A stretch of DNA of 64,000 nucleotides from Hyphomicrobiales bacterium (GTDB taxonomy: Bacteria > Pseudomonadota > Alphaproteobacteria > Rhizobiales > Xanthobacteraceae): NCBI GenBank assembly GCA_017305715.1, contig JAFKKG010000008.1, positions 372,001-436,000 on the forward strand, read 5' to 3'. Shown one piece after another: positions 1 through 64,000 of this stretch. Every line of letters begins with the position of its first letter. The first letter of the stretch is position 1. The notes under the pieces were generated by a model, which was given only the letters and a program-made list of their open reading frames with translations, had not been told where the DNA came from and searched no databases. The position numbers were made by a program, and so were the translations under genes.

Positions 1-743
1 CGCTGGCGCTGCATGATCTCGTGCCCGCCCCGCGCCGCCGCGAACGGGTCGAGGAATTGCTGCGGCTGGTCGGGCTGGAGCCGCGTTTTGCGCGCCGCTA
101 TCCGCACGAATTCTCCGGCGGCCAGCGCCAGCGCATCGCGATCGCCCGCGCGCTGGCGGTAGAACCGAAGCTGATCATCTGCGACGAGCCGGTGTCCGCG
201 CTCGATGTCTCGATCCGCTCGCAAATCCTCAATTTGCTGCGCGACCTGCAAAGCCGGCTTGGGCTCGCCTACATCTTCGTTTCGCATGATCTGGCGGTCG
301 TCAAGCACATCGCCGACCGGGTCGCCGTGATGAATCTCGGTGTCGTCGTCGAGACCGCGGACGCGCAGGCGCTGTTCGCCGCGCCCCGGCATCCCTATAG
401 CCGCGCCCTGTTGTCGGCCATTCCGGTGCCGAAGCCGCAGGCCAAACGCAGCCGCATCGTGCTGCAGGGCGAAATGCCGAGCGCGCTCGATCCGCCGTCG
501 GGCTGCCGCTTCCACACCCGCTGTCCCTACGTGGTGGAACGCTGCCGCAGCGAAGTGCCGCAGCTCGTCGCCGACGACACCGGGCATGCAACGGCCTGTC
601 ACCGGACGGCGGAACTGCCGCCGCCTGACAGCATCGTGCCCAGCGATGGCGGCTTCACGCCGGTGCTGGAAAAATTGGTCGCCGCTTTTAGCGGCGGTGC
701 GGAAGCTCCTGATCGTACCGGGGTTAATATAGCCGGGACATAA
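1..743 (+). CDS. Oligopeptide/dipeptide-type ABC transporter ATP-binding protein (5' partial)
   Basis: C-terminal part of a cytoplasmic ATPase that powers a peptide-type importer. The frame is open from the window edge, so the gene starts outside; the GTG at position 21 is only an internal codon. Visible are the ABC signature [15 protein letters not shown], Walker [14 protein letters not shown] and the switch histidine in FVSHDLAVV. Walker A lies upstream of the window. After the nucleotide-binding domain comes the C-terminal oligopeptide-transporter extension with GCRFHTRCP and further cysteines, which separates Opp/Dpp ATPases from other ABC ATPases. The binding protein and two permeases follow on the same strand, so this is the OppF/DppF-like subunit. 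Substrate is unknown; peptides are the family default, but nickel, opines or glycosides are possible. Confidence 0.93.
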
Positions 744-776
744 CCGGCGGGAGTATCATCGAAGGGGATGGATGCG

Positions 777-2288
777 ATGAAAATTATGCGTTTGGCGGTG
801 ACCGCGGCGGCGCTTCTGCTGTCGTTCGAGGCTGACGTTCAGGCCCAGACCACGCTGCGCATCGGGCTGGCGGAGGATCCGGATATCCTCGACCCGACGC
901 TCGGGCGCACCTATGTCGGTCGCATCGTGTTCGCCTCGTTCTGCGACAAGCTGTTCGACATCGACGAGAAGATCAACATCGTGCCGCAACTCGCGCTGTC
1001 GCATGAGACCTCAGCCGACGGCAAGGAAGTCACGATCAAGCTGCGGCCGGGCGTCAAATTCCACGACGGCGAACCGTTCGACGCCGAGGCCGCGAAATTC
1101 TCGCTGGATCGCCACATCACGATGCCGACCTCGTTCCGCAAACCGGAACTGGCGCAGCTCGACCATGTCGATGTAGTCGATCCCCTCACCATCAAGCTGG
1201 TCCTGAAGACGCCGTTCTCGCCGCTGATCGCCCAGCTTACCGACCGCGCCGGGATGATGGTGTCGCCGAAGGCGGCCAAGGCCGAAGGCGACAAGTTCGG
1301 ATTGAAGCCGGTCTGCGCCGGTCCCTACAAATTCGTCGAGCGCGTGCAGCAGGACCGCATCGTGTTCGAGAAATTCGCCGACTATTGGGACAAGGACAAG
1401 ATCAAGATCGACCGCATCGTCTATCTGCCGCTGGTGGATGCCACGGTGCGGCTCGCCAATCTGAAATCCGGCGGCCTCGATCTGATCGAGCGCCTGCTCG
1501 CCACCGACATCAAGGCGGTGCAGGCCGATTCCAAGCTGAAACTATCCAGCGCCATCGAGCTCGGCTATCAGGGCGTGACGCTGAACGTCGGCAAGGACAA
1601 GGCCAAGGGGCCGCTCAGCCAGTCCGCAAAAGTGCGCCAGGCGCTTGACCTGTCGATCGATCGCGAGGCCATCAACCAGGTGGTGTTCAACGGCGAGTTC
1701 AAACCGGGCAACCAGTGGGTCAATCCGGATCATCCCTATTACCAGAAGGCTTTTCCGGTCCGCGGCCGTGACATCGCCAAGGCCAAGGCGCTGCTGAAGG
1801 AAGCCGGCGTCACCGCCCCCGTCAGCGTCGATTTCATGGTGCCGAAAGGCGCGGAAACCGAAGCCGTGGCGCAGGTGATCCAGTCGATGGCCTCCGAGGC
1901 CGGCTTCGACATGAAGATCAGGGTCACGGAATTTGCGACCTCGCTGAAGCTGGCCGAAGCCGGCGACTACCAGGCCTACATGCTGGCCTGGAGCGGGCGG
2001 ATCGATCCCGACGGCAACTCCTACGTCTTCCTGAAAACAGGCGCACCGCAGAATTACAGCGCCTGGTCCAATCCCGATGCGGACAAGGCGCTCGACGATG
2101 CCCGCCTCGTTACCGACCAGGGACAACGCAAGGCGATCTACCAGAAGCTCACAAAACTCGCGCTGGAGGAAGAGCCGCTGCTCTACATCTACCACCGCAG
2201 GATCCTGATCGCGCATACCAACCGGCTCGAGGGCTACAAGCAGATGCCGGACGGGCTGGTGCGCGTGACCGGGTTGACGCTGAAGTGA
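777..2288 (+). CDS. Peptide-type ABC transporter substrate-binding protein (SBP_bac_5 family)
   Basis: Periplasmic solute receptor of the importer encoded around it. An N-terminal signal peptide (KIMRLAVTAAALLLS, cleavage near VQAQ) is followed by a full-length family 5 fold of about 500 residues. Typical features are the opening TLRIGLAEDPDILDP and the internal LRPGVKFHDGEPFDAE segment that characterises peptide and nickel binding proteins. An in-frame ATG lies at 768, but GAAGGGG at 761-767 would directly touch it, whereas it sits nine bases before the ATG at 777; I prefer 777. It lies between the ATPase and the permeases, followed by a palindromic repeat before the first permease gene. The sequence alone does not reveal the ligand. 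Confidence 0.93.
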   Translation: MKIMRLAVTAAALLLSFEADVQAQTTLRIGLAEDPDILDPTLGRTYVGRIVFASFCDKLFDIDEKINIVPQLALSHETSADGKEVTIKLRPGVKFHDGEPFDAEAAKFSLDRHITMPTSFRKPELAQLDHVDVVDPLTIKLVLKTPFSPLIAQLTDRAGMMVSPKAAKAEGDKFGLKPVCAGPYKFVERVQQDRIVFEKFADYWDKDKIKIDRIVYLPLVDATVRLANLKSGGLDLIERLLATDIKAVQADSKLKLSSAIELGYQGVTLNVGKDKAKGPLSQSAKVRQALDLSIDREAINQVVFNGEFKPGNQWVNPDHPYYQKAFPVRGRDIAKAKALLKEAGVTAPVSVDFMVPKGAETEAVAQVIQSMASEAGFDMKIRVTEFATSLKLAEAGDYQAYMLAWSGRIDPDGNSYVFLKTGAPQNYSAWSNPDADKALDDARLVTDQGQRKAIYQKLTKLALEEEPLLYIYHRRILIAHTNRLEGYKQMPDGLVRVTGLTLK

Positions 2289-2315
2289 GAGCGATCATAG
2301 CGCTTGCCCGGTGCG

Positions 2316-2458
2316 CTCCCTCCCCCCTTGCGGGGGAGGGTTGGGGAGAGGGGTACCACAGCGGTGATGCTGGTGAATTGCGAGCAGCAATGGTCGATCA
2401 TGACCTTCTCGCCCGGGGCCACCCCTCTCCCTGTCCCTCCCCCGCAAGGGGAGAGGGA
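2316..2458. repeat. Palindromic repeat pair, family 1 (BIME-like)
   Basis: Two inverted copies of a C-rich/G-rich unit, each a small hairpin around TTGCGGGGGAGGG or its complement, face each other across about 65 bases. The pair fills the gap between the binding-protein and permease genes. Close relatives occur at 50084-50187 and, more diverged, at 25104-25218. It could stabilise the upstream mRNA or attenuate the permeases. Confidence 0.8.
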
Positions 2459-2520
2459 ACGATGTGGTGGATACCGATCGTCCAATCTAGTTTCCCCGCG
2501 CATCAAATCATGCCTCCGCC

Positions 2521-3462
2521 ATGCTGAACTTCCTCGGCCATCGCATCCTGCAACTGATCCCGACATTGTTCTTCGTGTCGGTGCTGATCTTCTCGCTGCA
2601 GCATCTGTTGCCGGGCGATCCGGCGCTTGTCATGGCCGGCGAAGAGCGCGATCCCGAAGTGATCGCGCAAATCCGCGCGCATTACCGACTCGATCAGCCG
2701 ATCCCGGTGCAGTACGTCTATTGGGTCAAGGGCGTGCTGTCGGGTGACTTCGGCGAGTCCTTGCGCATCAAGGTGCCGGTGCTCAGCCTGATCGCGCAGA
2801 AACTGCCGGTGACGCTCCAGCTCGGCTCGATGGCGATCGTGATCGCCTTCCTGATCGGCATCCCCGCCGGCATCGTCTCCGCGGTCAAGAAAGGCACGGC
2901 GTGGGACTACGGCGCCAATCTGTTCGCACTATGGGGCATCTCAACGCCGAATTTCTGGCTCGGCATCATGCTGATCTTCCTGTTCTCGATCGAACTCGGC
3001 TGGCTTCCCGCGTCCGGCTATGTGCCGCTGTCGGAAAACTGGCGCGCCAGCCTCGCCGTCACCATCATGCCCGCCTTCGTGCTCGGCAACGCGATCGCCG
3101 CGATCCTGATGCGGCATACCCGCAGCGCCATGCTGCAGGTGCTGGAGAGCGATTATGTCCGCACCGCGCGCGCCAAGGGCCTTTCCGAACGCTCCGTCAT
3201 CCTCAAGCACGCGATGCGCAACGCGCTGACGCCGGTGATCACGCTCGGAGCACTCGAACTCGGCACGCTCTTGTCGGGCGCGGTGCTGACCGAGCAGATT
3301 TTTTCGATCCCGGGTTTTGGAAAATTGATCGTCGACGCGGTCTTCAACCGCGACTACGCCGTCGTGCAAGGCGTCGTGCTGGTGACGGCGACGATCTACA
3401 TCACGCTGAATCTCGTCGCCGATATCGCCTATATCCTCGTCAACCCGCGGCTGAGGGCCTGA
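2521..3462 (+). CDS. Peptide-type ABC transporter permease (DppB-like)
   Basis: Inner-membrane channel subunit, 313 residues, the normal length for DppB/OppB permeases. The N-terminus LGHRILQLIPTLFFVS is the usual first membrane segment, followed by the periplasmic domain with LPGDPALVMAGEE and then about five hydrophobic segments. The cytoplasmic EAA-like loop DYVRTARAKGLSERSVI, which docks on the ATPase, lies near residues 210-226. It ends three bases before the second permease gene, so the two are surely co-transcribed. The start follows a repeat-filled gap, and no strong ribosome binding site is visible in front of the ATG. Confidence 0.93.
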   Translation: MLNFLGHRILQLIPTLFFVSVLIFSLQHLLPGDPALVMAGEERDPEVIAQIRAHYRLDQPIPVQYVYWVKGVLSGDFGESLRIKVPVLSLIAQKLPVTLQLGSMAIVIAFLIGIPAGIVSAVKKGTAWDYGANLFALWGISTPNFWLGIMLIFLFSIELGWLPASGYVPLSENWRASLAVTIMPAFVLGNAIAAILMRHTRSAMLQVLESDYVRTARAKGLSERSVILKHAMRNALTPVITLGALELGTLLSGAVLTEQIFSIPGFGKLIVDAVFNRDYAVVQGVVLVTATIYITLNLVADIAYILVNPRLRA

Positions 3463-3465
3463 CGC

Positions 3466-4353
3466 ATGACCGATGCCGTCCTTGGCGCCCTTCCAAAGGT
3501 CATCTCCGACGAACTGGAGAGCCCGGCGCGCCGCGCGCTGCGGCGGCTGTTCAAGCGCAAGGGTGCGGTGGTCGGCCTCATCGTGATCTCGCTGTTCCTG
3601 CTGCTCGCAATATTCGCGCCGCTGATCGTGCCCTACGACCCGATCGCGACGAGCTGGTCGCTGGTGCGCAAGCCGCCGACCTGGCAGCATTGGTTCGGCA
3701 CCGACGATCTCGGCCGCGACATTCTCGCCCGCGTGGTCTATGGCGCGCGGGCTTCGCTGATGGCCGGTGCGATCTCGGTCGGAATTGCGCTTGGCATCGG
3801 CGTGCCGCTCGGCTTGCTGTCAGGCTATCGCGGCGGCTTCATCGACGCCCTGATCAGCCGCATCACCGATGCGATGCTGGCCTGCCCGTTCCTGATCCTC
3901 GCCATTGCGCTGGCGGCGTTTCTCGGACCGAGCCTCGGCAATGCCATGATCGCGATCGGCATCTCGGCGACGCCGATCTTCGTGCGGCTGACCCGTGGCC
4001 AGGTGATGAGCGTCAAGGTCGAGGATTACGTCGAGGCCGCGCGCGCGATGGGCAATCCGCGCTGGCGCATCGCGCTGTTCCATATCCTGCCGAACATCAT
4101 GCCGGCACTGCTGGTGCAGGCGACGCTGTCGATCGCCGCCGCCATCATCGCCGAAGCCGCGCTGTCGTTCCTCGGCCTCGGCCAGCAGCCGCCCTCGCCG
4201 TCCTGGGGCAGCATGCTCAACGCCGCGCAGCGCTTCCTGACCAACGCGCCCTGGATGGCGATCTGGCCGGGCCTTGCGATCTTCCTGGTGGTGCTGTCGT
4301 TCAACCTCGTCGGCGACGGCCTGCGCGACGCGCTGGACCCGCGGGAGCGGTAA
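3466..4353 (+). CDS. Peptide-type ABC transporter permease (DppC-like)
   Basis: Second inner-membrane channel subunit, 295 residues. The N-terminal cytoplasmic tail and first membrane helix (VVGLIVISLFLLLAIFAPL) precede the DppC-type motif FGTDDLGRDILARVVYGAR, a hallmark of this permease subfamily. The EAA loop EDYVEAARAMGNPRWRI follows at about residues 186-202. The conserved C-terminal segment FNLVGDGLRDALDPR is also typical. The gene begins three bases after the DppB-like gene stops. No second ATPase gene follows; the partner DppD-type ATPase probably lies upstream of the window, before the partial ATPase at position 1. Confidence 0.93.
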   Translation: MTDAVLGALPKVISDELESPARRALRRLFKRKGAVVGLIVISLFLLLAIFAPLIVPYDPIATSWSLVRKPPTWQHWFGTDDLGRDILARVVYGARASLMAGAISVGIALGIGVPLGLLSGYRGGFIDALISRITDAMLACPFLILAIALAAFLGPSLGNAMIAIGISATPIFVRLTRGQVMSVKVEDYVEAARAMGNPRWRIALFHILPNIMPALLVQATLSIAAAIIAEAALSFLGLGQQPPSPSWGSMLNAAQRFLTNAPWMAIWPGLAIFLVVLSFNLVGDGLRDALDPRER

Positions 4354-4363
4354 GTGGTGGCTT

Positions 4364-4460
4364 TCATCCTTCGAGACGCGCGCAAGAGCGCGCCCCTCAG
4401 GATGAGGTTTAGATCCTCATGGTGAGGAGCGCGTCTTCACGCGTCTCGAACCACGAGGCC
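4364..4460. repeat. Palindromic repeat pair, family 2 (CTCATCCTGAGG / CGTCTCGAA type)
   Basis: Contains TCATCCTTCGAGACGCG, CCTCAGGATGAGG and a second half CCTCATGGTGAGGAGCGCGTC...CGTCTCGAACCA, arranged as interleaved inverted repeats. It lies between convergent genes and may act as a bidirectional terminator. The same family is at 60021-60125. Confidence 0.8.
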
Positions 4461-4471
4461 AAGCCCTCAGC

Positions 4472-5215
4472 TCAAATCACGATCTCCCGCAACACCCTGC
4501 GGCAATCCATCTCGTATTCGAGGTCGATCACGGGCGGCCTGGCAAAATGCCAGGTCAGGCCGGACCGCGCCGCGCCGTGACGGACCAGTTCCTCGGCGAA
4601 GAACGGATAGAAGTCGTGCACGGTATAGGTCTGCGCCGCCGTCGCATCCTTCCAGCCGAAGCCGAATGCGCCCATGCGCTTTTCCATGGTGGCGACGACA
4701 TGGCGGATCTTGTCCTTCATCCCTTCCGGGCTGAGGTCGCGGTAACGCACCGTGCGCTCGGCATAGGTGGCGCCGCCTTCGAGCGATTCACCGCTGCCCG
4801 CGATGACAAAGCTTGGTGCCGTGCTCTGGCTCGCGCGGGTGAACGAGAAGGCGTAGAAGGACGGTTCGGCGGGCGGGTCGATCTCGGGACAGACATTGCT
4901 GCGCGCCACCGGGTTGGTGGTGCCGTCATAGATGCCCCACTCGCCAAGCGTCTTGACGTAGTGCAGATTGAAGTTCCGGAATCCCTCATCGGTAAAGGCG
5001 GCCGGCGAGCGCAGCTCGCAGGCGCAGAACGACGTCAACGGCCGGCCCGCGGCGTGGATGTATTTTGCGATCTGCGCAAAACCTTCCGCCAGCGCCACCG
5101 GCCGGTCGAAACGCACCCGCTCGACCTCGAACCCGGGATTGGCCGCAGCGCCGGCCGAATACTGAAACACCGCCGGGATGAACCGGTAATTGCCCGCTGC
5201 AAAGTCGCTCGTCAT
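4472..5215 (-). CDS. RidA/YjgF-related protein, CnbZ (2-aminomuconate deaminase)-like
   Basis: A 247-residue soluble protein. The central stretch AAGRPLTSFCACELRSP followed by FNLHYVKTLGEWGIYDG and NPVARSNVCPEIDPP resembles, from memory, the CnbZ-type 2-amino(chloro)muconate deaminases, which are large relatives of the RidA enamine/imine deaminases. Its length fits CnbZ better than classical RidA proteins of about 130 residues. No aromatic ring-cleavage genes are adjacent, so the deaminase role is an inference. GAGAGGA lies about six bases before the ATG and supports the start. It is transcribed away from the cyclase gene's end on the same strand, with only 21 bases between them, and may be the last gene of that operon. 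Confidence 0.6.
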   Translation of the reverse strand: MTSDFAAGNYRFIPAVFQYSAGAAANPGFEVERVRFDRPVALAEGFAQIAKYIHAAGRPLTSFCACELRSPAAFTDEGFRNFNLHYVKTLGEWGIYDGTTNPVARSNVCPEIDPPAEPSFYAFSFTRASQSTAPSFVIAGSGESLEGGATYAERTVRYRDLSPEGMKDKIRHVVATMEKRMGAFGFGWKDATAAQTYTVHDFYPFFAEELVRHGAARSGLTWHFARPPVIDLEYEMDCRRVLREIVI

Positions 5216-5236
5216 GTTTGTCCTCTCCGTTTCCTG

Positions 5237-6487
5237 TTATTCGAGCTGCATGCGGACGCCCTTGGCGCCGTTGAGCAGCCGCTTCAGATGAAAGCCGGCA
5301 AGCGCATCGTCGGCATGCGCGCCGACCAGCGCCGCAAAGGCCGGCATCGCGGCGGCGTCCCCGGCCTCCAGCTTGGCAAAAGCTTCGGCATATTGCGCCG
5401 TCGCCGCGCCTGCGAACGCCGCCGCCGCCAGCGGCTCGTAGGCGCGCAGCGGCTCGCTGCGCCCGCGCAGCACGATATCGCCGACCGGCCGGCCAAAGAA
5501 ATCGCCGGCACCATCGGCAACGACGGCGCTGACGCAAATCCGGGTGCCGAGGTGCTTGTTGGCGGCCTCCAGCCTTGCTGCGGTGTTGATGGTGTCGCCA
5601 TAGGCGGTGTAGTCGAAAAACCGGCTGCCGCCGAAATTGCCGACCAGCGCGGGACCGGCGTGAACGCCGACGCGCGTGGTCCCGAAATTCACGCCCTTTT
5701 CGGTCCAGCGCTGGCGAAACGCCTGTGCCCAGATGTCGAGATCGTGGGCGCAGGCGATCGCGCGCCGGGCGTAATCCGGCTGATCCCCCGGCGCGTTGAA
5801 CAGCACCTGGATCGCATCGCCGATGATTTTGGCGACCGTCCCCTCATGGGCGAAAACGACGTCGGTCATGCCGCCCACATATTCGCCGAGCAGCGTACCC
5901 AGCACGTCGGGCGCCGCGGTCTCCACCAGCGTGGTGAAACCGGTGATGTCGGTAAAGATGACGGCGACCTCACGCCAGTGCACTTCCATGCCGTCGCTGT
6001 CGCCGATCGCCGCAAGACGGCTTGCGATCTGCGGCGAGAAATACCGCGACAGCGAGGCGTGGGCGCGTTCGGCCTCGGCTTGGCGGCGGCGCGCCTCGCG
6101 CATCATCTCGACATGGCGGATGGTCTTGTCGATGGTCGCTTCCAGGTCGCCGAAATCGATCGGCTTGGTCAAAAAATCGAACGCGCCGCGGTTCATCGCG
6201 GTGCGGATATTGCTCATGTCGCCATAGGCGGAGACGATGACGGTGGATTTCTTGTCTTCGGCCTCCTGCAGCTTCGACAGCAGGGACAGCCCGTCCATGC
6301 GCGGCATGTTGATGTCGGATACCACCATATCGATATGCGGGTTCTGCTCGATCGAAGCCAGCGCCTCGAGCCCGTCGCGGGCGAACACGAAGGCCGCCGT
6401 CCGGTCGCGGATCTGGCGGCGGAATTTCTGCAGCACCAGGGCCTCCAGATCCGGCTCGTCATCGACGACGAGAATGGTGGCGGTCAT
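5237..6487 (-). CDS. Response regulator with class III adenylate cyclase output domain
   Basis: A cytoplasmic signalling protein that should make cAMP in response to phosphorylation. Residues 1-120 form a receiver domain: acidic pair Asp9/Asp10, phosphoacceptor Asp58 in SDINMPRMDG, Ser86, and Lys108 in TKPID. A charged helical linker (about 121-165) leads to a class III cyclase domain (about 170-350). There, metal-binding Asp180 is in FTDITGF and Asp224 in KIIGDAIQVLF; Lys220 and Asp292 (FDYTAYGDTINTAAR) are at the positions that usually select ATP over GTP. All catalytic residues I can check are present, so it looks active. It overlaps the preceding receiver gene by four bases (ATGA), implying translational coupling. 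Confidence 0.92.
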   Translation of the reverse strand: MTATILVVDDEPDLEALVLQKFRRQIRDRTAAFVFARDGLEALASIEQNPHIDMVVSDINMPRMDGLSLLSKLQEAEDKKSTVIVSAYGDMSNIRTAMNRGAFDFLTKPIDFGDLEATIDKTIRHVEMMREARRRQAEAERAHASLSRYFSPQIASRLAAIGDSDGMEVHWREVAVIFTDITGFTTLVETAAPDVLGTLLGEYVGGMTDVVFAHEGTVAKIIGDAIQVLFNAPGDQPDYARRAIACAHDLDIWAQAFRQRWTEKGVNFGTTRVGVHAGPALVGNFGGSRFFDYTAYGDTINTAARLEAANKHLGTRICVSAVVADGAGDFFGRPVGDIVLRGRSEPLRAYEPLAAAAFAGAATAQYAEAFAKLEAGDAAAMPAFAALVGAHADDALAGFHLKRLLNGAKGVRMQLE

Positions 6488-6873
6488 GCGGCTTGCCCGA
6501 GTCTGGTGTCGATCTCCTGGCGCAGCAGCGCGAAATCGATCGGCTTGGTCAACAGCCCGACCGCGCCGCGCTCGATCGCCTTGCGGCGCGTCTCGGCATC
6601 GCCATAGGCGGTGATCATGATCACGGGAACGTCGGGCCGCTCGGCGCGCACCACCGGCAGCATTTCGAGCCCGCTCATCCCGGGCATGTTGATGTCGGAA
6701 AGGATCAGGATCAGCGATGGATCGCGGATTTCCGCAGCGCGCTCCAGCGCCGCGGACGCCGAGGGCGCAAACTCCATCGTGAAGCGCCCGGATTTCAGAT
6801 CGCGACGGAATTGCTGACGGAACAGGGCTTCGACATCCGGCTCGTCATCGACGACGAGTATGTAAACGCTCAA
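6484..6873 (-). CDS. Single-domain response regulator (CheY-like receiver)
   Basis: A 129-residue receiver domain with no output domain. Asp9/Asp10 (VVDDEPDVE), phosphoacceptor Asp60 in SDINMPGMSG, Thr88 and Lys110 in TKPID are all present, so it should be phosphorylatable. The start codon is TTG at 6873, supported by GGAGG seven bases upstream, and it overlaps the stop of the kinase fragment as TTGA. The 3' end overlaps the cyclase gene as ATGA. Its receiver closely resembles that of the cyclase next door, suggesting tandem duplication or a phosphorelay. The obvious partner kinase upstream is reduced to its ATP-binding tail, so the phosphate source is unclear. Confidence 0.9.
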   Translation of the reverse strand: MSVYILVVDDEPDVEALFRQQFRRDLKSGRFTMEFAPSASAALERAAEIRDPSLILILSDINMPGMSGLEMLPVVRAERPDVPVIMITAYGDAETRRKAIERGAVGLLTKPIDFALLRQEIDTRLGQAA

Positions 6874-7256
6874 TTTTTCGCCTCCAGTGCCTTTCGGCTG
6901 ATCCTATCGGAAAACCGTGCCTTCGCGGCCCCAGTCCGCGGCAGCGTAATAATGAATTCGGTGAAAATCTCAGGCTCGGTCCGTACGTCGATTGTGCCGC
7001 CATGCTGTTTCACCACGGTGTCGTGGCTCATCGATAATCCGAGCCCGGTGCCCTCGCCCGCGGGCTTGAATATTTTCTCATTCGCTTCCAAGGGGATACC
7101 CGTGCCATTGTCGCGGATCCGGATTTCCACCTTGTTTCCGAGGCTTTTCGTCGCGACCGCGAAGTCGGGCTCGAAACCTTCCGCGCCGGTCTCCTGGCGC
7201 TTGGTCGCGGCATAGAAGCCGTTCGAGATCAGATTGAGGAACACCCGGCAAAGCAT
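6870..7256 (-). pseudogene. Truncated sensor histidine kinase (HATPase_c domain only)
   Basis: Only the C-terminal ATP-binding domain of a histidine kinase remains, 128 residues. The N box starts at once (FLNLISNGFYAATKR, Asn12), then the G1 box DNGTGIP (about 49-55), an F-box-like KIFKPAG and the G2 box GEGTGLGLSMSH (about 68-79). No dimerisation helix, phosphoacceptor histidine or sensor region precedes it; reading the strand upstream gives unrelated sequence up to the terminator of the RND operon. An intact kinase would need at least 100 more residues. I read it as the 3' stump of a kinase gene cut by rearrangement at the RND boundary. It is still open and coupled (TTGA) to the receiver gene, so it could be expressed as a stand-alone ATPase domain. 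Confidence 0.75.
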
Positions 7257-7399
7257 CCGCCGCTGGCGAAGCTGCCAGCGTGCGCCCCTCGGGCGTGTCC
7301 GGATGGAGGGAAATGCTCATTCCCCGGCACGTTACCAAGAAGCTTTTGGCTTGTCTCTTGCCGCAGTGCGGCAAAGCCCATGCGCGCGGCCCAACGAAA

Positions 7400-7429
7400 A
7401 GGCGGCAACGCTAAAAGCCGTTGCCGCCT
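7400..7429 (-). terminator. Rho-independent terminator after the RND operon
   Basis: On the minus strand an 11-bp perfect stem (AGGCGGCAACG and its complement) encloses an 8-base loop and is followed directly by TTTTCG. It lies 26 bases beyond the stop of the RND pump gene and separates the efflux operon from the kinase stump. Confidence 0.85.
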
Positions 7430-7455
7430 GTCTGCGCTGGAATGATCTTTGAATA

Positions 7456-10400
7456 TCAGCCCGGCTTGAGCCCCGACGTCGCCAGATCGAAATCGGCGAT
7501 CTCCTTGGTCCGCTGCGAGCTGGCATTGGCCTGGTGGTCCGTGGCCATGAAGACATAGACCGCCGGCAGCACGAACAGCGTGAACAGCGTGCCGATCGAC
7601 ATGCCCGAGACCACGACGAGACCGATCGAGAAACGGCTCGCCGCCCCCGCACCCGTCGCGGTCAGCAGCGGGATCAGGCCGGTAACCATCGCCGCCGTCG
7701 TCATCAGGATCGGGCGCAACCGGATCCGGGCCGCCATCTCGATCGCGGAGCGCTTGTCGAGGCCTTCCTTGAGCTGCAATTCGTTGGCGAATTCCACCAT
7801 CAGGATGCCGTGCTTGGTGATCAGGCCGACCAGGGTCAGCAGCCCGACCTGGGTATAGATGTTGATCGTCGCCACGCCGAAGAACAGCGGGATCAGCGCA
7901 CCGACGATCGCCATCGGGACGCTGATCATGATCACCAGCGGATCGCGCAGGCTTTCGAACTGCGCCGCCAGCACCAGGAAGATGATGATCAGCGCGAAGC
8001 CGAAGGTGATCGCAAGCTGGTTGCCTTCCTGCACATATTGGCGGGAATCGGCCAGGTAGTCGTGACTGAAGCCGGCCGGCAGCTTCTTGGCTTCGCCTTC
8101 GAGGAAGTCCACCGCATGCCCCACCGTCACGCCCGGCATCGGCACCGCCTGGAAGGTCGCGGAATTGAGCTGGTTGTAATGCGTCAGCGCATTCGGATCG
8201 GTCGCGGTCTCGATCGTCACGATGGTCGACAGCGGCACCAGTTGCCCGGTGTTGGTCGGGACATAGTAACCGCCAAGCGATTCCGGCGACAGCCGCATGC
8301 TACGCGGCACCTGCGGGATCACCTGATACGAGCGCCCCTCGAGGTTGAAGCGGTTGACGTAATTGCCGCCCAACAGCGTCTGCAGCGTGGTGCCGACCTG
8401 AGCCATGTTGATGCCGAGGTCACTTGCCTTGGAGCGGTCGATGTTGACGCGTACCACTGGCTGGTTGAAGTCGAGATCGCTGTCGGAGACGATGAACAGG
8501 CCGCTCTTGCGCGCGGCGTCCTTCAGCTTGATCATCTGTTCATAGACGGCCTGGAAGCCGGCGGTCGAATTGATGACCATCTGCACCGGCAAGCCGCCGG
8601 GACCGCCCGGCAACGGCGGCAGGTTGAACGCGAACGCCTGGACGCCTTCGATCTTGCTGAGCTCCGCCTGCACCAGCGGCTTCAATGCGATCGAGGAACG
8701 CTTGCGCTCGTCCCACGGCTTCAGCAGCATGCCGGCGATGCCGCCCTGCGGCCCGTTGATGCCGTTCAGGACGAAGCGGAGGTCGGTCTCGGGAAATTTG
8801 GCAAATACCTTGTCGAGCTTTTCGCCGTAGAAATCGACATAGTCGATGTTGGCGTATTTCGGCGCCTTGGTCACCGAGAACACGATACCCTGGTCCTCTT
8901 CGGGCGCGAGTTCCTTGGCCGTGTTCAGATAGAGGAATCCAACCAGACCAAGCATCGTCAATGCGAACAGTGCGGTAACCGGACGATAGTCGAGCGAGCG
9001 ATCGAGCTGACGTCCGTACCAGCGCGTCATCGCCCCGAACACCCGGTTGACGATCTTGGCGAAGCGCCCCTCTTCCGTGCTCTTGAGCAGGACCGAGCAC
9101 ATCATCGGCGACAGCGTCAGCGCAATCACGCCGGATACGATCACCGAGCCCGCGAGCGTGAAGGCGAATTCGCGGAACAGCGAGCCGGTCAGGCCACCGA
9201 GAAAGCCGATCGGCGCGTAGACGGCCGCCAGCGTGATCGTCATCGAGATCACGGGACCGACGATTTCGCGCGCGCCCTGCAGTGACGCCTGTACCGGCGT
9301 CTTGCCCTCTTCCAGATGGCGATGGATGTTTTCCACCACGACGATGGCGTCGTCGACCACGAGTCCGATCGCGAGCACCATCGCCAGCAGCGTCAGCAGA
9401 TTGAAGCTGAAGCCCAGCGCCAGCATCATGCTGCAGACGCCGACCAGCGATAGCGGAATCGTGACGACGGGAATGATGACCGAGCGGAAGGACGCCAGGA
9501 ACAGGAAGATCACGACCACGACGATTCCCACCGCCTCGATCAGCGTGTTCTTCACCTCGTCGATCGACGACTGAATGAACTTGGTGGAATCGTAGGCCAC
9601 CTTCATTTTCATCGAGGGAGGCAAATTGCGTTCCAGCTCCGGAAACAGCGCGCGCACCCCTTTGACCAGCGTCAGCGGATTGCCTTGCGGGGTCGCCTGC
9701 ACGCCGATGAAGATCGCACGCTCACCGCTGAAAGCGACGCTCGCATCCGTGCTCTGGGCTGCGAGTTCGACAGTTGCGACATCCTCTATCCGCACGAAAC
9801 CGCCGTCCTTGGACTTGACGATCATCCTCTTGAACTGATCGAGGTTCCGCAGATCCGTGTTCGTCTGAATGTTTGAGACGATGAAATAGCCCTTGGCCTG
9901 GCCGGCCGCGGCCTGGAAGTTGTTGGCCTGGATCGCCGCCTGGACATCGCCCGGTGATACGCCGCGCCCGGCCATCTTGACCGGATCAAGCCACAGCCGC
10001 ATCGCGAACGTCTGTCCGCCCAGAATATCGGCCGACGCCACGCCGTCGACGGTCGACAGCACCGGCTGAACCACGCGCGTCAGATAGTCCGAGATCGCCG
10101 AACCGGACAATTCGTCGCTGGAAAAGCCGAGATACATCACGGCCGTGGTCGACCCGGTCGTCTTGGTCACGATCGGATCGTTGGATTCCTTCGGGATCAG
10201 ATATTTGACCGAATTCGTCTTGGCGAGCACTTCGGTCAGCGCCTGGTTCGGGTCGAAATTCAGCTTGATGTAGACCTGAATCGTGCTGGTGCCCTGCACG
10301 GACGAGGACGTGATGTAGTCGACGCCTTCGGCGGAAGCGATCGCCTGCTCGATCGGCGTGGTGATGAAGCCCTGAATCAAATCGGCCGACGCGCCCGGAT

Positions 10401-10551
10401 AGACGGTGGTGACGTTGATCACCGTGTTCGACAGCTTCGGATACTGCCGGATCGGCAACACGCTGGCAGCCCGCAGGCCAAGCAGGAGAATCAGCAGGCT
10501 GACGACGACCGACAGGACCGGACGCTTGATGAAGATATCGGTTAAGGCCAT
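7456..10551 (-). CDS. RND-family multidrug efflux pump, inner-membrane subunit (HAE1/AcrB type)
   Basis: Proton-driven trimeric pump of 1031 residues, full length for the AcrB/MexB/MdtB class. The N-terminus ALTDIFIKRPVLSVVVSLL is the typical cytoplasmic start and first membrane helix. The proton-relay acidic pair sits in GLVVDDAIVVVENI (fourth helix), and QGTSTIQVYIKLNFDP and APEEDQG are characteristic porter-domain segments. It follows the adaptor gene with about 96 bases between them, including a 7-bp hairpin. No outer-membrane factor gene is present, so the pump probably borrows a TolC-like protein encoded elsewhere. Substrates cannot be deduced. Confidence 0.96.
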   Translation of the reverse strand: MALTDIFIKRPVLSVVVSLLILLLGLRAASVLPIRQYPKLSNTVINVTTVYPGASADLIQGFITTPIEQAIASAEGVDYITSSSVQGTSTIQVYIKLNFDPNQALTEVLAKTNSVKYLIPKESNDPIVTKTTGSTTAVMYLGFSSDELSGSAISDYLTRVVQPVLSTVDGVASADILGGQTFAMRLWLDPVKMAGRGVSPGDVQAAIQANNFQAAAGQAKGYFIVSNIQTNTDLRNLDQFKRMIVKSKDGGFVRIEDVATVELAAQSTDASVAFSGERAIFIGVQATPQGNPLTLVKGVRALFPELERNLPPSMKMKVAYDSTKFIQSSIDEVKNTLIEAVGIVVVVIFLFLASFRSVIIPVVTIPLSLVGVCSMMLALGFSFNLLTLLAMVLAIGLVVDDAIVVVENIHRHLEEGKTPVQASLQGAREIVGPVISMTITLAAVYAPIGFLGGLTGSLFREFAFTLAGSVIVSGVIALTLSPMMCSVLLKSTEEGRFAKIVNRVFGAMTRWYGRQLDRSLDYRPVTALFALTMLGLVGFLYLNTAKELAPEEDQGIVFSVTKAPKYANIDYVDFYGEKLDKVFAKFPETDLRFVLNGINGPQGGIAGMLLKPWDERKRSSIALKPLVQAELSKIEGVQAFAFNLPPLPGGPGGLPVQMVINSTAGFQAVYEQMIKLKDAARKSGLFIVSDSDLDFNQPVVRVNIDRSKASDLGINMAQVGTTLQTLLGGNYVNRFNLEGRSYQVIPQVPRSMRLSPESLGGYYVPTNTGQLVPLSTIVTIETATDPNALTHYNQLNSATFQAVPMPGVTVGHAVDFLEGEAKKLPAGFSHDYLADSRQYVQEGNQLAITFGFALIIIFLVLAAQFESLRDPLVIMISVPMAIVGALIPLFFGVATINIYTQVGLLTLVGLITKHGILMVEFANELQLKEGLDKRSAIEMAARIRLRPILMTTAAMVTGLIPLLTATGAGAASRFSIGLVVVSGMSIGTLFTLFVLPAVYVFMATDHQANASSQRTKEIADFDLATSGLKPG

Positions 10552-10585
10552 TGCTGGTTATCCCGGTAAGTAAAAACGACCGGCA

Positions 10586-10604
10586 CGGTCCCTTCGCGGG
10601 ACCG
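10586..10604 (-). other. Intra-operon hairpin between adaptor and pump genes
   Basis: Perfect 7-bp inverted repeat CGGTCCC/GGGACCG around a 5-base loop. On the minus strand a TTTTT run follows about ten bases later, so it could attenuate transcription into the pump gene or stabilise the adaptor message. Confidence 0.4.
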
Positions 10605-10647
10605 ATGCCTGATTTTTGCGAACGCGGTCTTCCGGCCGCGCTCCGTC

Positions 10648-11841
10648 CTAGTAGCGCGGCGGTGTCGCCGGAATCGGCGGCGTCGGATCGTCCGAGATCG
10701 TCACGGCCGCTCCCGATTGCAGCTTGAGCTGCCCCACCGCGACCACGCGATCGCCGGGCTTCAATCCTTTCAGGATTTCAGCACGTCCATTGATGCGGTT
10801 GCCGGTCTGCACGAAGGTGCGCACCGCCGTCAGGCTGGTCTTGCCGTCATCCGATTTCTTCTCGGTGATGAGATAGACGGAGTCGCCATAGAGCGTGTAA
10901 TCGACCGCGGTTTCCGGAATGGTGACGACCGGCGGCTTGTCCGGCAGCACCACGCTGGTGGTCGCGAACATGCCGGGCTTGAGGATGCGTTCCGGATTGG
11001 CGATCGTCGCCTGCACGCGAATGTTGCGCGTGTCGGTGGCGATCTGCGGTTCGATCGTCGTGATCTTGCCCTCGAATTGGCGGCCGGGGTAGGCGTCGAC
11101 CGCGATACGGACGGTCTGTCCGACCTTGAGCGCGCCCGAGTCCTTTTCCGTCACGGTGAAGTTGGCATAGAGCTGCGACAGATCGGTCAGCGAGACGATC
11201 TGCGTTCCCGCCGTCAGATATTGCCCGACCTCGACCCTGCGCACGCCGAGTTCGCCGTCGAACGGCGCTTTCACCAGCTTCTGCGAGATGATGGCCTGGG
11301 TTTTGGCGATGCCGGCATTGGCCTGGTCGAACGCCGACTGGGCCTGATCGACGGTCGCCTGCGGTCCGAACTGGCGCGCGGCCAGTTGCTTGGCGCGATC
11401 GAGCGAAATCTGCGCCACCGTCGCCTGCGCCTTGAAGCTGGCGAGGTCACCCTGTTCGGGGCCGTCGAACAACTGCACCAGGGGCGTACCTTCTTTAACG
11501 CTCGAACCCGCGGTGAACATGATCTCGGTAATGCGTCCGTTGACGTCCGACGTGACATTGACCTGATGCACGGCGGCAAGATCGCCGACCGCAGCCAGGA
11601 GATTGGGAACGGTTTCGGACTTCGCCGTGGCGACGTTGACGCTGATGGGCGGCGGCGGCTTGCTGAAAATCTCCTTGAACAGGTTCGGCAAGAAGACAAA
11701 TTTAAAGAACCCGAGCGCACCGACCAGCGCTGCGAGCACGGTCCCGACGATCATGAACCAGCGCACCATCCGGACCGGCCGCTTGTGCGCCTTGTCGCCG
11801 ATCGGCTGACCCTTGAGATGGCTTTCGGTTTGGATGTTCAT
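10648..11841 (-). CDS. RND efflux periplasmic adaptor (HlyD/AcrA-type membrane fusion protein)
   Basis: Links the inner-membrane pump to an outer-membrane channel. A cytoplasmic tail of about 25 residues is followed by one membrane anchor (FMIVGTVLAALVGALGF); there is no lipoprotein Cys. The lipoyl/barrel-sandwich half motif VNVTSDVNGRITEI, a coiled-coil hairpin from about residue 105 (FKAQATVAQISLDRAKQLA) and the second lipoyl half VKAPFDGELGVRRVEVGQYL are in the expected order. The C-terminus is proline-rich. A GTG at 11850 is in frame, but AGAAAG lies eight bases before the ATG at 11841 and touches the GTG, and the ATG also avoids overlap with the repressor gene; I chose 11841. Confidence 0.94.
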   Translation of the reverse strand: MNIQTESHLKGQPIGDKAHKRPVRMVRWFMIVGTVLAALVGALGFFKFVFLPNLFKEIFSKPPPPISVNVATAKSETVPNLLAAVGDLAAVHQVNVTSDVNGRITEIMFTAGSSVKEGTPLVQLFDGPEQGDLASFKAQATVAQISLDRAKQLAARQFGPQATVDQAQSAFDQANAGIAKTQAIISQKLVKAPFDGELGVRRVEVGQYLTAGTQIVSLTDLSQLYANFTVTEKDSGALKVGQTVRIAVDAYPGRQFEGKITTIEPQIATDTRNIRVQATIANPERILKPGMFATTSVVLPDKPPVVTIPETAVDYTLYGDSVYLITEKKSDDGKTSLTAVRTFVQTGNRINGRAEILKGLKPGDRVVAVGQLKLQSGAAVTISDDPTPPIPATPPRY

Positions 11842-11842
11842 G

Positions 11843-12544
11843 TTATGCACTTTCTGCTGTTACCGATTGTCCCGAATTCGGCGACGGCTCGTGTTCCAAA
11901 TGAGAAGCAATTGCGGCTTCGGTAAGTCCGATACCGCGCAGGATGAATTGACAAAGCTGCCGTTCGACGTCGGCGGCATTGCCGTAGTCGAGACAGGGCA
12001 CGACCGGCAGCCGCGACAGCGCCGCCATCAGGACGGTGTGATGGGCAAACCAGAACAGGTTGAGCGGCTTCTCGCCGATCTTCGACGCATCGCCCGCCGC
12101 AACGGCGCTTGCGAGCGATTCAGTGAACACCGCCCCGATCAAATCGCTCACCTTGGCGTAAAGCAGCCGCGCGAACTCGCCGTCATCGAGATGGCTCGTC
12201 GTCATCAGCCGCAGCCGCTGCGCCTCTTCCTCATCCGGGCCGTCGGAGACCTGCATGAAGTGGCCGACCATGCCCTTGATCAGTTCGACCAGCGTCGCGG
12301 TCGACGGCGCCAGACCCAGCAGATGTGTCAGATCGGGGTCGGCCTCGCACTCTTCCGCCAGGATTTCCGCGTAGAGCGCGGCCTTGGACGGAAAGTGCTT
12401 GAACAGCAGCCCTTCCGAAATGGCAGCCGCCGCCGCCACGCTTTTGGTCGTGGTGCCGGCAAAGCCATTGCGGGCAAAGCACCGCTTGGCGGCGCTCAAT
12501 ATCAATTGACGCCGCAAGTCACTCGTCATGCGTAGGCTGGACAT
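11843..12544 (-). CDS. TetR/AcrR-family transcriptional repressor of the RND operon
   Basis: DNA-binding regulator heading the efflux operon. The N-terminal helix-turn-helix is LRRQLILSAAKRCFARNG through TTTKSVAAAAAISEGLLFKHF; the rest is the ligand-sensing domain. The longest frame begins with a GTG at 12562, but that codon lies inside a perfect palindrome that is probably this protein's operator, so the ATG at 12544 (or the one at 12529) is the better start. The gene stops one base before the preferred adaptor start, giving the order repressor-adaptor-pump in one transcript. Autorepression with release by a pump substrate is the usual logic for this arrangement. Confidence 0.92.
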   Translation of the reverse strand: MSSLRMTSDLRRQLILSAAKRCFARNGFAGTTTKSVAAAAAISEGLLFKHFPSKAALYAEILAEECEADPDLTHLLGLAPSTATLVELIKGMVGHFMQVSDGPDEEEAQRLRLMTTSHLDDGEFARLLYAKVSDLIGAVFTESLASAVAAGDASKIGEKPLNLFWFAHHTVLMAALSRLPVVPCLDYGNAADVERQLCQFILRGIGLTEAAIASHLEHEPSPNSGQSVTAESA

Positions 12545-12550
12545 GGGCGC

Positions 12551-12582
12551 GTGAGTAATCACTCACCTTGACCAAGTCAAGG
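12551..12582 (-). promoter_or_regulatory. Double palindromic operator and promoter of the RND operon
   Basis: Two abutting perfect inverted repeats: GTGAGT-AATC-ACTCAC at 12551-12566 and CCTTGAC-CAA-GTCAAGG at 12566-12582. On the minus strand TTGACT inside the second palindrome can serve as a -35 box, with TACTCA seventeen bases later inside the first as a weak -10. A TetR dimer bound at the first palindrome would block the promoter. Confidence 0.7.
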
Positions 12583-12750
12583 ATATATTGCAGCGCAATA
12601 GGTCCGTTTCGGCCGATTCCGGCTCCAAATTGGCCGCCACGGCCATCCCGACCTGCGCGACTTCGTGGCCTTCACATCATCGGCCACGCCGCTCGACGAA
12701 ATTATCGCGCGCAACCAGTGCTCGGCGTCGATCATACGGTCGTGGATCGA

Positions 12751-13350
12751 TTACGGCTCCTTCTTGAACAAATCCTGGAAGATGAGCTGGCCCCAGGTGC
12801 GGCCGCGCGCGTGCACCAGCGCGCCACCCTCGTTGAGTTTTCCCAGCTTGACGGGCGCGAAGCCGAGTTGTTTGGCCAAATCCGCCACCGGAGCGATCGC
12901 ATCCTCGTCGTCGCTTGACAGAAAGACGACCCGGTGGCCCCCCTCGACGGTCGGATCGGCAGCCAGTGTGGCCGCAACCAGGTGATTGAATCCTTTGACG
13001 AGCCTGGCGCCGGTGAACGCCTTCGCGACGAACGCGGAGGACGGAAGGCCGTCCAGTTCTTCTGGGGGCGGAAACGCGTTCATCGCGTCGATGACCGTCT
13101 TGCCTTTCCAGTTCGGCAGGGCCTTCGCAACCTCGCGATGTTCCCCGAACGGGACCGCCAGGATGATTATGTCGGCCTCGAGCGCATCCCGCAGCGACTT
13201 GGCGACGACCGTGGGTCCGATCGCCCGGGCCTGCGGCGCCAACGCCTCGGGCGGCCGGCGGCTCGCGACGGCCACCTTGATGTTCTTGCGGGCGAAGGCG
13301 TGAGCGAGTGCCTGGCCTATCTTACCGAATCCTACAATCGCATAGCTCAT
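12751..13350 (-). CDS. NADP-dependent oxidoreductase, F420-dependent NADP reductase-like fold
   Basis: A 199-residue Rossmann protein. The N-terminal dinucleotide loop is MSYAIVGFGKIGQALAHAFA (GxGxxG/A), followed by VAVASRRPPE, where the Ser-Arg-Arg after the second strand favours NADP(H). The segment IIILAVPFGEHREV and then KTVIDAMNAF are typical of the F420H2:NADP oxidoreductase-like family. The C-terminal half lacks any other domain. Such proteins in bacteria without F420 are generally annotated as NADPH-dependent reductases of unknown substrate. It lies 150 bases downstream of the SDR gene on the same strand and may be co-transcribed with it. Confidence 0.8.
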   Translation of the reverse strand: MSYAIVGFGKIGQALAHAFARKNIKVAVASRRPPEALAPQARAIGPTVVAKSLRDALEADIIILAVPFGEHREVAKALPNWKGKTVIDAMNAFPPPEELDGLPSSAFVAKAFTGARLVKGFNHLVAATLAADPTVEGGHRVVFLSSDDEDAIAPVADLAKQLGFAPVKLGKLNEGGALVHARGRTWGQLIFQDLFKKEP

Positions 13351-13500
13351 AACGTTTCTCCTATCCGTGTTGATATTGAATCCCCGGCCTTCAACGGCGC
13401 TGGGTTATCCGCTCCGCTGTGTGACGACCGTCGCGTCGACGTCCGCGAACGACTTCGGCGCGGCCGGACGGTCAGCCAGTTCCGGCGATGCGGCGCGAAT

Positions 13501-14235
13501 TCAGATGGCCGAGAAGCCGCCGTCGACAGACAATTCCACCCCATTCACGAAGCTCGAATCGTCCGAAGCAAGAAACAGCGCGGCTGCCGCAATTTCCTCG
13601 GGACGCCCCATCTTTCCCCGCGGGATCAGGGATTCGAACATCTGCTTCGCTTCGTCTGTGAGAACCTGGTCCTGCATCGGTGTGGCAATCGGCCCTGGGT
13701 GCAGCACGTTCACCCGGATGTTCCTGGCCTTGAGTTCGTTGAGCCAGCCGCGTGCGAATGCGTGCAGCGCCGCCTTGCTCGCCGCATAGACGCTGTAACC
13801 AGGAAAACCTTTGATCGAAGCAACTGACCCGGTCATGAAGATCGATCCGCCGTCGTTGAACAGCGGCAACGCCTTCTGGACCGTAAACAGCGTGCCGCGC
13901 GTATTCAGGCCGAAGGTCGCATCGAAATGCCGCTCGGTAATCTCGCCCAGCGGGACGGCTTCGCCCGTGCCGGCGCTCGCATACAGAATGTCGATCCTGC
14001 CCTTTTCCCGCTTAACCGTGTCGAACAGACGGTCGAGGTCGTCGAGATTGGCCGCGTCGCCGCGCACGCCGGTCACGTTCCGGCCGATCAGCTTGACGGC
14101 CTCGTCCAGCGCCTGCTGTCTCCGGCCCGTGATGAAAACATAGGCGCCTTCTTCAACGAACCGCTGGGCGCTCGCCAGCGCCATGCCGCTCGATCCACCC
14201 GTGATGACTGCAACCTTGCCTTCTAGCTTTCCCAT
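13501..14235 (-). CDS. Short-chain dehydrogenase/reductase (SDR family)
   Basis: NAD(P)-dependent oxidoreductase of 244 residues, the classical SDR length. The cofactor loop TGGSSGMA is at 12-19, NTRG at 111-114 and the catalytic Tyr150 and Lys154 are in YSVYAASK, with Ser137/Ser140 just before. The usual NNAG motif is replaced by YASAG (85-89), a tolerated variant. The frame is open for another 79 codons upstream, but GGAAGG about eight bases before the ATG at 14235 fixes the start. It is divergent from the LysR gene at 14453, the standard layout for a LysR-controlled target. Substrate unknown. Confidence 0.92.
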   Translation of the reverse strand: MGKLEGKVAVITGGSSGMALASAQRFVEEGAYVFITGRRQQALDEAVKLIGRNVTGVRGDAANLDDLDRLFDTVKREKGRIDILYASAGTGEAVPLGEITERHFDATFGLNTRGTLFTVQKALPLFNDGGSIFMTGSVASIKGFPGYSVYAASKAALHAFARGWLNELKARNIRVNVLHPGPIATPMQDQVLTDEAKQMFESLIPRGKMGRPEEIAAAALFLASDDSSFVNGVELSVDGGFSAI

Positions 14236-14452
14236 GACTTTTCCTTCCAGGCTTCCGCCTCTGATCGTTTGGGGACGCCCCCGAGAACCCCGACATAGCT
14301 CCGCCGGGGTCGGGCTTTGAGTGCGGAAACGCGCACATCGGTGGTGCGAAAACGATCCGGCCTCGTGGGCGCAACCTATGATTCCGCCAGTATTTCTATA
14401 GGATGTCCCAGATACGGATTTTGAAGGCGCCCGCGTGGTGCTGGATTGCACC

Positions 14453-15349
14453 ATGAGCGACTGGGATGACATTCGCTATTTTCTCGCCGTGGCGCGCGGA
14501 GGCTCGGTGCGGGCTGCCGCCAAAAGCCTTGGTGTGAACCACGCGACCGTGCTGCGACGCATCGCCCAGCTTGAGGAACGCCTCGGCGCGCTCATGTTCG
14601 AAAAGCTGCCTGCGGGCTACCGCCTGACCGCTGCGGGCGAGGAGGTCCTCGAGCTCGCGAAGCAGATGGAAGCGTCGTCGCACAGGCTGGAAACGCGCGT
14701 CTTGGGTCGGGACCAGAGCGTGCGCGGGCTACTTCGGGTGACGCTGGCGCCGCCCCTCGCGACACACCTGCTCATGCCGGACCTCGCCGATTTCGCGCGT
14801 CTGCATCCGGACATCGAGATGGAAATCCTGTCATCCGGCGACCTCGCAAATCTCACCAACCGGGAGGCCGATGTCGCGATCCGCGTCGTCTACGACCGCA
14901 AGAACCTGCCGCTCAATCTTCACGGACTGAAAGGACCGGAGGTGTTCGGCGGCGTCTACATGTCTCGCGATCGACTGGCCGCATGGCGCGCGGGCGCGTC
15001 CGATCCCATCCGGTGGATCGTCATAAGCATTCATGGAATTCCGGATTGGGCCAGCGCGGGTGAGGTTGGCGCCGCGGAGGTTCCGTTCAGGACCACGGAC
15101 GCCGAGGCGCAGATCGTTGCGGCAAGGCAAGGGATCGGGATGACGACACTGCCGTGCTTTATCGGAGATGCCGACCCGCTGCTGGTGAGCGTGCCGGGCA
15201 CCGACCTGCACATGTACGGAACGCTCTGGCTTCTCACCCACGGGGAGACACGCAAGACGAAACGCGTGCGGCTCTTCACGGAGTTCCTGTCCCGCAGGCT
15301 CGCCGCGTACGCGCCGCTTCTCGCAGGACTGTCCGTATCGCGCGACTGA
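14453..15349 (+). CDS. LysR-family transcriptional regulator
   Basis: A 298-residue regulator. The winged helix-turn-helix is at the N-terminus (DDIRYFLAVARGGSVRAAA, then VNHATVLRRIAQLEERLG), followed by the LysR effector-binding domain. The variant HTH with HATVLRRI is shared by the LysR subgroup often found beside dehydrogenases. An in-frame GTG at 14435 would add six residues; neither start has a clear ribosome binding site, and the ATG was chosen because the HTH begins right after it. It is divergent from the SDR gene with a 217-base gap, so it probably controls itself and the SDR. Confidence 0.92.
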   Translation: MSDWDDIRYFLAVARGGSVRAAAKSLGVNHATVLRRIAQLEERLGALMFEKLPAGYRLTAAGEEVLELAKQMEASSHRLETRVLGRDQSVRGLLRVTLAPPLATHLLMPDLADFARLHPDIEMEILSSGDLANLTNREADVAIRVVYDRKNLPLNLHGLKGPEVFGGVYMSRDRLAAWRAGASDPIRWIVISIHGIPDWASAGEVGAAEVPFRTTDAEAQIVAARQGIGMTTLPCFIGDADPLLVSVPGTDLHMYGTLWLLTHGETRKTKRVRLFTEFLSRRLAAYAPLLAGLSVSRD

Positions 15350-15546
15350 CGCGCGGCGGGTTGCCGATGGCGCTTGCCGTAATCCCGTCAGAACCCGAGC
15401 TGCGATCGCGTGAAGCGATGTCGTTCAATCCGCGAATGGCGCGACGGATCGCAAGCGGCACGAGGGCGAGGGGCAAGGCGCCGCAACCGGCCGGCGCGTA
15501 TGCCTCGGCAACTCCAGATCGACTGGAATCCCAACGTTCCGCATCG

Positions 15547-16149
15547 CTACAAGGGCGCGAATCCGAGCGAACCTCGGATGCGGTTCACGATAAAGGTGCC
15601 GTCCCGCATCGGCAGGATCCGGTCCACATTGGCGCCGTCGATCTTGATGTTGGCAAATCGCGGACCGCTTTTGAGCTCGTGCAGCTTCGGAACCAGTCCT
15701 TCGACCTCCGCCATGGTGGTGATCGCCTGGCTGTCGGCGATGCCGCAGGCTTTGGCCACGCCGACGAGATCAGCGGCGACCGAGGTGTGGCTGGTCTGGC
15801 CGCCGGTCTCGCCATAGCGCTCATTGTCGAGCACGACGATGGAGAGGTTGCCGGGCTTCTGCATGCCGACGGTGGCAAGCGAACCGATGCCCATCAACAT
15901 CTCGCCATCGCCGGTGATGACGACCACGGGAACATCCGGTTGCGCCAGCGCGAGCCCCAGCCCCATCATGACGGCGCCGCCCATGGCGCCCCAGAGATAG
16001 AGGTTGCGGTCGTGGTCGCCCGCCGCGGCCATGTCATTGGTGGACGCGCCAAGGCCGCCTATGGCGACAATACCCTTGCGATCCCTCAGCATGGTGGAGA
16101 CGACGGCGCGGCGATCGAGAAGATTGGCGAGAAGACTGGTCTGGCTCAT
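15547..16149 (-). CDS. TPP-dependent decarboxylase, C-terminal (pyrophosphate-binding) subunit; sulfopyruvate/phosphonopyruvate decarboxylase-like
   Basis: A 200-residue protein equal to the PP (TPP-pyrophosphate) domain. The thiamine diphosphate motif begins ITGDGEMLMGIGSLATVG and ends with VVLDNERYGETGGQ, giving the GDG...N spacing that binds the Mg-diphosphate. Separate short subunits for the two TPP domains are known for sulfopyruvate decarboxylase (ComD/ComE) and related phosphonopyruvate-type enzymes. Its start overlaps the stop of the partner gene as ATGA, so the two are translated together. No sulfonate or phosphonate genes are nearby, so the substrate is open. About 200 bases between here and the LysR gene (15350-15546) hold nothing I recognise. 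Confidence 0.82.
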   Translation of the reverse strand: MSQTSLLANLLDRRAVVSTMLRDRKGIVAIGGLGASTNDMAAAGDHDRNLYLWGAMGGAVMMGLGLALAQPDVPVVVITGDGEMLMGIGSLATVGMQKPGNLSIVVLDNERYGETGGQTSHTSVAADLVGVAKACGIADSQAITTMAEVEGLVPKLHELKSGPRFANIKIDGANVDRILPMRDGTFIVNRIRGSLGFAPL

Positions 16150-16691
16150 TTCACGAATACCTTTGCGCCGATCAGGCGCTGCGACAGCAGGACGGCGGTG
16201 GGCGTGCAGGCGTTGTAGGCTTGCGCCGCGCCGGCCTCGACGACTTCGCGCACTTCACCGGCATGGTGGGCGCGCATCACGCGGATGCCCGACAGTTCGA
16301 ACACGGCCTGCGTGGTCGAGCCCATCGGTACCTGCCAATGATTGAACTCGCCCCATTCGCCGCGCATGGTCACGATGGTGAAGAACGGCAGCCGAAACAG
16401 CGGGATCAGCGAGAACATGTTGATGCAATTGCCGACGCCGCTCGACTGCATCAACAGCGCACAGCGCTGCCCGCCGGCCCAGGCACCGGCGACCAGCGCC
16501 ACGCCCTCTTCTTCCGTCGTCAGGGGAATGCCGCGCATGGTGTCGGAGCCGAGCACGCGCTCGATCAGCCTGGAATGCCCGGCATCCGGCACATAGGGCA
16601 CCTGCCGCACATCGTAGCGCTGCAGCACAGCATAGATTTCTTCCGGCCAGACGGCTGTCTGTTGTTCCGATGTGTCAGTACGGGCGTGCAT
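16146..16691 (-). CDS. TPP-dependent decarboxylase, N-terminal (pyrimidine-binding) subunit
   Basis: About 181 residues forming the Pyr domain that pairs with the adjacent PP subunit. The conserved glutamate that activates the TPP pyrimidine is in LTTEEEGVALVAGAW, preceded by the YDVRQVPYVPDAGHS strand-loop. The segment LMQSSGVGNCINMF matches the sulfopyruvate decarboxylase alpha-like family. The frame continues far upstream, into sequence antisense to the P450, so a short form is right. GGAA sits six bases before the ATG at 16691, while the ATG at 16697 is too close to it. The gene is divergent from the P450 gene. Confidence 0.8.
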   Translation of the reverse strand: MHARTDTSEQQTAVWPEEIYAVLQRYDVRQVPYVPDAGHSRLIERVLGSDTMRGIPLTTEEEGVALVAGAWAGGQRCALLMQSSGVGNCINMFSLIPLFRLPFFTIVTMRGEWGEFNHWQVPMGSTTQAVFELSGIRVMRAHHAGEVREVVEAGAAQAYNACTPTAVLLSQRLIGAKVFVK

Positions 16692-16783
16692 TTGCATTTC
16701 CAGTTGGGGACGGTCCGGGCAGGACTGTAGACGGCACGCCGTCCAACGAAAGCGCAAAAACCGCATGGCCCTCCCCATTTGAG

Positions 16784-16842
16784 TTGACGCTTGAGCCGGG
16801 ACGGCGTTTAAGATAGTTGCAGATGCGACTAATTTGGTCGCA
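16784..16842 (+). promoter_or_regulatory. Putative promoter and palindromic operator of the P450 gene
   Basis: TTGACG at 16784-16789 is a good -35 box with a weak TTAAGAT-like -10 near 16808-16814. Directly downstream, 16824-16842 is a 19-bp near-perfect palindrome, TGCGAC...GTCGCA with symmetric AA/TT near its centre. It lies between promoter and ribosome binding site, where a repressor would block transcription. Confidence 0.5.
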
Positions 16843-16867
16843 CTGCCTTGTCGGAACGGGACGAGCC

Positions 16868-18088
16868 ATGAATTCGGATGCACGGGAGCTTTCGGCGAAT
16901 TTCGACCTCGAGACGCTGACCCCTGAATTCTATGCCAACCCTTACCCGACCTATCGTGCATTGCGGGAGAACGAGCCCGTCAAGCGCATGCGGAACGGCT
17001 CCTATTTCCTGACCCGCTATGACGATCTGGTCGCGGCCTACAAGGCCACAAAAGTGTTCTCCTCCGACAAGAAGAAGGAGTTTGCGCCGAAATATGGCGA
17101 CAGCCCCCTCTACGAGCACCACACCACCAGCCTCGTCTTCAACGATCCGCCCGCCCACACCCGGGTGCGGCGGCTGATCATGGGCGCGCTGTCGCCGCGG
17201 GCGATATCAGCGATGGAGCCCGATTTGATCCGCCTGGTGGACGGCCTGCTCGACCGCCTCGCGGCCAGGCACAAGTTCGACCTGATCGACGATTTTGCCG
17301 CCGCGATCCCGATCGAAGTGATCGGCAATTTGCTCGACGTGCCCCATGACGAGCGCGAGCCGTTACGCGGCTGGTCGCTGGCGATCCTCGGCGCGCTGGA
17401 GCCCGTGATCTCGGCGGAAGTGTTCGATCGCGGCAACCGCGCGGTGACCGATTTTCTCGGCTATCTCGAAATCCTCGTCGCGCGGCGGCGCGCCAAACCC
17501 GGCAACCCCGAGCGCGACGTACTGACGCGGTTGATCCAGGGGGAGGACAACGGCGAGCGGCTGACGTCGAAGGAATTGCTGCACAATTGCATCTTCCTGC
17601 TCAATGCCGGCCATGAAACCACCACCAATCTGATCGGCAATGGCCTGGTGGCGCTGTTGCATCACCCGGCCGAGAAGGCGCGGCTGATCGACAATCCCGC
17701 GCTGATCAAGACCGCGATCGAGGAGATGCTGCGGTTCGAAAGCTCCAACCAGCTCGGCAACCGCATGACCGTCGAGGCGGTCGAACTCGGCGGCATCGCG
17801 ATGCCGGCGGGCACGCCGGTGACGCTGTGCATCGGCGCCGCCAACCGCGATCCCGCCCACTTCACCGATCCGGAAAATCTCGATATCGCCCGCACGCCGA
17901 ACCGGCATCTCGCCTTCGGCACCGGCGCGCACCAATGCGCCGGCATGGCGCTGGCGCGGCTGGAGGGCGCGATCGCGGTCTCGCGCTTCCTGGCGCGGTT
18001 TCCGGATTACGCGCTGAGCGGTGAAGCGGTGCGCGGCGGCCGGGTCCGCTTCCGCGGATTTTTGAGCGTGCCGTGCGAGGCGGGCTAG
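16868..18088 (+). CDS. Cytochrome P450
   Basis: Soluble bacterial monooxygenase of 406 residues. The I-helix oxygen-activation motif AGHETT is at 247-252, the K-helix ExxR at 286-289 (EEMLR), and the heme loop FGTGAHQCAG at 350-359 with axial Cys357. There is no membrane anchor. The frame opens at 16817, but the ATG at 16868 follows a purine-rich GGAACGGGACGAG and matches normal P450 N-termini. A redox partner is not adjacent; the nearest candidate is the ferredoxin-reductase-like flavoprotein at 35055-36275, and no ferredoxin gene is visible in the window. Substrate unknown. Confidence 0.95.
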   Translation: MNSDARELSANFDLETLTPEFYANPYPTYRALRENEPVKRMRNGSYFLTRYDDLVAAYKATKVFSSDKKKEFAPKYGDSPLYEHHTTSLVFNDPPAHTRVRRLIMGALSPRAISAMEPDLIRLVDGLLDRLAARHKFDLIDDFAAAIPIEVIGNLLDVPHDEREPLRGWSLAILGALEPVISAEVFDRGNRAVTDFLGYLEILVARRRAKPGNPERDVLTRLIQGEDNGERLTSKELLHNCIFLLNAGHETTTNLIGNGLVALLHHPAEKARLIDNPALIKTAIEEMLRFESSNQLGNRMTVEAVELGGIAMPAGTPVTLCIGAANRDPAHFTDPENLDIARTPNRHLAFGTGAHQCAGMALARLEGAIAVSRFLARFPDYALSGEAVRGGRVRFRGFLSVPCEAG

Positions 18089-18116
18089 TCCTGCCGTTCC
18101 GCGCGAGCGCGGTGCG

Positions 18117-18506
18117 TCAATCCTTGCCGGCGGTGTTGTAGGCGGAAAGGTCGCAGTCCGGCTCAGCGTATCTGACCCTGCGCAGCTTCTCGCGATCTTC
18201 GACCACGGTCGGCTTGCACCGGGCGGTCCACGCGGCCTGGCCGGCCTCAAAGGCCTTCTGTTCTTCGGGCGTTCGGAGCGGCGCCACCTTGAATGTATTG
18301 GAACTGCCGACGCTGAAATTGGTCGACTGACTGGGAAGAAGCGGGCCCCCGCGCGCGATGGCGGCCGCCTTGGCGTCGGCCGCGGCTCTCGCATCCCTCG
18401 CCGCCTGAGCGGCAGCCGCGGCGTTCCCGTGATCCATGGCAAACTGGGCCGACGCCGTTGAGATCGAAGCGACGAGAATCGAGATCGCGACAACAAGGAT
18501 GCGCAT
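18117..18506 (-). CDS. Small exported two-cysteine protein, alanine-rich (unknown function)
   Basis: A 129-residue protein with a clear signal peptide (RILVVAISILVASISTASA, cleavage after STASA). The mature part begins with an Ala/Arg-rich helical stretch (AAAAAQAARDARAAADAK). The C-terminal 45 residues carry two cysteines in W-x3-C-[KR]-P...Y-A-x3-C. This tail aligns without gaps to the neighbour at 18651-18956, so the two are diverged paralogues. GAGG about ten bases before the ATG supports the start. I know no named family for it; a periplasmic location with one disulphide is the simplest reading. Confidence 0.75.
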   Translation of the reverse strand: MRILVVAISILVASISTASAQFAMDHGNAAAAAQAARDARAAADAKAAAIARGGPLLPSQSTNFSVGSSNTFKVAPLRTPEEQKAFEAGQAAWTARCKPTVVEDREKLRRVRYAEPDCDLSAYNTAGKD

Positions 18507-18650
18507 TGCAATTGCCTCTTCAGAGAGCAGCCGATCAATTTTCTGATCGACAACGATTGCAATGATGTAAAGCGGTCCGACTAACCGCTCGGCAATTTGG
18601 TCCGTAAAATTTTAGCGATCCGTATTCGGATGCGCGGCGGCTGAAGGCGG

Positions 18651-18956
18651 TTACTCGCTGCGGCCGAACTCGCAGCCTTTGTGCGCATAAACCAGACGCG
18701 TGACGCCCAGATTGTCATAGGTGCGCTGCGGCCTGCAGAAGCCTTCCCACTTTTCGATGCTGGCGCGCCTTGCCCTTTGGTCTTCGAGCTCCTGGGCCGG
18801 ATTACGCGCCTCGTCCTCGTAGAAGGTCGTTCTGCACGTCTTGCCGAAGAACTTGCTGTAGGTACATCGTTCGACGAGCTCCCACGCCTGCGCCGAGGTC
18901 GGCGACATCGACATCGGCAGCAGAGCGATCGCGGCAATTGCAAAAAGGGTCTTCAT
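18651..18956 (-). CDS. Small exported two-cysteine protein, paralogue of the neighbouring gene
   Basis: A 101-residue protein with a signal peptide (KTLFAIAAIALLPMSMSP, cleavage near SAQA). The mature chain has cysteines in ERCTYSKFFGKTC and again in W-x3-C-R-P...Y-A-x3-C. Over 38 residues the C-terminus aligns gap-free with that of the protein encoded at 18117-18506, with 12 identities including Trp, both Cys, Pro, Asp, Arg and Tyr-Ala. It lies 144 bases upstream of that gene on the same strand. Function unknown; the conserved pattern suggests a small periplasmic disulphide domain. Confidence 0.75.
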   Translation of the reverse strand: MKTLFAIAAIALLPMSMSPTSAQAWELVERCTYSKFFGKTCRTTFYEDEARNPAQELEDQRARRASIEKWEGFCRPQRTYDNLGVTRLVYAHKGCEFGRSE

Positions 18957-19196
18957 CTTTTGTTGCCTGTCTTACGAAATATTCCCTGTGCCGCGATGTA
19001 GCTCCCGGGCTCGCGCAGATGCAACGTTAACCGCTTGTTAATCTAAATAGGCCTCCAAAAAGTTAAATCTGGAACCGGCATCGCCGCGCCGCCGGTGCCA
19101 GTGCCAAACGCAGCCGGCATTTGCCGCGCGTCAGCGGTCGCACATCGATTGCGATGCTGAAGAAATTTGTCGCGTTGCCGGTCGCGCCGCGCACCG

Positions 19197-19388
19197 CTAG
19201 GAGGTCGGCTGCTCTCCGGCGATCGCGCGGTCGATCGCATCGATCAGCACCTGCATCTCCAGGAACTTGGCCCGCGCGCGCTCCGCCTTGTCGCGGTCGA
19301 ACGGCGCCGCGAGCACCTTGGCATGGGCATCGCGGTCTTCGAGCATGCGATCTCTCGCCTTCTTCAGATTGTCCAGCCGGTCGCTCAT
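19197..19388 (-). CDS. Small charged helical protein (unknown function)
   Basis: A 63-residue cytoplasmic protein rich in Asp, Arg, Lys and Ala (DRLDNLKKARDRMLEDRDAH, then ARAKFLEMQVLIDAIDRAIAG). The pattern predicts two amphipathic helices and no membrane segment. I do not recognise a family. The codon use fits the surrounding genes, and no competing gene exists on the other strand, so I consider it real with moderate confidence. Confidence 0.55.
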   Translation of the reverse strand: MSDRLDNLKKARDRMLEDRDAHAKVLAAPFDRDKAERARAKFLEMQVLIDAIDRAIAGEQPTS

Positions 19389-19589
19389 GAATCGCTCGCC
19401 CTGTTGTTGCCGCGACCGGCTCTGCCGGGGAATCGCCGCCCCGACCTTACGGCATGGCAGGCGCGATGATGTGAAATTAAAATCCGCTTATCCCCGATCG
19501 GCCGTATCTATCCCTTGCCAAGTTGCTACGCTCGCGGCGTTCGGTGCGCTCGAAGAAATCGGCAAGCATCAAACCCAAAGGAGGCCGTC

Positions 19590-19727
19590 ATGGCCAAGGG
19601 CGAGCAACGCAGCAATCGGGAAGCCAAGAAGCCGAAGAAGGACAAGATCAAGACCATCGCGGCAGCCCCGAGCCAGAAGGGCGTCGGGAACCTGCAGTCG
19701 GAGTTTGGCTCGGGCAAAAAGAAATAA
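19590..19727 (+). CDS. Very small lysine-rich basic protein (unknown function)
   Basis: A 45-residue protein, strongly basic, beginning MAKGEQRSNREAKKPKKDK and ending GSGKKK. An almost perfect ribosome binding site, AAAGGAGG at 19577-19584, lies five bases before the ATG, which is the best evidence that it is translated. The longer frame from 19515 adds residues unlike the rest and has no such site. The composition suggests nucleic-acid binding, but this is only a guess. I recall similar small proteins as conserved hypotheticals in related rhizobia. Confidence 0.72.
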   Translation: MAKGEQRSNREAKKPKKDKIKTIAAAPSQKGVGNLQSEFGSGKKK

Positions 19728-19914
19728 GCCGTCAGGCTGCTCTGACCGGTAGCGAATTGGGCAGGTCATCTGACCTTCCCAGGCCACGGACGGCTGTGCG
19801 CGCGTGACGTGCTTCCCCGCCGCCCTGCCGCTCCCTGGGCCTTCGAATTAACCTGCGGTTTACCATGTTTGCGTACCCTTTTTGGAACCGGCGTTTCGAA
19901 AAAGGGCTTCACGT

Positions 19915-20415
19915 ATGGCGTACCGTGCAAATCAGCAGCTTCGTGAGGACATCTGGGACTACCGCTACCCCTCCGGGCCCAGTTCGCCGCTTGGTTCCTT
20001 GCCCGATGACGACGACAAGGTCGTCAGTTTTACCCGGCAACCCGCGAAGGCTCCCGGCACCACCGTACTCAGCCTGATGCAGCAGGCCGCCGACATGTTC
20101 GAGGGCATGGAGAATCAGGCGCGCGAGACCGAAGCCCGCGCCCAGTCGCTGTGCAAAAGCGCGACCGAGCGGCTGCGGCTGGCCGAAAAGCAGCGCGACG
20201 CTTCCGAGCAGGCCCGGCGCCAATTGATCAACGACTTCAACGCCAGGCTCGAGCAGATGGGAAAAGCCATGCAGCGGGCCGAAAAGCGGATCGTGGCCGC
20301 CGAAGATCACGCGCTTGCCGCCGAGTTCCGCGCGCAGGCGGCCGAGGCCCAGCTTCTCAAAGCCAACCGGGAACTCGCGGCCATCGAAGACATGATCCGC
20401 AAGCGGCTGGTCTGA
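19915..20415 (+). CDS. Coiled-coil protein (unknown function)
   Basis: A 166-residue protein. The first 55 residues are low in helix and rich in Pro/Asp (YPSGPSSPLGSLPDDDDK); from about residue 60 to the end it is one long heptad-type helix rich in Glu, Ala, Arg and Gln (ETEARAQSLCKSATERLRLA, EQARRQLINDFNARLEQM). No signal peptide or membrane segment is present. AAGGG lies about ten bases before the ATG at 19915; an in-frame ATG at 19882 is less well placed. It ends 12 bases before the convergent isomerase gene. No function can be assigned. Confidence 0.75.
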   Translation: MAYRANQQLREDIWDYRYPSGPSSPLGSLPDDDDKVVSFTRQPAKAPGTTVLSLMQQAADMFEGMENQARETEARAQSLCKSATERLRLAEKQRDASEQARRQLINDFNARLEQMGKAMQRAEKRIVAAEDHALAAEFRAQAAEAQLLKANRELAAIEDMIRKRLV

Positions 20416-20427
20416 GCGGTTAGACCC

Positions 20428-21291
20428 CTACACCACCGACCGGTGCCGTTCGATGCAGGTTCGCAAGACCTCGTCCATCGGCCTGCTCCACCAGTCGTCC
20501 GAAAAGATCTCGATCTCCGAATAACCGGCAAAACCCTGCGCCTCGACGGCAGCGCGCAACCGTCTGATGTCGATGACGCCGTCGCCCATCATGCCGCGGT
20601 CGTTGAGTATGTCCTTGGTCGGCACCAGCCAGTCGCAGACGTGGAACGCCAACAGACGATCCTTGCCCGCCCGCGCGATCTGCGGCAGCAATTCCGGATC
20701 CCACCAGATGTGATAGACGTCGAGCGCGACCCCGAGCGCGCCTGATCGCTTCGGGTCGAGCGCGTCGCACAGATCCAGCGCGTGCTTGGTGGTGTTGACG
20801 CAGGCGCGGTCGCCGGCATAGGCCGGATGCAGCGGCTCGATTGCCAGCGGCATGTTTGCGCTTCGCGCATATTCCAGCATCTCGGCGATGCCGTCGTGCA
20901 CCTGGCTGCGCGCCGTCACGATATCCTTTGAGGCCGCACTGCCCGGTCGCGAATATTGCGGCAATCCGCCCACGACCAGCACGATGCAGGGCGCGCCCAG
21001 CGCCTTGGCCTCGTCGACGGCGCGGCGGTTGTCGTCGCGCGCCTCGGTGCGATGCGCGGCATCCGACGTGAACATGCCGCCGCGGCAATAGCCCGTGAGG
21101 TCCAGCCCGGCATCGCGTACCGCCCGTGCGGCGCGTTCGAGGCCGACGGCAGCGACCTGATCGCGCCAGGGGTCGATGGCGCGGATGCCATGCCGCGCGC
21201 AGGCGTCAATGATCGCGATGAGATCGCCCTGCTTGCGCACCGTCGCCGTGTTCAGCGACAGCCAGCGATGATCGTTCGAAAAATCGCGCAT
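20428..21291 (-). CDS. Sugar phosphate isomerase/epimerase-like TIM-barrel protein
   Basis: A 287-residue protein of the xylose isomerase-like/AP endonuclease 2 superfamily. Expected segments are ACARHGIRAIDPWRDQV near the start, MPLAIEPLHPAYAGDRAC (the Glu is a metal ligand), VALDVYHIWWDPEL (Asp/His ligands) and YSEIEIFSDDWW at the C-terminus. These metal-binding positions are intact, so an isomerase, epimerase or dehydratase acting on a keto sugar is plausible. It is the last gene of a four-gene operon; its start overlaps the previous stop by one base. The exact reaction is unknown. Confidence 0.85.
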   Translation of the reverse strand: MRDFSNDHRWLSLNTATVRKQGDLIAIIDACARHGIRAIDPWRDQVAAVGLERAARAVRDAGLDLTGYCRGGMFTSDAAHRTEARDDNRRAVDEAKALGAPCIVLVVGGLPQYSRPGSAASKDIVTARSQVHDGIAEMLEYARSANMPLAIEPLHPAYAGDRACVNTTKHALDLCDALDPKRSGALGVALDVYHIWWDPELLPQIARAGKDRLLAFHVCDWLVPTKDILNDRGMMGDGVIDIRRLRAAVEAQGFAGYSEIEIFSDDWWSRPMDEVLRTCIERHRSVV

Positions 21292-22484
21292 CAGGGCTCG
21301 ACGCCACGCACAGCCAGCACCGTCTTCATCCGTCGTGTCGCCAGTTCCGGATTGGCGAGCAAGCCGGCCTGATCGGCCAATCTGAACAGTTCCGCCAGAT
21401 GCAGCGTCGAACGCGTGCTCTCCTGCCCGCCGACCATGGTGAAATGATCCTGGTGACCATTGAGGTAGGCCATGAACACAATGCCGGTCTTGTAGAACCG
21501 CGTCGGCGCCCGGAAGATATGGCGCGACAGCGGCACCGTCGGCCCGAGCACGTCGTGAAAGCCGGCCTCGTCGCCGGCCGCCAGCCGCGACAGCGCATAG
21601 GACGCGGCGGGCGCGATCGCATCGAAGATGCCGAGCAGCGCGTGCGAAAAACCCTTGTCGTCGCCGGCGATCAGTTCGGCGTAATTGAAGTCATCGCCGG
21701 TATACATCTTCACATTCTTGTCGAGCCGGCGGCGCATGTCGATCTCGCGCTGCTTGTCGAGCAGCGAGACTTTTACGCCGTCAACCTTCGCCGCATTGGC
21801 ATTGATGATCGCAACCGCCGTATCCATCGCCTTGTCGAGATCGGCCGTGCCCCAGTAATTCGCCAGCGCCGGATCGAACATGTCGCCGAGCCAATGGATG
21901 ATCACGGGTTCGCGCACCTGCGACAGCACGCGGTTATAGACCTTTGCATAATCATCCGCGTTGCGGCCGATCTTTGCCTGTGCGCGCGACGCCATCAGGA
22001 TGATGCGACCGCCGGCCTTCTCGACCGCCGCGATCTGTTCCTCGTAGGCGCGGATCACGTCGTCGACGGATTTCGCATCCTCCACCGCGAGATGGTCGGT
22101 GCCGGCGCCGGAAAACACCAGCGCGTTGCCCCGCGCCTTGGCCGCCTTCACCGAGCGCTGGATCAACTCCAGCGATGTCGGCCAGTCCAGCCCCATGCCG
22201 CGCTGGGCGGTGTCCATCGATTCGGCGACGCCTAGGCCGAGGTCCCAGATATGTTCGCGGAACGCGATGGTCTTGTCCCAGTCGATCGCCGCCGTCAGCC
22301 ACGGATCGTTGTCGGCCAGGGGATCGGCCACCACATGCGCCGCGGAGAACGCCACGCGGTTCAGCGTACCTTCGAGCCGCGCGGGGAAAACCCGCGACGC
22401 CGCCAGGCGATAGCTTTCGACTTTTCCGCCCGCGGTCGGCAGCTTGAGCGACAGCGACGAGACGGGCATGACCGGCTTGTTCAT
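21291..22484 (-). CDS. DUF993 family, dihydrodipicolinate synthase-like aldolase
   Basis: A 397-residue protein that I recognise as the DUF993 branch of the class I aldolase (DapA-like) superfamily. Key segments are WLTAAIDWDKTIAFREHIWD, ESMDTAQRGMGLDW, ALVFSGAGTDHL and PVIIHWLGDMFDPAL, with GDDFNYAELIAGDDKGF further on. Members are found in sugar and polyol catabolic operons, where they probably cleave or dehydrate a keto-sugar acid; no reaction is established to my knowledge. It follows the Gfo/Idh/MocA gene by nine bases and overlaps the isomerase gene by one. Confidence 0.8.
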   Translation of the reverse strand: MNKPVMPVSSLSLKLPTAGGKVESYRLAASRVFPARLEGTLNRVAFSAAHVVADPLADNDPWLTAAIDWDKTIAFREHIWDLGLGVAESMDTAQRGMGLDWPTSLELIQRSVKAAKARGNALVFSGAGTDHLAVEDAKSVDDVIRAYEEQIAAVEKAGGRIILMASRAQAKIGRNADDYAKVYNRVLSQVREPVIIHWLGDMFDPALANYWGTADLDKAMDTAVAIINANAAKVDGVKVSLLDKQREIDMRRRLDKNVKMYTGDDFNYAELIAGDDKGFSHALLGIFDAIAPAASYALSRLAAGDEAGFHDVLGPTVPLSRHIFRAPTRFYKTGIVFMAYLNGHQDHFTMVGGQESTRSTLHLAELFRLADQAGLLANPELATRRMKTVLAVRGVEP

Positions 22485-22493
22485 GGCTTCACC

Positions 22494-23645
22494 TCATACC
22501 TTGATCGGAGCGACGTCGATCCAGCGCCGTTCGCGCCAGCTTTGAAGTGCACATTCGGCCAGTTGCACGCCCTTGGCGCCTTCCAGCAGCGTATACTTGT
22601 ACGGCGCATCCTCGCAGACATGGCGGATGAACATTTCCCACTGCTCCTTGAAACCGTTGTCATAGACGACGTTCTCCGGAAGTTTCTGCCAGTCGGCGTA
22701 GAAATCATGGGTACGCTTCTCGTCGGGATTCCACACCGGCCGCGGCGTCGCCTGCCGCGCCTGGATCACGCAATCGGTCAGGCCCGCCACCGCCGAGCCG
22801 TGGGTGCCGTCGACCTGGAAGGTGACGAGGTCGTCGCGATAGACCCGCGTCACCCAGCTCATGTTGATATGCGCGATCACGCCGCCTTTGAGGCGGAAGG
22901 TGGCATAGGCGGAATCATCCGCGGTCGCGGTGTACTTCTTGTTCTTCTCGTCGAAGCGCTCCGGAATATCCGTGGTGCCGGTGCAGCTCACGCTCTCGAC
23001 TTCGCCAAAGAGATTGTCGAGCACATAGCGCCAGTGGCAGACCATATCCAGAATGATGCCGCCGCCGTCCTCGCTGCGGTAATTCCACGACGGCCGCTGC
23101 GCCTCCTGCCAGCCGCCCTCGAACACCCAATAGCCGAACTCGCCGCGCACCGAGAGCATGCGGCCGAAGAAGCCGGAATCGCGCAGGAAGGCGAGCTTCT
23201 TCAGCCCGGGCAGAAAGAGCTTGTCCTGCACGGTGCCGTGTTTGACGCCCCGGGAGGCCGCCAGCCGCAGCACCGCGACCGCTTCATCGAGGTTGGTCGC
23301 GATCGGCTTCTCGCAATAGACATGCTTGCCGGCGTTGATCGCCTTGGTCAGCAGCGACGGCCGCGCCTGCGTGGTCGCGGCATCGAAGAAAATGGTGTCG
23401 TCCTTCGCGGCCAGCGCCTTGTCGAGGTCGGTCGACCAGCGCTCGACGTTGAAGCGCTTGGCCAGCCGCTCCACCTTGTCGGCATCCCGGCCGATCAGGA
23501 TCGGGTCGGGCAGCATGCGGTCGCCATTGGCGAGCACCACGCCACCCTGGTCGCGGATCGCGATGATGGAGCGGACCAGATGCTGGTTGAGCCCCATCCG
23601 GCCGGTCACACCGTTCATGATCATGCCGAGGCGTTTGGTCGTCAT
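22494..23645 (-). CDS. Gfo/Idh/MocA-family NAD(P)-dependent oxidoreductase
   Basis: A 383-residue sugar or polyol dehydrogenase. The N-terminal Rossmann domain starts RLGMIMNGVTGRMGLNQHLV (a slightly unusual GxxGxMG loop), and the catalytic-lysine motif CEKPIATNLDEA appears at about residue 130. The C-terminal alpha/beta domain contains GGGIILDMVCHWRYVLDNLF, where the His is typical of the active site. The ATGA overlap with the enolase-family gene upstream shows translational coupling. It probably oxidises a hydroxyl of the operon's sugar-like substrate to a ketone. Confidence 0.9.
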   Translation of the reverse strand: MTTKRLGMIMNGVTGRMGLNQHLVRSIIAIRDQGGVVLANGDRMLPDPILIGRDADKVERLAKRFNVERWSTDLDKALAAKDDTIFFDAATTQARPSLLTKAINAGKHVYCEKPIATNLDEAVAVLRLAASRGVKHGTVQDKLFLPGLKKLAFLRDSGFFGRMLSVRGEFGYWVFEGGWQEAQRPSWNYRSEDGGGIILDMVCHWRYVLDNLFGEVESVSCTGTTDIPERFDEKNKKYTATADDSAYATFRLKGGVIAHINMSWVTRVYRDDLVTFQVDGTHGSAVAGLTDCVIQARQATPRPVWNPDEKRTHDFYADWQKLPENVVYDNGFKEQWEMFIRHVCEDAPYKYTLLEGAKGVQLAECALQSWRERRWIDVAPIKV

Positions 23646-25045
23646 CGTACGTGCTCCATTGGAATTTCTTGCGTTGGCTGCGCCAGCGGCGACATCGTGG
23701 ACCAGTCCGGGTGGACCGAGACTGCAAGGCCGGGCTGCGTCAGCGATCCCGTCAGGAGATCGCCGTCATGAATCGCGAGGCGCACCTTGCGCCCGTCGCG
23801 GACATAAAGATCGGGATGCGCTGACAGGAACGCGTCCGCTTCGACGGCCGGCGTATCGGCAAAGCCGTCGACATAATGGTGACCGTTGCGCTCGGCATGG
23901 GTGACGCCGATCAGCGCGCCGAGCGCGAGATCCTGCTGGACGGCAAGGCCGGCCTGGCAGGTCAGGTCCTCGCCGGAGATGAAATATCGCCCGCCGTCCG
24001 CACTCCATTGGGCCGCGCGGGTCGCATTGATGACCGATTTGTAGATGCCCTTGCAGGATTTGGACGAGATGCCGCGATAGCCGAGCGCGCGCGCCGCCGG
24101 GAACGCGTCATAGGAATCATCGGCCTCGTCGATGATGAAATCGTGACCCGTGAGCGCGCCGAGCGGCGAAGCCTTGGTGATATCGCGCGGCATCGGCTGC
24201 TCGATATACAGCAGCTTCGAAGTAATCGGCTTCAGTGCGGCATCGCGGTCGAGCCGCTCGACCAGCGCGCCGAGCGCTGAGAGGTCGGCATATTGCTCAT
24301 TGGCATCCAGCGTGACCTGATAGTCGTGCGGCAGCGTGGCCAATTCCCGGCCGATCCGGATCAGGCGCTCCGCATCATGCGCGGGGTCCCCGTTGAGCTT
24401 GAGCTTGAAGTAGCGGGCGCCGGCATTCTCGCGGGCATCGGCAACGCCGCCCTCGCCTTCGACCTTGTCGTCCATGCCGACGGTATGGCGGATCGCGACC
24501 CGCTCCAGCCGCCGGCGGCCGGCGAGAAATTGCGCGACGGCGTCATCGGCCAGAGCCGGCGACAGCCGCGCATCGATTCCGGCGACGTTGGCGGCCATGC
24601 CGTCGAAGAAATTGACGCCGGTCCCGCGCAGCAGCGCATCCAGGATCGCCTTGTCGATCTCGGCCGGCCCAAAGCCCGCGGCCAGCGGCGGGATGTCCTC
24701 CTTCGCGCAGGCCTCGACCTGGGCCGCGATGACGGCCGCGTGGTGGCCGAACGACGTATCAAAGCCGGATCGCGCCAGATAGAGCTCGCGCGCGATTGAC
24801 AGCGTGCGGCGCAACCCGTCGACGGTCTGTTGCGGCGACAGATGGGCGCGCTTGTCGAACCATTTTGAAGCCATCATTTCGGCGCTGGCGCCGACCGACG
24901 TCCCCTTGCCCTCGATCTCGATTTCCGCACGCACGAAAACCTGCACCGACGAGGTGATCACCACGCTGCCGAACCGGAACGGCTTTGCGAACGGGATCGG
25001 CCGTTCGAAGAAAGAGATGTCCCGCACACGGAGACGAGGCGGCAT
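23642..25045 (-). CDS. Enolase-superfamily dehydratase/racemase-like protein
   Basis: First gene of the four-gene operon, 467 residues, about 80-100 longer than typical mandelate racemase-like proteins. The barrel carries YFKLKLNGDP (a K-x-K acid/base pair), then metal ligands in VTLDANEQYADL, LYIEQPMPRD and IIDEADDSYDAF, and a lysine-rich SSKSCKGIYKSV strand. The superfamily abstracts a proton alpha to a carboxylate, so the substrate is probably an acid sugar. Extra length lies in the first half and around the capping domain. GGAAGG about ten bases before the ATG supports the start. A family 1-related repeat lies just upstream. Confidence 0.82.
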   Translation of the reverse strand: MPPRLRVRDISFFERPIPFAKPFRFGSVVITSSVQVFVRAEIEIEGKGTSVGASAEMMASKWFDKRAHLSPQQTVDGLRRTLSIARELYLARSGFDTSFGHHAAVIAAQVEACAKEDIPPLAAGFGPAEIDKAILDALLRGTGVNFFDGMAANVAGIDARLSPALADDAVAQFLAGRRRLERVAIRHTVGMDDKVEGEGGVADARENAGARYFKLKLNGDPAHDAERLIRIGRELATLPHDYQVTLDANEQYADLSALGALVERLDRDAALKPITSKLLYIEQPMPRDITKASPLGALTGHDFIIDEADDSYDAFPAARALGYRGISSKSCKGIYKSVINATRAAQWSADGGRYFISGEDLTCQAGLAVQQDLALGALIGVTHAERNGHHYVDGFADTPAVEADAFLSAHPDLYVRDGRKVRLAIHDGDLLTGSLTQPGLAVSVHPDWSTMSPLAQPTQEIPMEHVR

Positions 25046-25103
25046 GGCGTTACCTGCCTTCCATCGAAATCAATTGTTGCGACCAGTGCACCCGCGAACT
25101 CGA

Positions 25104-25218
25104 CTCACCTCTCCCCGTTGGGGAGAGGTCGATTTGCGCAGCAAATCGGGTGAGGGGCCGCAGCTTCAACGAAAGACCGTACCCCCTCACCCCAACCTTC
25201 TCCCCACGGGAGAGGGGG
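25104..25218. repeat. Palindromic repeat pair, family 1 variant
   Basis: CACCTCTCCCC-GTTG-GGGAGAGG at the left and a CCTCACCCCAACC...CTCCCCACGGGAGAGG unit at the right form an inverted pair, with GATTTGC-GCA-GCAAATC between. It fills the gap between the enolase-family gene and the ABC ATPase gene and is related to the repeats at 2316 and 50084. Confidence 0.7.
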
Positions 25219-25260
25219 CGTACCTTCGTTGCCGCATGGGTTCGCCTCGATCTCATGCCT

Positions 25261-26103
25261 CTAATCCAGCGCGCTTTGGGTGAAGAAGTGCTTCCGGATC
25301 CGCTGCACCAGGTCGGTGAAGGCGGGGTCGGCCATCGAATCCAGCGAGCGCGGCCGCGGCAGCGGCACGTCGTAGATCGCGGCGATGGCGCCGGGACGTT
25401 CGGTCATGACCAGCACACGGTCGGCAAGGAACACCGCCTCGGGAATCGAATGCGTGATCAGCAGCACCGTCTTGCCGGTCTCGCGCTGGATCCGCATCAG
25501 CTCGACATTCATCTTCTCGCGCGTCATGGCGTCGAGCGCACCGAACGGCTCGTCCATCAGCATGATCTTGGGATCATGCACCAGCGCCCGGCAGATCGAG
25601 GCACGCTGCTGCATGCCGCCGGATAGTTGCCAGGGCAGCTTCTTCTCAAACCCTTCGAGCCCGACCAGCTTCAACAGCGCCTTCGCCCGCACCAGAAATT
25701 CCGCGCGCGGCAGCTTTTTCATGTCGATCGGCAACATCACATTGCCGAGGATATTCCGCCACGGCAGCAGCAGCGCGTTCTGGAACACGATGCCGACATT
25801 GCCGTGCGGCTTTGTCACCGGCTCGCCATCGACCAGGATTTCACCGGTCGACGGCGCCAGCAGGCCCGAGATCATCTTCAGCAGCGTGGACTTGCCGCAG
25901 CCGGACGGCCCCACCACGACAAAGAACTCGCCCTCGTTGATGTGAAAGTCCAACGGCTTCAGCGACGGCACGTCGCCATCGCGCGACCGATAGGTCTTCG
26001 ATACGCCCGACAGCGTGATCCCCGACGAACCACCGGCCGCACGGTCGGACACCAGGCGCAAATGCGCGCCGGGATAGTCGGCTGGTTTGGTTGCTGCGCT
26101 CAT
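25261..26103 (-). CDS. ABC transporter ATP-binding protein (nitrate/sulfonate/taurine/pyrimidine class)
   Basis: Cytoplasmic ATPase of 280 residues. Walker A GPSGCGKST, the Q-loop VFQNALLLPW, signature LSGGMQQRASICRAL and Walker B IMLMDEPFGALD are all intact, with the switch His in LITHSIPEA. The sequence falls in the SsuB/TauB/ThiZ group. It is the third gene of a minus-strand unit (permease, binding protein, ATPase) and lies directly upstream of the four-gene catabolic operon, so the transporter could import that operon's substrate. Separation by repeats leaves co-transcription uncertain. Confidence 0.93.
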   Translation of the reverse strand: MSAATKPADYPGAHLRLVSDRAAGGSSGITLSGVSKTYRSRDGDVPSLKPLDFHINEGEFFVVVGPSGCGKSTLLKMISGLLAPSTGEILVDGEPVTKPHGNVGIVFQNALLLPWRNILGNVMLPIDMKKLPRAEFLVRAKALLKLVGLEGFEKKLPWQLSGGMQQRASICRALVHDPKIMLMDEPFGALDAMTREKMNVELMRIQRETGKTVLLITHSIPEAVFLADRVLVMTERPGAIAAIYDVPLPRPRSLDSMADPAFTDLVQRIRKHFFTQSALD

Positions 26104-26138
26104 TCAGTATGTTCCGTTCGAAAGCCGTGATAGCCGTC

Positions 26139-26224
26139 CGTCATTGCGAGCGAAGCGAAGCAATCCATCTCACCACGCAAAGAAAGAATGGATTGCTTCG
26201 TCGCTGCGCTCCTCGCAATGACGA
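26139..26224. repeat. Palindromic repeat, family 3 (ATTGCGAGCGAAGCGAAGCA type)
   Basis: An inverted pair whose arms read TCATTGCGAGCGAAGCGAAG and, in reverse, GCAATCCAT...ATGGATTGC, enclosing a short A-rich centre. It lies between the ATPase and binding-protein genes. Copies also occur at 27260-27336 and 29700-29784. Confidence 0.85.
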
Positions 26225-26239
26225 GGAGAGTCAGTGCTC

Positions 26240-27238
26240 TTACGACCCGCCCTTCGGCAGATAATCATTGGTGTAAAACGCCTTCGGATTGTCCTTGGCC
26301 TTGGCTTCGAGCCCACCATACTCGACCATCAGATTGACGCTGTCGGTCATGTTCTGGTCGGTCACTTCGAACGGCCGCTTGGTCCTGGTTTCCGCCGTGC
26401 GATAGAGCGGGATCGTCAGCTCAAAGCCCTGCGTCAGCGTTTCGATCCTGCCGCCCTTCGGGTTGGCATCGAGGATCGACTGCGCCGCGCCCTTCGGGTC
26501 CTTTTCGGCCGCTTCGACCGCCTTGGTCGATGCCGACATGAAGCGCTTGACGAGGTCGGAATTGGCCTTGACGAACTCGGTGTTGGCGACGATGCCCGAA
26601 CAGACCATGTTGATGCCGTAGTCGGCGAATTTTATGGCGTTGACGTCCTTGCCGGTGGCGTCCTTGATCTTCATCGACTGGTCCATGACGTAGCCGAGCA
26701 GGAGATCAGCCTGGCCGTTGATCACGGCGTTGAGCTTGGTCTGGCCGTCGCCGGCCACCGTCTGGAAATCGCTTTCCTTCAGGCCGGTCTTCTTCAGGAA
26801 CAGTGGCCAGATCTGGGTCATGGAATCGGCGGGCGTGATCGCCACCGTCTTGCCCTTGATGTCCTCGGGCTTCTTGATGTTCTTCTCGACGAAACCCATC
26901 GCCGACATCGGGCTGGTCTGCAGCAGCACGCCGGTGGCGACGATCGGCGCGCCCTTGACCGCCGCGCGCATCATCGTGGGCACGTCGACATAGCCGAAAT
27001 TCGCGGTCTTGGCCGCCACTGCCTGCGTGGTCGCCGCCGACCCGCGGCCTTCCTGGATTTCGAGATCGATGCCCTCGGCGGCATAGATGCCCTTGGCCTT
27101 GCCGTAGTAGAACGGCGCGTGCTCGCCATAGACGTACCAGTTCAGCATCAGCACCACCTTGTCGGCGGCGGATGCGGGAAGCACCGAAAGCGCGGTCCAG
27201 ATCAAGGCGGCGGAGACCGCCGCTATCGTTCGTTTCAT
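26240..27238 (-). CDS. ABC transporter substrate-binding protein, NMT1/THI5-like (SsuA/ThiY class)
   Basis: Periplasmic receptor of 332 residues. Signal peptide KRTIAAVSAALIWTALSVLP with cleavage near ASAAD; the mature protein opens with the family motif LNWYVYGEHAPFYYGKAKG, then VDVPTMMRAAVKGAP. This fold binds pyrimidine precursors, riboflavin-like compounds, aromatic acids or alkanesulfonates; no thiamine riboswitch is visible. The frame is open for 42 further codons, but these fall in a dispersed repeat, so the ATG at 27238 is right. Palindromic repeats of the same family flank the gene on both sides, which may adjust its expression relative to the permease and ATPase. Confidence 0.92.
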   Translation of the reverse strand: MKRTIAAVSAALIWTALSVLPASAADKVVLMLNWYVYGEHAPFYYGKAKGIYAAEGIDLEIQEGRGSAATTQAVAAKTANFGYVDVPTMMRAAVKGAPIVATGVLLQTSPMSAMGFVEKNIKKPEDIKGKTVAITPADSMTQIWPLFLKKTGLKESDFQTVAGDGQTKLNAVINGQADLLLGYVMDQSMKIKDATGKDVNAIKFADYGINMVCSGIVANTEFVKANSDLVKRFMSASTKAVEAAEKDPKGAAQSILDANPKGGRIETLTQGFELTIPLYRTAETRTKRPFEVTDQNMTDSVNLMVEYGGLEAKAKDNPKAFYTNDYLPKGGS

Positions 27239-27259
27239 TGTTTTCTCCCGTTTTGCCTC

Positions 27260-27336
27260 GTGATTGCGAGCGAAGCGAAGCAATCCATTTCTCGACTTGC
27301 GGCGCGATGGATTGCTTCGCTGCGCTCGCAATGACG
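27260..27336. repeat. Palindromic repeat, family 3
   Basis: Inverted arms ATTGCGAGCGAAGCGAAGCA and its near complement around a short centre, between the permease and binding-protein genes. With the copy at 26139-26224 it brackets the binding-protein gene. Confidence 0.85.
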
Positions 27337-27367
27337 TTCCAGTATTGTTGTTTTCGTGTAGCAAACC

Positions 27368-28177
27368 TCAAGAAGCAAAGATGATGTCCTCGCGCTGGCT
27401 GACATGCCAGGGAATGACGAGACTTTCGATCCGGTCGACGATCCAGAACAGGACCACGCCGAGCAGCGCGAGAATGACGAGGGCTGCGAACATCGTCGGC
27501 AGGTCGAAGGTGCCGATCGAGCGCTGCAACACATAGCCGATGCCGGAATTGGAGCCGACGAATTCGCCGACCACCGCGCCGACCACCGCGAGCGTGATCG
27601 AGACCTTCAGGCCCGAGAAGATCGCAGGCATCGCATGCGGCAGATTGACGGCGCAGAACACCCGAAAGCGGCTGCCCTGCATCGCGCGCGCCAGATCGAC
27701 CATGTCAGGATCGACCGACTTGAAACCCTGCACCGCCGACACCACGACCGGGAAAAATCCCAGCAAGAACGCCGAGATCACTTTCGGGATGATGCCGAAG
27801 CCGAACCACACCACGAACAGCGGCGCGATCGCGATCTTCGGCACCGACTGCGAGAACACCAGCAGCGGATAGATGTAGCTTTCCACCGTCTTCGATCCCG
27901 CGATCAGCATGGCGACGGGAATGCCGAACAGGGCCGAGAGCAGGAAGCCGCAGATGGTGGCGTAGGTGGTGGGCCAGGCCTGCCGCAGCAATTCCGGCCA
28001 GTCGCTCCACAATACCGCCACCACATCGCCGGGCGCCGGAATCTGGTAGGCCGGAATGGCGAACACCCGGATGGTCAGATCCCAGGCTACCACGATGAAA
28101 GTAAGGAACAAAAACGGCCGCACCCACGCCGCGTTCAGCGCCTTCGAAACCGCGCTGGGGCCCTTCTGTTCGGCCAA
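27368..28177 (-). CDS. ABC transporter permease (SsuC/TauC/ThiX class)
   Basis: Inner-membrane subunit of 269 residues with about six hydrophobic segments. The EAA loop reads DLARAMQGSRFRVFCAVNLP, and QSVPKIAIAPLFVVWFGFG is a hallmark of nitrate/sulfonate-type permeases. The only start that preserves the N-terminus is a TTG at 28177 preceded by GGGAGCGAGAA. It is the first gene of its transporter unit. A 770-base gap up to the TetR gene holds a dispersed structured repeat and no gene. Confidence 0.92.
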   Translation of the reverse strand: MAEQKGPSAVSKALNAAWVRPFLFLTFIVVAWDLTIRVFAIPAYQIPAPGDVVAVLWSDWPELLRQAWPTTYATICGFLLSALFGIPVAMLIAGSKTVESYIYPLLVFSQSVPKIAIAPLFVVWFGFGIIPKVISAFLLGFFPVVVSAVQGFKSVDPDMVDLARAMQGSRFRVFCAVNLPHAMPAIFSGLKVSITLAVVGAVVGEFVGSNSGIGYVLQRSIGTFDLPTMFAALVILALLGVVLFWIVDRIESLVIPWHVSQREDIIFAS

Positions 28178-28362
28178 TTCTCGCTCCCTGATCCGGTTCT
28201 GTTTGGCGAGAAATTAACTCGTTAGATAAATACTGTCCAGTGGGTCTCCTGTGACATTTTGGGCCTCCTTTCCCGGCCATCTCCCGATGCGCAATGCGCG
28301 TCTGGGGGCGCGCGGCTGGTCCGCCTTGGCCCGCGAACCCGGGGGATCAAACCTCCGCTTAG

Positions 28363-28846
28363 GATTTTCAGAATCGTTGTCAAGCCCCAAAACGAAAAAT
28401 ATTTCGCTTTTCCGAAACGGCAAATCAGGGCTACGACCTTGCCCATCCCGTCCTGGTCAGAAGGGCGTCGGCCGTCGTCACGGACGTTGGGCGGGGAGCG
28501 GTGGACGCAAGGGTTGCGCTTGACGCGTGCAGCTCGGGCGTACGGCAAAAGCGTGTGGTCCTGACGCCGCGTTGCTGGCGTCCATGCACCTGGAGGCGTC
28601 TGACTTCCCAGGGCGCAACGGAGGCAAAAGAGCCGTTCTCCGGGGAGAGCACGCCATAAGCCGTAAAGCCATCGCGCAGGGAATGTCGGATGTTCTCCGC
28701 TGCCCTGTATGCTCATGTGCGCACTTTCCTGTGCACATTGCACATGAGACCGCGGGTGCAGCGCGCATCCGGCATTCCCTGCGCCCTCCATTCGAAGAGG
28801 GCGGGAAATAACAGCAAAGCTCGGGCGCCAAGCGCCGCGAGAAGGC
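28363..28846 (+). repeat. Dispersed structured repeat element, copy A (possible ncRNA)
   Basis: About 480 bases without a credible gene, matching 50250-50732 in inverted orientation over nearly its whole length. An outer 19-bp stem pairs 28674-28692 with 28766-28784 (one G-U wobble); inside it a 9-bp stem pairs 28712-28720 with 28740-28748; a 6-bp hairpin lies at 28563-28582. Between the copies the inner stem shows an A-T to G-C compensatory change. The left edge is AT-rich (AAAAATATTTC). I recall similar intergenic blocks in related genomes, where they generate spurious proteins. Whether it is transcribed is unknown. Confidence 0.75.
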
Positions 28847-28946
28847 GGACGTGCGTTTGGATGATGGCGCAACTACAGACACCGCCGTCGTTGCGGCCTT
28901 GAGCGCAGATGCGCATCTGAGCGCGCCGGGACGACGCAAGGGTTAT

Positions 28947-29654
28947 TCACACCGCTTGATGCGCCGCCGCCCGCAATCCCGTCGGCTTTGCCTTGCCGAA
29001 ATCCGCGGTGGATTTTCCGGTCAGGGCGGCCAGCACCAGCGCCACCATATGCGCGAGGCGCTCGTCCCTCGCCTCCTTTTTCAGGAGGTCGCGGCCGAAG
29101 ATCACGCTGAGCGTCGCGCTGTTCGACAGATAGAAGAAGCACAGGCCGGCGATCGAGATATAGAGCTGCACCGGATCGACGGCGACGCGAAAATCGCCGC
29201 TTTCGACGCCGCGGTTGACCACGGTGCGGATCATCTCGACGAACGGCGAATGCATCGATTTGACCTTGGTGGACCGCTTCAGATGCCGTGCTTTGGCAAG
29301 ATTCTCGGTGTTGAGCAGCGCCAGGAATTCCGGATTGCGCAAGAAATAGTTCCAGGTGAAATCGATCAGCCGCTCGATCGCCTTGGGCGGATCGAGATGT
29401 TCGAGATCGAGCCCGCGCTCCTCGGCGCGGATCTGCTCATAGGCGCCCTCGAGCACTTCCAGGTAGAGATCTTCCTTGTTACCGACGTGATAATACAGCA
29501 TGCGCTTGTTGGCGCCGGCATTGGCCGCGATGCGGTCAACCCGCGCACCGGCGAGGCCATGGGCGGAGAATTCCTGCTTGGCGGCCTCGAGAATGCGGAT
29601 CCGCATCCCTTCGGGGTCGCGCTGCCATTTCAGAACCCGTTTTGCCTTGGCCAA
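28947..29654 (-). CDS. TetR/AcrR-family transcriptional regulator
   Basis: A 235-residue regulator. The helix-turn-helix comprises RIRILEAAKQEFSAHGLAG and VDRIAANAGANKRMLYYHVG, where MLYYHVGNKEDLY is the usual recognition-helix ending. A long C-terminal ligand domain follows, with a stretch of hydrophobic helices (YISIAGLCFFYLSNSATL) that is common in regulators of catabolic genes. Its targets could be the ABC unit downstream on the same strand or the VOC protein upstream. The repeat at 29700-29784 separates it from the latter. No clean operator was found next to it. Confidence 0.9.
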   Translation of the reverse strand: MAKAKRVLKWQRDPEGMRIRILEAAKQEFSAHGLAGARVDRIAANAGANKRMLYYHVGNKEDLYLEVLEGAYEQIRAEERGLDLEHLDPPKAIERLIDFTWNYFLRNPEFLALLNTENLAKARHLKRSTKVKSMHSPFVEMIRTVVNRGVESGDFRVAVDPVQLYISIAGLCFFYLSNSATLSVIFGRDLLKKEARDERLAHMVALVLAALTGKSTADFGKAKPTGLRAAAHQAV

Positions 29655-29699
29655 TTCAATCGCCCGATGATCACACGGTCGGGATTTAGCACGCTATTC

Positions 29700-29784
29700 T
29701 CGTCATTGCGAGGAGCGTTAGCGACGAACCAATCCATATCTCCCCTCGGGCGGCATGGATTGCTTCGCTTCGCTCGCAATGACG
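29700..29784. repeat. Palindromic repeat, family 3
   Basis: CGTCATTGCGAGGAGCG and, inverted, GGATTGCTTCGCTTCGCTCG with GACG at the end, forming long imperfect arms. Located between the TetR gene and the VOC gene. Confidence 0.8.
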
Positions 29785-29810
29785 GTGGATCGATCGGGCG
29801 CGCCCAGCAT

Positions 29811-29897
29811 GTAGGGTGCGCAAAGCGACAGCGTGCCCACCTTCACTTGCTGGATGAAGATGGCGGGCACGGCGCAAGCGCGCCTTTGCCCACCCTA
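29811..29897. repeat. Palindromic repeat, family 5 (GTAGGGTG...CACCCTA type)
   Basis: GTAGGGTGCGCAAAGCGACA at the left pairs imperfectly with CGCCTTTGCCCACCCTA at the right, and GTGCCCACC with GGCGGGCAC inside. The right end includes the stop codon of the VOC gene, so the element abuts or forms its terminator. Confidence 0.6.
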
Positions 29898-30752
29898 GAG
29901 GCCCTCACCTTTCGGCTTCACCGACGGCTGCACCAGGAGCGTCGGCACGCCGCAGGTGCCGCTGCGCACGGTTGCGACCCGCGTTCCCGGCTTGCGGCCG
30001 TTGCGGATTTCGGACACGTCGACACCGGCAGAAGTCAGCCGCGCATGGGTGGCATCCATATCGGCCACGCGCCAGCATATGCCGCGAAGCCTGTCCTGCG
30101 TCCCGTCTGCCGGCTTGCCCGGCCGGTGCGTAACCTCGACGATGAGGTCGCCGCAGCGGAAGAACATCAGCCGGCCCCAGTCGGGATGCGAACGATCGAG
30201 CGCCATGTCGAGTGCGAGCCGCGCGCCATAGAGCGCGGCGGCCCGCTCGGGATCCGGCGTCGAGACCACGACATGGTCCATCGCGGTGATCGATGCCGGT
30301 CCGGTTCGCACCGACAGCGGACGCTCCTTGCCCAGTTCGAGGAAGAACAGCCGCACGCCGCGCGTCGCATCGGTCGCGGCGCGGGTGCGTTTCCACGACA
30401 GCGTGGCCTCGGTGACCGCATCGCGGCTTTCGACCTCGGCGACCGGCTCCGGCTTCAAGGCGAGCCGGTCGAGCCGGCGATGCATTTTCGCGATGTCGCT
30501 GGTGCGAAAGCAAAGGCTCGCAATCCCCTCGCCCTGCGCCGCGAGCACGGCGCGAATACGTTCCGCTGCCTGGCCATCGCCGCTCGGTGCCATCAATTCC
30601 AGCGTGACGTTGTCGAGCGTGAACAGCACCCGCTCGGCGCCGTCGCCGCTGTTGCGCCAGGACGGCGTCCGCGCAAACAGCGACTGGTACGCCGCCTCCG
30701 CGGCGGCGATGTCGCCGGTGAGGACGACGACGTGATCGAGACCGGTAATCAT
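29895..30752 (-). CDS. VOC-family (glyoxalase/bleomycin-resistance fold) protein, two-domain
   Basis: A 285-residue protein with two vicinal-oxygen-chelate modules: the first begins MITGLDHVVVLTGDIAAAE, the second at about residue 150 begins ITAMDHVVVSTPDPERAAA. Both DHVVV histidines are at the usual metal-binding position; acidic partners (VTLELMAPSG, DLIVEVTHRPG) lie on the last strands. Such proteins include dioxygenases, isomerases and glyoxalases; the substrate is unknown. GGGGAGGG precedes the ATG at 30752, and upstream codons read into unrelated sequence. Confidence 0.82.
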   Translation of the reverse strand: MITGLDHVVVLTGDIAAAEAAYQSLFARTPSWRNSGDGAERVLFTLDNVTLELMAPSGDGQAAERIRAVLAAQGEGIASLCFRTSDIAKMHRRLDRLALKPEPVAEVESRDAVTEATLSWKRTRAATDATRGVRLFFLELGKERPLSVRTGPASITAMDHVVVSTPDPERAAALYGARLALDMALDRSHPDWGRLMFFRCGDLIVEVTHRPGKPADGTQDRLRGICWRVADMDATHARLTSAGVDVSEIRNGRKPGTRVATVRSGTCGVPTLLVQPSVKPKGEGL

Positions 30753-30984
30753 GGCCCTCCCCTTTTGTCGCACCGGGAACCGCAGGCAGCGATCCGCCGT
30801 TATCGGCCGGCATTGGCAATTCCGGCAAGGGTCGTAATCCCCCGAGATGTCCATCTCAAGCCGCAAACACGGCACGGTTGCGAATATTTTCAGCGAATGC
30901 ATCCGACAAGCGGTGCTAGTGTAGGCCCGCCGGGCCGGACCCACCCTTCAGCCCAAAACTCTGAAGTACAATGACGGAAATCGA

Positions 30985-31878
30985 ATGCAGGCCCTCTTCA
31001 TCGGACAGACCTATATCGACGTCACCTTCATCACCGACCACATGCCGACCGGCGACGAAAAACATGTGGCCTCGGCCTACGCGGTCTCCTTTGGCGGCAA
31101 CGCCGTCACCGCGGCATTCTGCTGCGCCAAGCTCGGCATCGTGCCGGACCTGATCGCGACCGTGGCCAACGACTGGCTCGGCCGCATGTTCTGGGACATG
31201 AGCGCGAAATACGGCATCTCGATCCATCCACGCAAGGTCAACGCCTCCTCGCTGTCCTTCATCATGCCGAAGGACGGCAAGCGCGCCATCGTGCGGTGCC
31301 GCGACGATGAACACATCCATCCCTTTCCGATCCTCAACATCAAGGGCTGCCGCGCGCTGCATATCGACGGCCACCAGCCGGACGCCGCCATCCATTACGC
31401 CAAACTGTGCCGCGAGGCCGGCATCCTGACCTCGCTCGACGGCGGTGGCCTGCGCAGCAATACCCATGAACTCCTGGAATTCATCGACGTCGCCATCGTC
31501 GCGGAGCGGCTGTGCGAACAGATGGGCAAGACCCCGGAGACCATGCTGGACTACCTCAAGGAGCGGGGCTGCCGGGTCGGCGGCGTCACGCTCGGCGAAA
31601 AGGGCCTGCTGTGGTACGACGAGACCGGCGCGGTTCACAACCTGCCCGCGCTGCCCATCCCGCGCGAGCGCGTGATCGACACCAACGGCGCGGGCGACGT
31701 CTTCCACGGCGCCTATGTCTACTCCTATCTGAGCAACCCCGGCAAAAGCTGGCATGACCATTTCGTCTTTGCGCGCGCCGCCTCGACCTTCAAGATCCAG
31801 CGGCTCGGCAACGAGGCGGGGCTGCCGACCCTGACGGATATCGAAGTGGTCAAGATGGCGTTCGCGGCCAGCCCGTGA
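30985..31878 (+). CDS. PfkB-family carbohydrate kinase
   Basis: A 297-residue sugar kinase of the ribokinase superfamily. The N-terminus MQALFIGQTYIDVTFITDHM and SFGGNAVTAAFCCAKLG form the substrate-binding start; the C-terminal catalytic motif is DTNGAGDVFHGAYVYSYL, with the Asp acting as base. It is shorter and more diverged than the second kinase 22 bases downstream. GGAAA lies a few bases before the ATG. It heads a plus-strand group (kinase, ribokinase, enolase-family enzyme). The phosphorylated sugar cannot be identified from sequence. Confidence 0.9.
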   Translation: MQALFIGQTYIDVTFITDHMPTGDEKHVASAYAVSFGGNAVTAAFCCAKLGIVPDLIATVANDWLGRMFWDMSAKYGISIHPRKVNASSLSFIMPKDGKRAIVRCRDDEHIHPFPILNIKGCRALHIDGHQPDAAIHYAKLCREAGILTSLDGGGLRSNTHELLEFIDVAIVAERLCEQMGKTPETMLDYLKERGCRVGGVTLGEKGLLWYDETGAVHNLPALPIPRERVIDTNGAGDVFHGAYVYSYLSNPGKSWHDHFVFARAASTFKIQRLGNEAGLPTLTDIEVVKMAFAASP

Positions 31879-31900
31879 CCGGATTGAAGTGGGGACAGGC

Positions 31901-32806
31901 ATGGGGCGCGTTTTCGTCGCCGGCAGCATCAACATGGATGTGGTGGCGACCGCCGACCGGCACCCGCTGGTCGGCGAGACGGTCGCCGGCAAGGCGGTGC
32001 TGTATTTTCCGGGCGGCAAGGGCGCCAACCAGGCGGTCGCGGCGGCCAGGCTCGGGGTATCCACCAAGTTGATCGGCCGGCTCGGCACCGACGCGTTCGG
32101 ACAGCAATTGCGGACGTTCCTCGCCGCGCAGGGCGTCGACCTTGCGTTCGTCACAGACGCCGACGCCCACACCGGAACGGCGCTCATCACCATCGCCAAT
32201 ACCGACAACACCATCGTCGTCGTGGCCGGCGCCAACGGGCTCGTGAGCGCCGAGGATGTCGGCGCGCCGGTTCTCGCCAACGGCGACGTCGCGGTCAGCC
32301 AGTTCGAAATCCCGCTGCCCACGATCGTCGCATTCTTCCAGCGCGCCCGCGCCGCCGGCGCGACCACGATCCTCAACCCCGCGCCCGCGACGCGATTCGG
32401 GCCGGAGCTGCTCGGCCTCGTCGATATCCTCGTCCTCAATGAAACCGAACTTGGACTTCTCGCCGGGACCGAACTTCGCGATACCGACACCGACGAGCGC
32501 TTCGTCGCAGCCGTGCGAGCGCTGCCGTCGCGCGAAAAACAAATCGTTTGCGTGACGCTGGGCAGCCGCGGCGTGCTGGCTGTTATCGACGGCAACACAT
32601 CGATCGTTGCCGGCCGCAAGGTGAAAGCGGTGGACACCACCGGTGCCGGCGATTGCCTGGTCGGCGCGCTCGCCGCGCAACTCGCCCGCGGAAAACCGAT
32701 CCACGACGCGCTCGCCTATGCCAACGCCGCCGCCTCGATTTGCGTGCAACGGATGGGGGCGGCCCCCTCGATGCCGACGGCCGCCGAAGTCGCGGCCATC
32801 AGCTAA
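31901..32806 (+). CDS. Ribokinase-like PfkB-family sugar kinase
   Basis: A 301-residue kinase that matches ribokinase more closely than its neighbour: GRVFVAGSINMDVVATADRH, FPGGKGANQAVAAARLGV, LNETELGLL and DTTGAGDCLVGALAAQLARG are all canonical. Catalytic Asp is in the last motif. The ATG at 31901 is preferred over a GTG at 31889 because a GGGGA site lies six bases before it. A family assignment of ribokinase (RbsK-like) is secure, but the true sugar may differ because no ribose transporter is nearby. Two PfkB kinases in series suggest either two substrates or a divergence after duplication. Confidence 0.9.
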   Translation: MGRVFVAGSINMDVVATADRHPLVGETVAGKAVLYFPGGKGANQAVAAARLGVSTKLIGRLGTDAFGQQLRTFLAAQGVDLAFVTDADAHTGTALITIANTDNTIVVVAGANGLVSAEDVGAPVLANGDVAVSQFEIPLPTIVAFFQRARAAGATTILNPAPATRFGPELLGLVDILVLNETELGLLAGTELRDTDTDERFVAAVRALPSREKQIVCVTLGSRGVLAVIDGNTSIVAGRKVKAVDTTGAGDCLVGALAAQLARGKPIHDALAYANAAASICVQRMGAAPSMPTAAEVAAIS

Positions 32807-32825
32807 CGCAGCAAGAAGGAACAAC

Positions 32826-33935
32826 ATGGCCACAATCGAGCGCGTCGAAATCCTGCAGGTCGATCTGGCACCGAAGACGGTGCGCACCGACGCGATCCAG
32901 TCGTTCGCGACGCAGGAAACCCCGATGGTGCGTATCCACACCAGCGACGGCATCGTCGGCACCGGCTACTCCTACACGATCGGCACCGGCGGTTCGTCGG
33001 TGGTCGGCCTGCTCCGGGACCATCTGGCGCCGCGCCTGATCGGCCGCGATCCGCTTGACATCGAAGCGATCTGGAAGAGCCTGTTCTTCGCCACCCACGC
33101 GACCGCCGTCGGCGCCATCACCAGCCTCGCCCTCGCCGCGATCGATACCGCACTGTGGGACGTCAAATGCCTGGCCGCCGGACGGCCGCTCTGGAAGGAG
33201 GCCGGCGGCGCGCAGGCGGCGGTGCCGGTCTACTCCACCGAGGGCGGCTGGCTGCATGTCGAACCGCAGGCGCTGGTCGACGACGCGCTCGCGGTGCGCG
33301 CGCAAGGCTTTGGCGGGGCCAAGATCAAGGTGGGCCGGCCCCATGTCAGCGAAGACATCGCGCGCCTCGCGGCGGTGCGCGAGGCGGTCGGGCCCGGTTT
33401 CGAGATCATGGTCGACGCCAATCAGGCTTTTACCGTCAGCGAAGCGATCCGCCGCGCGCGCCTCTATGAACCGATCGATCTTGCCTGGTTCGAAGAACCG
33501 CTGCCGGCGGAAGACCTCGGCGGCCATATTCGCCTCGCGGCCTCGACCTCGCTGCCGATCGCGGTCGGCGAGTCGATCTATCACCCCAGCCATTTTCGCG
33601 AGTATCTGCAGCGCGACGCCTGTTCGATCGTGCAGGCCGACGTCGCGCGGATCGGCGGCATCACGCCGTGGCTCAAGGTCGCCCACCTCGCGGAAACCTT
33701 CAACGTTCCGATCTGCCCGCATTTCCTGATGGAATTGCACGTCTCGCTGTGCGCGGCCGTGCCGAATGCGGCCTGGGTGGAGTGGATTCCGCAGCTCGAT
33801 ACCATCACCACCAGCCGCCTTGCGATCGAGGACGGCAAGGCAAAGCCGCCGTCGGCCCCCGGCATCGGCATCGCCTGGGACTGGCAGGCCATCGCCAGGT
33901 TGCAGGCGTTCACGCCGATCGTGCTGAAGGCATGA
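32826..33935 (+). CDS. Mandelate racemase/muconate lactonizing enzyme-family protein
   Basis: Enolase-superfamily enzyme of 369 residues, the standard length. Catalytic Lys pair in AKIKVG (166/168); metal ligands Asp197 (VDANQAF), Glu223/Glu224 (WFEEPLP) and Glu249 (GES); acid/base His299 in ICPHFLMELH. With a K-x-K and a His it fits the mandelate racemase subgroup, which includes sugar-acid dehydratases. AAGGA before the ATG supports the start. It lies 20 bases downstream of the ribokinase gene. The TRAP binding protein gene converges on it from the other strand. Confidence 0.92.
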   Translation: MATIERVEILQVDLAPKTVRTDAIQSFATQETPMVRIHTSDGIVGTGYSYTIGTGGSSVVGLLRDHLAPRLIGRDPLDIEAIWKSLFFATHATAVGAITSLALAAIDTALWDVKCLAAGRPLWKEAGGAQAAVPVYSTEGGWLHVEPQALVDDALAVRAQGFGGAKIKVGRPHVSEDIARLAAVREAVGPGFEIMVDANQAFTVSEAIRRARLYEPIDLAWFEEPLPAEDLGGHIRLAASTSLPIAVGESIYHPSHFREYLQRDACSIVQADVARIGGITPWLKVAHLAETFNVPICPHFLMELHVSLCAAVPNAAWVEWIPQLDTITTSRLAIEDGKAKPPSAPGIGIAWDWQAIARLQAFTPIVLKA

Positions 33936-33962
33936 CGCGGAAAGCCGCGCCCGGTCGATGCG

Positions 33963-34949
33963 TCACTTCAACGCCTGCAACTCGTCATATTGCGCCCTGG
34001 TCCACCCGGCGCCGGCCGAGGCATCGTTGTGCAGCGGCAACGCGGCGTTGCGGAAGGCCTCGCGATCCGGCTCGATGACGGTCATGCCGAGATCCTTGAG
34101 CTGTACCGTCAAGACCCGCTCGGAGGCCTCGATCGCCTCGGTCGCTTTCGAGGCGGCCTCCTTCATCGTATCCGCAAACAGCTTCTGCTCGTCCGGCGTC
34201 AGCCTGTTCCAGACATGATGGCCGATCACCGTCACCATCGATTCCGAGATGTGGCCGGTCAGCACGATATGGCTCTGCACCTCGTAGAATTTCTTGGCCA
34301 TGACCGTCGGCAGCGGATTTTCCTGACCGTCGACCAGACCCTGCCGGAGCGCATTGTAGACGTCGGAAAACGCGACCGGCGTGGCGCTGGCGCCGACGGA
34401 TTTCGCGAACATCAAATTGAGCGGCGCCGGCGGCACGCGCAGCTTCATGCCTTTCATGTCCTCGGGCTTCACGATCGGCTTGTTGGCGGTGACATGACGC
34501 TGCCCGTAATAGGTCAATGCGACGATCTTGTGCCGCGTCTTGTCCTCGTACCCCTTCGAAAGATCGGCAAACAGCTTGCTGGCGCGATAAGCTTTCCAAT
34601 GATCGAAATCGCGCAGCATGAACGGCGCGCCGGTGATGCCGAGCGGCTTGTAGGCCGCCGCCGCGAAGCTGATGCCGACATAGACGATGTCGACGGTGCC
34701 GTGTCCGAGCCCCTCGTTGAGCTGATTCTCGTTGCCGAGCCGGGAAGCCGGAAACACCTCGATGTCGAACTTGCCGTTGGAACGTTTTTTGATCTCGCTC
34801 GCCGCCCACAGCGCTTCGGAATGGTAGGGTTCGGTGACCTCATAGACATGCGCCCATCGCAGCTTGGTCTGCGCCGAGGCTGTACCGGCCATGACCAGGG
34901 CAAGGATCACGGTGCTGCTGAGTGTGAGACAGCGTGTCCACGCGGACAT
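33963..34949 (-). CDS. TRAP transporter substrate-binding protein (DctP-like), without adjacent permease
   Basis: Periplasmic receptor of 328 residues. Signal peptide with TVILALVMAGTASAQ, then KLRWAHVYEVTEPYH. DctP hallmarks are VDIVYVGISFAAAAYKPLG and, in the selectivity region, GMKLRVPPAPLNLMFAK, with the conserved Arg that binds the ligand carboxylate. GGGAGGGGAGC in front of the ATG at 34949 fixes the start over the longer frame. No DctQ/M genes are adjacent; it may use the permease at 37364-39273. Organic or sugar acids are the likely ligands. Confidence 0.9.
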   Translation of the reverse strand: MSAWTRCLTLSSTVILALVMAGTASAQTKLRWAHVYEVTEPYHSEALWAASEIKKRSNGKFDIEVFPASRLGNENQLNEGLGHGTVDIVYVGISFAAAAYKPLGITGAPFMLRDFDHWKAYRASKLFADLSKGYEDKTRHKIVALTYYGQRHVTANKPIVKPEDMKGMKLRVPPAPLNLMFAKSVGASATPVAFSDVYNALRQGLVDGQENPLPTVMAKKFYEVQSHIVLTGHISESMVTVIGHHVWNRLTPDEQKLFADTMKEAASKATEAIEASERVLTVQLKDLGMTVIEPDREAFRNAALPLHNDASAGAGWTRAQYDELQALK

Positions 34950-35054
34950 GCTCCCCTCCCTGACTGCCGCAAGGCTCTGGTCGGCCCGCTGCTGCAGCAA
35001 ATTTGCCGAATCGCGCGGCGGATGCAAGCAGGCTGGAGACCGAGTCACCCAAAC

Positions 35055-36275
35055 TTAAGTCAGGGCGCTCTTCAGGTCGAAGCTGCTATCGGCGGCCTGC
35101 TGCGGGGTGATCGAGCCGTTGGCGGCCAGCAGGCGCCGCCCGAACATATGGTCGCCGGCGCGGTTGACCGATTCGATGCCGACGAGGTGTCCGGCCTTGT
35201 AGCAGAAGGCGGAGAATGCCGCCCCCGCGCGATCGCCGCGCACCACCACCTGGTCATAGCCGGTCGTCAAACCCGCGATCTGCAGCTTGTGCGGACCCTG
35301 GTCGCTCCAGAACCACGGCAATCCGTCATAGGGTTTGGCATCGCCGGTGAGCCGTGCCGCGACACAGCGCGCGTGATCGGTGGCGTTCTGCACGGATTCG
35401 AGCCGCAAGGACCCGCCAAAACGCGGGCTGGCATAGAGCGCGCAATCGCCGACCGCCGAAATATCCGGATCGGCTGTCAGCAGATGCTCATCGACGACGA
35501 TGCCGGCCGCCACCGGCAGCCCCGCTTCGGCCGCCAGTTCGACGTTTGGCAGGACCCCGACGCCGACCACCACGAGATCGGCGGGCATATGCCGGCCATC
35601 GCTGAGGCTGACGCCGGTGACCTTGGCGCCGTCGCTCTCGATGCTCGTGACCTGCACGCCCAAATGAATGCGGATACCGGCCGCGGTGTGGCTCGACTGA
35701 AAGAATTCGGAAATTTCCGCGGTCACCGCGCGCGCCATCACCCGCGTGCCGAGTTCGACCACGTCGACCTCGAGGCCCTTGCCCCGGGCGGTCGCGGCAA
35801 ATTCCAGCCCGATGAAACCGGCACCGATCACGACGACGCGCTGACCGGCCCCGATCCGGTGCCGCAACGCCTCGCTTTCGTCGAGCGTCCGCAGGTAGCG
35901 CACGCCCTCCAGGTTGGCGTTGGGAATATCGAGCAAGCGGTTGCGCGCGCCGGTCGCCAGCACCAGATGGCCGTAATCGAGGAAGGAGCCGGAGCCGAGC
36001 AGCAGTTTGTGGGCGCCGCGGTCGATCGACACCGCGCGATCGGAAATCAGGTCGATCTTCTGATCGGAAAAGAATTTTTCCGGCCGGAACATCAGGCTGT
36101 CGGGCCCGCCGGTGCCCTTCAGATAGGCCTTGGACAGAGGCGGCCGCTGATACGGCAGATGGCCCTCATCGTTCAGAAGCGCGATGCGCCCGGCAAAGCC
36201 GTGCTGGCGCAGCGACGCTGCGACCTGAAAGCCGGCATGGCCGGCGCCCACGATCACAACAGGTCCTTGCGTCAT
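35055..36275 (-). CDS. FAD-dependent ferredoxin reductase (rhodocoxin/putidaredoxin reductase type)
   Basis: A 406-residue flavoprotein. FAD-binding GAGHAGFQVAASLRQHG at the N-terminus, LPYQRPPLSKAYLKG (characteristic of P450 ferredoxin reductases), the NAD loop VVIGAGFIGLEFAATARGKG, and the second FAD motif ISAVGDCALY. The C-terminal reductase domain is present. It probably passes electrons from NAD(P)H to a 2Fe-2S ferredoxin that serves a P450 or Rieske oxygenase, but neither a ferredoxin nor an oxygenase is adjacent. The P450 at 16868 is a possible client. It follows the enoyl-CoA hydratase divergently and is 105 bases upstream of the TRAP receptor. Confidence 0.9.
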   Translation of the reverse strand: MTQGPVVIVGAGHAGFQVAASLRQHGFAGRIALLNDEGHLPYQRPPLSKAYLKGTGGPDSLMFRPEKFFSDQKIDLISDRAVSIDRGAHKLLLGSGSFLDYGHLVLATGARNRLLDIPNANLEGVRYLRTLDESEALRHRIGAGQRVVVIGAGFIGLEFAATARGKGLEVDVVELGTRVMARAVTAEISEFFQSSHTAAGIRIHLGVQVTSIESDGAKVTGVSLSDGRHMPADLVVVGVGVLPNVELAAEAGLPVAAGIVVDEHLLTADPDISAVGDCALYASPRFGGSLRLESVQNATDHARCVAARLTGDAKPYDGLPWFWSDQGPHKLQIAGLTTGYDQVVVRGDRAGAAFSAFCYKAGHLVGIESVNRAGDHMFGRRLLAANGSITPQQAADSSFDLKSALT

Positions 36276-36538
36276 CGCGACAACCCAATTGCAGGCGCAC
36301 AGGAATTACCCACGTCGTCTCCTCTCACTGCCGATGTTGGCTTTCGCCTCGTGAGAGCGGCGCTCGTGTCCGCGTCCCGATGGGCCCGCCCATTAAGCCC
36401 AAAGGTTTGCGATCATGCAAGGGTGCCGGACCCTGGAACGGAGGCCACGGCGCGCCCCGCGGATCCGGCCCCGGGATTGTCACCTTCAGCCTTCTGCTGT
36501 CTAAATGCCCGGCCCCCGTCCCGATCCGAGGTTTTCCG

Positions 36539-37339
36539 ATGACGACACAAGATCATACCGCCCCATCCAGCGAGCCGGCGCGGCTCACGATCGAAGGACC
36601 GATCGCGACTATCACATTGAACCGGCCCGCCGCGTTCAACTCGATTGACCTGTCGATCGCCAGGAAGCTGGAACAGCTTGGCGCCGAGGTCGAGGCCAAT
36701 GACGCGATCAGGGTGCTGGTGATCCAGGGCGAAGGCCGCGCCTTCAGCGCCGGGGGCGATCTGCAGACCATCGGCGCTGCGGCGGCCGCCGGCACCGTTG
36801 CCCCCGTAGTCGGGGAACTCCTGAAGCACTATCACGCCTTCATCGAGACCCTGCGGCGGATGCCCAAGATCGTGCTGTCGAGCGTTCACGGCTCGGCGGC
36901 CGGCGCCGGCATGGGGCTCGCCTTCGTGACTGATCTTTGCATCGCGGCCGAAGACGCCCGCTTCACGCCGGCCTACGCCAAGATCGGCGTCTCGCCGGAT
37001 GGCGGCAGCACGGTCGGCATGGTCGGCACCGTCGGTACCCGCCGCGCGCTGCAGCTGTTTCTCGCCGAAGACCATTTTTCGGCGCAGCAGGCCTACGAGT
37101 GGGGTCTGGTCGCCCGGGTGGTTCCGGCCGCAGAACTGAAAGTCGCGACGCAAAAATTCGCCGAGCGGCTGGCGCAGAACCCGCCGGCAGCAATCAGCGG
37201 CACGAAGTCGCTGGTCTACCAGGCGGCGGCAACGCCGGTCCGGCAGCAGCTCGACGCCGAGGAAAAGAGGATCATCGAGGCCATGAACACCGATGACTTC
37301 CACGCCGCGGTGAAGAAATTCACCAGCAAGGGCAAGTGA
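36539..37339 (+). CDS. Enoyl-CoA hydratase/isomerase (crotonase) family protein
   Basis: A 266-residue crotonase-fold protein. The oxyanion-hole segments are FSAGGDLQTIGAAA and SSVHGSAAGAGMGLAF, as usual for CoA-thioester binding. A catalytic Glu expected near GISPDGG-type loop reads GVSPDGGSTVGM, with Asp at that place as in isomerase-type members. The ATG at 36539 is in the conserved spot; the upstream open frame is unrelated. It sits alone on the plus strand between minus-strand genes. It could be a hydratase, isomerase or hydrolase of an acyl-CoA; the neighbours give no hint. Confidence 0.88.
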   Translation: MTTQDHTAPSSEPARLTIEGPIATITLNRPAAFNSIDLSIARKLEQLGAEVEANDAIRVLVIQGEGRAFSAGGDLQTIGAAAAAGTVAPVVGELLKHYHAFIETLRRMPKIVLSSVHGSAAGAGMGLAFVTDLCIAAEDARFTPAYAKIGVSPDGGSTVGMVGTVGTRRALQLFLAEDHFSAQQAYEWGLVARVVPAAELKVATQKFAERLAQNPPAAISGTKSLVYQAAATPVRQQLDAEEKRIIEAMNTDDFHAAVKKFTSKGK

Positions 37340-37363
37340 CCCTCTGTCGTGCTGGCGCGGGCC

Positions 37364-38704
37364 TCAGTTCGGACAGATATACCCGGTCCCGCCGGGTGCC
37401 TTGAAGCACCCCACGGACTCCGGGATCACCTGCTTCGGCAGCCAGAGCACGACCTTCGGGAAATAGATCGTGAAACAGATCGTGACCAGGAACACCACAT
37501 AGATCGGCAGCGCCGCGCGCAACGCCTTGGCAAAACTGGCGCCGACGAACTTCGAGGCCATCAGCAGCACCAGCCCGTAAGGCGGCGTGATCAGGCCGAA
37601 CGCCAACGTCGCGATCAGCACCACGCCCATATGCACGCCGTTGATGTCGCCGGCCTGCGTCAGCGTGTTCACCAGCGGCATGAAGATGATGATGGTCGGC
37701 ACCGGCTCGATGAAATCGCCGACCACGGTGAACAGCAGCACCAGAAGCAGCATCATCAGATGCGGATCGTTGCCGGCGAGCGAGGTGATCCACTCCGCGA
37801 TCACGGAGGCGCCATGCAGATAGGCCAGCATCCAGCCAAAGGCGTTCGCGGCGCCGATCGTGATCAGCGGCAGCGAGAAGATCAATCCGGCCAGACAGAA
37901 ATCGTACGGGATATTCTTGATGTGGCCGCGGTTGAGCGCCGGGATCACCACGACGATGATCCAGATCACCGCGACGACGCCGGCTTCGGTCGGCGTGAAA
38001 TAGCCGGTGAGGATGCCGCCGAGCAGGATCACCGGAATCATCAGCGGCAGCGCCGCATCGCCGGCCGCAAACACGATTTGGCGCAGCGGCGCGCGCGGCT
38101 TGCGCATGCCGGCAGGCCCGAAGAAGTAGCAATAGATCATCAGGCCGAAGCCGATCATCATGCCCGGCACAACGCCGGCCATGAACAGCCCGGCGATCGA
38201 GACGTTACCGACCGCGCCATAGACCACCGCGGTGATGCTCGGCGGCACCAGAGCGGCGATGGTCGAGGCCGACGCGATGATCGCGGCGATGAAGGCGGGG
38301 CTATAGCCCTCCTTCTTCATCGGCCCGCCCAGCGCGCGGCTCATCACCGCGACGTCGGCGGTGGTCGATCCCGACATTTCCGAGAAGAACATCGAAAACA
38401 CCACGACGACCTGCGACAGCCCGCCCCTGATATGACCGACCAGCGACAGCGACAGATTGGCTATTCGCACCACCACATTGGCCGAACTCATGAGTTCGCC
38501 GACCAGCAGGAAAAACGGTATCGCCAGCAGCGCTTCGGAATCGACGCCGTCGAACACTTTCTGGATGATCGCCGCGAGCGAGACGTCGGCCAGGATCGCG
38601 CCGATGAAGACGCCGGCCAGCAGCGAAAAAGGCACGGGCACGCCGAGATAACCGAAGAACAGGAAGCAGAACGTCATCAGTCCGAGGATGATGGGCGCGC
38701 TCAC
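37364..38704 (-). CDS. dctM: TRAP transporter large permease (DctM)
   Basis: Inner-membrane ion-coupled channel, 446 residues, with about a dozen hydrophobic segments. DctM motifs include PFFLLVGELMSSANVV, SEMSGSTTADVAVMSRAL and LITPPYGLVLLMASKFVG. The start is a GTG at 38704 that overlaps the TGA of the small permease gene (GTGA); longer in-frame starts would run through that gene. The C-terminus has an unusual hydrophilic tail ending GCFKAPGGTGYICPN. It forms a complete importer with the DctQ and DctP genes upstream. Confidence 0.93.
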   Translation of the reverse strand: MSAPIILGLMTFCFLFFGYLGVPVPFSLLAGVFIGAILADVSLAAIIQKVFDGVDSEALLAIPFFLLVGELMSSANVVVRIANLSLSLVGHIRGGLSQVVVVFSMFFSEMSGSTTADVAVMSRALGGPMKKEGYSPAFIAAIIASASTIAALVPPSITAVVYGAVGNVSIAGLFMAGVVPGMMIGFGLMIYCYFFGPAGMRKPRAPLRQIVFAAGDAALPLMIPVILLGGILTGYFTPTEAGVVAVIWIIVVVIPALNRGHIKNIPYDFCLAGLIFSLPLITIGAANAFGWMLAYLHGASVIAEWITSLAGNDPHLMMLLLVLLFTVVGDFIEPVPTIIIFMPLVNTLTQAGDINGVHMGVVLIATLAFGLITPPYGLVLLMASKFVGASFAKALRAALPIYVVFLVTICFTIYFPKVVLWLPKQVIPESVGCFKAPGGTGYICPN

Positions 38705-39273
38705 CGGCCGGCCCTCGTATCGGCCGGCGGCATGTCGCGGTCCATTTCCGGTGGTTCGGGGTGATCGAATCCGTTGCGGATGCCGTTGACCAATTGTTCG
38801 ACGGTGAACAGCGCGATCAGGATGCCTGACAAGGGAATGATCGCATACAGCGAGGCGATCGGCGTGCCCGATGGCAAGCGGAAGCTGCCAAAGCCCCTGA
38901 GATAGTTGAGATAACCGAACCAGATCAGGCAAAATGCGACGCCGAGCACCACGATGCGAATGATGATCTCGACGATCAGGCGCGGCGTGCCGTGCATCGC
39001 CTCTGAAATCGCAGTCAGATACAGATGATCATTGCGCCGGGTGGCAACCGCGGCGCCGATGAAGATGGCGTAGATGAAGAGCGTCGAGGTGACTTCCTGC
39101 AGCCACAGCCAGGGGTGCCCGATGGTCCGGGTGACGATGTCGGCCGTCACCGACAGCGAAAAGCCAAAGCACAGCACGCCGCAGATGATCATCAGCACCA
39201 GTTCGAGCTTGTCGAACGCCGGCCATTTCAGGTGATGCTGCCGCTGCAGGACCAGTCTGTCGGAGATGGACAT
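38701..39273 (-). CDS. dctQ: TRAP transporter small permease (DctQ)
   Basis: A 190-residue inner-membrane protein with four hydrophobic segments, the DctQ norm. Landmarks are VTRTIGHPWLWLQEVTSTLF, a conserved WxxE-type segment, and FIGAAVATRRNDHLYL. The C-terminal tail is charged. It overlaps the DctM gene by four bases. A family 4 repeat separates it from the DctP gene upstream, so differential expression of receptor and permeases is possible. Confidence 0.9.
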   Translation of the reverse strand: MSISDRLVLQRQHHLKWPAFDKLELVLMIICGVLCFGFSLSVTADIVTRTIGHPWLWLQEVTSTLFIYAIFIGAAVATRRNDHLYLTAISEAMHGTPRLIVEIIIRIVVLGVAFCLIWFGYLNYLRGFGSFRLPSGTPIASLYAIIPLSGILIALFTVEQLVNGIRNGFDHPEPPEMDRDMPPADTRAGR

Positions 39274-39304
39274 TCGTCAACCGCCCCTTGTCCGGCTTAA
39301 TAGT

Positions 39305-39424
39305 CTCATCCCGGCGAACGCCGGGATCCATAGCCACCGGCGCGAATTGATTGCAGGAGAGCGGTTGCCGGATCGCCCCACCGACAGGCCGCCGCGTAGG
39401 GGTCCCGGCCTTCGCCGGGACGAC
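39305..39424. repeat. Palindromic repeat pair, family 4 (CCCGGC...GCCGGG type)
   Basis: ATCCCGGCGAACGCCGGGAT at the left and GTCCCGGCCTTCGCCGGGAC at the right, two strong hairpins about 75 bases apart, between the TRAP receptor and permease genes. Related hairpins lie at 47054-47081 and 57340-57463. Confidence 0.85.
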
Positions 39425-39442
39425 ACGCGGAGCGTGCGCGAT

Positions 39443-40444
39443 CTAATTGACGGCCCGGATCAGGTTCTTGATCTTCTCGGCGTGCGGCCCGAGGTCCTTG
39501 GCGAGCTTGTCGAGATAGGGGTCGGCAATCGCCGTAAAGCTCTTCTTGTCGACATCGGTGACGACCTTGACCCCGATCGACTTCAGTTTCGCCGCGGCGG
39601 TCTTCTCCAGTTCAAAGGCCTTGGCCGGCTCCTTCTGGCTGACTTCGTCGGCGGCTTTCAGCACCCACTGCTTCTGTTCGGCGGAGAAGCCCTGCCACGC
39701 CTTGTCGCTGACGAACACCAGCGCGTTGTTGGCTTCATGCTCGGTGATGTTGAGCACCGGCGCCACTTCATAATGCTTGTTGACGAGGTAGACGTTGATG
39801 CTGTTTTCGGCGACGTCGACCACGCCGGTCTGCAGCGAAGTGTAAACGCTGCCGAACGGCATGTGGACGGTCTGGGCGCCGTAAAGGGGAAACATCAAGT
39901 CCTCGGTGGCGGTCGCCTGCACGCGAACCTTCAGGCCCTTGATATCGCCGACGTTGCGGATTTCCTTCTTGGAGTACATGTGCCGCACGCCCTGCGATCC
40001 CGTCGCAATGACATGCAGGCCCTGCGTGGTCTCGTCGATCATGGTCTTGAGCGCTTCGAAGACCTTGGGATCGGCCAACCCCTTGATCACGTGAGCTTCG
40101 TCGCGAAACAGGAAGTGCAGCGACATCACACCGGCCTGCGGCGAGATTGTCGCCGTGTTGGCCGAGGAGATGATCGCGAAATCGATGTCGCCGGCCTTGA
40201 CCAGTTGCAGGAGCTGCGGCTCTTGCCCGAGCTGCGCGCCCGGATACTGATCGACGATCATGGTGCCCTTGCTCAATTCCTTGAGCTTGTCGCCGAACAG
40301 ATCGCCCGCGATCGAATAGCCGGTGTTGCGCGGCTGATCATAGGCAAAACGGTAATGCTTCGCATCCTGTGCCCCGGCGCCTGCGCTGAACGTCAGCACC
40401 ATGGCGATGATCGCCGGGCCGATGAACTTTCCCACGCTTGGCAT
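39443..40444 (-). CDS. dctP: TRAP transporter substrate-binding protein (DctP)
   Basis: Periplasmic receptor of 333 residues and first gene of the TRAP unit. Signal peptide IGPAIIAMVLTFSAGAGAQ; mature N-terminus HYRFAYDQPRNTGYSIAG. The DctP region contains IDFAIISSANTATISPQAG and GLKVRVQATATEDLMFPLYG, with Arg for carboxylate binding. Upstream lie half-palindromes resembling the TATTGNCAATA motif near the GntR gene, suggesting common control. Given the dehydratase and uronate dehydrogenase nearby, a sugar acid such as a hexuronate is a reasonable ligand. Confidence 0.92.
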   Translation of the reverse strand: MPSVGKFIGPAIIAMVLTFSAGAGAQDAKHYRFAYDQPRNTGYSIAGDLFGDKLKELSKGTMIVDQYPGAQLGQEPQLLQLVKAGDIDFAIISSANTATISPQAGVMSLHFLFRDEAHVIKGLADPKVFEALKTMIDETTQGLHVIATGSQGVRHMYSKKEIRNVGDIKGLKVRVQATATEDLMFPLYGAQTVHMPFGSVYTSLQTGVVDVAENSINVYLVNKHYEVAPVLNITEHEANNALVFVSDKAWQGFSAEQKQWVLKAADEVSQKEPAKAFELEKTAAAKLKSIGVKVVTDVDKKSFTAIADPYLDKLAKDLGPHAEKIKNLIRAVN

Positions 40445-40493
40445 GACGCTCCCCCTGTTTTGCTTTGGGGGATCAAACCATCGGGATCATCAG

Positions 40494-40570
40494 ATTGTCA
40501 ATAAAACATCCCGATCTTTCATGTAGCCTGTCAATTTATCGCTCTGCAGCACAGAATTATCGACAATTAT
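40494..40570 (-). promoter_or_regulatory. Putative GntR operator half-sites upstream of dctP
   Basis: ATTGTCAATA at 40494-40503, TGTCAATTTA near 40530 and ATTATCGACAATTAT near 40556-40570 resemble the perfect TATTGNCAATA palindromes at 42342 and 42404. Imperfect, so uncertain. Confidence 0.4.
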
Positions 40571-40582
40571 GACCTGCAGCCC

Positions 40583-42292
40583 CTAACCCTTCCCCTCGCG
40601 GCGCATGAAGTCGAAATCGCAGCCTTCGTCGGCCTGCAGGATGGTCTCATTGAACAAATGGGCGTAGCCGCGCTTGGCCCAATCCGGCGTAGCCGGCGGC
40701 GCCAAAGCGGCGCGGCGTTTTTCGAGTTCGGCATGATCGACCAGCAGATCGATGCTGCGCTTGGCGACATCGAGCCGGATCATGTCGCCGTTCTTGACCA
40801 GCGCCAGCGGTCCGCCGACGGCGGATTCAGGCGTGATGTGCAGCACGATGGTTCCGAATGCGGTCCCGCTCATGCGCGCGTCGGAGATCCGGACCATATC
40901 CTTGACGCCGGCGCGACCGAGTTTCTTCGGAATCGGCAGATAGCCCGCTTCCGGCATGCCCGGCGCACCCTTGGGGCCGGCGTTGCGCAGCACCAGCACA
41001 TCGTCGGCGTTCACGTCGAGCGCGGGATCGTCGACCCGCAACGTCATGTCTTCCACCGACTCGAACACCACGGCGCGGCCGGTATGCTGCAGCAGTTTTG
41101 GATTTGCCGCCGATTGCTTGATGACAGCGCCGCGTGGCGCGAGATTGCCGTGGAGGATCGCCAGTCCCCCCTCCGCCGTGATCGGATTGCTGCGGGGGCG
41201 GATCGCGTCCTGCCCCGGCACTTCCTCGGCATTGGCGACGACATCGCGCAAAGTCGCACCGGTGATGGTCTTGGCATCGAGATCAATGAGATCGCCGAGC
41301 TGCGCCATCAGTTTCGGCAGGCCGCCAGCATGATGGAAGTGCTCCATGTAATGCTCGCCCGACGGTTTGAGGTCGATCAGGACAGGCACTTCGCGGCCGA
41401 GCTTGTCAAAACCTTCGAGATCGATGCGGTGTTTGGTGCGGTTGGCAATCGCGGTCAAGTGAATCAGGCCGTTGGTCGATCCACCGATCGCCTGCAACAC
41501 CACCTGCGCGTTCCGGAACGAGGAAGCGGTCAGGAATTCACTCGGCTTCGGCCCCTTCGCCTTGGCCATCGCGGCGGCGACCTTGCCGCTGGCTTCCGCG
41601 GAGCGAAAACGTTCGGCATGCGGCGCCGGGATCGTCGCACTCATCGGCAGCGACAGGCCCAGCGCTTCGGTGATGCAGGCCATCGTGGATGCCGTACCCA
41701 TCACCATGCAGGTGCCGACCGACGGTGCGAGCCGGCCGTTGACCGCTTCGATCTCGACATCGTCGATTTCACCGGCGCGGTATTTTCCCCACAGCCGCCG
41801 GCAGTCGGTGCAGGCGCCAAGCACTTCGCCCTTGTGATGCCCGACCACCATGGGGCCGACCGGAATGACGACAGTCGGCAGATCGGCACTGACCGCAGCC
41901 ATGATCTGCGCGGGCAGTGTCTTGTCGCAACCGCCGATCACGACAATGGCGTCCATCGGCTGGGCGCGGATCATCTCCTCGGTATCCATCGCCATCAGAT
42001 TGCGCAGATACATCGAGGTCGGATGCGAAAAACTTTCAGCGATCGAGATGGTCGGGAACACCATCGGCATCGCGCCGGTCAGCATCACGCCGCGCTTCAC
42101 CGCCTCGATGATCTGCGGCACGTTGCCGTGGCAGGGATTGTAGTCGCTGTAGGTATTGGTGATGCCGACGATCGGCCGATTGAGCGCGTCGTCAGAATAA
42201 CCCATTGCCTTGATGAAGGCCTTGCGCAGGAACAGCGAGAAACCAGCATCGCCATAACTTGCCAGTCCCTTGCGAAGTCCGTCGTCAGCCAT
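40583..42292 (-). CDS. IlvD/Edd-family sugar-acid dehydratase
   Basis: A 569-residue iron-sulphur dehydratase. The cluster cysteines are Cys54 (NPCHG), Cys122 (GGCDKT) and Cys195 (GTCMVMGTAST), the triad expected of the [2Fe-2S] pentonate dehydratase-type branch. SGTAFGTIVLHITPESA near the C-terminus is the conserved catalytic loop. The family makes 2-keto-3-deoxy sugar acids; sequence style and context (uronate dehydrogenase, lactonase, TRAP) favour a pentonate, hexonate or aldarate over the branched-chain amino-acid precursor. AAGGAAG eight bases before the ATG at 42292 makes this start better than a GTG at 42310. Palindromes 50-120 bases upstream suggest GntR control. Confidence 0.9.
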   Translation of the reverse strand: MADDGLRKGLASYGDAGFSLFLRKAFIKAMGYSDDALNRPIVGITNTYSDYNPCHGNVPQIIEAVKRGVMLTGAMPMVFPTISIAESFSHPTSMYLRNLMAMDTEEMIRAQPMDAIVVIGGCDKTLPAQIMAAVSADLPTVVIPVGPMVVGHHKGEVLGACTDCRRLWGKYRAGEIDDVEIEAVNGRLAPSVGTCMVMGTASTMACITEALGLSLPMSATIPAPHAERFRSAEASGKVAAAMAKAKGPKPSEFLTASSFRNAQVVLQAIGGSTNGLIHLTAIANRTKHRIDLEGFDKLGREVPVLIDLKPSGEHYMEHFHHAGGLPKLMAQLGDLIDLDAKTITGATLRDVVANAEEVPGQDAIRPRSNPITAEGGLAILHGNLAPRGAVIKQSAANPKLLQHTGRAVVFESVEDMTLRVDDPALDVNADDVLVLRNAGPKGAPGMPEAGYLPIPKKLGRAGVKDMVRISDARMSGTAFGTIVLHITPESAVGGPLALVKNGDMIRLDVAKRSIDLLVDHAELEKRRAALAPPATPDWAKRGYAHLFNETILQADEGCDFDFMRREGKG

Positions 42293-42341
42293 CTTGTTCT
42301 TCCTTGTCACGGTGGGCCTGCACTAAAGGAGCCCGCGCAAT

Positions 42342-42414
42342 TATTGTCAATATTTCAAATTCCACGCCGAAACTGCGCCATTTTGCCACCGTACAGCCGG
42401 CATTATTGACAATA
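42342..42414. promoter_or_regulatory. Pair of TATTGNCAATA palindromes, putative GntR operators
   Basis: Perfect palindromes TATTGTCAATA (42342-42352) and TATTGACAATA (42404-42414), 62 bases apart centre to centre, lie between the divergent dehydratase gene and the remnant-GntR unit. FadR-type GntR proteins bind short sites of this kind, and the regulator gene is the second gene on the right side. Confidence 0.6.
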
Positions 42415-42460
42415 AAACCCGTGCGTGCTGATTTCCAGCGATGACCGGAAGCAAGCATCC

Positions 42461-42742
42461 ATGAACAAGCCGCTGCGCGTTGGCCTTGTCGGAGCCGGCA
42501 TGGTGAGCCGCGATCATCTGATCGCCTGGGCCAATATAGCAGATCGGGCGCGCGTTGTTGCGGTCGCCGATCCCTCGACCGACAAGGCCGCGCAGCGTGC
42601 AATAGAATTCGCAATGATTGCGCACTTCGTGCAATCGTTGCGGGACAACACGCCGTTCGAAACCGCGCCGCAGGACAATCTCGAAACGTTGCGGCTGGTC
42701 GAGGATTGCCATCGGCTGTCAGGCTGGGAGGCTTTGCAATGA
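42461..42742 (+). pseudogene. Gfo/Idh/MocA oxidoreductase remnant with large internal in-frame deletion
   Basis: Encodes 93 residues: a normal Rossmann start (RVGLVGAGMVSRDHLIAW, then VVAVADPSTDKAAQRA) fused at about residue 47 (near 42602) to what looks like the last 45 residues of the same family (MIAHFVQSLRDNTPFET, then DNLETLRLVEDCHRLS). About 270 residues of a normal protein of 350-390, including the catalytic EKP motif, are missing. The frame is kept and the stop overlaps the GntR start as ATGA, so it may still be translated and drive the regulator's translation, but it cannot be a dehydrogenase. Confidence 0.85.
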
Positions 42743-43431
42743 AGCCGCAGGAGCAGGTAGGCGAAGTTTCCGCACTGACACGCGAGGAGGAGCAGGCGGA
42801 AGTGATCCGCCGGCTGGAGGAGGACATCATCTTCGGCCGCTTCGCCCCGGGCTCGCGGCTGGTCGAAGACACGCTGATGACGCGCTATCGCGCCAGCCGG
42901 CATTTCGTGCGCCAGGGTCTGTTCCAGCTCGAACGCCAAGGCATCGTGCTGCGCGAGAAGAATATCGGCGCCACGGTGCGGTTCTACTCGGCCGAGGAAG
43001 TGCGGCAAATCTACGAGGTGCGGGAAATGCTGACGCGGCAGGCCGCACTGATGATCGCGCTCCCCGCCCCCGCCAGCCTGATCGAGCAGTTGAGCGAATT
43101 GCAGCTGCACTATTGCGCCAGGGCCGACGCGCAGGATCTGCGCGGCATCCATGAGACCAATGACGCCTTTCACGTCGCGCTGTTCTCCGCCTGCGGCAAT
43201 CCCTATCTGGTGCAGTCGCTGCAGGATTACATGAACCTGACGTTGCCGATGCGCGCCAAGAATCTGGCCGACCGAGAGGGGCTGGCGCTGTCCCGCCGCC
43301 AGCACGAACTGATGATCGAACTCCTGAAAGGCCGCGACAGCTGGGCGCTGGCGCAACTCTGCGTCGATCACGTGCAGTTCAGCAAGTCGGATTATCTTGC
43401 GCGCATCGCGGGGGATGCGGCGGAGGATTAG
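42739..43431 (+). CDS. GntR-family regulator (FadR subfamily, FCD domain)
   Basis: A 230-residue regulator. The winged helix is EVIRRLEEDIIFGRFAPGSRL through ASRHFVRQGLFQLERQGIV; the FCD domain follows from about residue 85, with metal-ligand His in HETNDAFHVALFSACGNPY and RRQHELMIELL. The start overlaps the remnant's stop. It ends seven bases before the convergent uronate dehydrogenase gene. FCD-type regulators commonly sense uronates, aldonates or keto-acids, which matches the surrounding enzymes. Confidence 0.92.
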   Translation: MKPQEQVGEVSALTREEEQAEVIRRLEEDIIFGRFAPGSRLVEDTLMTRYRASRHFVRQGLFQLERQGIVLREKNIGATVRFYSAEEVRQIYEVREMLTRQAALMIALPAPASLIEQLSELQLHYCARADAQDLRGIHETNDAFHVALFSACGNPYLVQSLQDYMNLTLPMRAKNLADREGLALSRRQHELMIELLKGRDSWALAQLCVDHVQFSKSDYLARIAGDAAED

Positions 43432-43438
43432 CGGACTA

Positions 43439-44257
43439 TCATTTCCAGTCCACGATCCTGCTCCTGTCGCCGTCAAACTCCATGCCGCAGAAACTGCCGC
43501 CCTGGTAGAAATCGCTGACGGGATCGGGCTTGAGCTTGGCCTGCTCGGCCATCGCATGCTCGCGATGATCTTCGCCGCGGCCGGTCGGGCGGTAGCCGAG
43601 ATCGTAGGCGCGGTGATTGTCCCACCAGGAACGCTCGTTGTAGGACGCGCCGTAGAAAATTTCGAAATGGATGTCGGGATGATCGAGCCCGATCCGGCAC
43701 AGTTGCACCAGATCTTCCGGTTTCAGCCAGATCGCGAGCCGGCGGTGGTCCAGCGGCTTCTCGCCGAAATTACCGATGCGCAGGCACGTCACTCCAAGCC
43801 CATGCTTGTCGGCGTAGAGGGCGCCGACCGCCTCGCCAAACACCTTGCTGACGCCGTAGCGGCTGTCCGGGCGCGCGGTGACATCGGTGCCGATCCGGTG
43901 GTGGCGCGGGTAGAAGCCGACCGCATGGTTGGATGAAGCAAACACCACGCGCTTGACGCCCTTCTTGCGCGCCGCCTCGAACAGATTGTAGCAACCGATG
44001 ATGTTGGATTGCAGGATCGAGTCCCAGGGACCTTCGACCGAATAGCCGCCGAAATGCAGGATGCCGTCGACGCCATCGCAGACCGCCTCGACCTGCGCGG
44101 GATCGGCAAGATCGGCCGCCTTGAATTTCTCGTTGGCGCCGAGATCGGCGGGCTTCACAAGGTCGCTCAGCAGCAAATCCGGATAGATCGGCGGCAACAG
44201 TTTGCGCAGGCTGGTACCGATTCCTCCGGCCGCGCCGGTCATCAATATGCGTGGCAT
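43439..44257 (-). CDS. udh: Uronate dehydrogenase-like NAD-dependent SDR
   Basis: A 272-residue extended-SDR-fold enzyme. Cofactor loop TGAAGGIG at 7-14; ILHFGGYSVEGPWDSILQSN; Ser109 in VFASSNHAVGFYPR; Tyr134 and Lys138 in YGVSK. From memory the SSNHxxGxYP and WWDN segments are shared with the characterised Agrobacterium uronate dehydrogenase, which oxidises galacturonate and glucuronate to aldarolactones. Length agrees. An upstream frame extends 18 codons but lacks support. The lactonase gene is divergent and 94 bases away, exactly what the lactone product would need. Confidence 0.85.
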   Translation of the reverse strand: MPRILMTGAAGGIGTSLRKLLPPIYPDLLLSDLVKPADLGANEKFKAADLADPAQVEAVCDGVDGILHFGGYSVEGPWDSILQSNIIGCYNLFEAARKKGVKRVVFASSNHAVGFYPRHHRIGTDVTARPDSRYGVSKVFGEAVGALYADKHGLGVTCLRIGNFGEKPLDHRRLAIWLKPEDLVQLCRIGLDHPDIHFEIFYGASYNERSWWDNHRAYDLGYRPTGRGEDHREHAMAEQAKLKPDPVSDFYQGGSFCGMEFDGDRSRIVDWK

Positions 44258-44351
44258 TTCATCCCTCTTCGTTGCGATCGATTTGCGGTCGCTGGCCGAC
44301 AATGATAGCAAACCAAACCGCGAGGAAACGCAACAGCAACGAGAACAGCAA

Positions 44352-45317
44352 ATGTCCGAGGCAACATCCCGCGCCGGCTGGCAGCCGGCGACCTATTATC
44401 CCGATCCGGCGATCCATGCGCTCGACCCGCGCTTCGAGAAATACTGGCTGAAGCTGTCGGCGGTGGAACGGCTGACCACCGGGCTGCGCTGGGCCGAAGG
44501 CCCGGTGTGGTTCGGCGACGGGCGCTATCTGTTGTGCAGCGACATTCCCAACAACCGCATCATCAAATGGGAAGAGGAGACCGGCGCGGTAAGCCACTTT
44601 CGCAAGCCGTCGAATTTCGCCAACGGCCACACCCGCGACCGCCAGGGCCGTCTGATCACCTGCGAGCATGGCGGCCGCCGCGTTACCCGCACCGAATATG
44701 ACGGATCGATCACGGTGCTGATCGATTCCTTTGATGGCAAGCGGCTGAACTCCCCGAATGACGTGGTGGTGAAATCCGACGGTTCGATCTGGTTCACCGA
44801 TCCGATCTTCGGCCTGCTCGGCAATTACGAGGGCTACAAGGCCGAGCCCGAAATCGACATGAACGTCTACCGTCTCGATCCCGCCACCGGCAAGGCGACC
44901 ATCGTCGCCGAGGGCGTATTGGGGCCGAACGGCCTTGCCTTCTCGCCGGACGAGAAGATTCTTTACGTCATCGAGTCCCGCGGCGTGCCGACTCGCAAGA
45001 TCCTCGCCTATGACGTCTCGCCTTCCGGCGACAAGCTGTCGAACAAGCGCGTCTTCGTCGATGCCGGCGCCGGCACGCCGGACGGCTTCCGCGTCGACAT
45101 CGACGGCAATCTGTGGTGCGGCTGGGGCATGGGCGATCCCGAACTCGACGGCGTCGTGGTGTTCGCGCCCGACGGCGTCATGATCGGACGCATCGCGCTG
45201 CCCGAGCGCTGCGCCAACGTGTGCTTCGGCGGCTTGAAGCGCAACCGGCTGTTCGTGGCGGCGAGCCAGTCGATCTATGCGCTGTATGTGAATACGCAGG
45301 GCGCGCTCGGGGGATAA
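44352..45317 (+). CDS. SMP-30/gluconolactonase-family lactonase
   Basis: A 321-residue six-bladed propeller. Metal-site residues appear in TTGLRWAEGPVWFGDGRYL (Glu), NGHTRDRQGRLITCEHGGRR, RLNSPNDVVVKSDGSIWFTD (Asn and Asp) and GTPDGFRVDIDGNLWCGW (Asp). The hydrolase opens sugar-acid lactones; with uronate dehydrogenase divergent to it, an aldarolactone is the natural candidate. There is no signal peptide with the ATG at 44352; in-frame ATGs further upstream would overlap the dehydrogenase. The ribosome binding site is weak. A strong hairpin follows the stop. Confidence 0.88.
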   Translation: MSEATSRAGWQPATYYPDPAIHALDPRFEKYWLKLSAVERLTTGLRWAEGPVWFGDGRYLLCSDIPNNRIIKWEEETGAVSHFRKPSNFANGHTRDRQGRLITCEHGGRRVTRTEYDGSITVLIDSFDGKRLNSPNDVVVKSDGSIWFTDPIFGLLGNYEGYKAEPEIDMNVYRLDPATGKATIVAEGVLGPNGLAFSPDEKILYVIESRGVPTRKILAYDVSPSGDKLSNKRVFVDAGAGTPDGFRVDIDGNLWCGWGMGDPELDGVVVFAPDGVMIGRIALPERCANVCFGGLKRNRLFVAASQSIYALYVNTQGALGG

Positions 45318-45320
45318 ACG

Positions 45321-45354
45321 CAAACGCCGGAGCAGTTGCCTGCTCCGGCGTTTG
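45321..45354. terminator. Bidirectional rho-independent terminator
   Basis: Perfect 14-bp stem (CAAACGCCGGAGCA with its complement) and a 6-base loop, ending in TTT on the plus strand and TTTG on the minus. It sits four bases after the lactonase stop and 24 before the stop of the convergent aldehyde dehydrogenase gene. Confidence 0.9.
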
Positions 45355-45377
45355 AACGTTTGATCTCGCGCTTTCGG

Positions 45378-46808
45378 TTACGCGGCGTTGTAGCCGGCGA
45401 CCGCCTTCACTTCGAGATATTCTTCCAGGCCGTATTTGCCCCACTCGCGGCCGTTGCCGGACTGCTTGTAGCCGCCGAACGGCGCGGTGCGGTCGTTCGG
45501 AACGCCCTGCAGATTGACGTTGCCGGCGCGGATCTGCTTGGCGACGCGGCGCGCGCTTTCCACGGTGTCACCGGTGACGTAACCGGCGAGGCCATACGGC
45601 GTGTCGTTGGCGATCTTGATCGCTTCGGCTTCGTCCTTGGCGCCGAGGATCGTGAGCACCGGCCCGAAGATTTCCTCGCGCGCGATGGTCATGTCGTTGG
45701 TGACGTCGGCGAAGATGGTCGGGCGAACGTAGAAGCCCTTGTTGACGCCCTCGGGCAGACCAGGACCGCCCGCAACCAGCGTCGCGCCCTCGTCGATGCC
45801 CTTCTTGATCAACGCCTGGATCTTGTCCCACTGGATGCGGGACACGACCGGGCCGATGGTGGTGCCTTCGGCGCGCGGATCGCCCGCCTTGGTCTTGTCG
45901 GCGACGCCCTTGGCGATGGCGGCGACTTCCTTCATCTTCGACAGCGGCACGATCATGCGCGACGGCGCGTTGCACGATTGTCCGGAGTTGTTGAACATGT
46001 GCATGACGCCGCCGGTGACGGCCTTGGTCAGATCAGCGCCTTCCAGGATGACGTTCGGCGACTTGCCGCCGAGCTCCTGGCTGACGCGCTTCACGGTCGG
46101 CGCGGCGCGCTTGGCAACGTCGACGCCGGCGCGGGTCGAGCCGGTGAACGAGATCATGTCGATATCCGGATGTTCGCTCATCGCGGCACCGACCTCCGGG
46201 CCGAGGCCGTTGACAAGGTTGAACACGCCCTTCGGCACGCCGGCTTCGTGGAGGATTTCCGCGAAGATCAGGGCCGAGGTCGGGGTGAATTCCGACGGCT
46301 TGAGGATCATGGTGCAACCGGCGGCGAGCGCGGGCGCGACCTTGCAGGCGATCTGGTTCAGCGGCCAGTTCCACGGCGTGATCATGCCGATGACGCCGAC
46401 CGGTTCACGGATCACGACGGCGGTGCCGACGGTCTCTTCGAAGTGGTAGTTTTTGAGAACTTCCAAAGTGGAAGCGATGTGACCGAGGCCGGCGCCGGCC
46501 TGCAGGCGCTCCGCCATCGGCAGCGGCGCACCCATTTCGTCGGATACGGCAGCGCCGATTTCCTTCATGCGGCCCTTGTAGATCTCGATGATCTTCTCCA
46601 GGAGCGCGATGCGTTCCTCGCGGCTGGTCTGCGAATAGGTCACGAAGGCGCGCTTGGCGGCAGCGACGGCCTTGTCGAGATCGGCCTTGGAGCCCAGCGC
46701 AATCTCATACATCGGCTCTTCGGTCGCCGGATTGACCACGGGCGTGGACTTCTTGACGGCGGGATCAACCCAGGCGCCGTCGATGTAGAATTGCATGCGA
46801 TTGACCAT
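45378..46808 (-). CDS. NAD(P)-dependent aldehyde dehydrogenase
   Basis: A 476-residue ALDH. Catalytic Cys279 in NNSGQSCNAPSR, general base Glu245 in QELGGKSP, oxyanion Asn147 in TPWNWPL, and the Rossmann FTGSTRAG loop are present. The broad family does not fix substrate; a semialdehyde from the sugar-acid pathway next door (for example 2-ketoglutarate semialdehyde) is possible but the sequence does not particularly match that subgroup. The ATG at 46808 matches family N-termini; codons upstream to 46904 do not. The 273 bases between it and the next gene hold only a short family 4 hairpin. Confidence 0.93.
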   Translation of the reverse strand: MVNRMQFYIDGAWVDPAVKKSTPVVNPATEEPMYEIALGSKADLDKAVAAAKRAFVTYSQTSREERIALLEKIIEIYKGRMKEIGAAVSDEMGAPLPMAERLQAGAGLGHIASTLEVLKNYHFEETVGTAVVIREPVGVIGMITPWNWPLNQIACKVAPALAAGCTMILKPSEFTPTSALIFAEILHEAGVPKGVFNLVNGLGPEVGAAMSEHPDIDMISFTGSTRAGVDVAKRAAPTVKRVSQELGGKSPNVILEGADLTKAVTGGVMHMFNNSGQSCNAPSRMIVPLSKMKEVAAIAKGVADKTKAGDPRAEGTTIGPVVSRIQWDKIQALIKKGIDEGATLVAGGPGLPEGVNKGFYVRPTIFADVTNDMTIAREEIFGPVLTILGAKDEAEAIKIANDTPYGLAGYVTGDTVESARRVAKQIRAGNVNLQGVPNDRTAPFGGYKQSGNGREWGKYGLEEYLEVKAVAGYNAA

Positions 46809-47053
46809 CGGAAACCTCGTTATTTCACAGGGCGGAAGGAGTAGGGAACGGCGGGCGTTCGGCAGGCATCCTTGCACGAAACTCCCGGCAATTGAACCCG
46901 CCATATGCGGGATGCCGCGTCGCGGCAGGCGCTGGATATAAGGTCAGGGGCGTAGCGGATGCAAGGCGGACAACGCCCTCGAGCTGCGACCCACGCCACG
47001 AACCCTCATTGCGGCGCCGATACCTTCTAACCCAATAATTGCTGCGGGATATA

Positions 47054-47081
47054 GGCCCCGGCTCAAGGCCGGGGCGACGAG
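47054..47081. repeat. Palindromic hairpin, family 4
   Basis: GGCCCCGGCTCAAGGCCGGGGC-type single hairpin directly after the stop of the E1-like gene (minus strand); may act as its terminator. Confidence 0.65.
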
Positions 47082-49448
47082 TCACACCGCCATTTTCCGA
47101 TGCCGGATCGGCGCCCCGACCGTGAGGCTTTCTGCCGCATCGATGATGGAATTGGCGTCCATGCCGTGGTGGCGATAGAGGTCGGCGATGGTGCCGGTCT
47201 GGCCGAACTGTTCGACGCCGAGCGCCTCGACCCGGTGGCCGCGCACGCTGCCGAGCCAGCCGAGTGCGGCCGGATGGCCGTCAATGACGGTGACAAGGCC
47301 GCAATCGCGCGGCAGCGGCGCCAGCAATTGCTCGATATGGCTGAGATGCGCCACGGCGCGGCGGTCGCGCCGCATGCTGCGCGCCGATGTCCAGCCCGCA
47401 TGCAGCCGGTCCGCCGAGGTCACCGCCAACAGCCCGACGTCGCGGTGGCTTTCGCCGATGAAGCCGACAGCCTCGATCGCCTCGGGCGCGACCGCGCCGG
47501 TGTAGGCGATCACGACGTCGCAATTGGCGCCCGGCTTGCGCAGCCAATAGGCGCCGCCCGCGATGTCGCGCTGCAAATCCGGCGTCATGATCCGCTGCGG
47601 CTGATCGATCGTCCGCGTCGACAACCGCAAATAGACGGACCCACCCTCGCCGCTCTCGCGCTGCATGTGCTGGAAGCCCCAGCCCATGATCACGGAGAGT
47701 TCATCGACAAAGGCCGGCTCGAACGAGGCCAGGCCGTCCTGTGCGATGCCGATCAGGGGCGTTGCGATCGACTGGTGCGCGCCGCCTTCCGGCGCCAGCG
47801 TAATGCCTGACGGCGTCGCCGCCACCATGAAGCGGGCGTCCTGGTAGCAGGCATAGTTCATCGCATCGAGGCCGCGCTGGATGAAGGGGTCGTACAGCGT
47901 GCCGACCGGCAGCAGCCGCTCACCGTTGATCTGGTGCGACAGGCCCAGCGCCGAGAGCATGATGAACAGGTTCATCTCGGCGATGCCGAGTTCGAGGTGC
48001 TGACCCTTCGGCGAGAAATCCCAATTGAAGGTCGAGGGGATTTTTTCTTGCCGGAACAGATCGTGGTTTTCCGCCTTGGCAAACAGCCCGCGGCGGTTGA
48101 CCCAGGCGCCGAGATTGGTCGACACCGTCACGTCGGGCGACGTGGTGACGATGCGCGAAGCCAATTCGGTGTCGCCGCGCGCCAGTTCGTTGAGGATGAG
48201 GCCAAAACCCTGCTGGGTCGACATCTGCGCCGCCGGCTTGAAGGTGAGCCGTTCGGGCACGTCGATGACGGGCGCGGTCAGGCGGCGACGCCCCTCGGCG
48301 TTGAACGGCGCATCCGCCAGGAACGCTTCGAGATCAGCCGCTTCCTGCGGCAATCCCTCGAACTTCTCCCATTCATGGCCGGGGCGGATGTTCTGCGATG
48401 CCCGCCACTTCTCCATCTGGGCGACCGTCATCAGGCCGGCGTGGTTGTCCTTGTGGCCCTGCATCGGCAGGCCGACGCCCTTGATGGTGTAGGCGATGAA
48501 GCAAACCGGACGATCATGGTCGATCGACTCGAACGCATCGATCATGCTGGCCATGTCGTGTCCGCCCAGATTGGACATCAGCGCCAGCAATTCCTCGTCG
48601 CTGCGCCGGTCGATCAGTTGCGTGACCGGCCCCTGATCGCCGATATCGTCGTGCAGATGCTTTCGGAAGGCGGCGCCGCCCTGGAAGCACAGCGCGGCGT
48701 ACATCTGGTTCGGACAATTATCGATCCAGCGCCGCAGCGCCTCGCCGCCGGGCTCGGCGAATGCCGCCTGCATCAGCGTGCCGTATTTGACGATCACCAC
48801 TTCCCAGCCGAAATTGCGGAACATGGATTCGAATTTTGCCCACAGGCCTTCGCGCACGACGGCATCGAGGCTCTGACGGTTGTAGTCGACGACCCACCAG
48901 GTGTTGCGCAGCCCGTGCTTCCATCCCTCCAGCAACGCCTCGAAGATGTTGCCCTCGTCCATTTCGGCGTCGCCGACCAGCGCGATCATCCGCCCTTCGG
49001 GACGATCCTTCATCCAGCCATGCGAGGTGACGTAGTCCTGCACCAGCGAGGAGAACAGGGTTTGCGCCACGCCGAGGCCAACCGATCCGGTCGAGAAATC
49101 GACGTCGTCGGCATCCTTGGTGCGCGACGGATAGGATTGCGCGCCTTTAAAACCGCGGAAATTTTCCAGCTTCTCGCGGGTCTGGTGGCCGAACAGATAC
49201 TGGATGGCGTGGAACACCGGGCTCGCATGCGGCTTCACCGCGACGCGGTCCTGCGGCCGCAGCACCGAGAAATACAGCGCCGACATGATGTTGGCGAGCG
49301 ACGCCGAGGAAGCCTGATGGCCGCCGACCTTCAGGCCGTCGACATTGGGCCTGATATGATTGGCGTGGTGGATGGTCCACGACGACAGCCAGAGCACTTT
49401 TCGCGACAGCGCGGACAGCAACTCCAGGCGTGCGGGCTCGATGGGCAT
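47082..49448 (-). CDS. Homodimeric pyruvate dehydrogenase E1/transketolase-like enzyme (MdeB type)
   Basis: A TPP enzyme of 788 residues, about 100 shorter than AceE. TPP diphosphate site begins ALVGDAEMDEGNIFEALLEG (Gly159-Asp160) and ends with VVDYNRQSLD. GGHQASSASLANIMSALYF and YPSRTKDADDVDFSTGSVG are characteristic of the homodimeric E1 family. No E2 lipoyl protein gene is near, so it may act alone or with a shared complex. In Pseudomonas putida the related mdeB lies with an Lrp-type regulator and methionine gamma-lyase; here an Lrp-type gene is divergent, but no lyase is visible. Oxidation of a 2-keto acid such as 2-ketobutyrate is plausible. Confidence 0.88.
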   Translation of the reverse strand: MPIEPARLELLSALSRKVLWLSSWTIHHANHIRPNVDGLKVGGHQASSASLANIMSALYFSVLRPQDRVAVKPHASPVFHAIQYLFGHQTREKLENFRGFKGAQSYPSRTKDADDVDFSTGSVGLGVAQTLFSSLVQDYVTSHGWMKDRPEGRMIALVGDAEMDEGNIFEALLEGWKHGLRNTWWVVDYNRQSLDAVVREGLWAKFESMFRNFGWEVVIVKYGTLMQAAFAEPGGEALRRWIDNCPNQMYAALCFQGGAAFRKHLHDDIGDQGPVTQLIDRRSDEELLALMSNLGGHDMASMIDAFESIDHDRPVCFIAYTIKGVGLPMQGHKDNHAGLMTVAQMEKWRASQNIRPGHEWEKFEGLPQEAADLEAFLADAPFNAEGRRRLTAPVIDVPERLTFKPAAQMSTQQGFGLILNELARGDTELASRIVTTSPDVTVSTNLGAWVNRRGLFAKAENHDLFRQEKIPSTFNWDFSPKGQHLELGIAEMNLFIMLSALGLSHQINGERLLPVGTLYDPFIQRGLDAMNYACYQDARFMVAATPSGITLAPEGGAHQSIATPLIGIAQDGLASFEPAFVDELSVIMGWGFQHMQRESGEGGSVYLRLSTRTIDQPQRIMTPDLQRDIAGGAYWLRKPGANCDVVIAYTGAVAPEAIEAVGFIGESHRDVGLLAVTSADRLHAGWTSARSMRRDRRAVAHLSHIEQLLAPLPRDCGLVTVIDGHPAALGWLGSVRGHRVEALGVEQFGQTGTIADLYRHHGMDANSIIDAAESLTVGAPIRHRKMAV

Positions 49449-49537
49449 GGCGGTGCTCCGGACTCAGGGTTCAGGGCCAAATTCTAGCGAGCATCGGGAC
49501 CGCAAAAATCTCAAATCCCCGCGACATACCGGCCAAA

Positions 49538-49556
49538 ATTGGGATAAAATCCCAAT
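49538..49556. promoter_or_regulatory. Putative Lrp/AsnC operator
   Basis: Perfect 19-bp palindrome ATTGGGAT-AAA-ATCCCAAT in the 137-base gap between the divergent E1-like and Lrp-family genes, 30 bases before the regulator's ATG. Size and AT-rich centre suit an Lrp/AsnC dimer. Confidence 0.65.
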
Positions 49557-49585
49557 CCACGCCCCATTATACAGAGTTCATTCCA

Positions 49586-50047
49586 ATGCACGCCCTCGAC
49601 GCCATCGACCGCAAAATCCTCGGCCTGCTGCAATCGGACAGCCGCATGACCATGCAGGAACTCGCCGACAAGGTCGGGTTGTCGGTGTCGCCGTGCCACC
49701 GCCGGGTCAAATTGCTGGAGGAGCGCGGGGTCATCACGCGTTACATCGCAACCGTCGACCAGAAATCGCTGGGCTTGCATGTCAGCGTCTTCATATCGAT
49801 CAAGCTGGCGCGGCAGAAGGAGGAAGACCTCAACCGCTTCGCCAAGGCGATCTCGAAATGGGACGAGGTGCTGGAGTGCTATCTGATGACGGGCAATCGC
49901 GATTATCTGTTGCGCGTCGTCGCCGCTGATCTGTCGTCCTATGAGGCGTTCTTGAAAAACAAGCTGACGCGGCTGGATGGGATCGCCTCGATCGAATCGA
50001 GTTTTGCGCTGAGCCAGGTGAAGTATTCGATCGCACTGCCGGTGTAA
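49586..50047 (+). CDS. Lrp/AsnC-family transcriptional regulator
   Basis: A 153-residue protein of standard length. N-terminal HTH: LDAIDRKILGLLQSDSRMTM and ELADKVGLSVSPCHRRVKLL. C-terminal RAM domain begins near residue 65 (LGLHVSVFISIKLARQ) and includes CYLMTGNRDYLLRVVAADL, where Gly-Asn-Arg-Asp-Tyr-Leu forms the amino-acid binding loop. Divergent from the E1-like gene with a palindrome in between, so it probably controls that gene and itself in response to an amino acid. Confidence 0.93.
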   Translation: MHALDAIDRKILGLLQSDSRMTMQELADKVGLSVSPCHRRVKLLEERGVITRYIATVDQKSLGLHVSVFISIKLARQKEEDLNRFAKAISKWDEVLECYLMTGNRDYLLRVVAADLSSYEAFLKNKLTRLDGIASIESSFALSQVKYSIALPV

Positions 50048-50083
50048 GGGGATCGATCTGGTCGCGCGGCGGGCGCATCTGCG

Positions 50084-50187
50084 TTCCCTCCCCCCTTGCG
50101 GGGGAGGGCTAGGGAGAGGGGTGATGTCATCGGGACTGCCCGTGTGGACCCCTCTCCCCCGCCCTCCCCCGCAAGGGGGGAGGGAGC
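50084..50187. repeat. Palindromic repeat pair, family 1
   Basis: Two inverted copies of the CCCTCCCCCCTTGCGGGGGA unit facing each other, nearly identical in plan to 2316-2458. Follows the Lrp gene and could terminate it. Confidence 0.85.
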
Positions 50188-50249
50188 CGACCGTTCGTGC
50201 GGTCGCATTCCGGATTCAAATTTCAAACAGCCAATGAGGCGCAGTTTGG

Positions 50250-50732
50250 CCTCCTCGCGACGCGTTGCGCCCGAGCCTTGCCAGAAACTTCCCGCCCTCT
50301 CCAAATTGAGGGCGCAGGGAATGCCGGATGCGCGCTGCACCCGCGGTCCCGTGTGCGGTTTGCACTAAGAATGCTGCACACGAGCATACAGGGCAGCGGA
50401 GAACATCCGACATTCCCTGCGCGATGGCTTTACGGCTTATAACGTGCTCTCCCCGGAGAACGGCTCTTTTGCCTCCGTTGCGCCCTGGGAAGTCGAACGC
50501 CCCCAGGAGCATGGACGCCAGCAACGCGGCGTCAGGACCACACGTCTTTGCCGTACGCTTCAGCCGCGCTCGTCAGGCGACAACCTCCGCGTCCATCGCT
50601 CCCCGCCCAACGTCCGTGACGACGGCCGACGCCCTTCTGACCAGGACGGGATGGTCAAATATGTGCCAGTGATTTGCCATTCTTGAAAACAGAAATATTT
50701 TTTATTCTGGGGCTGGACACGACTTCCGAAAA
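50250..50732 (-). repeat. Dispersed structured repeat element, copy B (possible ncRNA)
   Basis: Inverted copy of the element at 28363-28846. On the minus strand the same 19-bp outer stem forms with the same G-U wobble, and the inner 9-bp stem (50376-50384 with 50348-50356) carries a G-C pair where copy A has A-T, plus a U-G for U-A. On the plus strand these wobbles become A-C mismatches, so minus is the likely RNA strand. It begins 31 bases downstream of the LivF-like gene on that gene's strand, so it could be in its 3' untranslated region. The gap 50048-50762 otherwise holds no gene. Confidence 0.75.
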
Positions 50733-50762
50733 GCAGAATCGAGTTATCCCGCCCTGAAATAT

Positions 50763-51410
50763 CTACTGAATTTCGCCGCGTTCGATCGTGAGCGTGATAT
50801 CGGCAAAAGCGGCCACCAGCTTGGGGTTGGATTCGGTGATCAGCAGCGTGATGTCCTTGTCGTTGGCGCGCAGCCGCCCGAGCGCTTCGGCGTAGCGCTG
50901 GGCGAGAACGGGAGCGAGTCCCTGAAACGGCTCATCGAGGATGACGAGCCGTGTTCCGAGCATCAGCGCGCGGCCGAGCGCCACCATCTTGCCCTGCCCG
51001 CCGGAAACAGAACCCGCCGGGCGGCCCGCCAATTCCTTCAGCTCCGGCATCACCCAATAGGCGCGCTCCAGCCGCCGGGCGGTTTCATCCTTCGATAATT
51101 TTGCCACGCGGGCGGGCAGCAGGAGGTTTTCCTCGACCGTGAACGCCGAAAACAGCCGCCTGTCCTCCGGCGCATATCCGATGCCGAGAGCCGGCCGGCG
51201 GTGCGGCTCGACCGGCGAGATATCCTCGCCCGCCAGCCGAATGACACCCCTCGACGTCGTGAAACCCATGATGGTCCGCACCGTCGTGGTCTTTCCCGCG
51301 CCATTGTGACCGACCAGCGCACAGGTCGAACCTGCCGGCAGGTCGAACGACACGTTGCGCAGGACATGAACGCCGGCGATCGAAACGTTGATCTTGTCAA
51401 AGACAAGCAT
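50763..51410 (-). CDS. livF: Branched-chain amino acid-type ABC transporter ATP-binding protein (LivF)
   Basis: Cytoplasmic ATPase of 215 residues, slightly shorter than the usual 230-240, mainly at the C-terminus. Walker A GHNGAGKTTT, ABC signature SGGQGKMVALGRAL, Walker B LVILDEPFQGLAP. The switch His position reads LLITESNPK, with Glu-Ser instead of the usual Glu-His, a noteworthy deviation. It is the last gene of a five-gene importer operon. Ligand class (amino acid, amide, aromatic) is decided by the binding protein and is not certain. Confidence 0.9.
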   Translation of the reverse strand: MLVFDKINVSIAGVHVLRNVSFDLPAGSTCALVGHNGAGKTTTVRTIMGFTTSRGVIRLAGEDISPVEPHRRPALGIGYAPEDRRLFSAFTVEENLLLPARVAKLSKDETARRLERAYWVMPELKELAGRPAGSVSGGQGKMVALGRALMLGTRLVILDEPFQGLAPVLAQRYAEALGRLRANDKDITLLITESNPKLVAAFADITLTIERGEIQ

Positions 51411-51412
51411 GG

Positions 51413-52156
51413 TCAGATTCCGATCACGTGTTCGCGGACCTCGGTATTCTTGAGGACCTCCGCCGGCGGACCAACCACCTGGATTTTGCCCGAACTCCAG
51501 ACCGCGACGCGATGCGCGTAGCGCTCGACCATGTCCATGTCATGCTCGACGAAGACCGAACTGACTTTTTGCCTGGCCAGCGCCGATGTCAGGATGTCCA
51601 TCAGACCGAGCTTCTCGCCCGACGCAACGCCCGAGGTCGGCTCGTCCATCAGCAGCACGGTCGGCTTTAGCGCCAGCGCCAGCGCGATGTCGACCAGCTT
51701 GCGTTGTCCTTCGGGCAGCTCGAAGGCCTTGCGGTTCGCGAACGCACGAACGCCCACGAGGTCGAGCAGGTCCTCGACCTCCTTGCGCTCGGGCAGGTCG
51801 AGCAGATGGCGGAAAGCCGACATCGATCCGGCGTGAGCTGCGGCCGCGATCATCATGTTTTCGAGCACGGTCTGATCGAGGAACAGCTGGGGAATCTGGA
51901 ACGCCCGCGCGATCCCGAGCTTGGTGATGGTGCGCGGCGGCAGCGCGGTGATGTCCTGTCCGAGGAAACTCACCGTCCCGGCCTGCGGCCGGAGATATCC
52001 CGTCGCCATGTTGAGGAAGGTGGTCTTGCCGGCACCGTTGGGACCGATGATCGCGAGGTTTTCTCCCTCGAGCACATCAAGATCGATGCCGTCGGCAGCG
52101 ATGACGCCGCCGAAGCGGATCTTGAGCCCGCGCGCCGAAATGAGGACCCTGCTCAT
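51413..52156 (-). CDS. livG: Branched-chain amino acid-type ABC transporter ATP-binding protein (LivG)
   Basis: A 247-residue ATPase. Walker A GPNGAGKTTF, Q-loop RAFQIPQLF, signature region LPEGQRKLVDIALAL (LPEGQ in place of LSGGQ), Walker B VLLMDEPTSGV and switch His in FVEHDMDMV. The start is the ATG at 52156 overlapping the LivM stop as ATGA; the frame is open much further upstream only as an antisense-free shadow over LivM. Both the LivF and LivG proteins therefore deviate in one conserved motif each. Confidence 0.92.
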   Translation of the reverse strand: MSRVLISARGLKIRFGGVIAADGIDLDVLEGENLAIIGPNGAGKTTFLNMATGYLRPQAGTVSFLGQDITALPPRTITKLGIARAFQIPQLFLDQTVLENMMIAAAAHAGSMSAFRHLLDLPERKEVEDLLDLVGVRAFANRKAFELPEGQRKLVDIALALALKPTVLLMDEPTSGVASGEKLGLMDILTSALARQKVSSVFVEHDMDMVERYAHRVAVWSSGKIQVVGPPAEVLKNTEVREHVIGI

Positions 52157-53106
52157 GGCCGCACCTCGGCCTGGGCCTTGCGGCGGTTGCGCAGGCCGAT
52201 CAATCCGTTCGGCGCGAACATGATGATCACGATGAGCACCACGCCGAGAATGAGCTGCCAGGCATTGGCGAGTTGCGCCGACGCGAAGAACCGGACGGTC
52301 TCGAACACCGCGGCGCCTGCAAAGGCCCCGGCGGCGTTGGCGATTCCCCCTAGGATGGCGATGAAGACGAATTCGCCGGATTTGGTCCAATAGGCGAATT
52401 CCGGTGTTGCGATCTGCTGCGCGGTCGCGACCAGAACGCCGCCGAGCCCGCCGAGGAAGGCCGAGATGACATAGCCGATCAGCAGGATCTTTCGTGCCGA
52501 AACACCGAGATACTCCAGCCGCGTTTCGTTGCCCTTGATGGCCCTCAGCATATGGCCGAGCGGACTGTCGAGATAACGCTGCACGCCGTAGCTGACGACG
52601 AGCACGAGGCCGAGCGTCAGATACAGCAACACGTATTGAAAGGCTTCCGGCGTGAAGGCGATGCCGGCCAGGGTCGGCCGGGCAACACGGATGCCGTCGG
52701 CGCCGTTGGTGAACGCATAGAGCTTTTCGAGCAGCGACCACATCACCATCGAAAACGCCAGGTTGAGCATCCCGAAGAAGATCTCCCGGTAGCGAACCAC
52801 GAACAGGCCGATCAGCAGGCCGAACGCCATCGCGATGAGGGGGCCGAGGAGCAGGAACAGCAGCAGATCGCCCGGACCGACATAGCGGCCCCAGAACGCG
52901 ATCGTGTAAGCGCCGACGCCGAAGAACATGGCGTGGCCAAAGGACACCTGCCCGGCTTGCAGCAGGATGATGATGCCGAGCACGACAATGCCCTTGGCCA
53001 GGATCAGGGTCGTCAGCGTCGCCCAGCTCGGGAGGATAATGGGCAGAACGGCGGCGACCACGATGGCGGCTGCGATAATCAACCTGGACACCAGACGCCC
53101 GGACAT
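52153..53106 (-). CDS. livM: Branched-chain amino acid-type ABC transporter permease (LivM)
   Basis: A 317-residue inner-membrane subunit with about eight to ten hydrophobic segments. LivM hallmarks: GIIILLQAGQVSFGHAMFFG and, in the cytoplasmic loop, MLRAIKGNETRLEYLGVSA with the EAA-like pattern. Ends with a basic tail. Coupled to LivH by a one-base overlap and to LivG by a four-base overlap. Confidence 0.93.
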   Translation of the reverse strand: MSGRLVSRLIIAAAIVVAAVLPIILPSWATLTTLILAKGIVVLGIIILLQAGQVSFGHAMFFGVGAYTIAFWGRYVGPGDLLLFLLLGPLIAMAFGLLIGLFVVRYREIFFGMLNLAFSMVMWSLLEKLYAFTNGADGIRVARPTLAGIAFTPEAFQYVLLYLTLGLVLVVSYGVQRYLDSPLGHMLRAIKGNETRLEYLGVSARKILLIGYVISAFLGGLGGVLVATAQQIATPEFAYWTKSGEFVFIAILGGIANAAGAFAGAAVFETVRFFASAQLANAWQLILGVVLIVIIMFAPNGLIGLRNRRKAQAEVRP

Positions 53107-54005
53107 CAGATCTTCCTCACGCGATTGACGCCGAACAGCCCCATCGGCCGGATCAGCAGCACCAGCATCATGATCAGATAGGGCACGAGGACCTCCAGCT
53201 CCGGCTGGATGTAGATGATGAAGGCGCGCGCCAGGCCGATCATCAGGGCCGTCACCGCGGCGCCTTCGATCTGTCCAAGGCCGGCGGTCGCGGCAACGGC
53301 AAAGGACAGCACGATCATGTCGGTGCCCATGCCCGGCACCAGTGACGTGGTTGGCGATGCCAAGGCGCCCCCAAGGGCCGCGAGACTGGCGCCAATGATG
53401 AAGGTGATCAGGAACACGCGCCTGGCATCGATGCCGATCGCGGTCGCCGCCTCGCGATCCTCCGTGACCGCCATGATGATGGAGCCGGCCAGCGTATAAC
53501 GCAGAAAGTAGCGCAGACCGAACAGGGTGATCACCGCCACCAGAGGCAACAGCAATACCTGGTAGCTGGTGTAGTTCACCCCGAGGATGGAGATGTTGGG
53601 CAACAGCTTGACCGGCTCGGCGGCGAAGATCGGCTGCACGCCCCAGATCATGCGCTGCAAATTGTCCATGATCATGAACACCGCGAAGGTGATCAGAAGC
53701 TGGAGCACTTCCTCAAGATGATAGACCGGCCGCAGCAGGAACCGCTCCATCAATCCGCCGACGATCGCACCGACCAGCACGGAGGCCACCAGCAGCGCCG
53801 GAAATGTCAGCCAGGGTGAAATCGGCGCGACCAGCAGGCTCAGCGTCGCCGCCATATAGGCGCCATAGGCGTAGAGCGATCCATGCGCGACGTTGACGAT
53901 GCGCAGAACCCCGAAGATCAGGCTGAGGCCCACCGATACGAGAAAAACCAGCGCGGCATAACTGATGCCGTCACATATCGCCAGAATGACGATGGTGGAA
54001 TCCAT
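53106..54005 (-). CDS. livH: Branched-chain amino acid-type ABC transporter permease (LivH)
   Basis: A 299-residue inner-membrane subunit. LIFGVLRIVNVAHGSLYAYG is the LivH fingerprint, followed by several membrane segments and MAVTEDREAATAIGIDARRV, the loop that contacts the ATPase. The ATG at 54005 is preferred over a TTG at 54020. A gap of 104 bases to the receptor gene holds a short tandem repeat and a hairpin. Confidence 0.93.
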   Translation of the reverse strand: MDSTIVILAICDGISYAALVFLVSVGLSLIFGVLRIVNVAHGSLYAYGAYMAATLSLLVAPISPWLTFPALLVASVLVGAIVGGLMERFLLRPVYHLEEVLQLLITFAVFMIMDNLQRMIWGVQPIFAAEPVKLLPNISILGVNYTSYQVLLLPLVAVITLFGLRYFLRYTLAGSIIMAVTEDREAATAIGIDARRVFLITFIIGASLAALGGALASPTTSLVPGMGTDMIVLSFAVAATAGLGQIEGAAVTALMIGLARAFIIYIQPELEVLVPYLIMMLVLLIRPMGLFGVNRVRKI

Positions 54006-54026
54006 GCGGAGTACCTTCAACGACGC

Positions 54027-54071
54027 AAGACATCAGGCGTCAAGACATCAAGCGTCAAGACATTGGGCGTG
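54027..54071. repeat. Three tandem 15-bp repeats
   Basis: AAGACATCAGGCGTC, AAGACATCAAGCGTC and AAGACATTGGGCGTG follow each other exactly (54027-54041, 54042-54056, 54057-54071) just upstream of the LivH start. Together with the hairpin they fill the receptor-permease gap. Confidence 0.9.
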
Positions 54072-54092
54072 GAGACGCAAGGTCTCCACGCC
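54066..54092 (-). terminator. Hairpin between receptor and permease genes (possible attenuator)
   Basis: Perfect 11-bp stem GGCGTGGAGAC with its complement and a 5-base loop, 18 bases after the receptor stop. No T-run follows on the minus strand, so a transcript-stabilising or attenuating role is more likely than full termination; receptors are usually made in excess. Confidence 0.65.
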
Positions 54093-54109
54093 AGCGATGA
54101 CGGACGATG

Positions 54110-55417
54110 TCAGCCGCCGTGCTTGAAGGTCGGCACGTTCATCTTGACGAAATCAGGCGACAGGGTTTTCAGCCAATCCACCGACTTCATCCCGGCCGGA
54201 GTCGTGATCGACTTCGGCTCGAAGATCATCATGTCGTCCAGCACCTTGAAATCGTAACCGGGCGCGGTCTTGGACACGCCGACGAGTTGGGACTCGAGGC
54301 CCTGGTGATCTTCCGGACGCAACGACACGCCGCGGCCCCAGCCCTTGAACTCAAGGCCTTCGGCGGCGTCGATCACCTGCTCGCGGGTCGGCCACTTGCC
54401 GCCATTGGCCTTGAGCGCCTTTTCGACGGCGCCCTGATAGGCCGAGAAGGCCTGCTGCATGTGATAGACCGAATAGATCGGCCAGCTGCCGGTCTTCGCC
54501 TTGAAGGCCTCATTGAAGGCCTTGAAAGCCGCGTCGTTCTTCATTTCAGGATGCAGGAACCAGTGATCGCCGCGGGCGCCGATGATCAGGCCATCCGGGA
54601 GGTCCTTGCCCAAGCGCTGCATCGAGGATTCACCGATGCCGAGCACGAAAGCGCTCTGCTGCAGCAGGCCGCGTTGCCCGGCTTGCCGCACCAGCGTATC
54701 GAGGTCGCCGCCCCAGCTCGTGGTCAGCACCACGTCCGGCTTCAGCGCCAGCAGGCGGGAAACTTCCGTCGAGAAATCCGGGGCGCCGAACTTCGGGAAC
54801 AACTCGGCGACGACCTTGACGTCGGGCTTCATGACCTTGAGCGCGGTCGAGAAAATCTCCCAGCTTTCGCGGCCCCAGGCGTAATCCTGATTGACGACGG
54901 CGATGGTCTTGAAGTCCGGCTTGGTCTTCAGCAGATAGACCAGCACTGCGAGCATCTCGGGCGTGCCGTTGGCCTGCGAGCGAAAATTGTAGCGGTACTT
55001 CTTGGCTTCGAGAATCGAGGAAGCGCCGCAGTCCCACATCAGGTTCAGCATTTTGAGATCTTCGGCGAGCGGGGCAATCTGACCGCAGCTTCCCGAAGAA
55101 ATGGCGGCGAAGGTCACGTCGACCTTTTCGTCCTGCACCATCCGGCGATAATTCGACACCAGCGCCTCGCCGCCGGCGCCCTCGTCGATGAAGCTGACGC
55201 TTACCGGGACACCACCGATGCCGCCCTTCTTGTTGAGATCTTCGGCGATCATCTCGGCCGCGGCCTTGGCCGGAACGCCGAATACCGATGCCGGGCCCGA
55301 CAGGAAGGTGGCGATGCCGATCTTGAGTTCCTTGGGCTTGTCCTGAGCCTGCGCAGGAAGCGCCAGAAGCGCAGCGGCCACGGCCGCAACGCCCAGCCGC
55401 GTGATTGATCTCATCAT
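54110..55417 (-). CDS. Branched-chain amino acid-type ABC transporter substrate-binding protein
   Basis: Periplasmic receptor of 435 residues, longer than LivK (about 370). Signal peptide ITRLGVAAVAAALLALPAQ with cleavage near AQAQD; mature start KPKELKIGIATFLSGPASV, the Peripla_BP_6 opening. Also YAWGRESWEIF and VVLTTSWGGDLDTLVRQAG in the hinge and second lobe. GGGGAG precedes the ATG. First gene of the five-gene operon. The ligand may be an aromatic acid or amide rather than leucine; family members of this length vary widely. Confidence 0.92.
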   Translation of the reverse strand: MMRSITRLGVAAVAAALLALPAQAQDKPKELKIGIATFLSGPASVFGVPAKAAAEMIAEDLNKKGGIGGVPVSVSFIDEGAGGEALVSNYRRMVQDEKVDVTFAAISSGSCGQIAPLAEDLKMLNLMWDCGASSILEAKKYRYNFRSQANGTPEMLAVLVYLLKTKPDFKTIAVVNQDYAWGRESWEIFSTALKVMKPDVKVVAELFPKFGAPDFSTEVSRLLALKPDVVLTTSWGGDLDTLVRQAGQRGLLQQSAFVLGIGESSMQRLGKDLPDGLIIGARGDHWFLHPEMKNDAAFKAFNEAFKAKTGSWPIYSVYHMQQAFSAYQGAVEKALKANGGKWPTREQVIDAAEGLEFKGWGRGVSLRPEDHQGLESQLVGVSKTAPGYDFKVLDDMMIFEPKSITTPAGMKSVDWLKTLSPDFVKMNVPTFKHGG

Positions 55418-55900
55418 GGTTGTTTCTCCCCAGGTTGATTATTTTTTTCTTGGTAACACGCCACGCGGTGGCGACGACATATTTCTCCGTTTTTGGGATT
55501 GCTAGAGTTTATCAAAATTGCGCCGTTGCCAAGCACCCATCGCCGGCGTCGCGGCAAGAACATGCCGTCTCATCCCTTTCGCAACCGGCGCTGGCCAAGC
55601 GGCCGGGCCTCTGTCGTGCCGGCATGGCGAACAAAGCAGGAATGAGGGAGCGATGATCGGGAGTTTGGACGCGGCTTCCCGTCGCATCGGCGCTGACAAC
55701 CACCGAGCTCCAGGCGCGCCGGCGCTACGCGGTGGCCGGAAACACGGTCGCGTCAGAGGCTTCCACAACCGCCCGTTGTTCCAATTGTCTGATGTTTGCA
55801 ACACTGCCAACGAAAATTTCCGGCGACACAATCGCGCCGCATGAAAATCCAAATTGAAAACGAACCCTGTCTCCGATCGCGCAAATCGGGGGACGACTGA
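55418..55900. other. Intergenic region without recognisable features
   Basis: About 480 bases upstream of the transporter operon. I see a T-rich stretch just before the operon start (ATTATTTTTTTCTT) but no gene with a ribosome binding site, no palindrome and no repeat of the families above. Confidence 0.5.
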
Positions 55901-56137
55901 ATGCGACAACAACGAGGGCAGCCGGATGATGACGGGCGGCCGGGCGGCTACAGCTTCTTCTTCCAGATCGCGAATGCCGGGGAACGGCGCGCCTGTTGCG
56001 TCAGGGTCGACGCGCCAAGCATGCAGGAGGCGTCGGTGCTGTTCCGGGAAAAATGGCCCGCCATCGAGGAGATGGCGCGCGACGGCATCAAGACGGGAAC
56101 CGTCGAGGATGGCGTCATTACCCTCGTGATGCCGTAA
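55901..56137 (+). CDS. Small hypothetical protein
   Basis: A 78-residue protein with GGGGGAC about seven bases before its ATG. The central part YSFFFQIANAGERRACCVRVD and the end DGIKTGTVEDGVITLVMP look like a small alpha/beta domain, and the composition is normal for a coding sequence. It has no signal peptide or membrane helix and I recognise no family. It ends five bases before the convergent FAH gene. Probably real, function unknown. Confidence 0.55.
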   Translation: MRQQRGQPDDDGRPGGYSFFFQIANAGERRACCVRVDAPSMQEASVLFREKWPAIEEMARDGIKTGTVEDGVITLVMP

Positions 56138-56142
56138 CGGGC

Positions 56143-57315
56143 CTACAGCACCTTCCGCTTCGCCAGATTCCCCATCAATTCGCCAATGCCGAACGTCCAG
56201 GGCTCGCATTCGTCGCTGGTGCGCATGCGGTTGACCAGCTTGCCGAGCTGGGGCGCGGAGATGGTGACGATGTCGTCGCGCTTGTGGGTAAACCCCTCGC
56301 CCGGCGCATCGCGGTCCTTGACGGGTGCGAACATGGTGCCGAGGAACAGCGCAAATCCGTCGGGGTATTGATGCACCGGCCCGATGGTTTGCGCCACGAG
56401 GTCGGTGGGATCGCGGCTGATCTTGCTGATCGAGGAATGGCCCTCGAGCACGAACCCGTCCTGGCCCTTCACGGTCAGGCCGACATCCATCTTGCGCACG
56501 TCATCGAGCGAGAAACTGTTGTCGAACAGCCGCAGCAGCGGGCCGACGGCGCAGGAGGCGTTGTTGTCCTTGGCTTTCGACAGCAGCAGCGCCGAACGCC
56601 CCTCGAAGTCGCGCAGATTGACGTCATTGCCGAGCATCGCGCCGACGATCGCGCCGCGGCTCGACACGACCAGCACGACTTCCGGCTCCGGGTTATTCCA
56701 GGTCGATTTGGGATGCAGGCCGGCATCCATGCCCGATCCGACCGAGGACATCGTCGGCGCCTTGGTGAACACTTCGGCGTCGGGCCCGATGCCGACTTCC
56801 AGATACTGGCTCCAGGCGTTCTGATCGATCAAAACCTGCTTCAGCTTCATCGCTTCCGCCGAGCCGGGCTTGAGTTTTGACAGGTCGTCGCCGACCAGCC
56901 GCACCACCTCTTTACGGATCGCTTCTGCGGAAGCTGGATTGCCGCGCGCCCGCTCCTCGATCACGCGCTCCAGCATCGAGATCGCAAAGGTGACGCCGGC
57001 GGCTTTGAGGACCTGCAGATCGAGCGGCGCCAACAGCCAGGGTTTTGTGCGGTCGCGGCGATCCGGCGGCGTGTTGGCGACAATACTGTCGAGATCGCCG
57101 ATCCGCGTTCCCGTGACGCCGCGTAGCGCTTCCGCCGGATGGGCCTGTTCGCAGAGCGCGCTCACGGTGGAAAACCCCGCGCTGACGTCGAACACGCCGT
57201 CAGGGCGAACCGCAACGACGGCCGGGCCTGCGAAATCAGGCACCCAGACCCGCCCCACCAGCGTGCCGTGGGCGCCGTCTTGCGGCAGGACGTCTTTTGC
57301 GGTCAGCGTGATCAT
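56143..57315 (-). CDS. Fumarylacetoacetate hydrolase-family protein (2-keto-3-deoxy-sugar acid dehydratase-like)
   Basis: A 390-residue protein of the FAH superfamily, longer than simple FAH-fold hydrolases of 280-300. The metal site is in VGIGPDAEVFTKAPTM, WNNPEPEVVLVVSSRG (Glu ligands) and GNDVNLRDFEGRSALLLSKAK (Asp, Lys). The size, and the sequence around these motifs, resemble the dehydratases that convert 2-keto-3-deoxy-pentonates to 2-ketoglutarate semialdehyde. That would fit downstream of an IlvD/Edd dehydratase such as the one at 40583, but it is 14 kb away. Adjacent gene is a zinc dehydrogenase, which may act on the same substrate. Confidence 0.82.
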   Translation of the reverse strand: MITLTAKDVLPQDGAHGTLVGRVWVPDFAGPAVVAVRPDGVFDVSAGFSTVSALCEQAHPAEALRGVTGTRIGDLDSIVANTPPDRRDRTKPWLLAPLDLQVLKAAGVTFAISMLERVIEERARGNPASAEAIRKEVVRLVGDDLSKLKPGSAEAMKLKQVLIDQNAWSQYLEVGIGPDAEVFTKAPTMSSVGSGMDAGLHPKSTWNNPEPEVVLVVSSRGAIVGAMLGNDVNLRDFEGRSALLLSKAKDNNASCAVGPLLRLFDNSFSLDDVRKMDVGLTVKGQDGFVLEGHSSISKISRDPTDLVAQTIGPVHQYPDGFALFLGTMFAPVKDRDAPGEGFTHKRDDIVTISAPQLGKLVNRMRTSDECEPWTFGIGELMGNLAKRKVL

Positions 57316-57339
57316 TTTGTTTCCCCCCAGCTAAATCGT

Positions 57340-57463
57340 TCGTCGTCCCGGCCTTGAGCCGGGACCCATAATCCCGGTCATCTGTTGTTGAAAAAGTCGG
57401 CCGCCGGTGTGCTCAATAATTTCCGCCGCGGCGTGTGGGTCCCGGCTCAACGCCGGGACGACG
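57340..57463. repeat. Palindromic repeat pair, family 4
   Basis: CGTCCCGGCCTTGAGCCGGGAC at the left (core GTCCCGGC...GCCGGGAC) and GTCCCGGCTCAACGCCGGGA at the right, inverted about 75 bases apart, between the FAH-family and dehydrogenase genes. Confidence 0.85.
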
Positions 57464-57467
57464 GGAT

Positions 57468-58550
57468 TTACCGCCACGGCTCGACAATAATCTTGGTGTG
57501 CCGCTCCGGATTGGCCAAATCGGCAAACGCCTGCGCGACGCCGTCGATGCCGACGCTGGCGGTCACCAGCGAGGCCGCATCGACCTCGCCCTCCGCGATC
57601 AGGCGCAGCGAGTAGGCAAATTCGTCGGGCGTGTAGCCGAGCACATATTGAACCTTGAGTTCCTTCATGATGCCGAGCATCGGTTCGGAACGGTCGGTCT
57701 CCATGCACACGCCGACCACGACGATGCGCCCATCGCGCGGTGCGCCCTCGAACACCTGCTGGATCAGGCCGGGGACGCCGACGCATTCGAAGATCAGCGC
57801 GGGCTTGAGCGCCGGCAGCAGGGCCTGCAACGGCGGCCGCGCGGCCTTCTCCTCCGGCGACATCGCGGCATGTTCGGCCCAGGTCGCATAGGGCTGGGTG
57901 CGGGCGGGGTCGACGACGATATCGGCGCCGAGTTTTTCGGCCAGCGCCCGGCGCGCCGGCGAATAATCCGCGGCCACGATCGGATGCAGCCCCTTGATCT
58001 TGAGCGCTGCGATCACGGCGAGCCCGACCGGACCGCAGCCGATCACCAGCGGCACTTCGTTGCCCGTGATGTTGGCCTTGGCGACCGCGTGAACCCCGAC
58101 CGCGAGCGGCTCGGTCAGCGCCGCGTGCTCGGCCGCCAATCCGTTCGGGACTTCCAGCAGCAACGCTTCGCTGAGCAGCATGCGCTCGGCATAGGCGCCG
58201 ACATTGTCGTTGGAATAGCCGATGCCCTGCGGGCCCTCGGCGGTCAGCAGCGCCGGCAGCGAACAGACTCGCGTGCCGGTCTTGAGTTTTCGCGTGGTGC
58301 CCGGACCGTAATCGAGAATCTCGCAGCAGAATTCGTGGCCGAACACGACGTCCCGCGCAAGATCCATCGGCTTGCGGCCGGGAAAATGCTTTGCCAGTTC
58401 GACCATGCGGTGGGCGTGCTTGCGCGCGTGCAGGTCCGAGCCGCAGATGCCGCAGGCCAAAGATTTGACCAGCACCATGCCGGGCCCGGGCTTGGGCTCG
58501 GGCATCTGGTCGACGACGATCTCGCCGTTCCGGAAGATGGCTGCGCGCAT
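57468..58550 (-). CDS. Zinc-binding alcohol/polyol dehydrogenase family (MDR)
   Basis: A 360-residue medium-chain dehydrogenase. Catalytic zinc ligands are Cys in CGICGSDLHARKHA and His-Glu in FGHEFCCEIL; the cofactor loop is IGCGPVGLAVIAALKIKG, and VAADYSPARR after the next strand suggests NAD. The lobe that normally carries the four-cysteine structural zinc site has none of these cysteines. The ATG at 58550 matches family N-termini; the open frame upstream belongs partly to an autotransporter remnant. With the FAH gene it may form a sugar-acid or polyol pathway. Confidence 0.9.
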   Translation of the reverse strand: MRAAIFRNGEIVVDQMPEPKPGPGMVLVKSLACGICGSDLHARKHAHRMVELAKHFPGRKPMDLARDVVFGHEFCCEILDYGPGTTRKLKTGTRVCSLPALLTAEGPQGIGYSNDNVGAYAERMLLSEALLLEVPNGLAAEHAALTEPLAVGVHAVAKANITGNEVPLVIGCGPVGLAVIAALKIKGLHPIVAADYSPARRALAEKLGADIVVDPARTQPYATWAEHAAMSPEEKAARPPLQALLPALKPALIFECVGVPGLIQQVFEGAPRDGRIVVVGVCMETDRSEPMLGIMKELKVQYVLGYTPDEFAYSLRLIAEGEVDAASLVTASVGIDGVAQAFADLANPERHTKIIVEPWR

Positions 58551-58647
58551 CGGCGTCCTCCTGTTTTTCGTTGTCTTTTCCTCCCACAGCCCGCTGCGGA
58601 AGGAAAGGACGAAAACAGGCGGCGGCTCACCCCCGAAAGCGACACCA

Positions 58648-58860
58648 CTACCAGGTGCAGCGGACGACGCCCTTGCCGGCGTAGGCGCGCGTGATGTCGG
58701 AGAACTCGCCCTCGAAAGTGGCGGCGGCGGACCAGCCGTTCTGCCATTCATTTCGGCCGAAGCGCTGGTCAGCGCGGCGCCAGGCGCCGGCGCCGCGCCG
58801 CTGACCAGGAAGGTGGCGCCGGGGATCGTCTGGAACAGCGCCGTAATGCATGATGCGGAT
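58648..58860 (-). pseudogene. Remnant of an autotransporter beta-barrel C-terminus
   Basis: On the minus strand one frame reads ALFQTIPGATFLVSGAAP and LTSASAEM, then a shift of frame gives NGWSAAATFEGEFSDITRAY and GKGVVRCTW before a stop. I recall this order, ending in a membrane-insertion aromatic, as the end of rhizobial autotransporter barrels. Only about 65-70 codons survive, with a frameshift near 58740, directly after the EamA gene stop. An intact barrel would have about 270 residues. The normal last motif has Tyr where this one has Cys. Confidence 0.7.
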
Positions 58861-59903
58861 CAGGCGTTCGGCGACGATTCCGCTGCCACCGACAATAGCT
58901 GCGACCGTCGCACCCGCTCGCGATGGGCGGTGTAGAGCCCGCTGGCGACGATGAAGCCCGCCCCCGTCACGGTGAAGACGTCAGGCACTTCGCCGAAGAC
59001 CAGGAAGCCGAGGATCGAGACCCACAGCAATTGCGTATAGGAGAACGGCGCCAGCACGGAAGCGTCGGCGTAGCGGAACGCCAGCACCACGATCCACTGC
59101 CCCGCGGTCGAGGCGACGCCGATGAAAATGCCGAAGGCGATGTCGTGCCAGGTCGGCGTCACCCAGACGAACGGCACCAGCGCAGAGAGAATGCAGACGC
59201 CGGCGATCGACGAATAGGTCATCACGGTGATGGCGCGCTCGGTGCCGCTCATCATCCGCGTCATGATCAGCGTGCAGGCCCAGGCCAGCGCCGAGACCAG
59301 CGGAAAGAACGCTGCGGGGTGAAACGCACCGGTGCCCGGCCGCAGGATGATGATGACGCCGATCAGGCCGACGCCGGTCGCGATCCAGCGCCGCAGGCCG
59401 ACCCTCTCGCCCAGAAACACCATCGCCAGCGCGGTGACCAGCAGCGGCGCGACGAAGCCGGTGGCGGAGGCTTCCGCGATCGGGAGGAAACGCAAACCGG
59501 AGATGAAGAACAGCGACGAGGCCAGCACCGTCACGCCGCGCATCAATTGCAGGCCGGGACGTTTGGTGGGCAGCGCATATAGCGGCGAGAACGGCAGCAT
59601 CGCCGGCGTCATGATCATCGCGAACACCACGAACCGGATCCACGCAATCTCGATCGAGGGCAGCGTCGCCGACAGATATTTCGCCGTCACGTCCGAGATG
59701 CCGAGGAAGACCGTCGACGCCAGGATCAGCGCGATGCCCTTGAACGGACGATCGGCACGGGCAGGCGCTTTGGGAAGGGAAGACTTCTTCTCGGGCAACG
59801 GCAAGGGCGCGCTGTCCAGCCTGGCGGCTGCGGCGGGGGGCGGTGTCACGGCAATCTCGAAGGCAGTAATGATCGAATCGGGCGAGGCTCTAAAAAACGC
59901 CAT
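58860..59903 (-). CDS. EamA/DMT-superfamily transporter
   Basis: A 347-residue inner-membrane protein with about ten hydrophobic segments in two EamA repeats, beginning FKGIALILASTVFLGISDV after a proline-rich cytoplasmic tail. Conserved segments: WIRFVVFAMIM, PIAEASATGFVAPLLV, VFLGERVGLRRWIATGVGL, and in the second half PFSYTQLLWVSILGFLVFGE. These export metabolites such as amino acids; the substrate is unknown. The ATG at 59903 lacks a clear ribosome binding site; an in-frame ATG at 59999 is an alternative. Confidence 0.9.
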   Translation of the reverse strand: MAFFRASPDSIITAFEIAVTPPPAAAARLDSAPLPLPEKKSSLPKAPARADRPFKGIALILASTVFLGISDVTAKYLSATLPSIEIAWIRFVVFAMIMTPAMLPFSPLYALPTKRPGLQLMRGVTVLASSLFFISGLRFLPIAEASATGFVAPLLVTALAMVFLGERVGLRRWIATGVGLIGVIIILRPGTGAFHPAAFFPLVSALAWACTLIMTRMMSGTERAITVMTYSSIAGVCILSALVPFVWVTPTWHDIAFGIFIGVASTAGQWIVVLAFRYADASVLAPFSYTQLLWVSILGFLVFGEVPDVFTVTGAGFIVASGLYTAHRERVRRSQLLSVAAESSPNA

Positions 59904-60020
59904 TTGGCTGAGAACAACAAGGTCCGATAGCGGGATGCGGATATGCGCTGAGGGCGCGCGGCAGCCCAGAAGGGCCGCAGCGGCGCGCGATTGAAACATT
60001 TTGTTAGGAACTGTGTTGTG

Positions 60021-60125
60021 GCTCCTCATCCTGAGGGGCGGCTTCTTCGCCGCGTCTCGAAGGATGCAGCCCGTCTGTGGCCTCATGGTTCGAGACGCGC
60101 GAAGACGGGCTCCTCACCATGAGGA
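60021..60125. repeat. Palindromic repeat pair, family 2
   Basis: CTCCTCATCCTGAGGGGCGG, CGCGTCTCGAAGGATG, then TGGTTCGAGACGCGCGAAGA and CTCCTCACCATGAGGA: the same plan as 4364-4460, slightly longer. Located just upstream of the EamA gene and after the aldo/keto reductase gene. Confidence 0.85.
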
Positions 60126-60136
60126 AACAGCGTCCC

Positions 60137-60979
60137 CTACAGCATCGGCAGGCTGCGCGGCTTCGGGCCGCGCGGAAAGGCGTTGTCGAGCGCTTCGATC
60201 TCGCTCACGCTCAGCGTCAGCTTGCCCGCCGCCGCATTGTCGGCGGCATGCTCCGCATTCCCGGCTTTCGGAATCGCGAACACGGCCGGTATGCGGGTCA
60301 GGAACGCGAGCGCGACCTGGCGCGTGGAGACGCCGCGCGCATCCGCGATCGCCTGCAACGCCTTGCCTTCCCGGCTGTTCGGCGACGGAAAATCATTGTG
60401 ACCGAACGGTGAATAGGCGACGACGGCGACACCATGCCGCTCGCACCACGGGATCACCGCGTGCTCGATCGCGCGCTCCTGCAGATGATAGAGCACCTGA
60501 TTGCAGGCGATGGCGCCCTCGCCCGCGACCGAAAGCAGCTCGTCGAGATCGCCGGCATCGAAATTGCTGACGCCCCACGAGCGGATCTTTCCGGCCGATA
60601 TCAACTGATCGAATGCCGCGACCGTTTCTTCCAGCGGATACGAGCCGCGCCAGTGCAGCAGGTAGCAGTCGAGCGCTTCGGTCTTCAGCCGCTTCAGGGA
60701 TCGCTCGCAGGCCGTGATGGTGCCGCGCCGCGACGCGTTGCTGGGCAGCACCTTGGAGACGAGATAGAGATTGTCGCGCTTGCCGCCCGCGATCGCATCC
60801 GCGATCACCAACTCCGCATCGCCATACATCTCGGCGGTATCGATATGGGTCATGCCGAGCTCGATGCCGCGGCGCAGCGCCTCGACCGCGCGCTTGCGGT
60901 CGCCGCGATCGATGTACCAGGTGCCCTGCCCGATCACGGATATTTCCGGGCCTTTGACGCCGAATTTCTGTTTTCGCAA
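60137..60979 (-). CDS. Aldo/keto reductase
   Basis: A 280-residue NADPH-dependent TIM-barrel oxidoreductase. Catalytic tetrad: Asp-x4-Tyr in HIDTAEMYGDAELVI, Lys in LYLVSKVLPSN, His in DCYLLHWRGSYPLEE. Cofactor region FAIPKAGNAEHAADNAAAG. No ATG fits the N-terminus; a TTG at 60979, preceded by GAGG six bases upstream, gives the normal beginning RKQKFGVKGPEISVIGQGT. Substrate unknown. The downstream repeat probably marks the end of its transcript. Confidence 0.9.
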   Translation of the reverse strand: MRKQKFGVKGPEISVIGQGTWYIDRGDRKRAVEALRRGIELGMTHIDTAEMYGDAELVIADAIAGGKRDNLYLVSKVLPSNASRRGTITACERSLKRLKTEALDCYLLHWRGSYPLEETVAAFDQLISAGKIRSWGVSNFDAGDLDELLSVAGEGAIACNQVLYHLQERAIEHAVIPWCERHGVAVVAYSPFGHNDFPSPNSREGKALQAIADARGVSTRQVALAFLTRIPAVFAIPKAGNAEHAADNAAAGKLTLSVSEIEALDNAFPRGPKPRSLPML

Positions 60980-61188
60980 GATCGCCTCGTTCCTCGCCCA
61001 AGCCGCGACGCCGACTTTAGACGAAGCGGATCGCGATGTCCCGCTGGAACCCACCGCATACGAAAATCGTCTGGGAACCAGCTGTTTTCGATATTTGACT
61101 TAAAAGTGCGAGGCGCGGATTTGTAGACCTGCGCACGGTCTCATCGACCGGTGAACAACAGCGCAAAAATGGTTATTCGGGGGGACGA

Positions 61189-62568
61189 ATGTTGGCGTGG
61201 AACAAATTGTTTTCAGCGGCGCTGTTGCCGCGCACGCTTGCTGCATCGGCTTTGCTGCTGGGCATCGCAGGCCAGGCACACGCCGACGAGGTCGACATCC
61301 TGTTCGTCGGAAACAGCTACACGCACGGGCGATACAATCCGGTGCTGAATTACAATGCCGGCCCGGCCAACGCGCCCGGCAACGATGTCGTTCACGATTT
61401 GCTTTGCCCGAGCGCGCCCTGCGGGGGTGTCGAAGCCGGTCCGCAGGTGACACCGACCACCGCGAACACGCCAGGCGGAACCCTGAGCGGGCAGCTCAAT
61501 TATCTGCAATCCAATCCAGGCTCGCAATACAACGAGGTGGGGCCGCGCGCCGGGGTCGCGGGCATTTTCCTGCAGTTCACCAAGGATGCCGGCCTGAACT
61601 ATAATGTTTCGTCGCTTACGGTCAGCAGCGCCACCCTGACGGGGTATGCGAATAACACCGGCAGTGAACTTGGCCTTTTGCCGCTGATCACGAATTCGAA
61701 ATACAACCAGGTCGTCCTGCAGGACCAAAGCTTTCAGCCGCTGCCGACCACGATCCAGGTCAATGGACAGACGGTCCCGACACGGGGCAACCCGACCAGT
61801 TTCCAGTCCGGCGTCAACCGATTGATCACGGGGATCGATGCGGCGGACAAGGCGGCCGGGAAGCCGAACGCTGCGATCACGCTGTATCAAACGCCGCCGA
61901 TCGCCGCCTTCGGCTTTACCAGCAACAACCCGAACGCGCCGATCTTCGGCTCCAGCACGGTCGCACAGCAGAACGGCAACAAGGCCTACGCGCCCTATGT
62001 CGGCGATGCCAATCCCATTGCCGCCATGGCGTCCGATCTGCACAATGCATACACGGCCGAGGCGGCGGCCTTCAACGCCGCCAATCCGACCCTGAGCCAT
62101 GTCAACGTTGCGCTGGCGGGGGACGCCTGGGTCACGGCAATCAACAAGGGACTCGCGCAGTTCAACCCGTTCCTGGCGAACCAGCCGGCAGGCCAGATCG
62201 ACTTGTGGGACAGCGATCCGCTATTGGCCTGTTGCACCGTACCGATCGGTTATCATTCGAGCCAGTACGGTGATTTTCTCAACGCGCTGGTGCTGTTCGG
62301 GCAGATCACCGGTGTGAACCCGGAGACGCTTCTGGCCGAGTGGGATCCAAACAATCCGCTGTATTCAGCCTCCGCGTCGCAGGCGCTCGGCATCTCCCCC
62401 GATATCGCCATGGCGCTCGCCATCGCGGCGGAGGACACTTTACTCGCGGGTGGGCCCGCCGCCGCCGCGCCCGAGCCATCCACCTGGGCGATGATGATCC
62501 TGGGTTTCGCGGGAATTGGCTGCATGGCGTATCGCCGTCGCAAAGGCCTGGTCCAGCTTCCGGCCTGA
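61189..62568 (+). CDS. PEP-CTERM exported protein with SGNH/GDSL-hydrolase-like N-terminus
   Basis: A 459-residue secreted protein. Signal peptide TLAASALLLGIAGQAHAD; then DILFVGNSYTHGR, a block I-like SGNH motif with possible nucleophile Ser43. A possible catalytic His (about 356) lies in PIGYHSSQYGDFLN. The middle is rich in Asn, Thr, Gly and Pro. The C-terminus is a complete PEP-CTERM signal: PEPSTWAMMILGFAGIG (from residue 428), a hydrophobic helix and a YRRRK basic tail, recognised by exosortase/archaeosortase-type enzymes. GGGGGGAC before the ATG fixes the start. No exosortase or exopolysaccharide genes are in the window. Confidence 0.85.
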   Translation: MLAWNKLFSAALLPRTLAASALLLGIAGQAHADEVDILFVGNSYTHGRYNPVLNYNAGPANAPGNDVVHDLLCPSAPCGGVEAGPQVTPTTANTPGGTLSGQLNYLQSNPGSQYNEVGPRAGVAGIFLQFTKDAGLNYNVSSLTVSSATLTGYANNTGSELGLLPLITNSKYNQVVLQDQSFQPLPTTIQVNGQTVPTRGNPTSFQSGVNRLITGIDAADKAAGKPNAAITLYQTPPIAAFGFTSNNPNAPIFGSSTVAQQNGNKAYAPYVGDANPIAAMASDLHNAYTAEAAAFNAANPTLSHVNVALAGDAWVTAINKGLAQFNPFLANQPAGQIDLWDSDPLLACCTVPIGYHSSQYGDFLNALVLFGQITGVNPETLLAEWDPNNPLYSASASQALGISPDIAMALAIAAEDTLLAGGPAAAAPEPSTWAMMILGFAGIGCMAYRRRKGLVQLPA

Positions 62569-62589
62569 ACGAATGGCATCCGATCGGAG

Positions 62590-62614
62590 AGGCCGCCTAT
62601 GGGCGGTCTTTCCG
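62590..62614 (+). terminator. Terminator after the PEP-CTERM gene
   Basis: 8-bp stem AGGCCGCC/GGCGGTCT (one wobble) with a 4-base loop, followed by TTTCC, 22 bases after the stop. Also lies before the convergent LysR gene's stop. Confidence 0.6.
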
Positions 62615-62663
62615 CTGTCTGATGGCGCGCAAAAGTGCCCTCCTCTGAAGCAGGCATTTGCAA

Positions 62664-63587
62664 TCAGGTTGCCGCAAGGCGGCGCGCCACCGCGATGAAG
62701 GCAAGGACGGCAGGCCGTGATTCATCGGCGCGGTGCATCAGGGTCATGGGAGCGCGCAACAGGCCTTGCGCCGCAGCCGGCGCCTCCAGCGTGGCGTAGA
62801 CAACACCATGATTGCCGATCTGACGCATCGATTCCGGGACGCAGGACACCCCGATGCCCGCGGCGACCAGGTTCAAATTGGTCAACATGCGGCCCACTTC
62901 AGCGATCACACGCGGCTCAAAGCCGCTGAGGCGGCAGGCTTCGATGATGTTGGCATATATTCCCGGGGCGGCACGACGGCGCACCAGGATAAAATTCTGA
63001 TCCACCAGCGCGGTCATGGCGATCTTTGCCAGACCGCCGCGCCCCTTGCGCACGGGAAGGCGATGATTGGCAGGAAGTGCGGCCAACAGCCGTTCGCTGC
63101 CGAGGTCGACCATGGACAATATCGGCGGTCGCGCCACCGGAGCACGCATGATGCCAAAGGACAGACGATCGGCCAGTACGGCCTCGGTCAGTTCCGCAGC
63201 ATTGCTTTCGTGCAGGTCATACGAGATGGCCGGATGCACCTCGTGGAAGGCACGTAGCAGGCGCGGCACCAATGGATGAAGCGCCGCGGAAGTGGTAAGG
63301 CCTCCCACCAACTCGCCCTCCTCCCCGGCCCCGACCCGCCGCGCCCGACGACCCGCGCGATCGGCAGCGTCCAGCAATGCGCGCGCGTCTTCCAGCAGCG
63401 CCGCGCCGGCCGGCGTCAACTCGACGCCCTTGGGCAAGCGGTCAAACAGCCTTGTGTCGAGTTCGGCTTCGAGGATCCGGATCTGCTGGCTCAGCGGCGG
63501 CTGCGCCATGCCGAGCCGCGCGGCGGCACGCGTGATGTGACGCTCTTCTGCGACGGCCACGAAATAGCGCAAACGCTGTAGATCCAT
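62664..63587 (-). CDS. LysR-family transcriptional regulator
   Basis: A 307-residue regulator. HTH: LQRLRYFVAVAEERHITRAA and LGMAQPPLSQQIRILEAELD, the BenM/CatM-like signature. The effector domain follows with GLTTSAALHPLVPRLLRAF. LysR proteins of this subgroup commonly respond to aromatic or keto acids. It is on the same strand as the partial lactonase gene upstream of it (63677 onward) and 89 bases after it, so it may be the last gene in that unit. Convergent with the PEP-CTERM gene. Confidence 0.93.
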   Translation of the reverse strand: MDLQRLRYFVAVAEERHITRAAARLGMAQPPLSQQIRILEAELDTRLFDRLPKGVELTPAGAALLEDARALLDAADRAGRRARRVGAGEEGELVGGLTTSAALHPLVPRLLRAFHEVHPAISYDLHESNAAELTEAVLADRLSFGIMRAPVARPPILSMVDLGSERLLAALPANHRLPVRKGRGGLAKIAMTALVDQNFILVRRRAAPGIYANIIEACRLSGFEPRVIAEVGRMLTNLNLVAAGIGVSCVPESMRQIGNHGVVYATLEAPAAAQGLLRAPMTLMHRADESRPAVLAFIAVARRLAAT

Positions 63588-63676
63588 CGGGACGGTCCAG
63601 ACGATCTCGATATGAAAAGCCGCGCCAAAGATATCTTATCCTATGACAACGTCCAGCTGCGCGTGCCCCGACCGAA

Positions 63677-64000
63677 CTATCGATCCAGTCCGCCGATGTC
63701 AGCCACCAACACCGTGCCCGTCACCGACTCCGTGATGTAGAGACGATCGCTGTTGGCGCCGCCGATCGCGACATTGGTGCAGCTTGGGCCGGCGCAGGAC
63801 TTGATGCGGGCGATGCATTCGCCGTTCGGCGCGAACACGAACACGTGTCCGAGCGAAGCATGGGCGACGAACAGCCGGCCGGCTTTGTCCATCGTCATGC
63901 CGTCGGGGCCGCTTGGGCCGAACAGCGAGCAGAAGCGGCCGACCTTGGAGACGCTGCCGTCCTTCATGAACGGCATGCGCCACACCGCATTGTCGCGGGT
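63677..64000 (-). CDS. SMP-30/gluconolactonase-family protein (5' end outside window)
   Basis: C-terminal 107 residues of a beta-propeller lactonase; the frame is open at the window edge (TRDNAVWRMPF leads into it). Motifs include FGPSGPDGMTMDKAGRLFVA, with the metal-ligand Asp and the family-typical G-x-DG pattern, then GHVFVFAPNGECIARIKS and CTNVAIGGANSDRLYITES. Similar at low level to the lactonase at 44352. Function would be hydrolysis of a sugar or aromatic lactone. Confidence 0.88.
   Translation of the reverse strand, partial: TRDNAVWRMPFMKDGSVSKVGRFCSLFGPSGPDGMTMDKAGRLFVAHASLGHVFVFAPNGECIARIKSCAGPSCTNVAIGGANSDRLYITESVTGTVLVADIGGLDR

What the first reader, a model, noticed from the sequence alone, without database searches (positions are those of the whole stretch)
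28363..28846. Dispersed ~480-bp element with covarying nested stems, a candidate structured ncRNA
Copies at 28363-28846 (plus) and 50250-50732 (minus) align over nearly their whole length. Each contains a 19-bp stem (copy A 28674-28692 with 28766-28784) enclosing a 9-bp stem (28712-28720 with 28740-28748). In the inner stem copy A has an A-T pair where copy B has G-C, and a U-A in A is U-G in B. Both copies keep a U-G wobble in the outer stem. On the opposite strand these wobbles would be A-C mismatches, so selection appears to act on an RNA of defined polarity. The loop sequences differ completely while the stem lengths are kept. I recall similar blocks in Bradyrhizobiaceae that are usually mis-annotated as proteins, but not a described function.
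Basis: partly seen in the sequence, partly recalled or inferred. Interest (0 to 1): 0.78.

Follow-up and report, generated by a model that had tools for sequence, protein, structure and literature searches.

The report
Dispersed, homogenised RNA gene family
The window holds two of roughly 80 similar copies of an apparently undescribed folded-RNA element of about 400 bases, found in one order of bacteria, whose copies sit at scattered places yet are kept alike within each genome, much as ribosomal RNA genes are.

Summary
In detail: the two copies are 85.7% identical over 481 aligned bases and carry the named stems. They belong to a large family: 79 strong matches in this genome, 82 in a close relative, and matches in 178 of 296 sampled genomes of the family. 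Some other families of the order have it; of 289 genomes sampled across the class only the window's own matched. Six helices show compensatory change beyond a tree-based null. In four of them G-U pairs far outnumber A-C mismatches on the stated strand, so selection acts on an RNA of that polarity. Outside the window's genus a sigma-70-like promoter sits just upstream (35 of 50 upstream regions; 0 of 590 control windows). In the window's genus it is absent (0 of 85). Copies lie between genes, in no preferred orientation, and copy A's site is empty in 10 of 10 congeners fetched. Unexpectedly, copies at sites shared with a close relative resemble their own genome's copies rather than their orthologues: concerted evolution. 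Rfam has no match, and nine text searches of open papers found no description. No transcript has been shown; function and means of movement are unknown.

The parts
28363..28846 (+). copy A of the element (RNA strand +)
   Evidence: 85.7% identical to copy B; one of 79 strong covariance-model matches in the genome
50250..50732 (-). copy B of the element
   Evidence: found in the genome as G000:C1:422249-422732
28394..28445 (+). upstream region at the place where other genera have TTGACA-N17-TATATT; no canonical promoter here
   Evidence: 0 of 85 upstream regions in the window's genus; consensus scan finds none
28446..28496 (+). P1: 28446-28454 pairs with 28488-28496; near the probable 5' start of the RNA
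   Evidence: 5 compensatory events vs 0.7 expected, 0 of 200 simulations; GU:AC 87:14; partly found by RNAalifold
28563..28582 (+). P3 hairpin, 28563-28568 with 28577-28582
   Evidence: 20 compensatory events vs 2.5, 0 of 200; but 77.3% paired and 44 breaks vs 36.4 expected
28619..28642 (+). P4 hairpin, 28619-28623 with 28638-28642
   Evidence: 13 compensatory events vs 1.1, 0 of 200; but 81.0% paired, 44 breaks vs 41.6, GU:AC 26:26
28641..28671 (+). well conserved stretch with no pairing found (GGGGAGAGCACG..AAGCCGTAAAGCCA)
   Evidence: alignments across genera and families, by eye
28674..28784 (+). H1 outer stem, 28674-28687 with 28771-28784 (14 bp)
   Evidence: 7 compensatory events vs 0.2, 0 of 200; GU:AC 102:8; 99.2% paired
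28712..28748 (+). H2 inner stem, 28712-28720 with 28740-28748
   Evidence: 19 events vs 0.8, 0 of 200; GU:AC 98:9; 92.8% paired
28754..28770 (+).
   Evidence: 6 events vs 0.1, 0 of 200; 96.8% paired; found by RNAalifold
28820..28841 (+). terminal hairpin, last conserved structure; no U tract
   Evidence: 95.5% of cells paired in 31 sequences; no intrinsic terminator found on the + strand
50312..50422 (-). copy B: outer arms 50404-50422 and 50312-50330, inner arms 50376-50384 and 50348-50356

Best explanation
The element is a gene for a structured non-coding RNA, about 390 nt here and about 380-580 nt in relatives, present as a dispersed multicopy family. Shown by computation: the fold is under selection on the + strand; relatives carry a promoter-like sequence just upstream; copies sit between genes in no preferred orientation; sites differ between lineages; and copies within a genome resemble each other more than their orthologues. 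Inferred: the transcript acts in trans as a folded RNA, probably with a protein partner, so its action does not depend on the gene beside it; new copies arise by rare DNA-level insertion that carries the promoter along; and copies are kept alike by gene conversion. Whether the RNA serves the host or mainly its own spread is open; I lean slightly to the host because the fold is kept across families.
For: Compensatory change beyond a tree-based null in six helices; polarity from GU:AC in four. Promoter-like sequence in 35 of 50 upstream regions of other genera against 0 of 590 control windows (sequences). No coding inside and neighbour orientations 9/8/7/6 over 30 loci. Copy A's site lacks the element in 10 of 10 fetched congeners and the L005 site in 6 of 6; both sites and that of L012 carry it in G546. 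Concerted evolution, 28 shared sites of which 20 measurable: orthologues 77.5% identical against 76.3% for non-orthologous pairs, flanks 86.9%, within-genome 86.0% and 80.5%; best match at home for 53 of 53 and 52 of 53 copies; 2 genome-label changes on the tree against 36.3 for shuffled labels.
Against: No transcript seen. The canonical promoter is absent in the window's genus, 0 of 85; no terminator found. The promoter pattern was written after looking at the sequences. In a per-pair test only three column pairs reached E of 0.1 or less, all three helix pairs. Hairpin P2 had 0 compensatory events. P3 and P4 break as often as the null or more, and P4 shows no polarity. A small orthology signal remains (34 of 2000 permutations reach it). 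Of the 28 shared sites only 7 match on both flanks. In genus g23, 9 of 30 genomes gave no match, so retention is not universal as far as this model sees. No partner protein, insertion mechanism, exact ends or target duplication identified.
Confidence: 0.55

Rival explanations
1. A non-autonomous transposable element (MITE-like). The RNA serves its own mobility, or is a by-product; high copy number reflects bursts from a source element in each lineage.
For: About 80 copies, no preferred orientation, lineage-specific sites; copies cluster by genome; some g23 genomes gave no match. Coxiella QMITE1 is a precedent for a 300-400 bp repeat with sigma-70 promoters giving sRNAs (PMC5896051, abstract).
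Against: No terminal inverted repeat joining the two ends of copy A (copy A only). A burst alone does not explain why copies at sites shared by two species resemble paralogues rather than orthologues. Compensatory change across genera and families.
Confidence: 0.3
2. A DNA-level repeat: its palindromes are bound by a protein or serve recombination or chromosome organisation, without RNA.
For: Strong palindromes; flank comparisons hint at rearrangement points at two elements.
Against: GU:AC 102:8, 98:9, 18:2 and 87:14 on one strand; better fold on that strand; promoter-like sequence in other genera.
Confidence: 0.07
3. A cis-acting RNA (riboswitch, attenuator or 3' UTR structure) for neighbouring genes.
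For: Lies in intergenic space; at two g23 sites lies beside hisZ or ribBA.
Against: Neighbour orientations 9/8/7/6 over 30 loci; the neighbours identified differ at the four loci examined.
Confidence: 0.05
4. A short protein gene.
For: ORFs of 101-216 aa overlap it.
Against: At most 18 of 53 copies have any one frame free of stops; lengths modulo 3 are 0, 1, 2 in 29, 7 and 17 copies; no Pfam or NCBIfam match at cut-off for five ORFs; no coding signal inside 30 of 30 loci.
Confidence: 0.01

Closest known systems
QMITE1 of Coxiella burnetii (PMC5896051, abstract read)
   Same: 300-400 bp, about 50 copies, sigma-70 promoters, source of small RNAs
   Different: QMITE1 is described there as a typical MITE with short direct repeats; here the fold covaries across genera and families, copy A has no end-to-end inverted repeat, and copies evolve in concert
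Br-REP1 and Br-REP2 of Bradyrhizobium (PMC5082802, abstract and passages read)
   Same: dispersed intergenic palindromes, transcribed, in Bradyrhizobium and relatives
   Different: consensus of 20 and about 40 nt; neither occurs in the window with up to 3 mismatches
Mobile/repeat sequence candidates of RNA-discovery screens (PMC11109978, two passages read)
   Same: structured, multicopy, inconsistent orientation to genes
   Different: predicted there to be selfish and often linked to transposase-type genes; here none of ten neighbouring ORFs at four loci is of that kind, and the genome was not searched for a partner
Large bacterial RNAs in Rfam such as HEARO or GOLLD (names recalled)
   Same: large, elaborately folded, some linked to mobile elements (recalled)
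   Different: no match in the window at gathering scores; only three weak hits to unrelated families in the element region
Rhizobiales-1 motif (PMC2864571, table row only)
   Same: a candidate RNA from the same order, without an Rfam accession in that table
   Different: its sequence was not seen (supplements closed), so identity is not excluded

Membership tests
MITE | terminal inverted repeats | tested here: not met
   seven inverted repeats in 28300-28960, none joining the two ends; copy A only
MITE | target-site duplication | not tested
   exact ends could not be fixed
MITE | copies at lineage-specific sites | tested here: met
   two sites tested by sequence in congeners
Rfam families (release 15) | score at or above the gathering cut-off | tested here: not met
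   0 matches in the window; weak hits only, below cut-off
Br-REP1/Br-REP2 | published consensus | tested here: not met
   0 matches in the window with up to 3 mismatches
independently transcribed ncRNA gene | conserved fold with compensatory change | tested here: met
independently transcribed ncRNA gene | own promoter | tested here: inconclusive
   35 of 50 in other genera, 0 of 85 in the window's genus
independently transcribed ncRNA gene | a transcript | not testable with these tools
   no RNA data available
Rhizobiales-1 motif | its published alignment | not testable with these tools
   one table row in the main text; supplements closed

The most novel reading that the evidence does not exclude
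A roaming host RNA gene: a structural RNA with a role in many bacteria of one order, whose genes change places like a mobile element but, in genomes with many copies, are homogenised by gene conversion as rRNA genes are. This would be a bacterial ncRNA gene family under concerted evolution outside the rRNA and tRNA genes.
Probability: 0.28. Interest if true: 0.86.

Novelty: new variant of a known kind. Interest (0 to 1): 0.72.

Why it matters
It would be a large RNA family without an Rfam entry in bacteria that include nitrogen-fixing symbionts and laboratory phototrophs (genus placement inferred or recalled), making up to about 38 kb of this genome (79 x 480 bp). It makes two questions testable: what a 400-nt RNA kept at one to eighty copies does, and how dispersed intergenic copies are homogenised in a bacterium. 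It may also account for some spurious small protein calls and for assembly breaks.

Tried and rejected
Protein coding, rejected. Known RNA family, none found. Known Bradyrhizobium REPs, not these. tRNA-linked insertion: 0 tRNA genes in 55 loci. Carriage by plasmids or phages: no match to copy A; 0 model hits in 16 viral contigs that held the pattern. P2 hairpin and RNAalifold's alternative small helix in the 5' block: no compensatory events. A 3' tail motif (TGTTTGA..GAAT) was in 5 of 53, 2 of 54 and 18 of 133 copies (0 of 179 control stretches) and left out as not general. I first took G540 as occupied at copy A's site because its gap is long; the sequence shows no element.

A claim I withdrew: I had written that 18 of 18 genomes of genus g23 keep the RNA, but those 18 handles had been chosen because they matched. 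A search of the genus gives 21 of 30. I lowered the best explanation from 0.60 to 0.55 and the novel case from 0.35 to 0.28, and raised the transposable-element rival from 0.25 to 0.30 for that reason.

Literature: nine text searches found no description; only open-licence PubMed Central papers are held and supplements were closed. Word searches in the main texts of three screens found none of the Bradyrhizobium-type genera asked for.

Selection and drops: the first 40 genome copies were those most like copy A, which inflated within-genome identity (89.4%); with 20 others fetched it is 86.0%. Four G546 loci (L147-L150) were left out as duplicates or partial; one more duplicate (L393) was found later and removed. 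Copies shorter than 370 nt were not measured, so 20 of 28 shared sites count. For P1, 84 of 89 collected sequences were aligned; for H1-H3, 131 sequences, with only 8 of the window genome's first 71 loci kept and short or low-scoring ones dropped. P3 could be read only where an anchor word was found (59 sequences, 58 used). One search used 30 of 40 loci, those with long flanks.

Full report
OBSERVATION. Copy A folds to -233.7 kcal/mol on the + strand, z -6.45 against 100 shuffles, and to -208.3, z -3.62, on the other. Rfam has no match in the window at gathering scores, and the three weak hits in the element region are to unrelated families.

COPY NUMBER AND RANGE. A covariance model R1 (206 positions, 30 pairs) was built from 31 sequences, five of them from this genome and the rest from relatives. 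It gives 79 matches of 108 bits or more in this genome; many lie at contig ends, so a few may be counted twice. The close relative G546 has 82 at E 1e-15 or less. Within the family, 178 of 296 genomes and 26 of 47 genera match at E 1e-6. In an order-wide sample 30 of 397 match at 1e-4; 12 of these are in other families, seven at 33-80 bits and five at 27-28 bits, the latter doubtful. In a class-wide sample of 289, at E 1e-6, only the window's own genome matches. The family, order and class searches score only 6-8 candidates per genome with strict filters, so absences are soft.

NAMES. R1 was run on all 118: 54 score 25 bits or more (37 of 80, 17 of 38), among them Rhodopseudomonas, Afipia, Nitrobacter vulgaris, Tardiphaga, Pseudorhodoplanes, Pseudolabrys, Ancylobacter and Bosea. 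By title (placement of genera recalled) 53 of the 54 are Hyphomicrobiales; the other is titled only Proteobacteria. Three further loci scored 17-21 bits, one of them a Rhodocyclaceae MAG. The remaining 61, such as Pseudomonas, Burkholderia and Chloroflexi, gave no hit at E 0.01. The window's genus is unnamed; Bradyrhizobium is my inference.

STRUCTURE. On the 31-sequence alignment RNAalifold finds H1, part of H2, H3 and the terminal hairpin. 98.3% of cells are paired, with 81 two-sided changes against 22.9 shuffled, 0 of 500. Because copies are related, I wrote a tree-based null: parsimony ancestors, the same substitutions per branch placed at random by column rate, 200 simulations. Compensatory events, observed against expected: H1 7 vs 0.2, H2 19 vs 0.8, H3 6 vs 0.1 (131 sequences), P1 5 vs 0.7 (84 sequences); P3 20 vs 2.5 (58 sequences), P4 13 vs 1.1 (104 sequences). 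No simulation reached the observed value in any of the six. Pair-breaking events are below the null in H1 (8 vs 34.4), H2 (30 vs 69.5), H3 (13 vs 20.4) and P1 (23 vs 40.2), but not in P3 (44 vs 36.4) and P4 (44 vs 41.6), which are less secure and harder to align. A stricter per-pair test gives only three pairs with E of 0.1 or less, two in H1 and one in H3. Hairpin P2 is not supported (0 events). A switch between the two was not tested.

POLARITY AND PROMOTER. G-U against A-C cells on the + strand are 102:8 (H1), 98:9 (H2), 18:2 (H3), 87:14 (P1), 40:16 (P3) and 26:26 (P4). In other genera a TTGAC..TA promoter-like sequence lies directly upstream of the first conserved stem, in 33 of 35 cases ending 7-8 nt before it: 35 of 50 distinct upstream regions, 0 of 590 control windows from the same loci (sequences; the pattern was written after seeing them). 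In the window's genus 0 of 85 have it, although an A-rich upstream stretch is shared by many of its species (by eye). Either a different sigma factor is used or transcription there is weak or lost; this is the main weakness.

WHERE IT SITS. In 30 of 30 loci with long flanks a codon-usage script calls no gene inside the element; the four neighbour-orientation classes hold 9, 8, 7 and 6 loci. Copy A lies between an ABC-transporter permease and a TetR regulator, copy B between an ABC ATPase and an Lrp/AsnC regulator. No reading frame is conserved.

SITES CHANGE. Fourteen congeners were searched with the flanks of three copies. For copy A's site ten were fetched, and the profile finds no element in 10 of 10. 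For the L005 site six were fetched, again none, 6 of 6. In the closest relative, G546, contigs that begin or end in the element adjoin the flanks of copy A, L005 and L012.

COPIES EVOLVE IN CONCERT. Flank matching between 69 own and 70 fetched G546 loci (two of them repeats of others) gives 28 shared sites: 7 matched on both flanks, 19 on the right only, 2 on the left only. Yet at the 20 measurable sites the element itself is only 77.5% identical, hardly above non-orthologous pairs (76.3%; permutation mean 76.8, 34 of 2000 as high), while flanks are 86.9% and within-genome identity is 86.0% and 80.5%. The 7 two-flank sites average 78.7%. All 53 own copies and 52 of 53 in G546 have their best match at home, and the tree needs 2 genome-label changes against 36.3, at least 29, for shuffled labels. 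Gene conversion is the simplest cause; repeated independent insertion at the same sites is the alternative. Caution: right-side flank alignments outnumber left-side ones, 30 to 12, and two own copies have left and right flanks that match different G546 copies. These are draft assemblies, so rearrangement between copies and assembly error cannot be told apart.

LOW-COPY RELATIVES. In genus g23, whose sites match named Ancylobacter genomes, 21 of 30 genomes have a match: 13 have one, the others two to four; 9 have none at E 1e-4. The model is weak there (best match per genome 38-54 bits), so the nine may lack the RNA or carry a divergent one. Sites fall into a few groups shared by subsets of genomes, for example beside hisZ or between aroC and ribBA. 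So the RNA can persist at very low copy number and at different places; this neither proves nor excludes use to the host.

KNOWN OR NOT. The nearest published analogue I saw is Coxiella QMITE1 (abstract). Br-REP1 and Br-REP2 (passages) are different sequences. A TSS study of B. japonicum says nothing of it in the passages seen. Weinberg's Rhizobiales-1 cannot be excluded. Nine text searches found no description; they cover only open-licence papers.

Noticed in passing
window 28208-28240: AAATTAACTCGTTAGATAAATACTGTCCAG, upstream of the ABC permease gene, is conserved with few changes in the 10 congeneric orthologues fetched; a likely promoter or operator.
   Followed up: no
window 50100-50220 and right flanks of many copies: Other dispersed palindromic repeats (for example CCCTCCCCC...GGGGGAGGG, or GTCGTCCCGGC...) start some tens of bases after the terminal hairpin of many copies and differ from copy to copy (by eye).
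   Followed up: partly
L036, L399 (own) against L377/L341 and L368/L386 (G546): Left and right flanks of one copy match flanks of two different copies in the relative: rearrangement at elements or assembly error.
   Followed up: partly
own vs G546 flanks: Right-flank alignments are found more often than left-flank ones (30 against 12), partly because fewer left flanks are long enough; unexplained.
   Followed up: no
many contigs of G000: Many matches lie at contig ends, so the element is probably a frequent cause of assembly breaks (not counted).
   Followed up: no
about 28688-28692, 28754-28759, 28766-28770 in copy A: Two stretches compete for the same 3' arm, and both pairings show compensatory change (6 events each); a possible conformational switch.
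   Followed up: no
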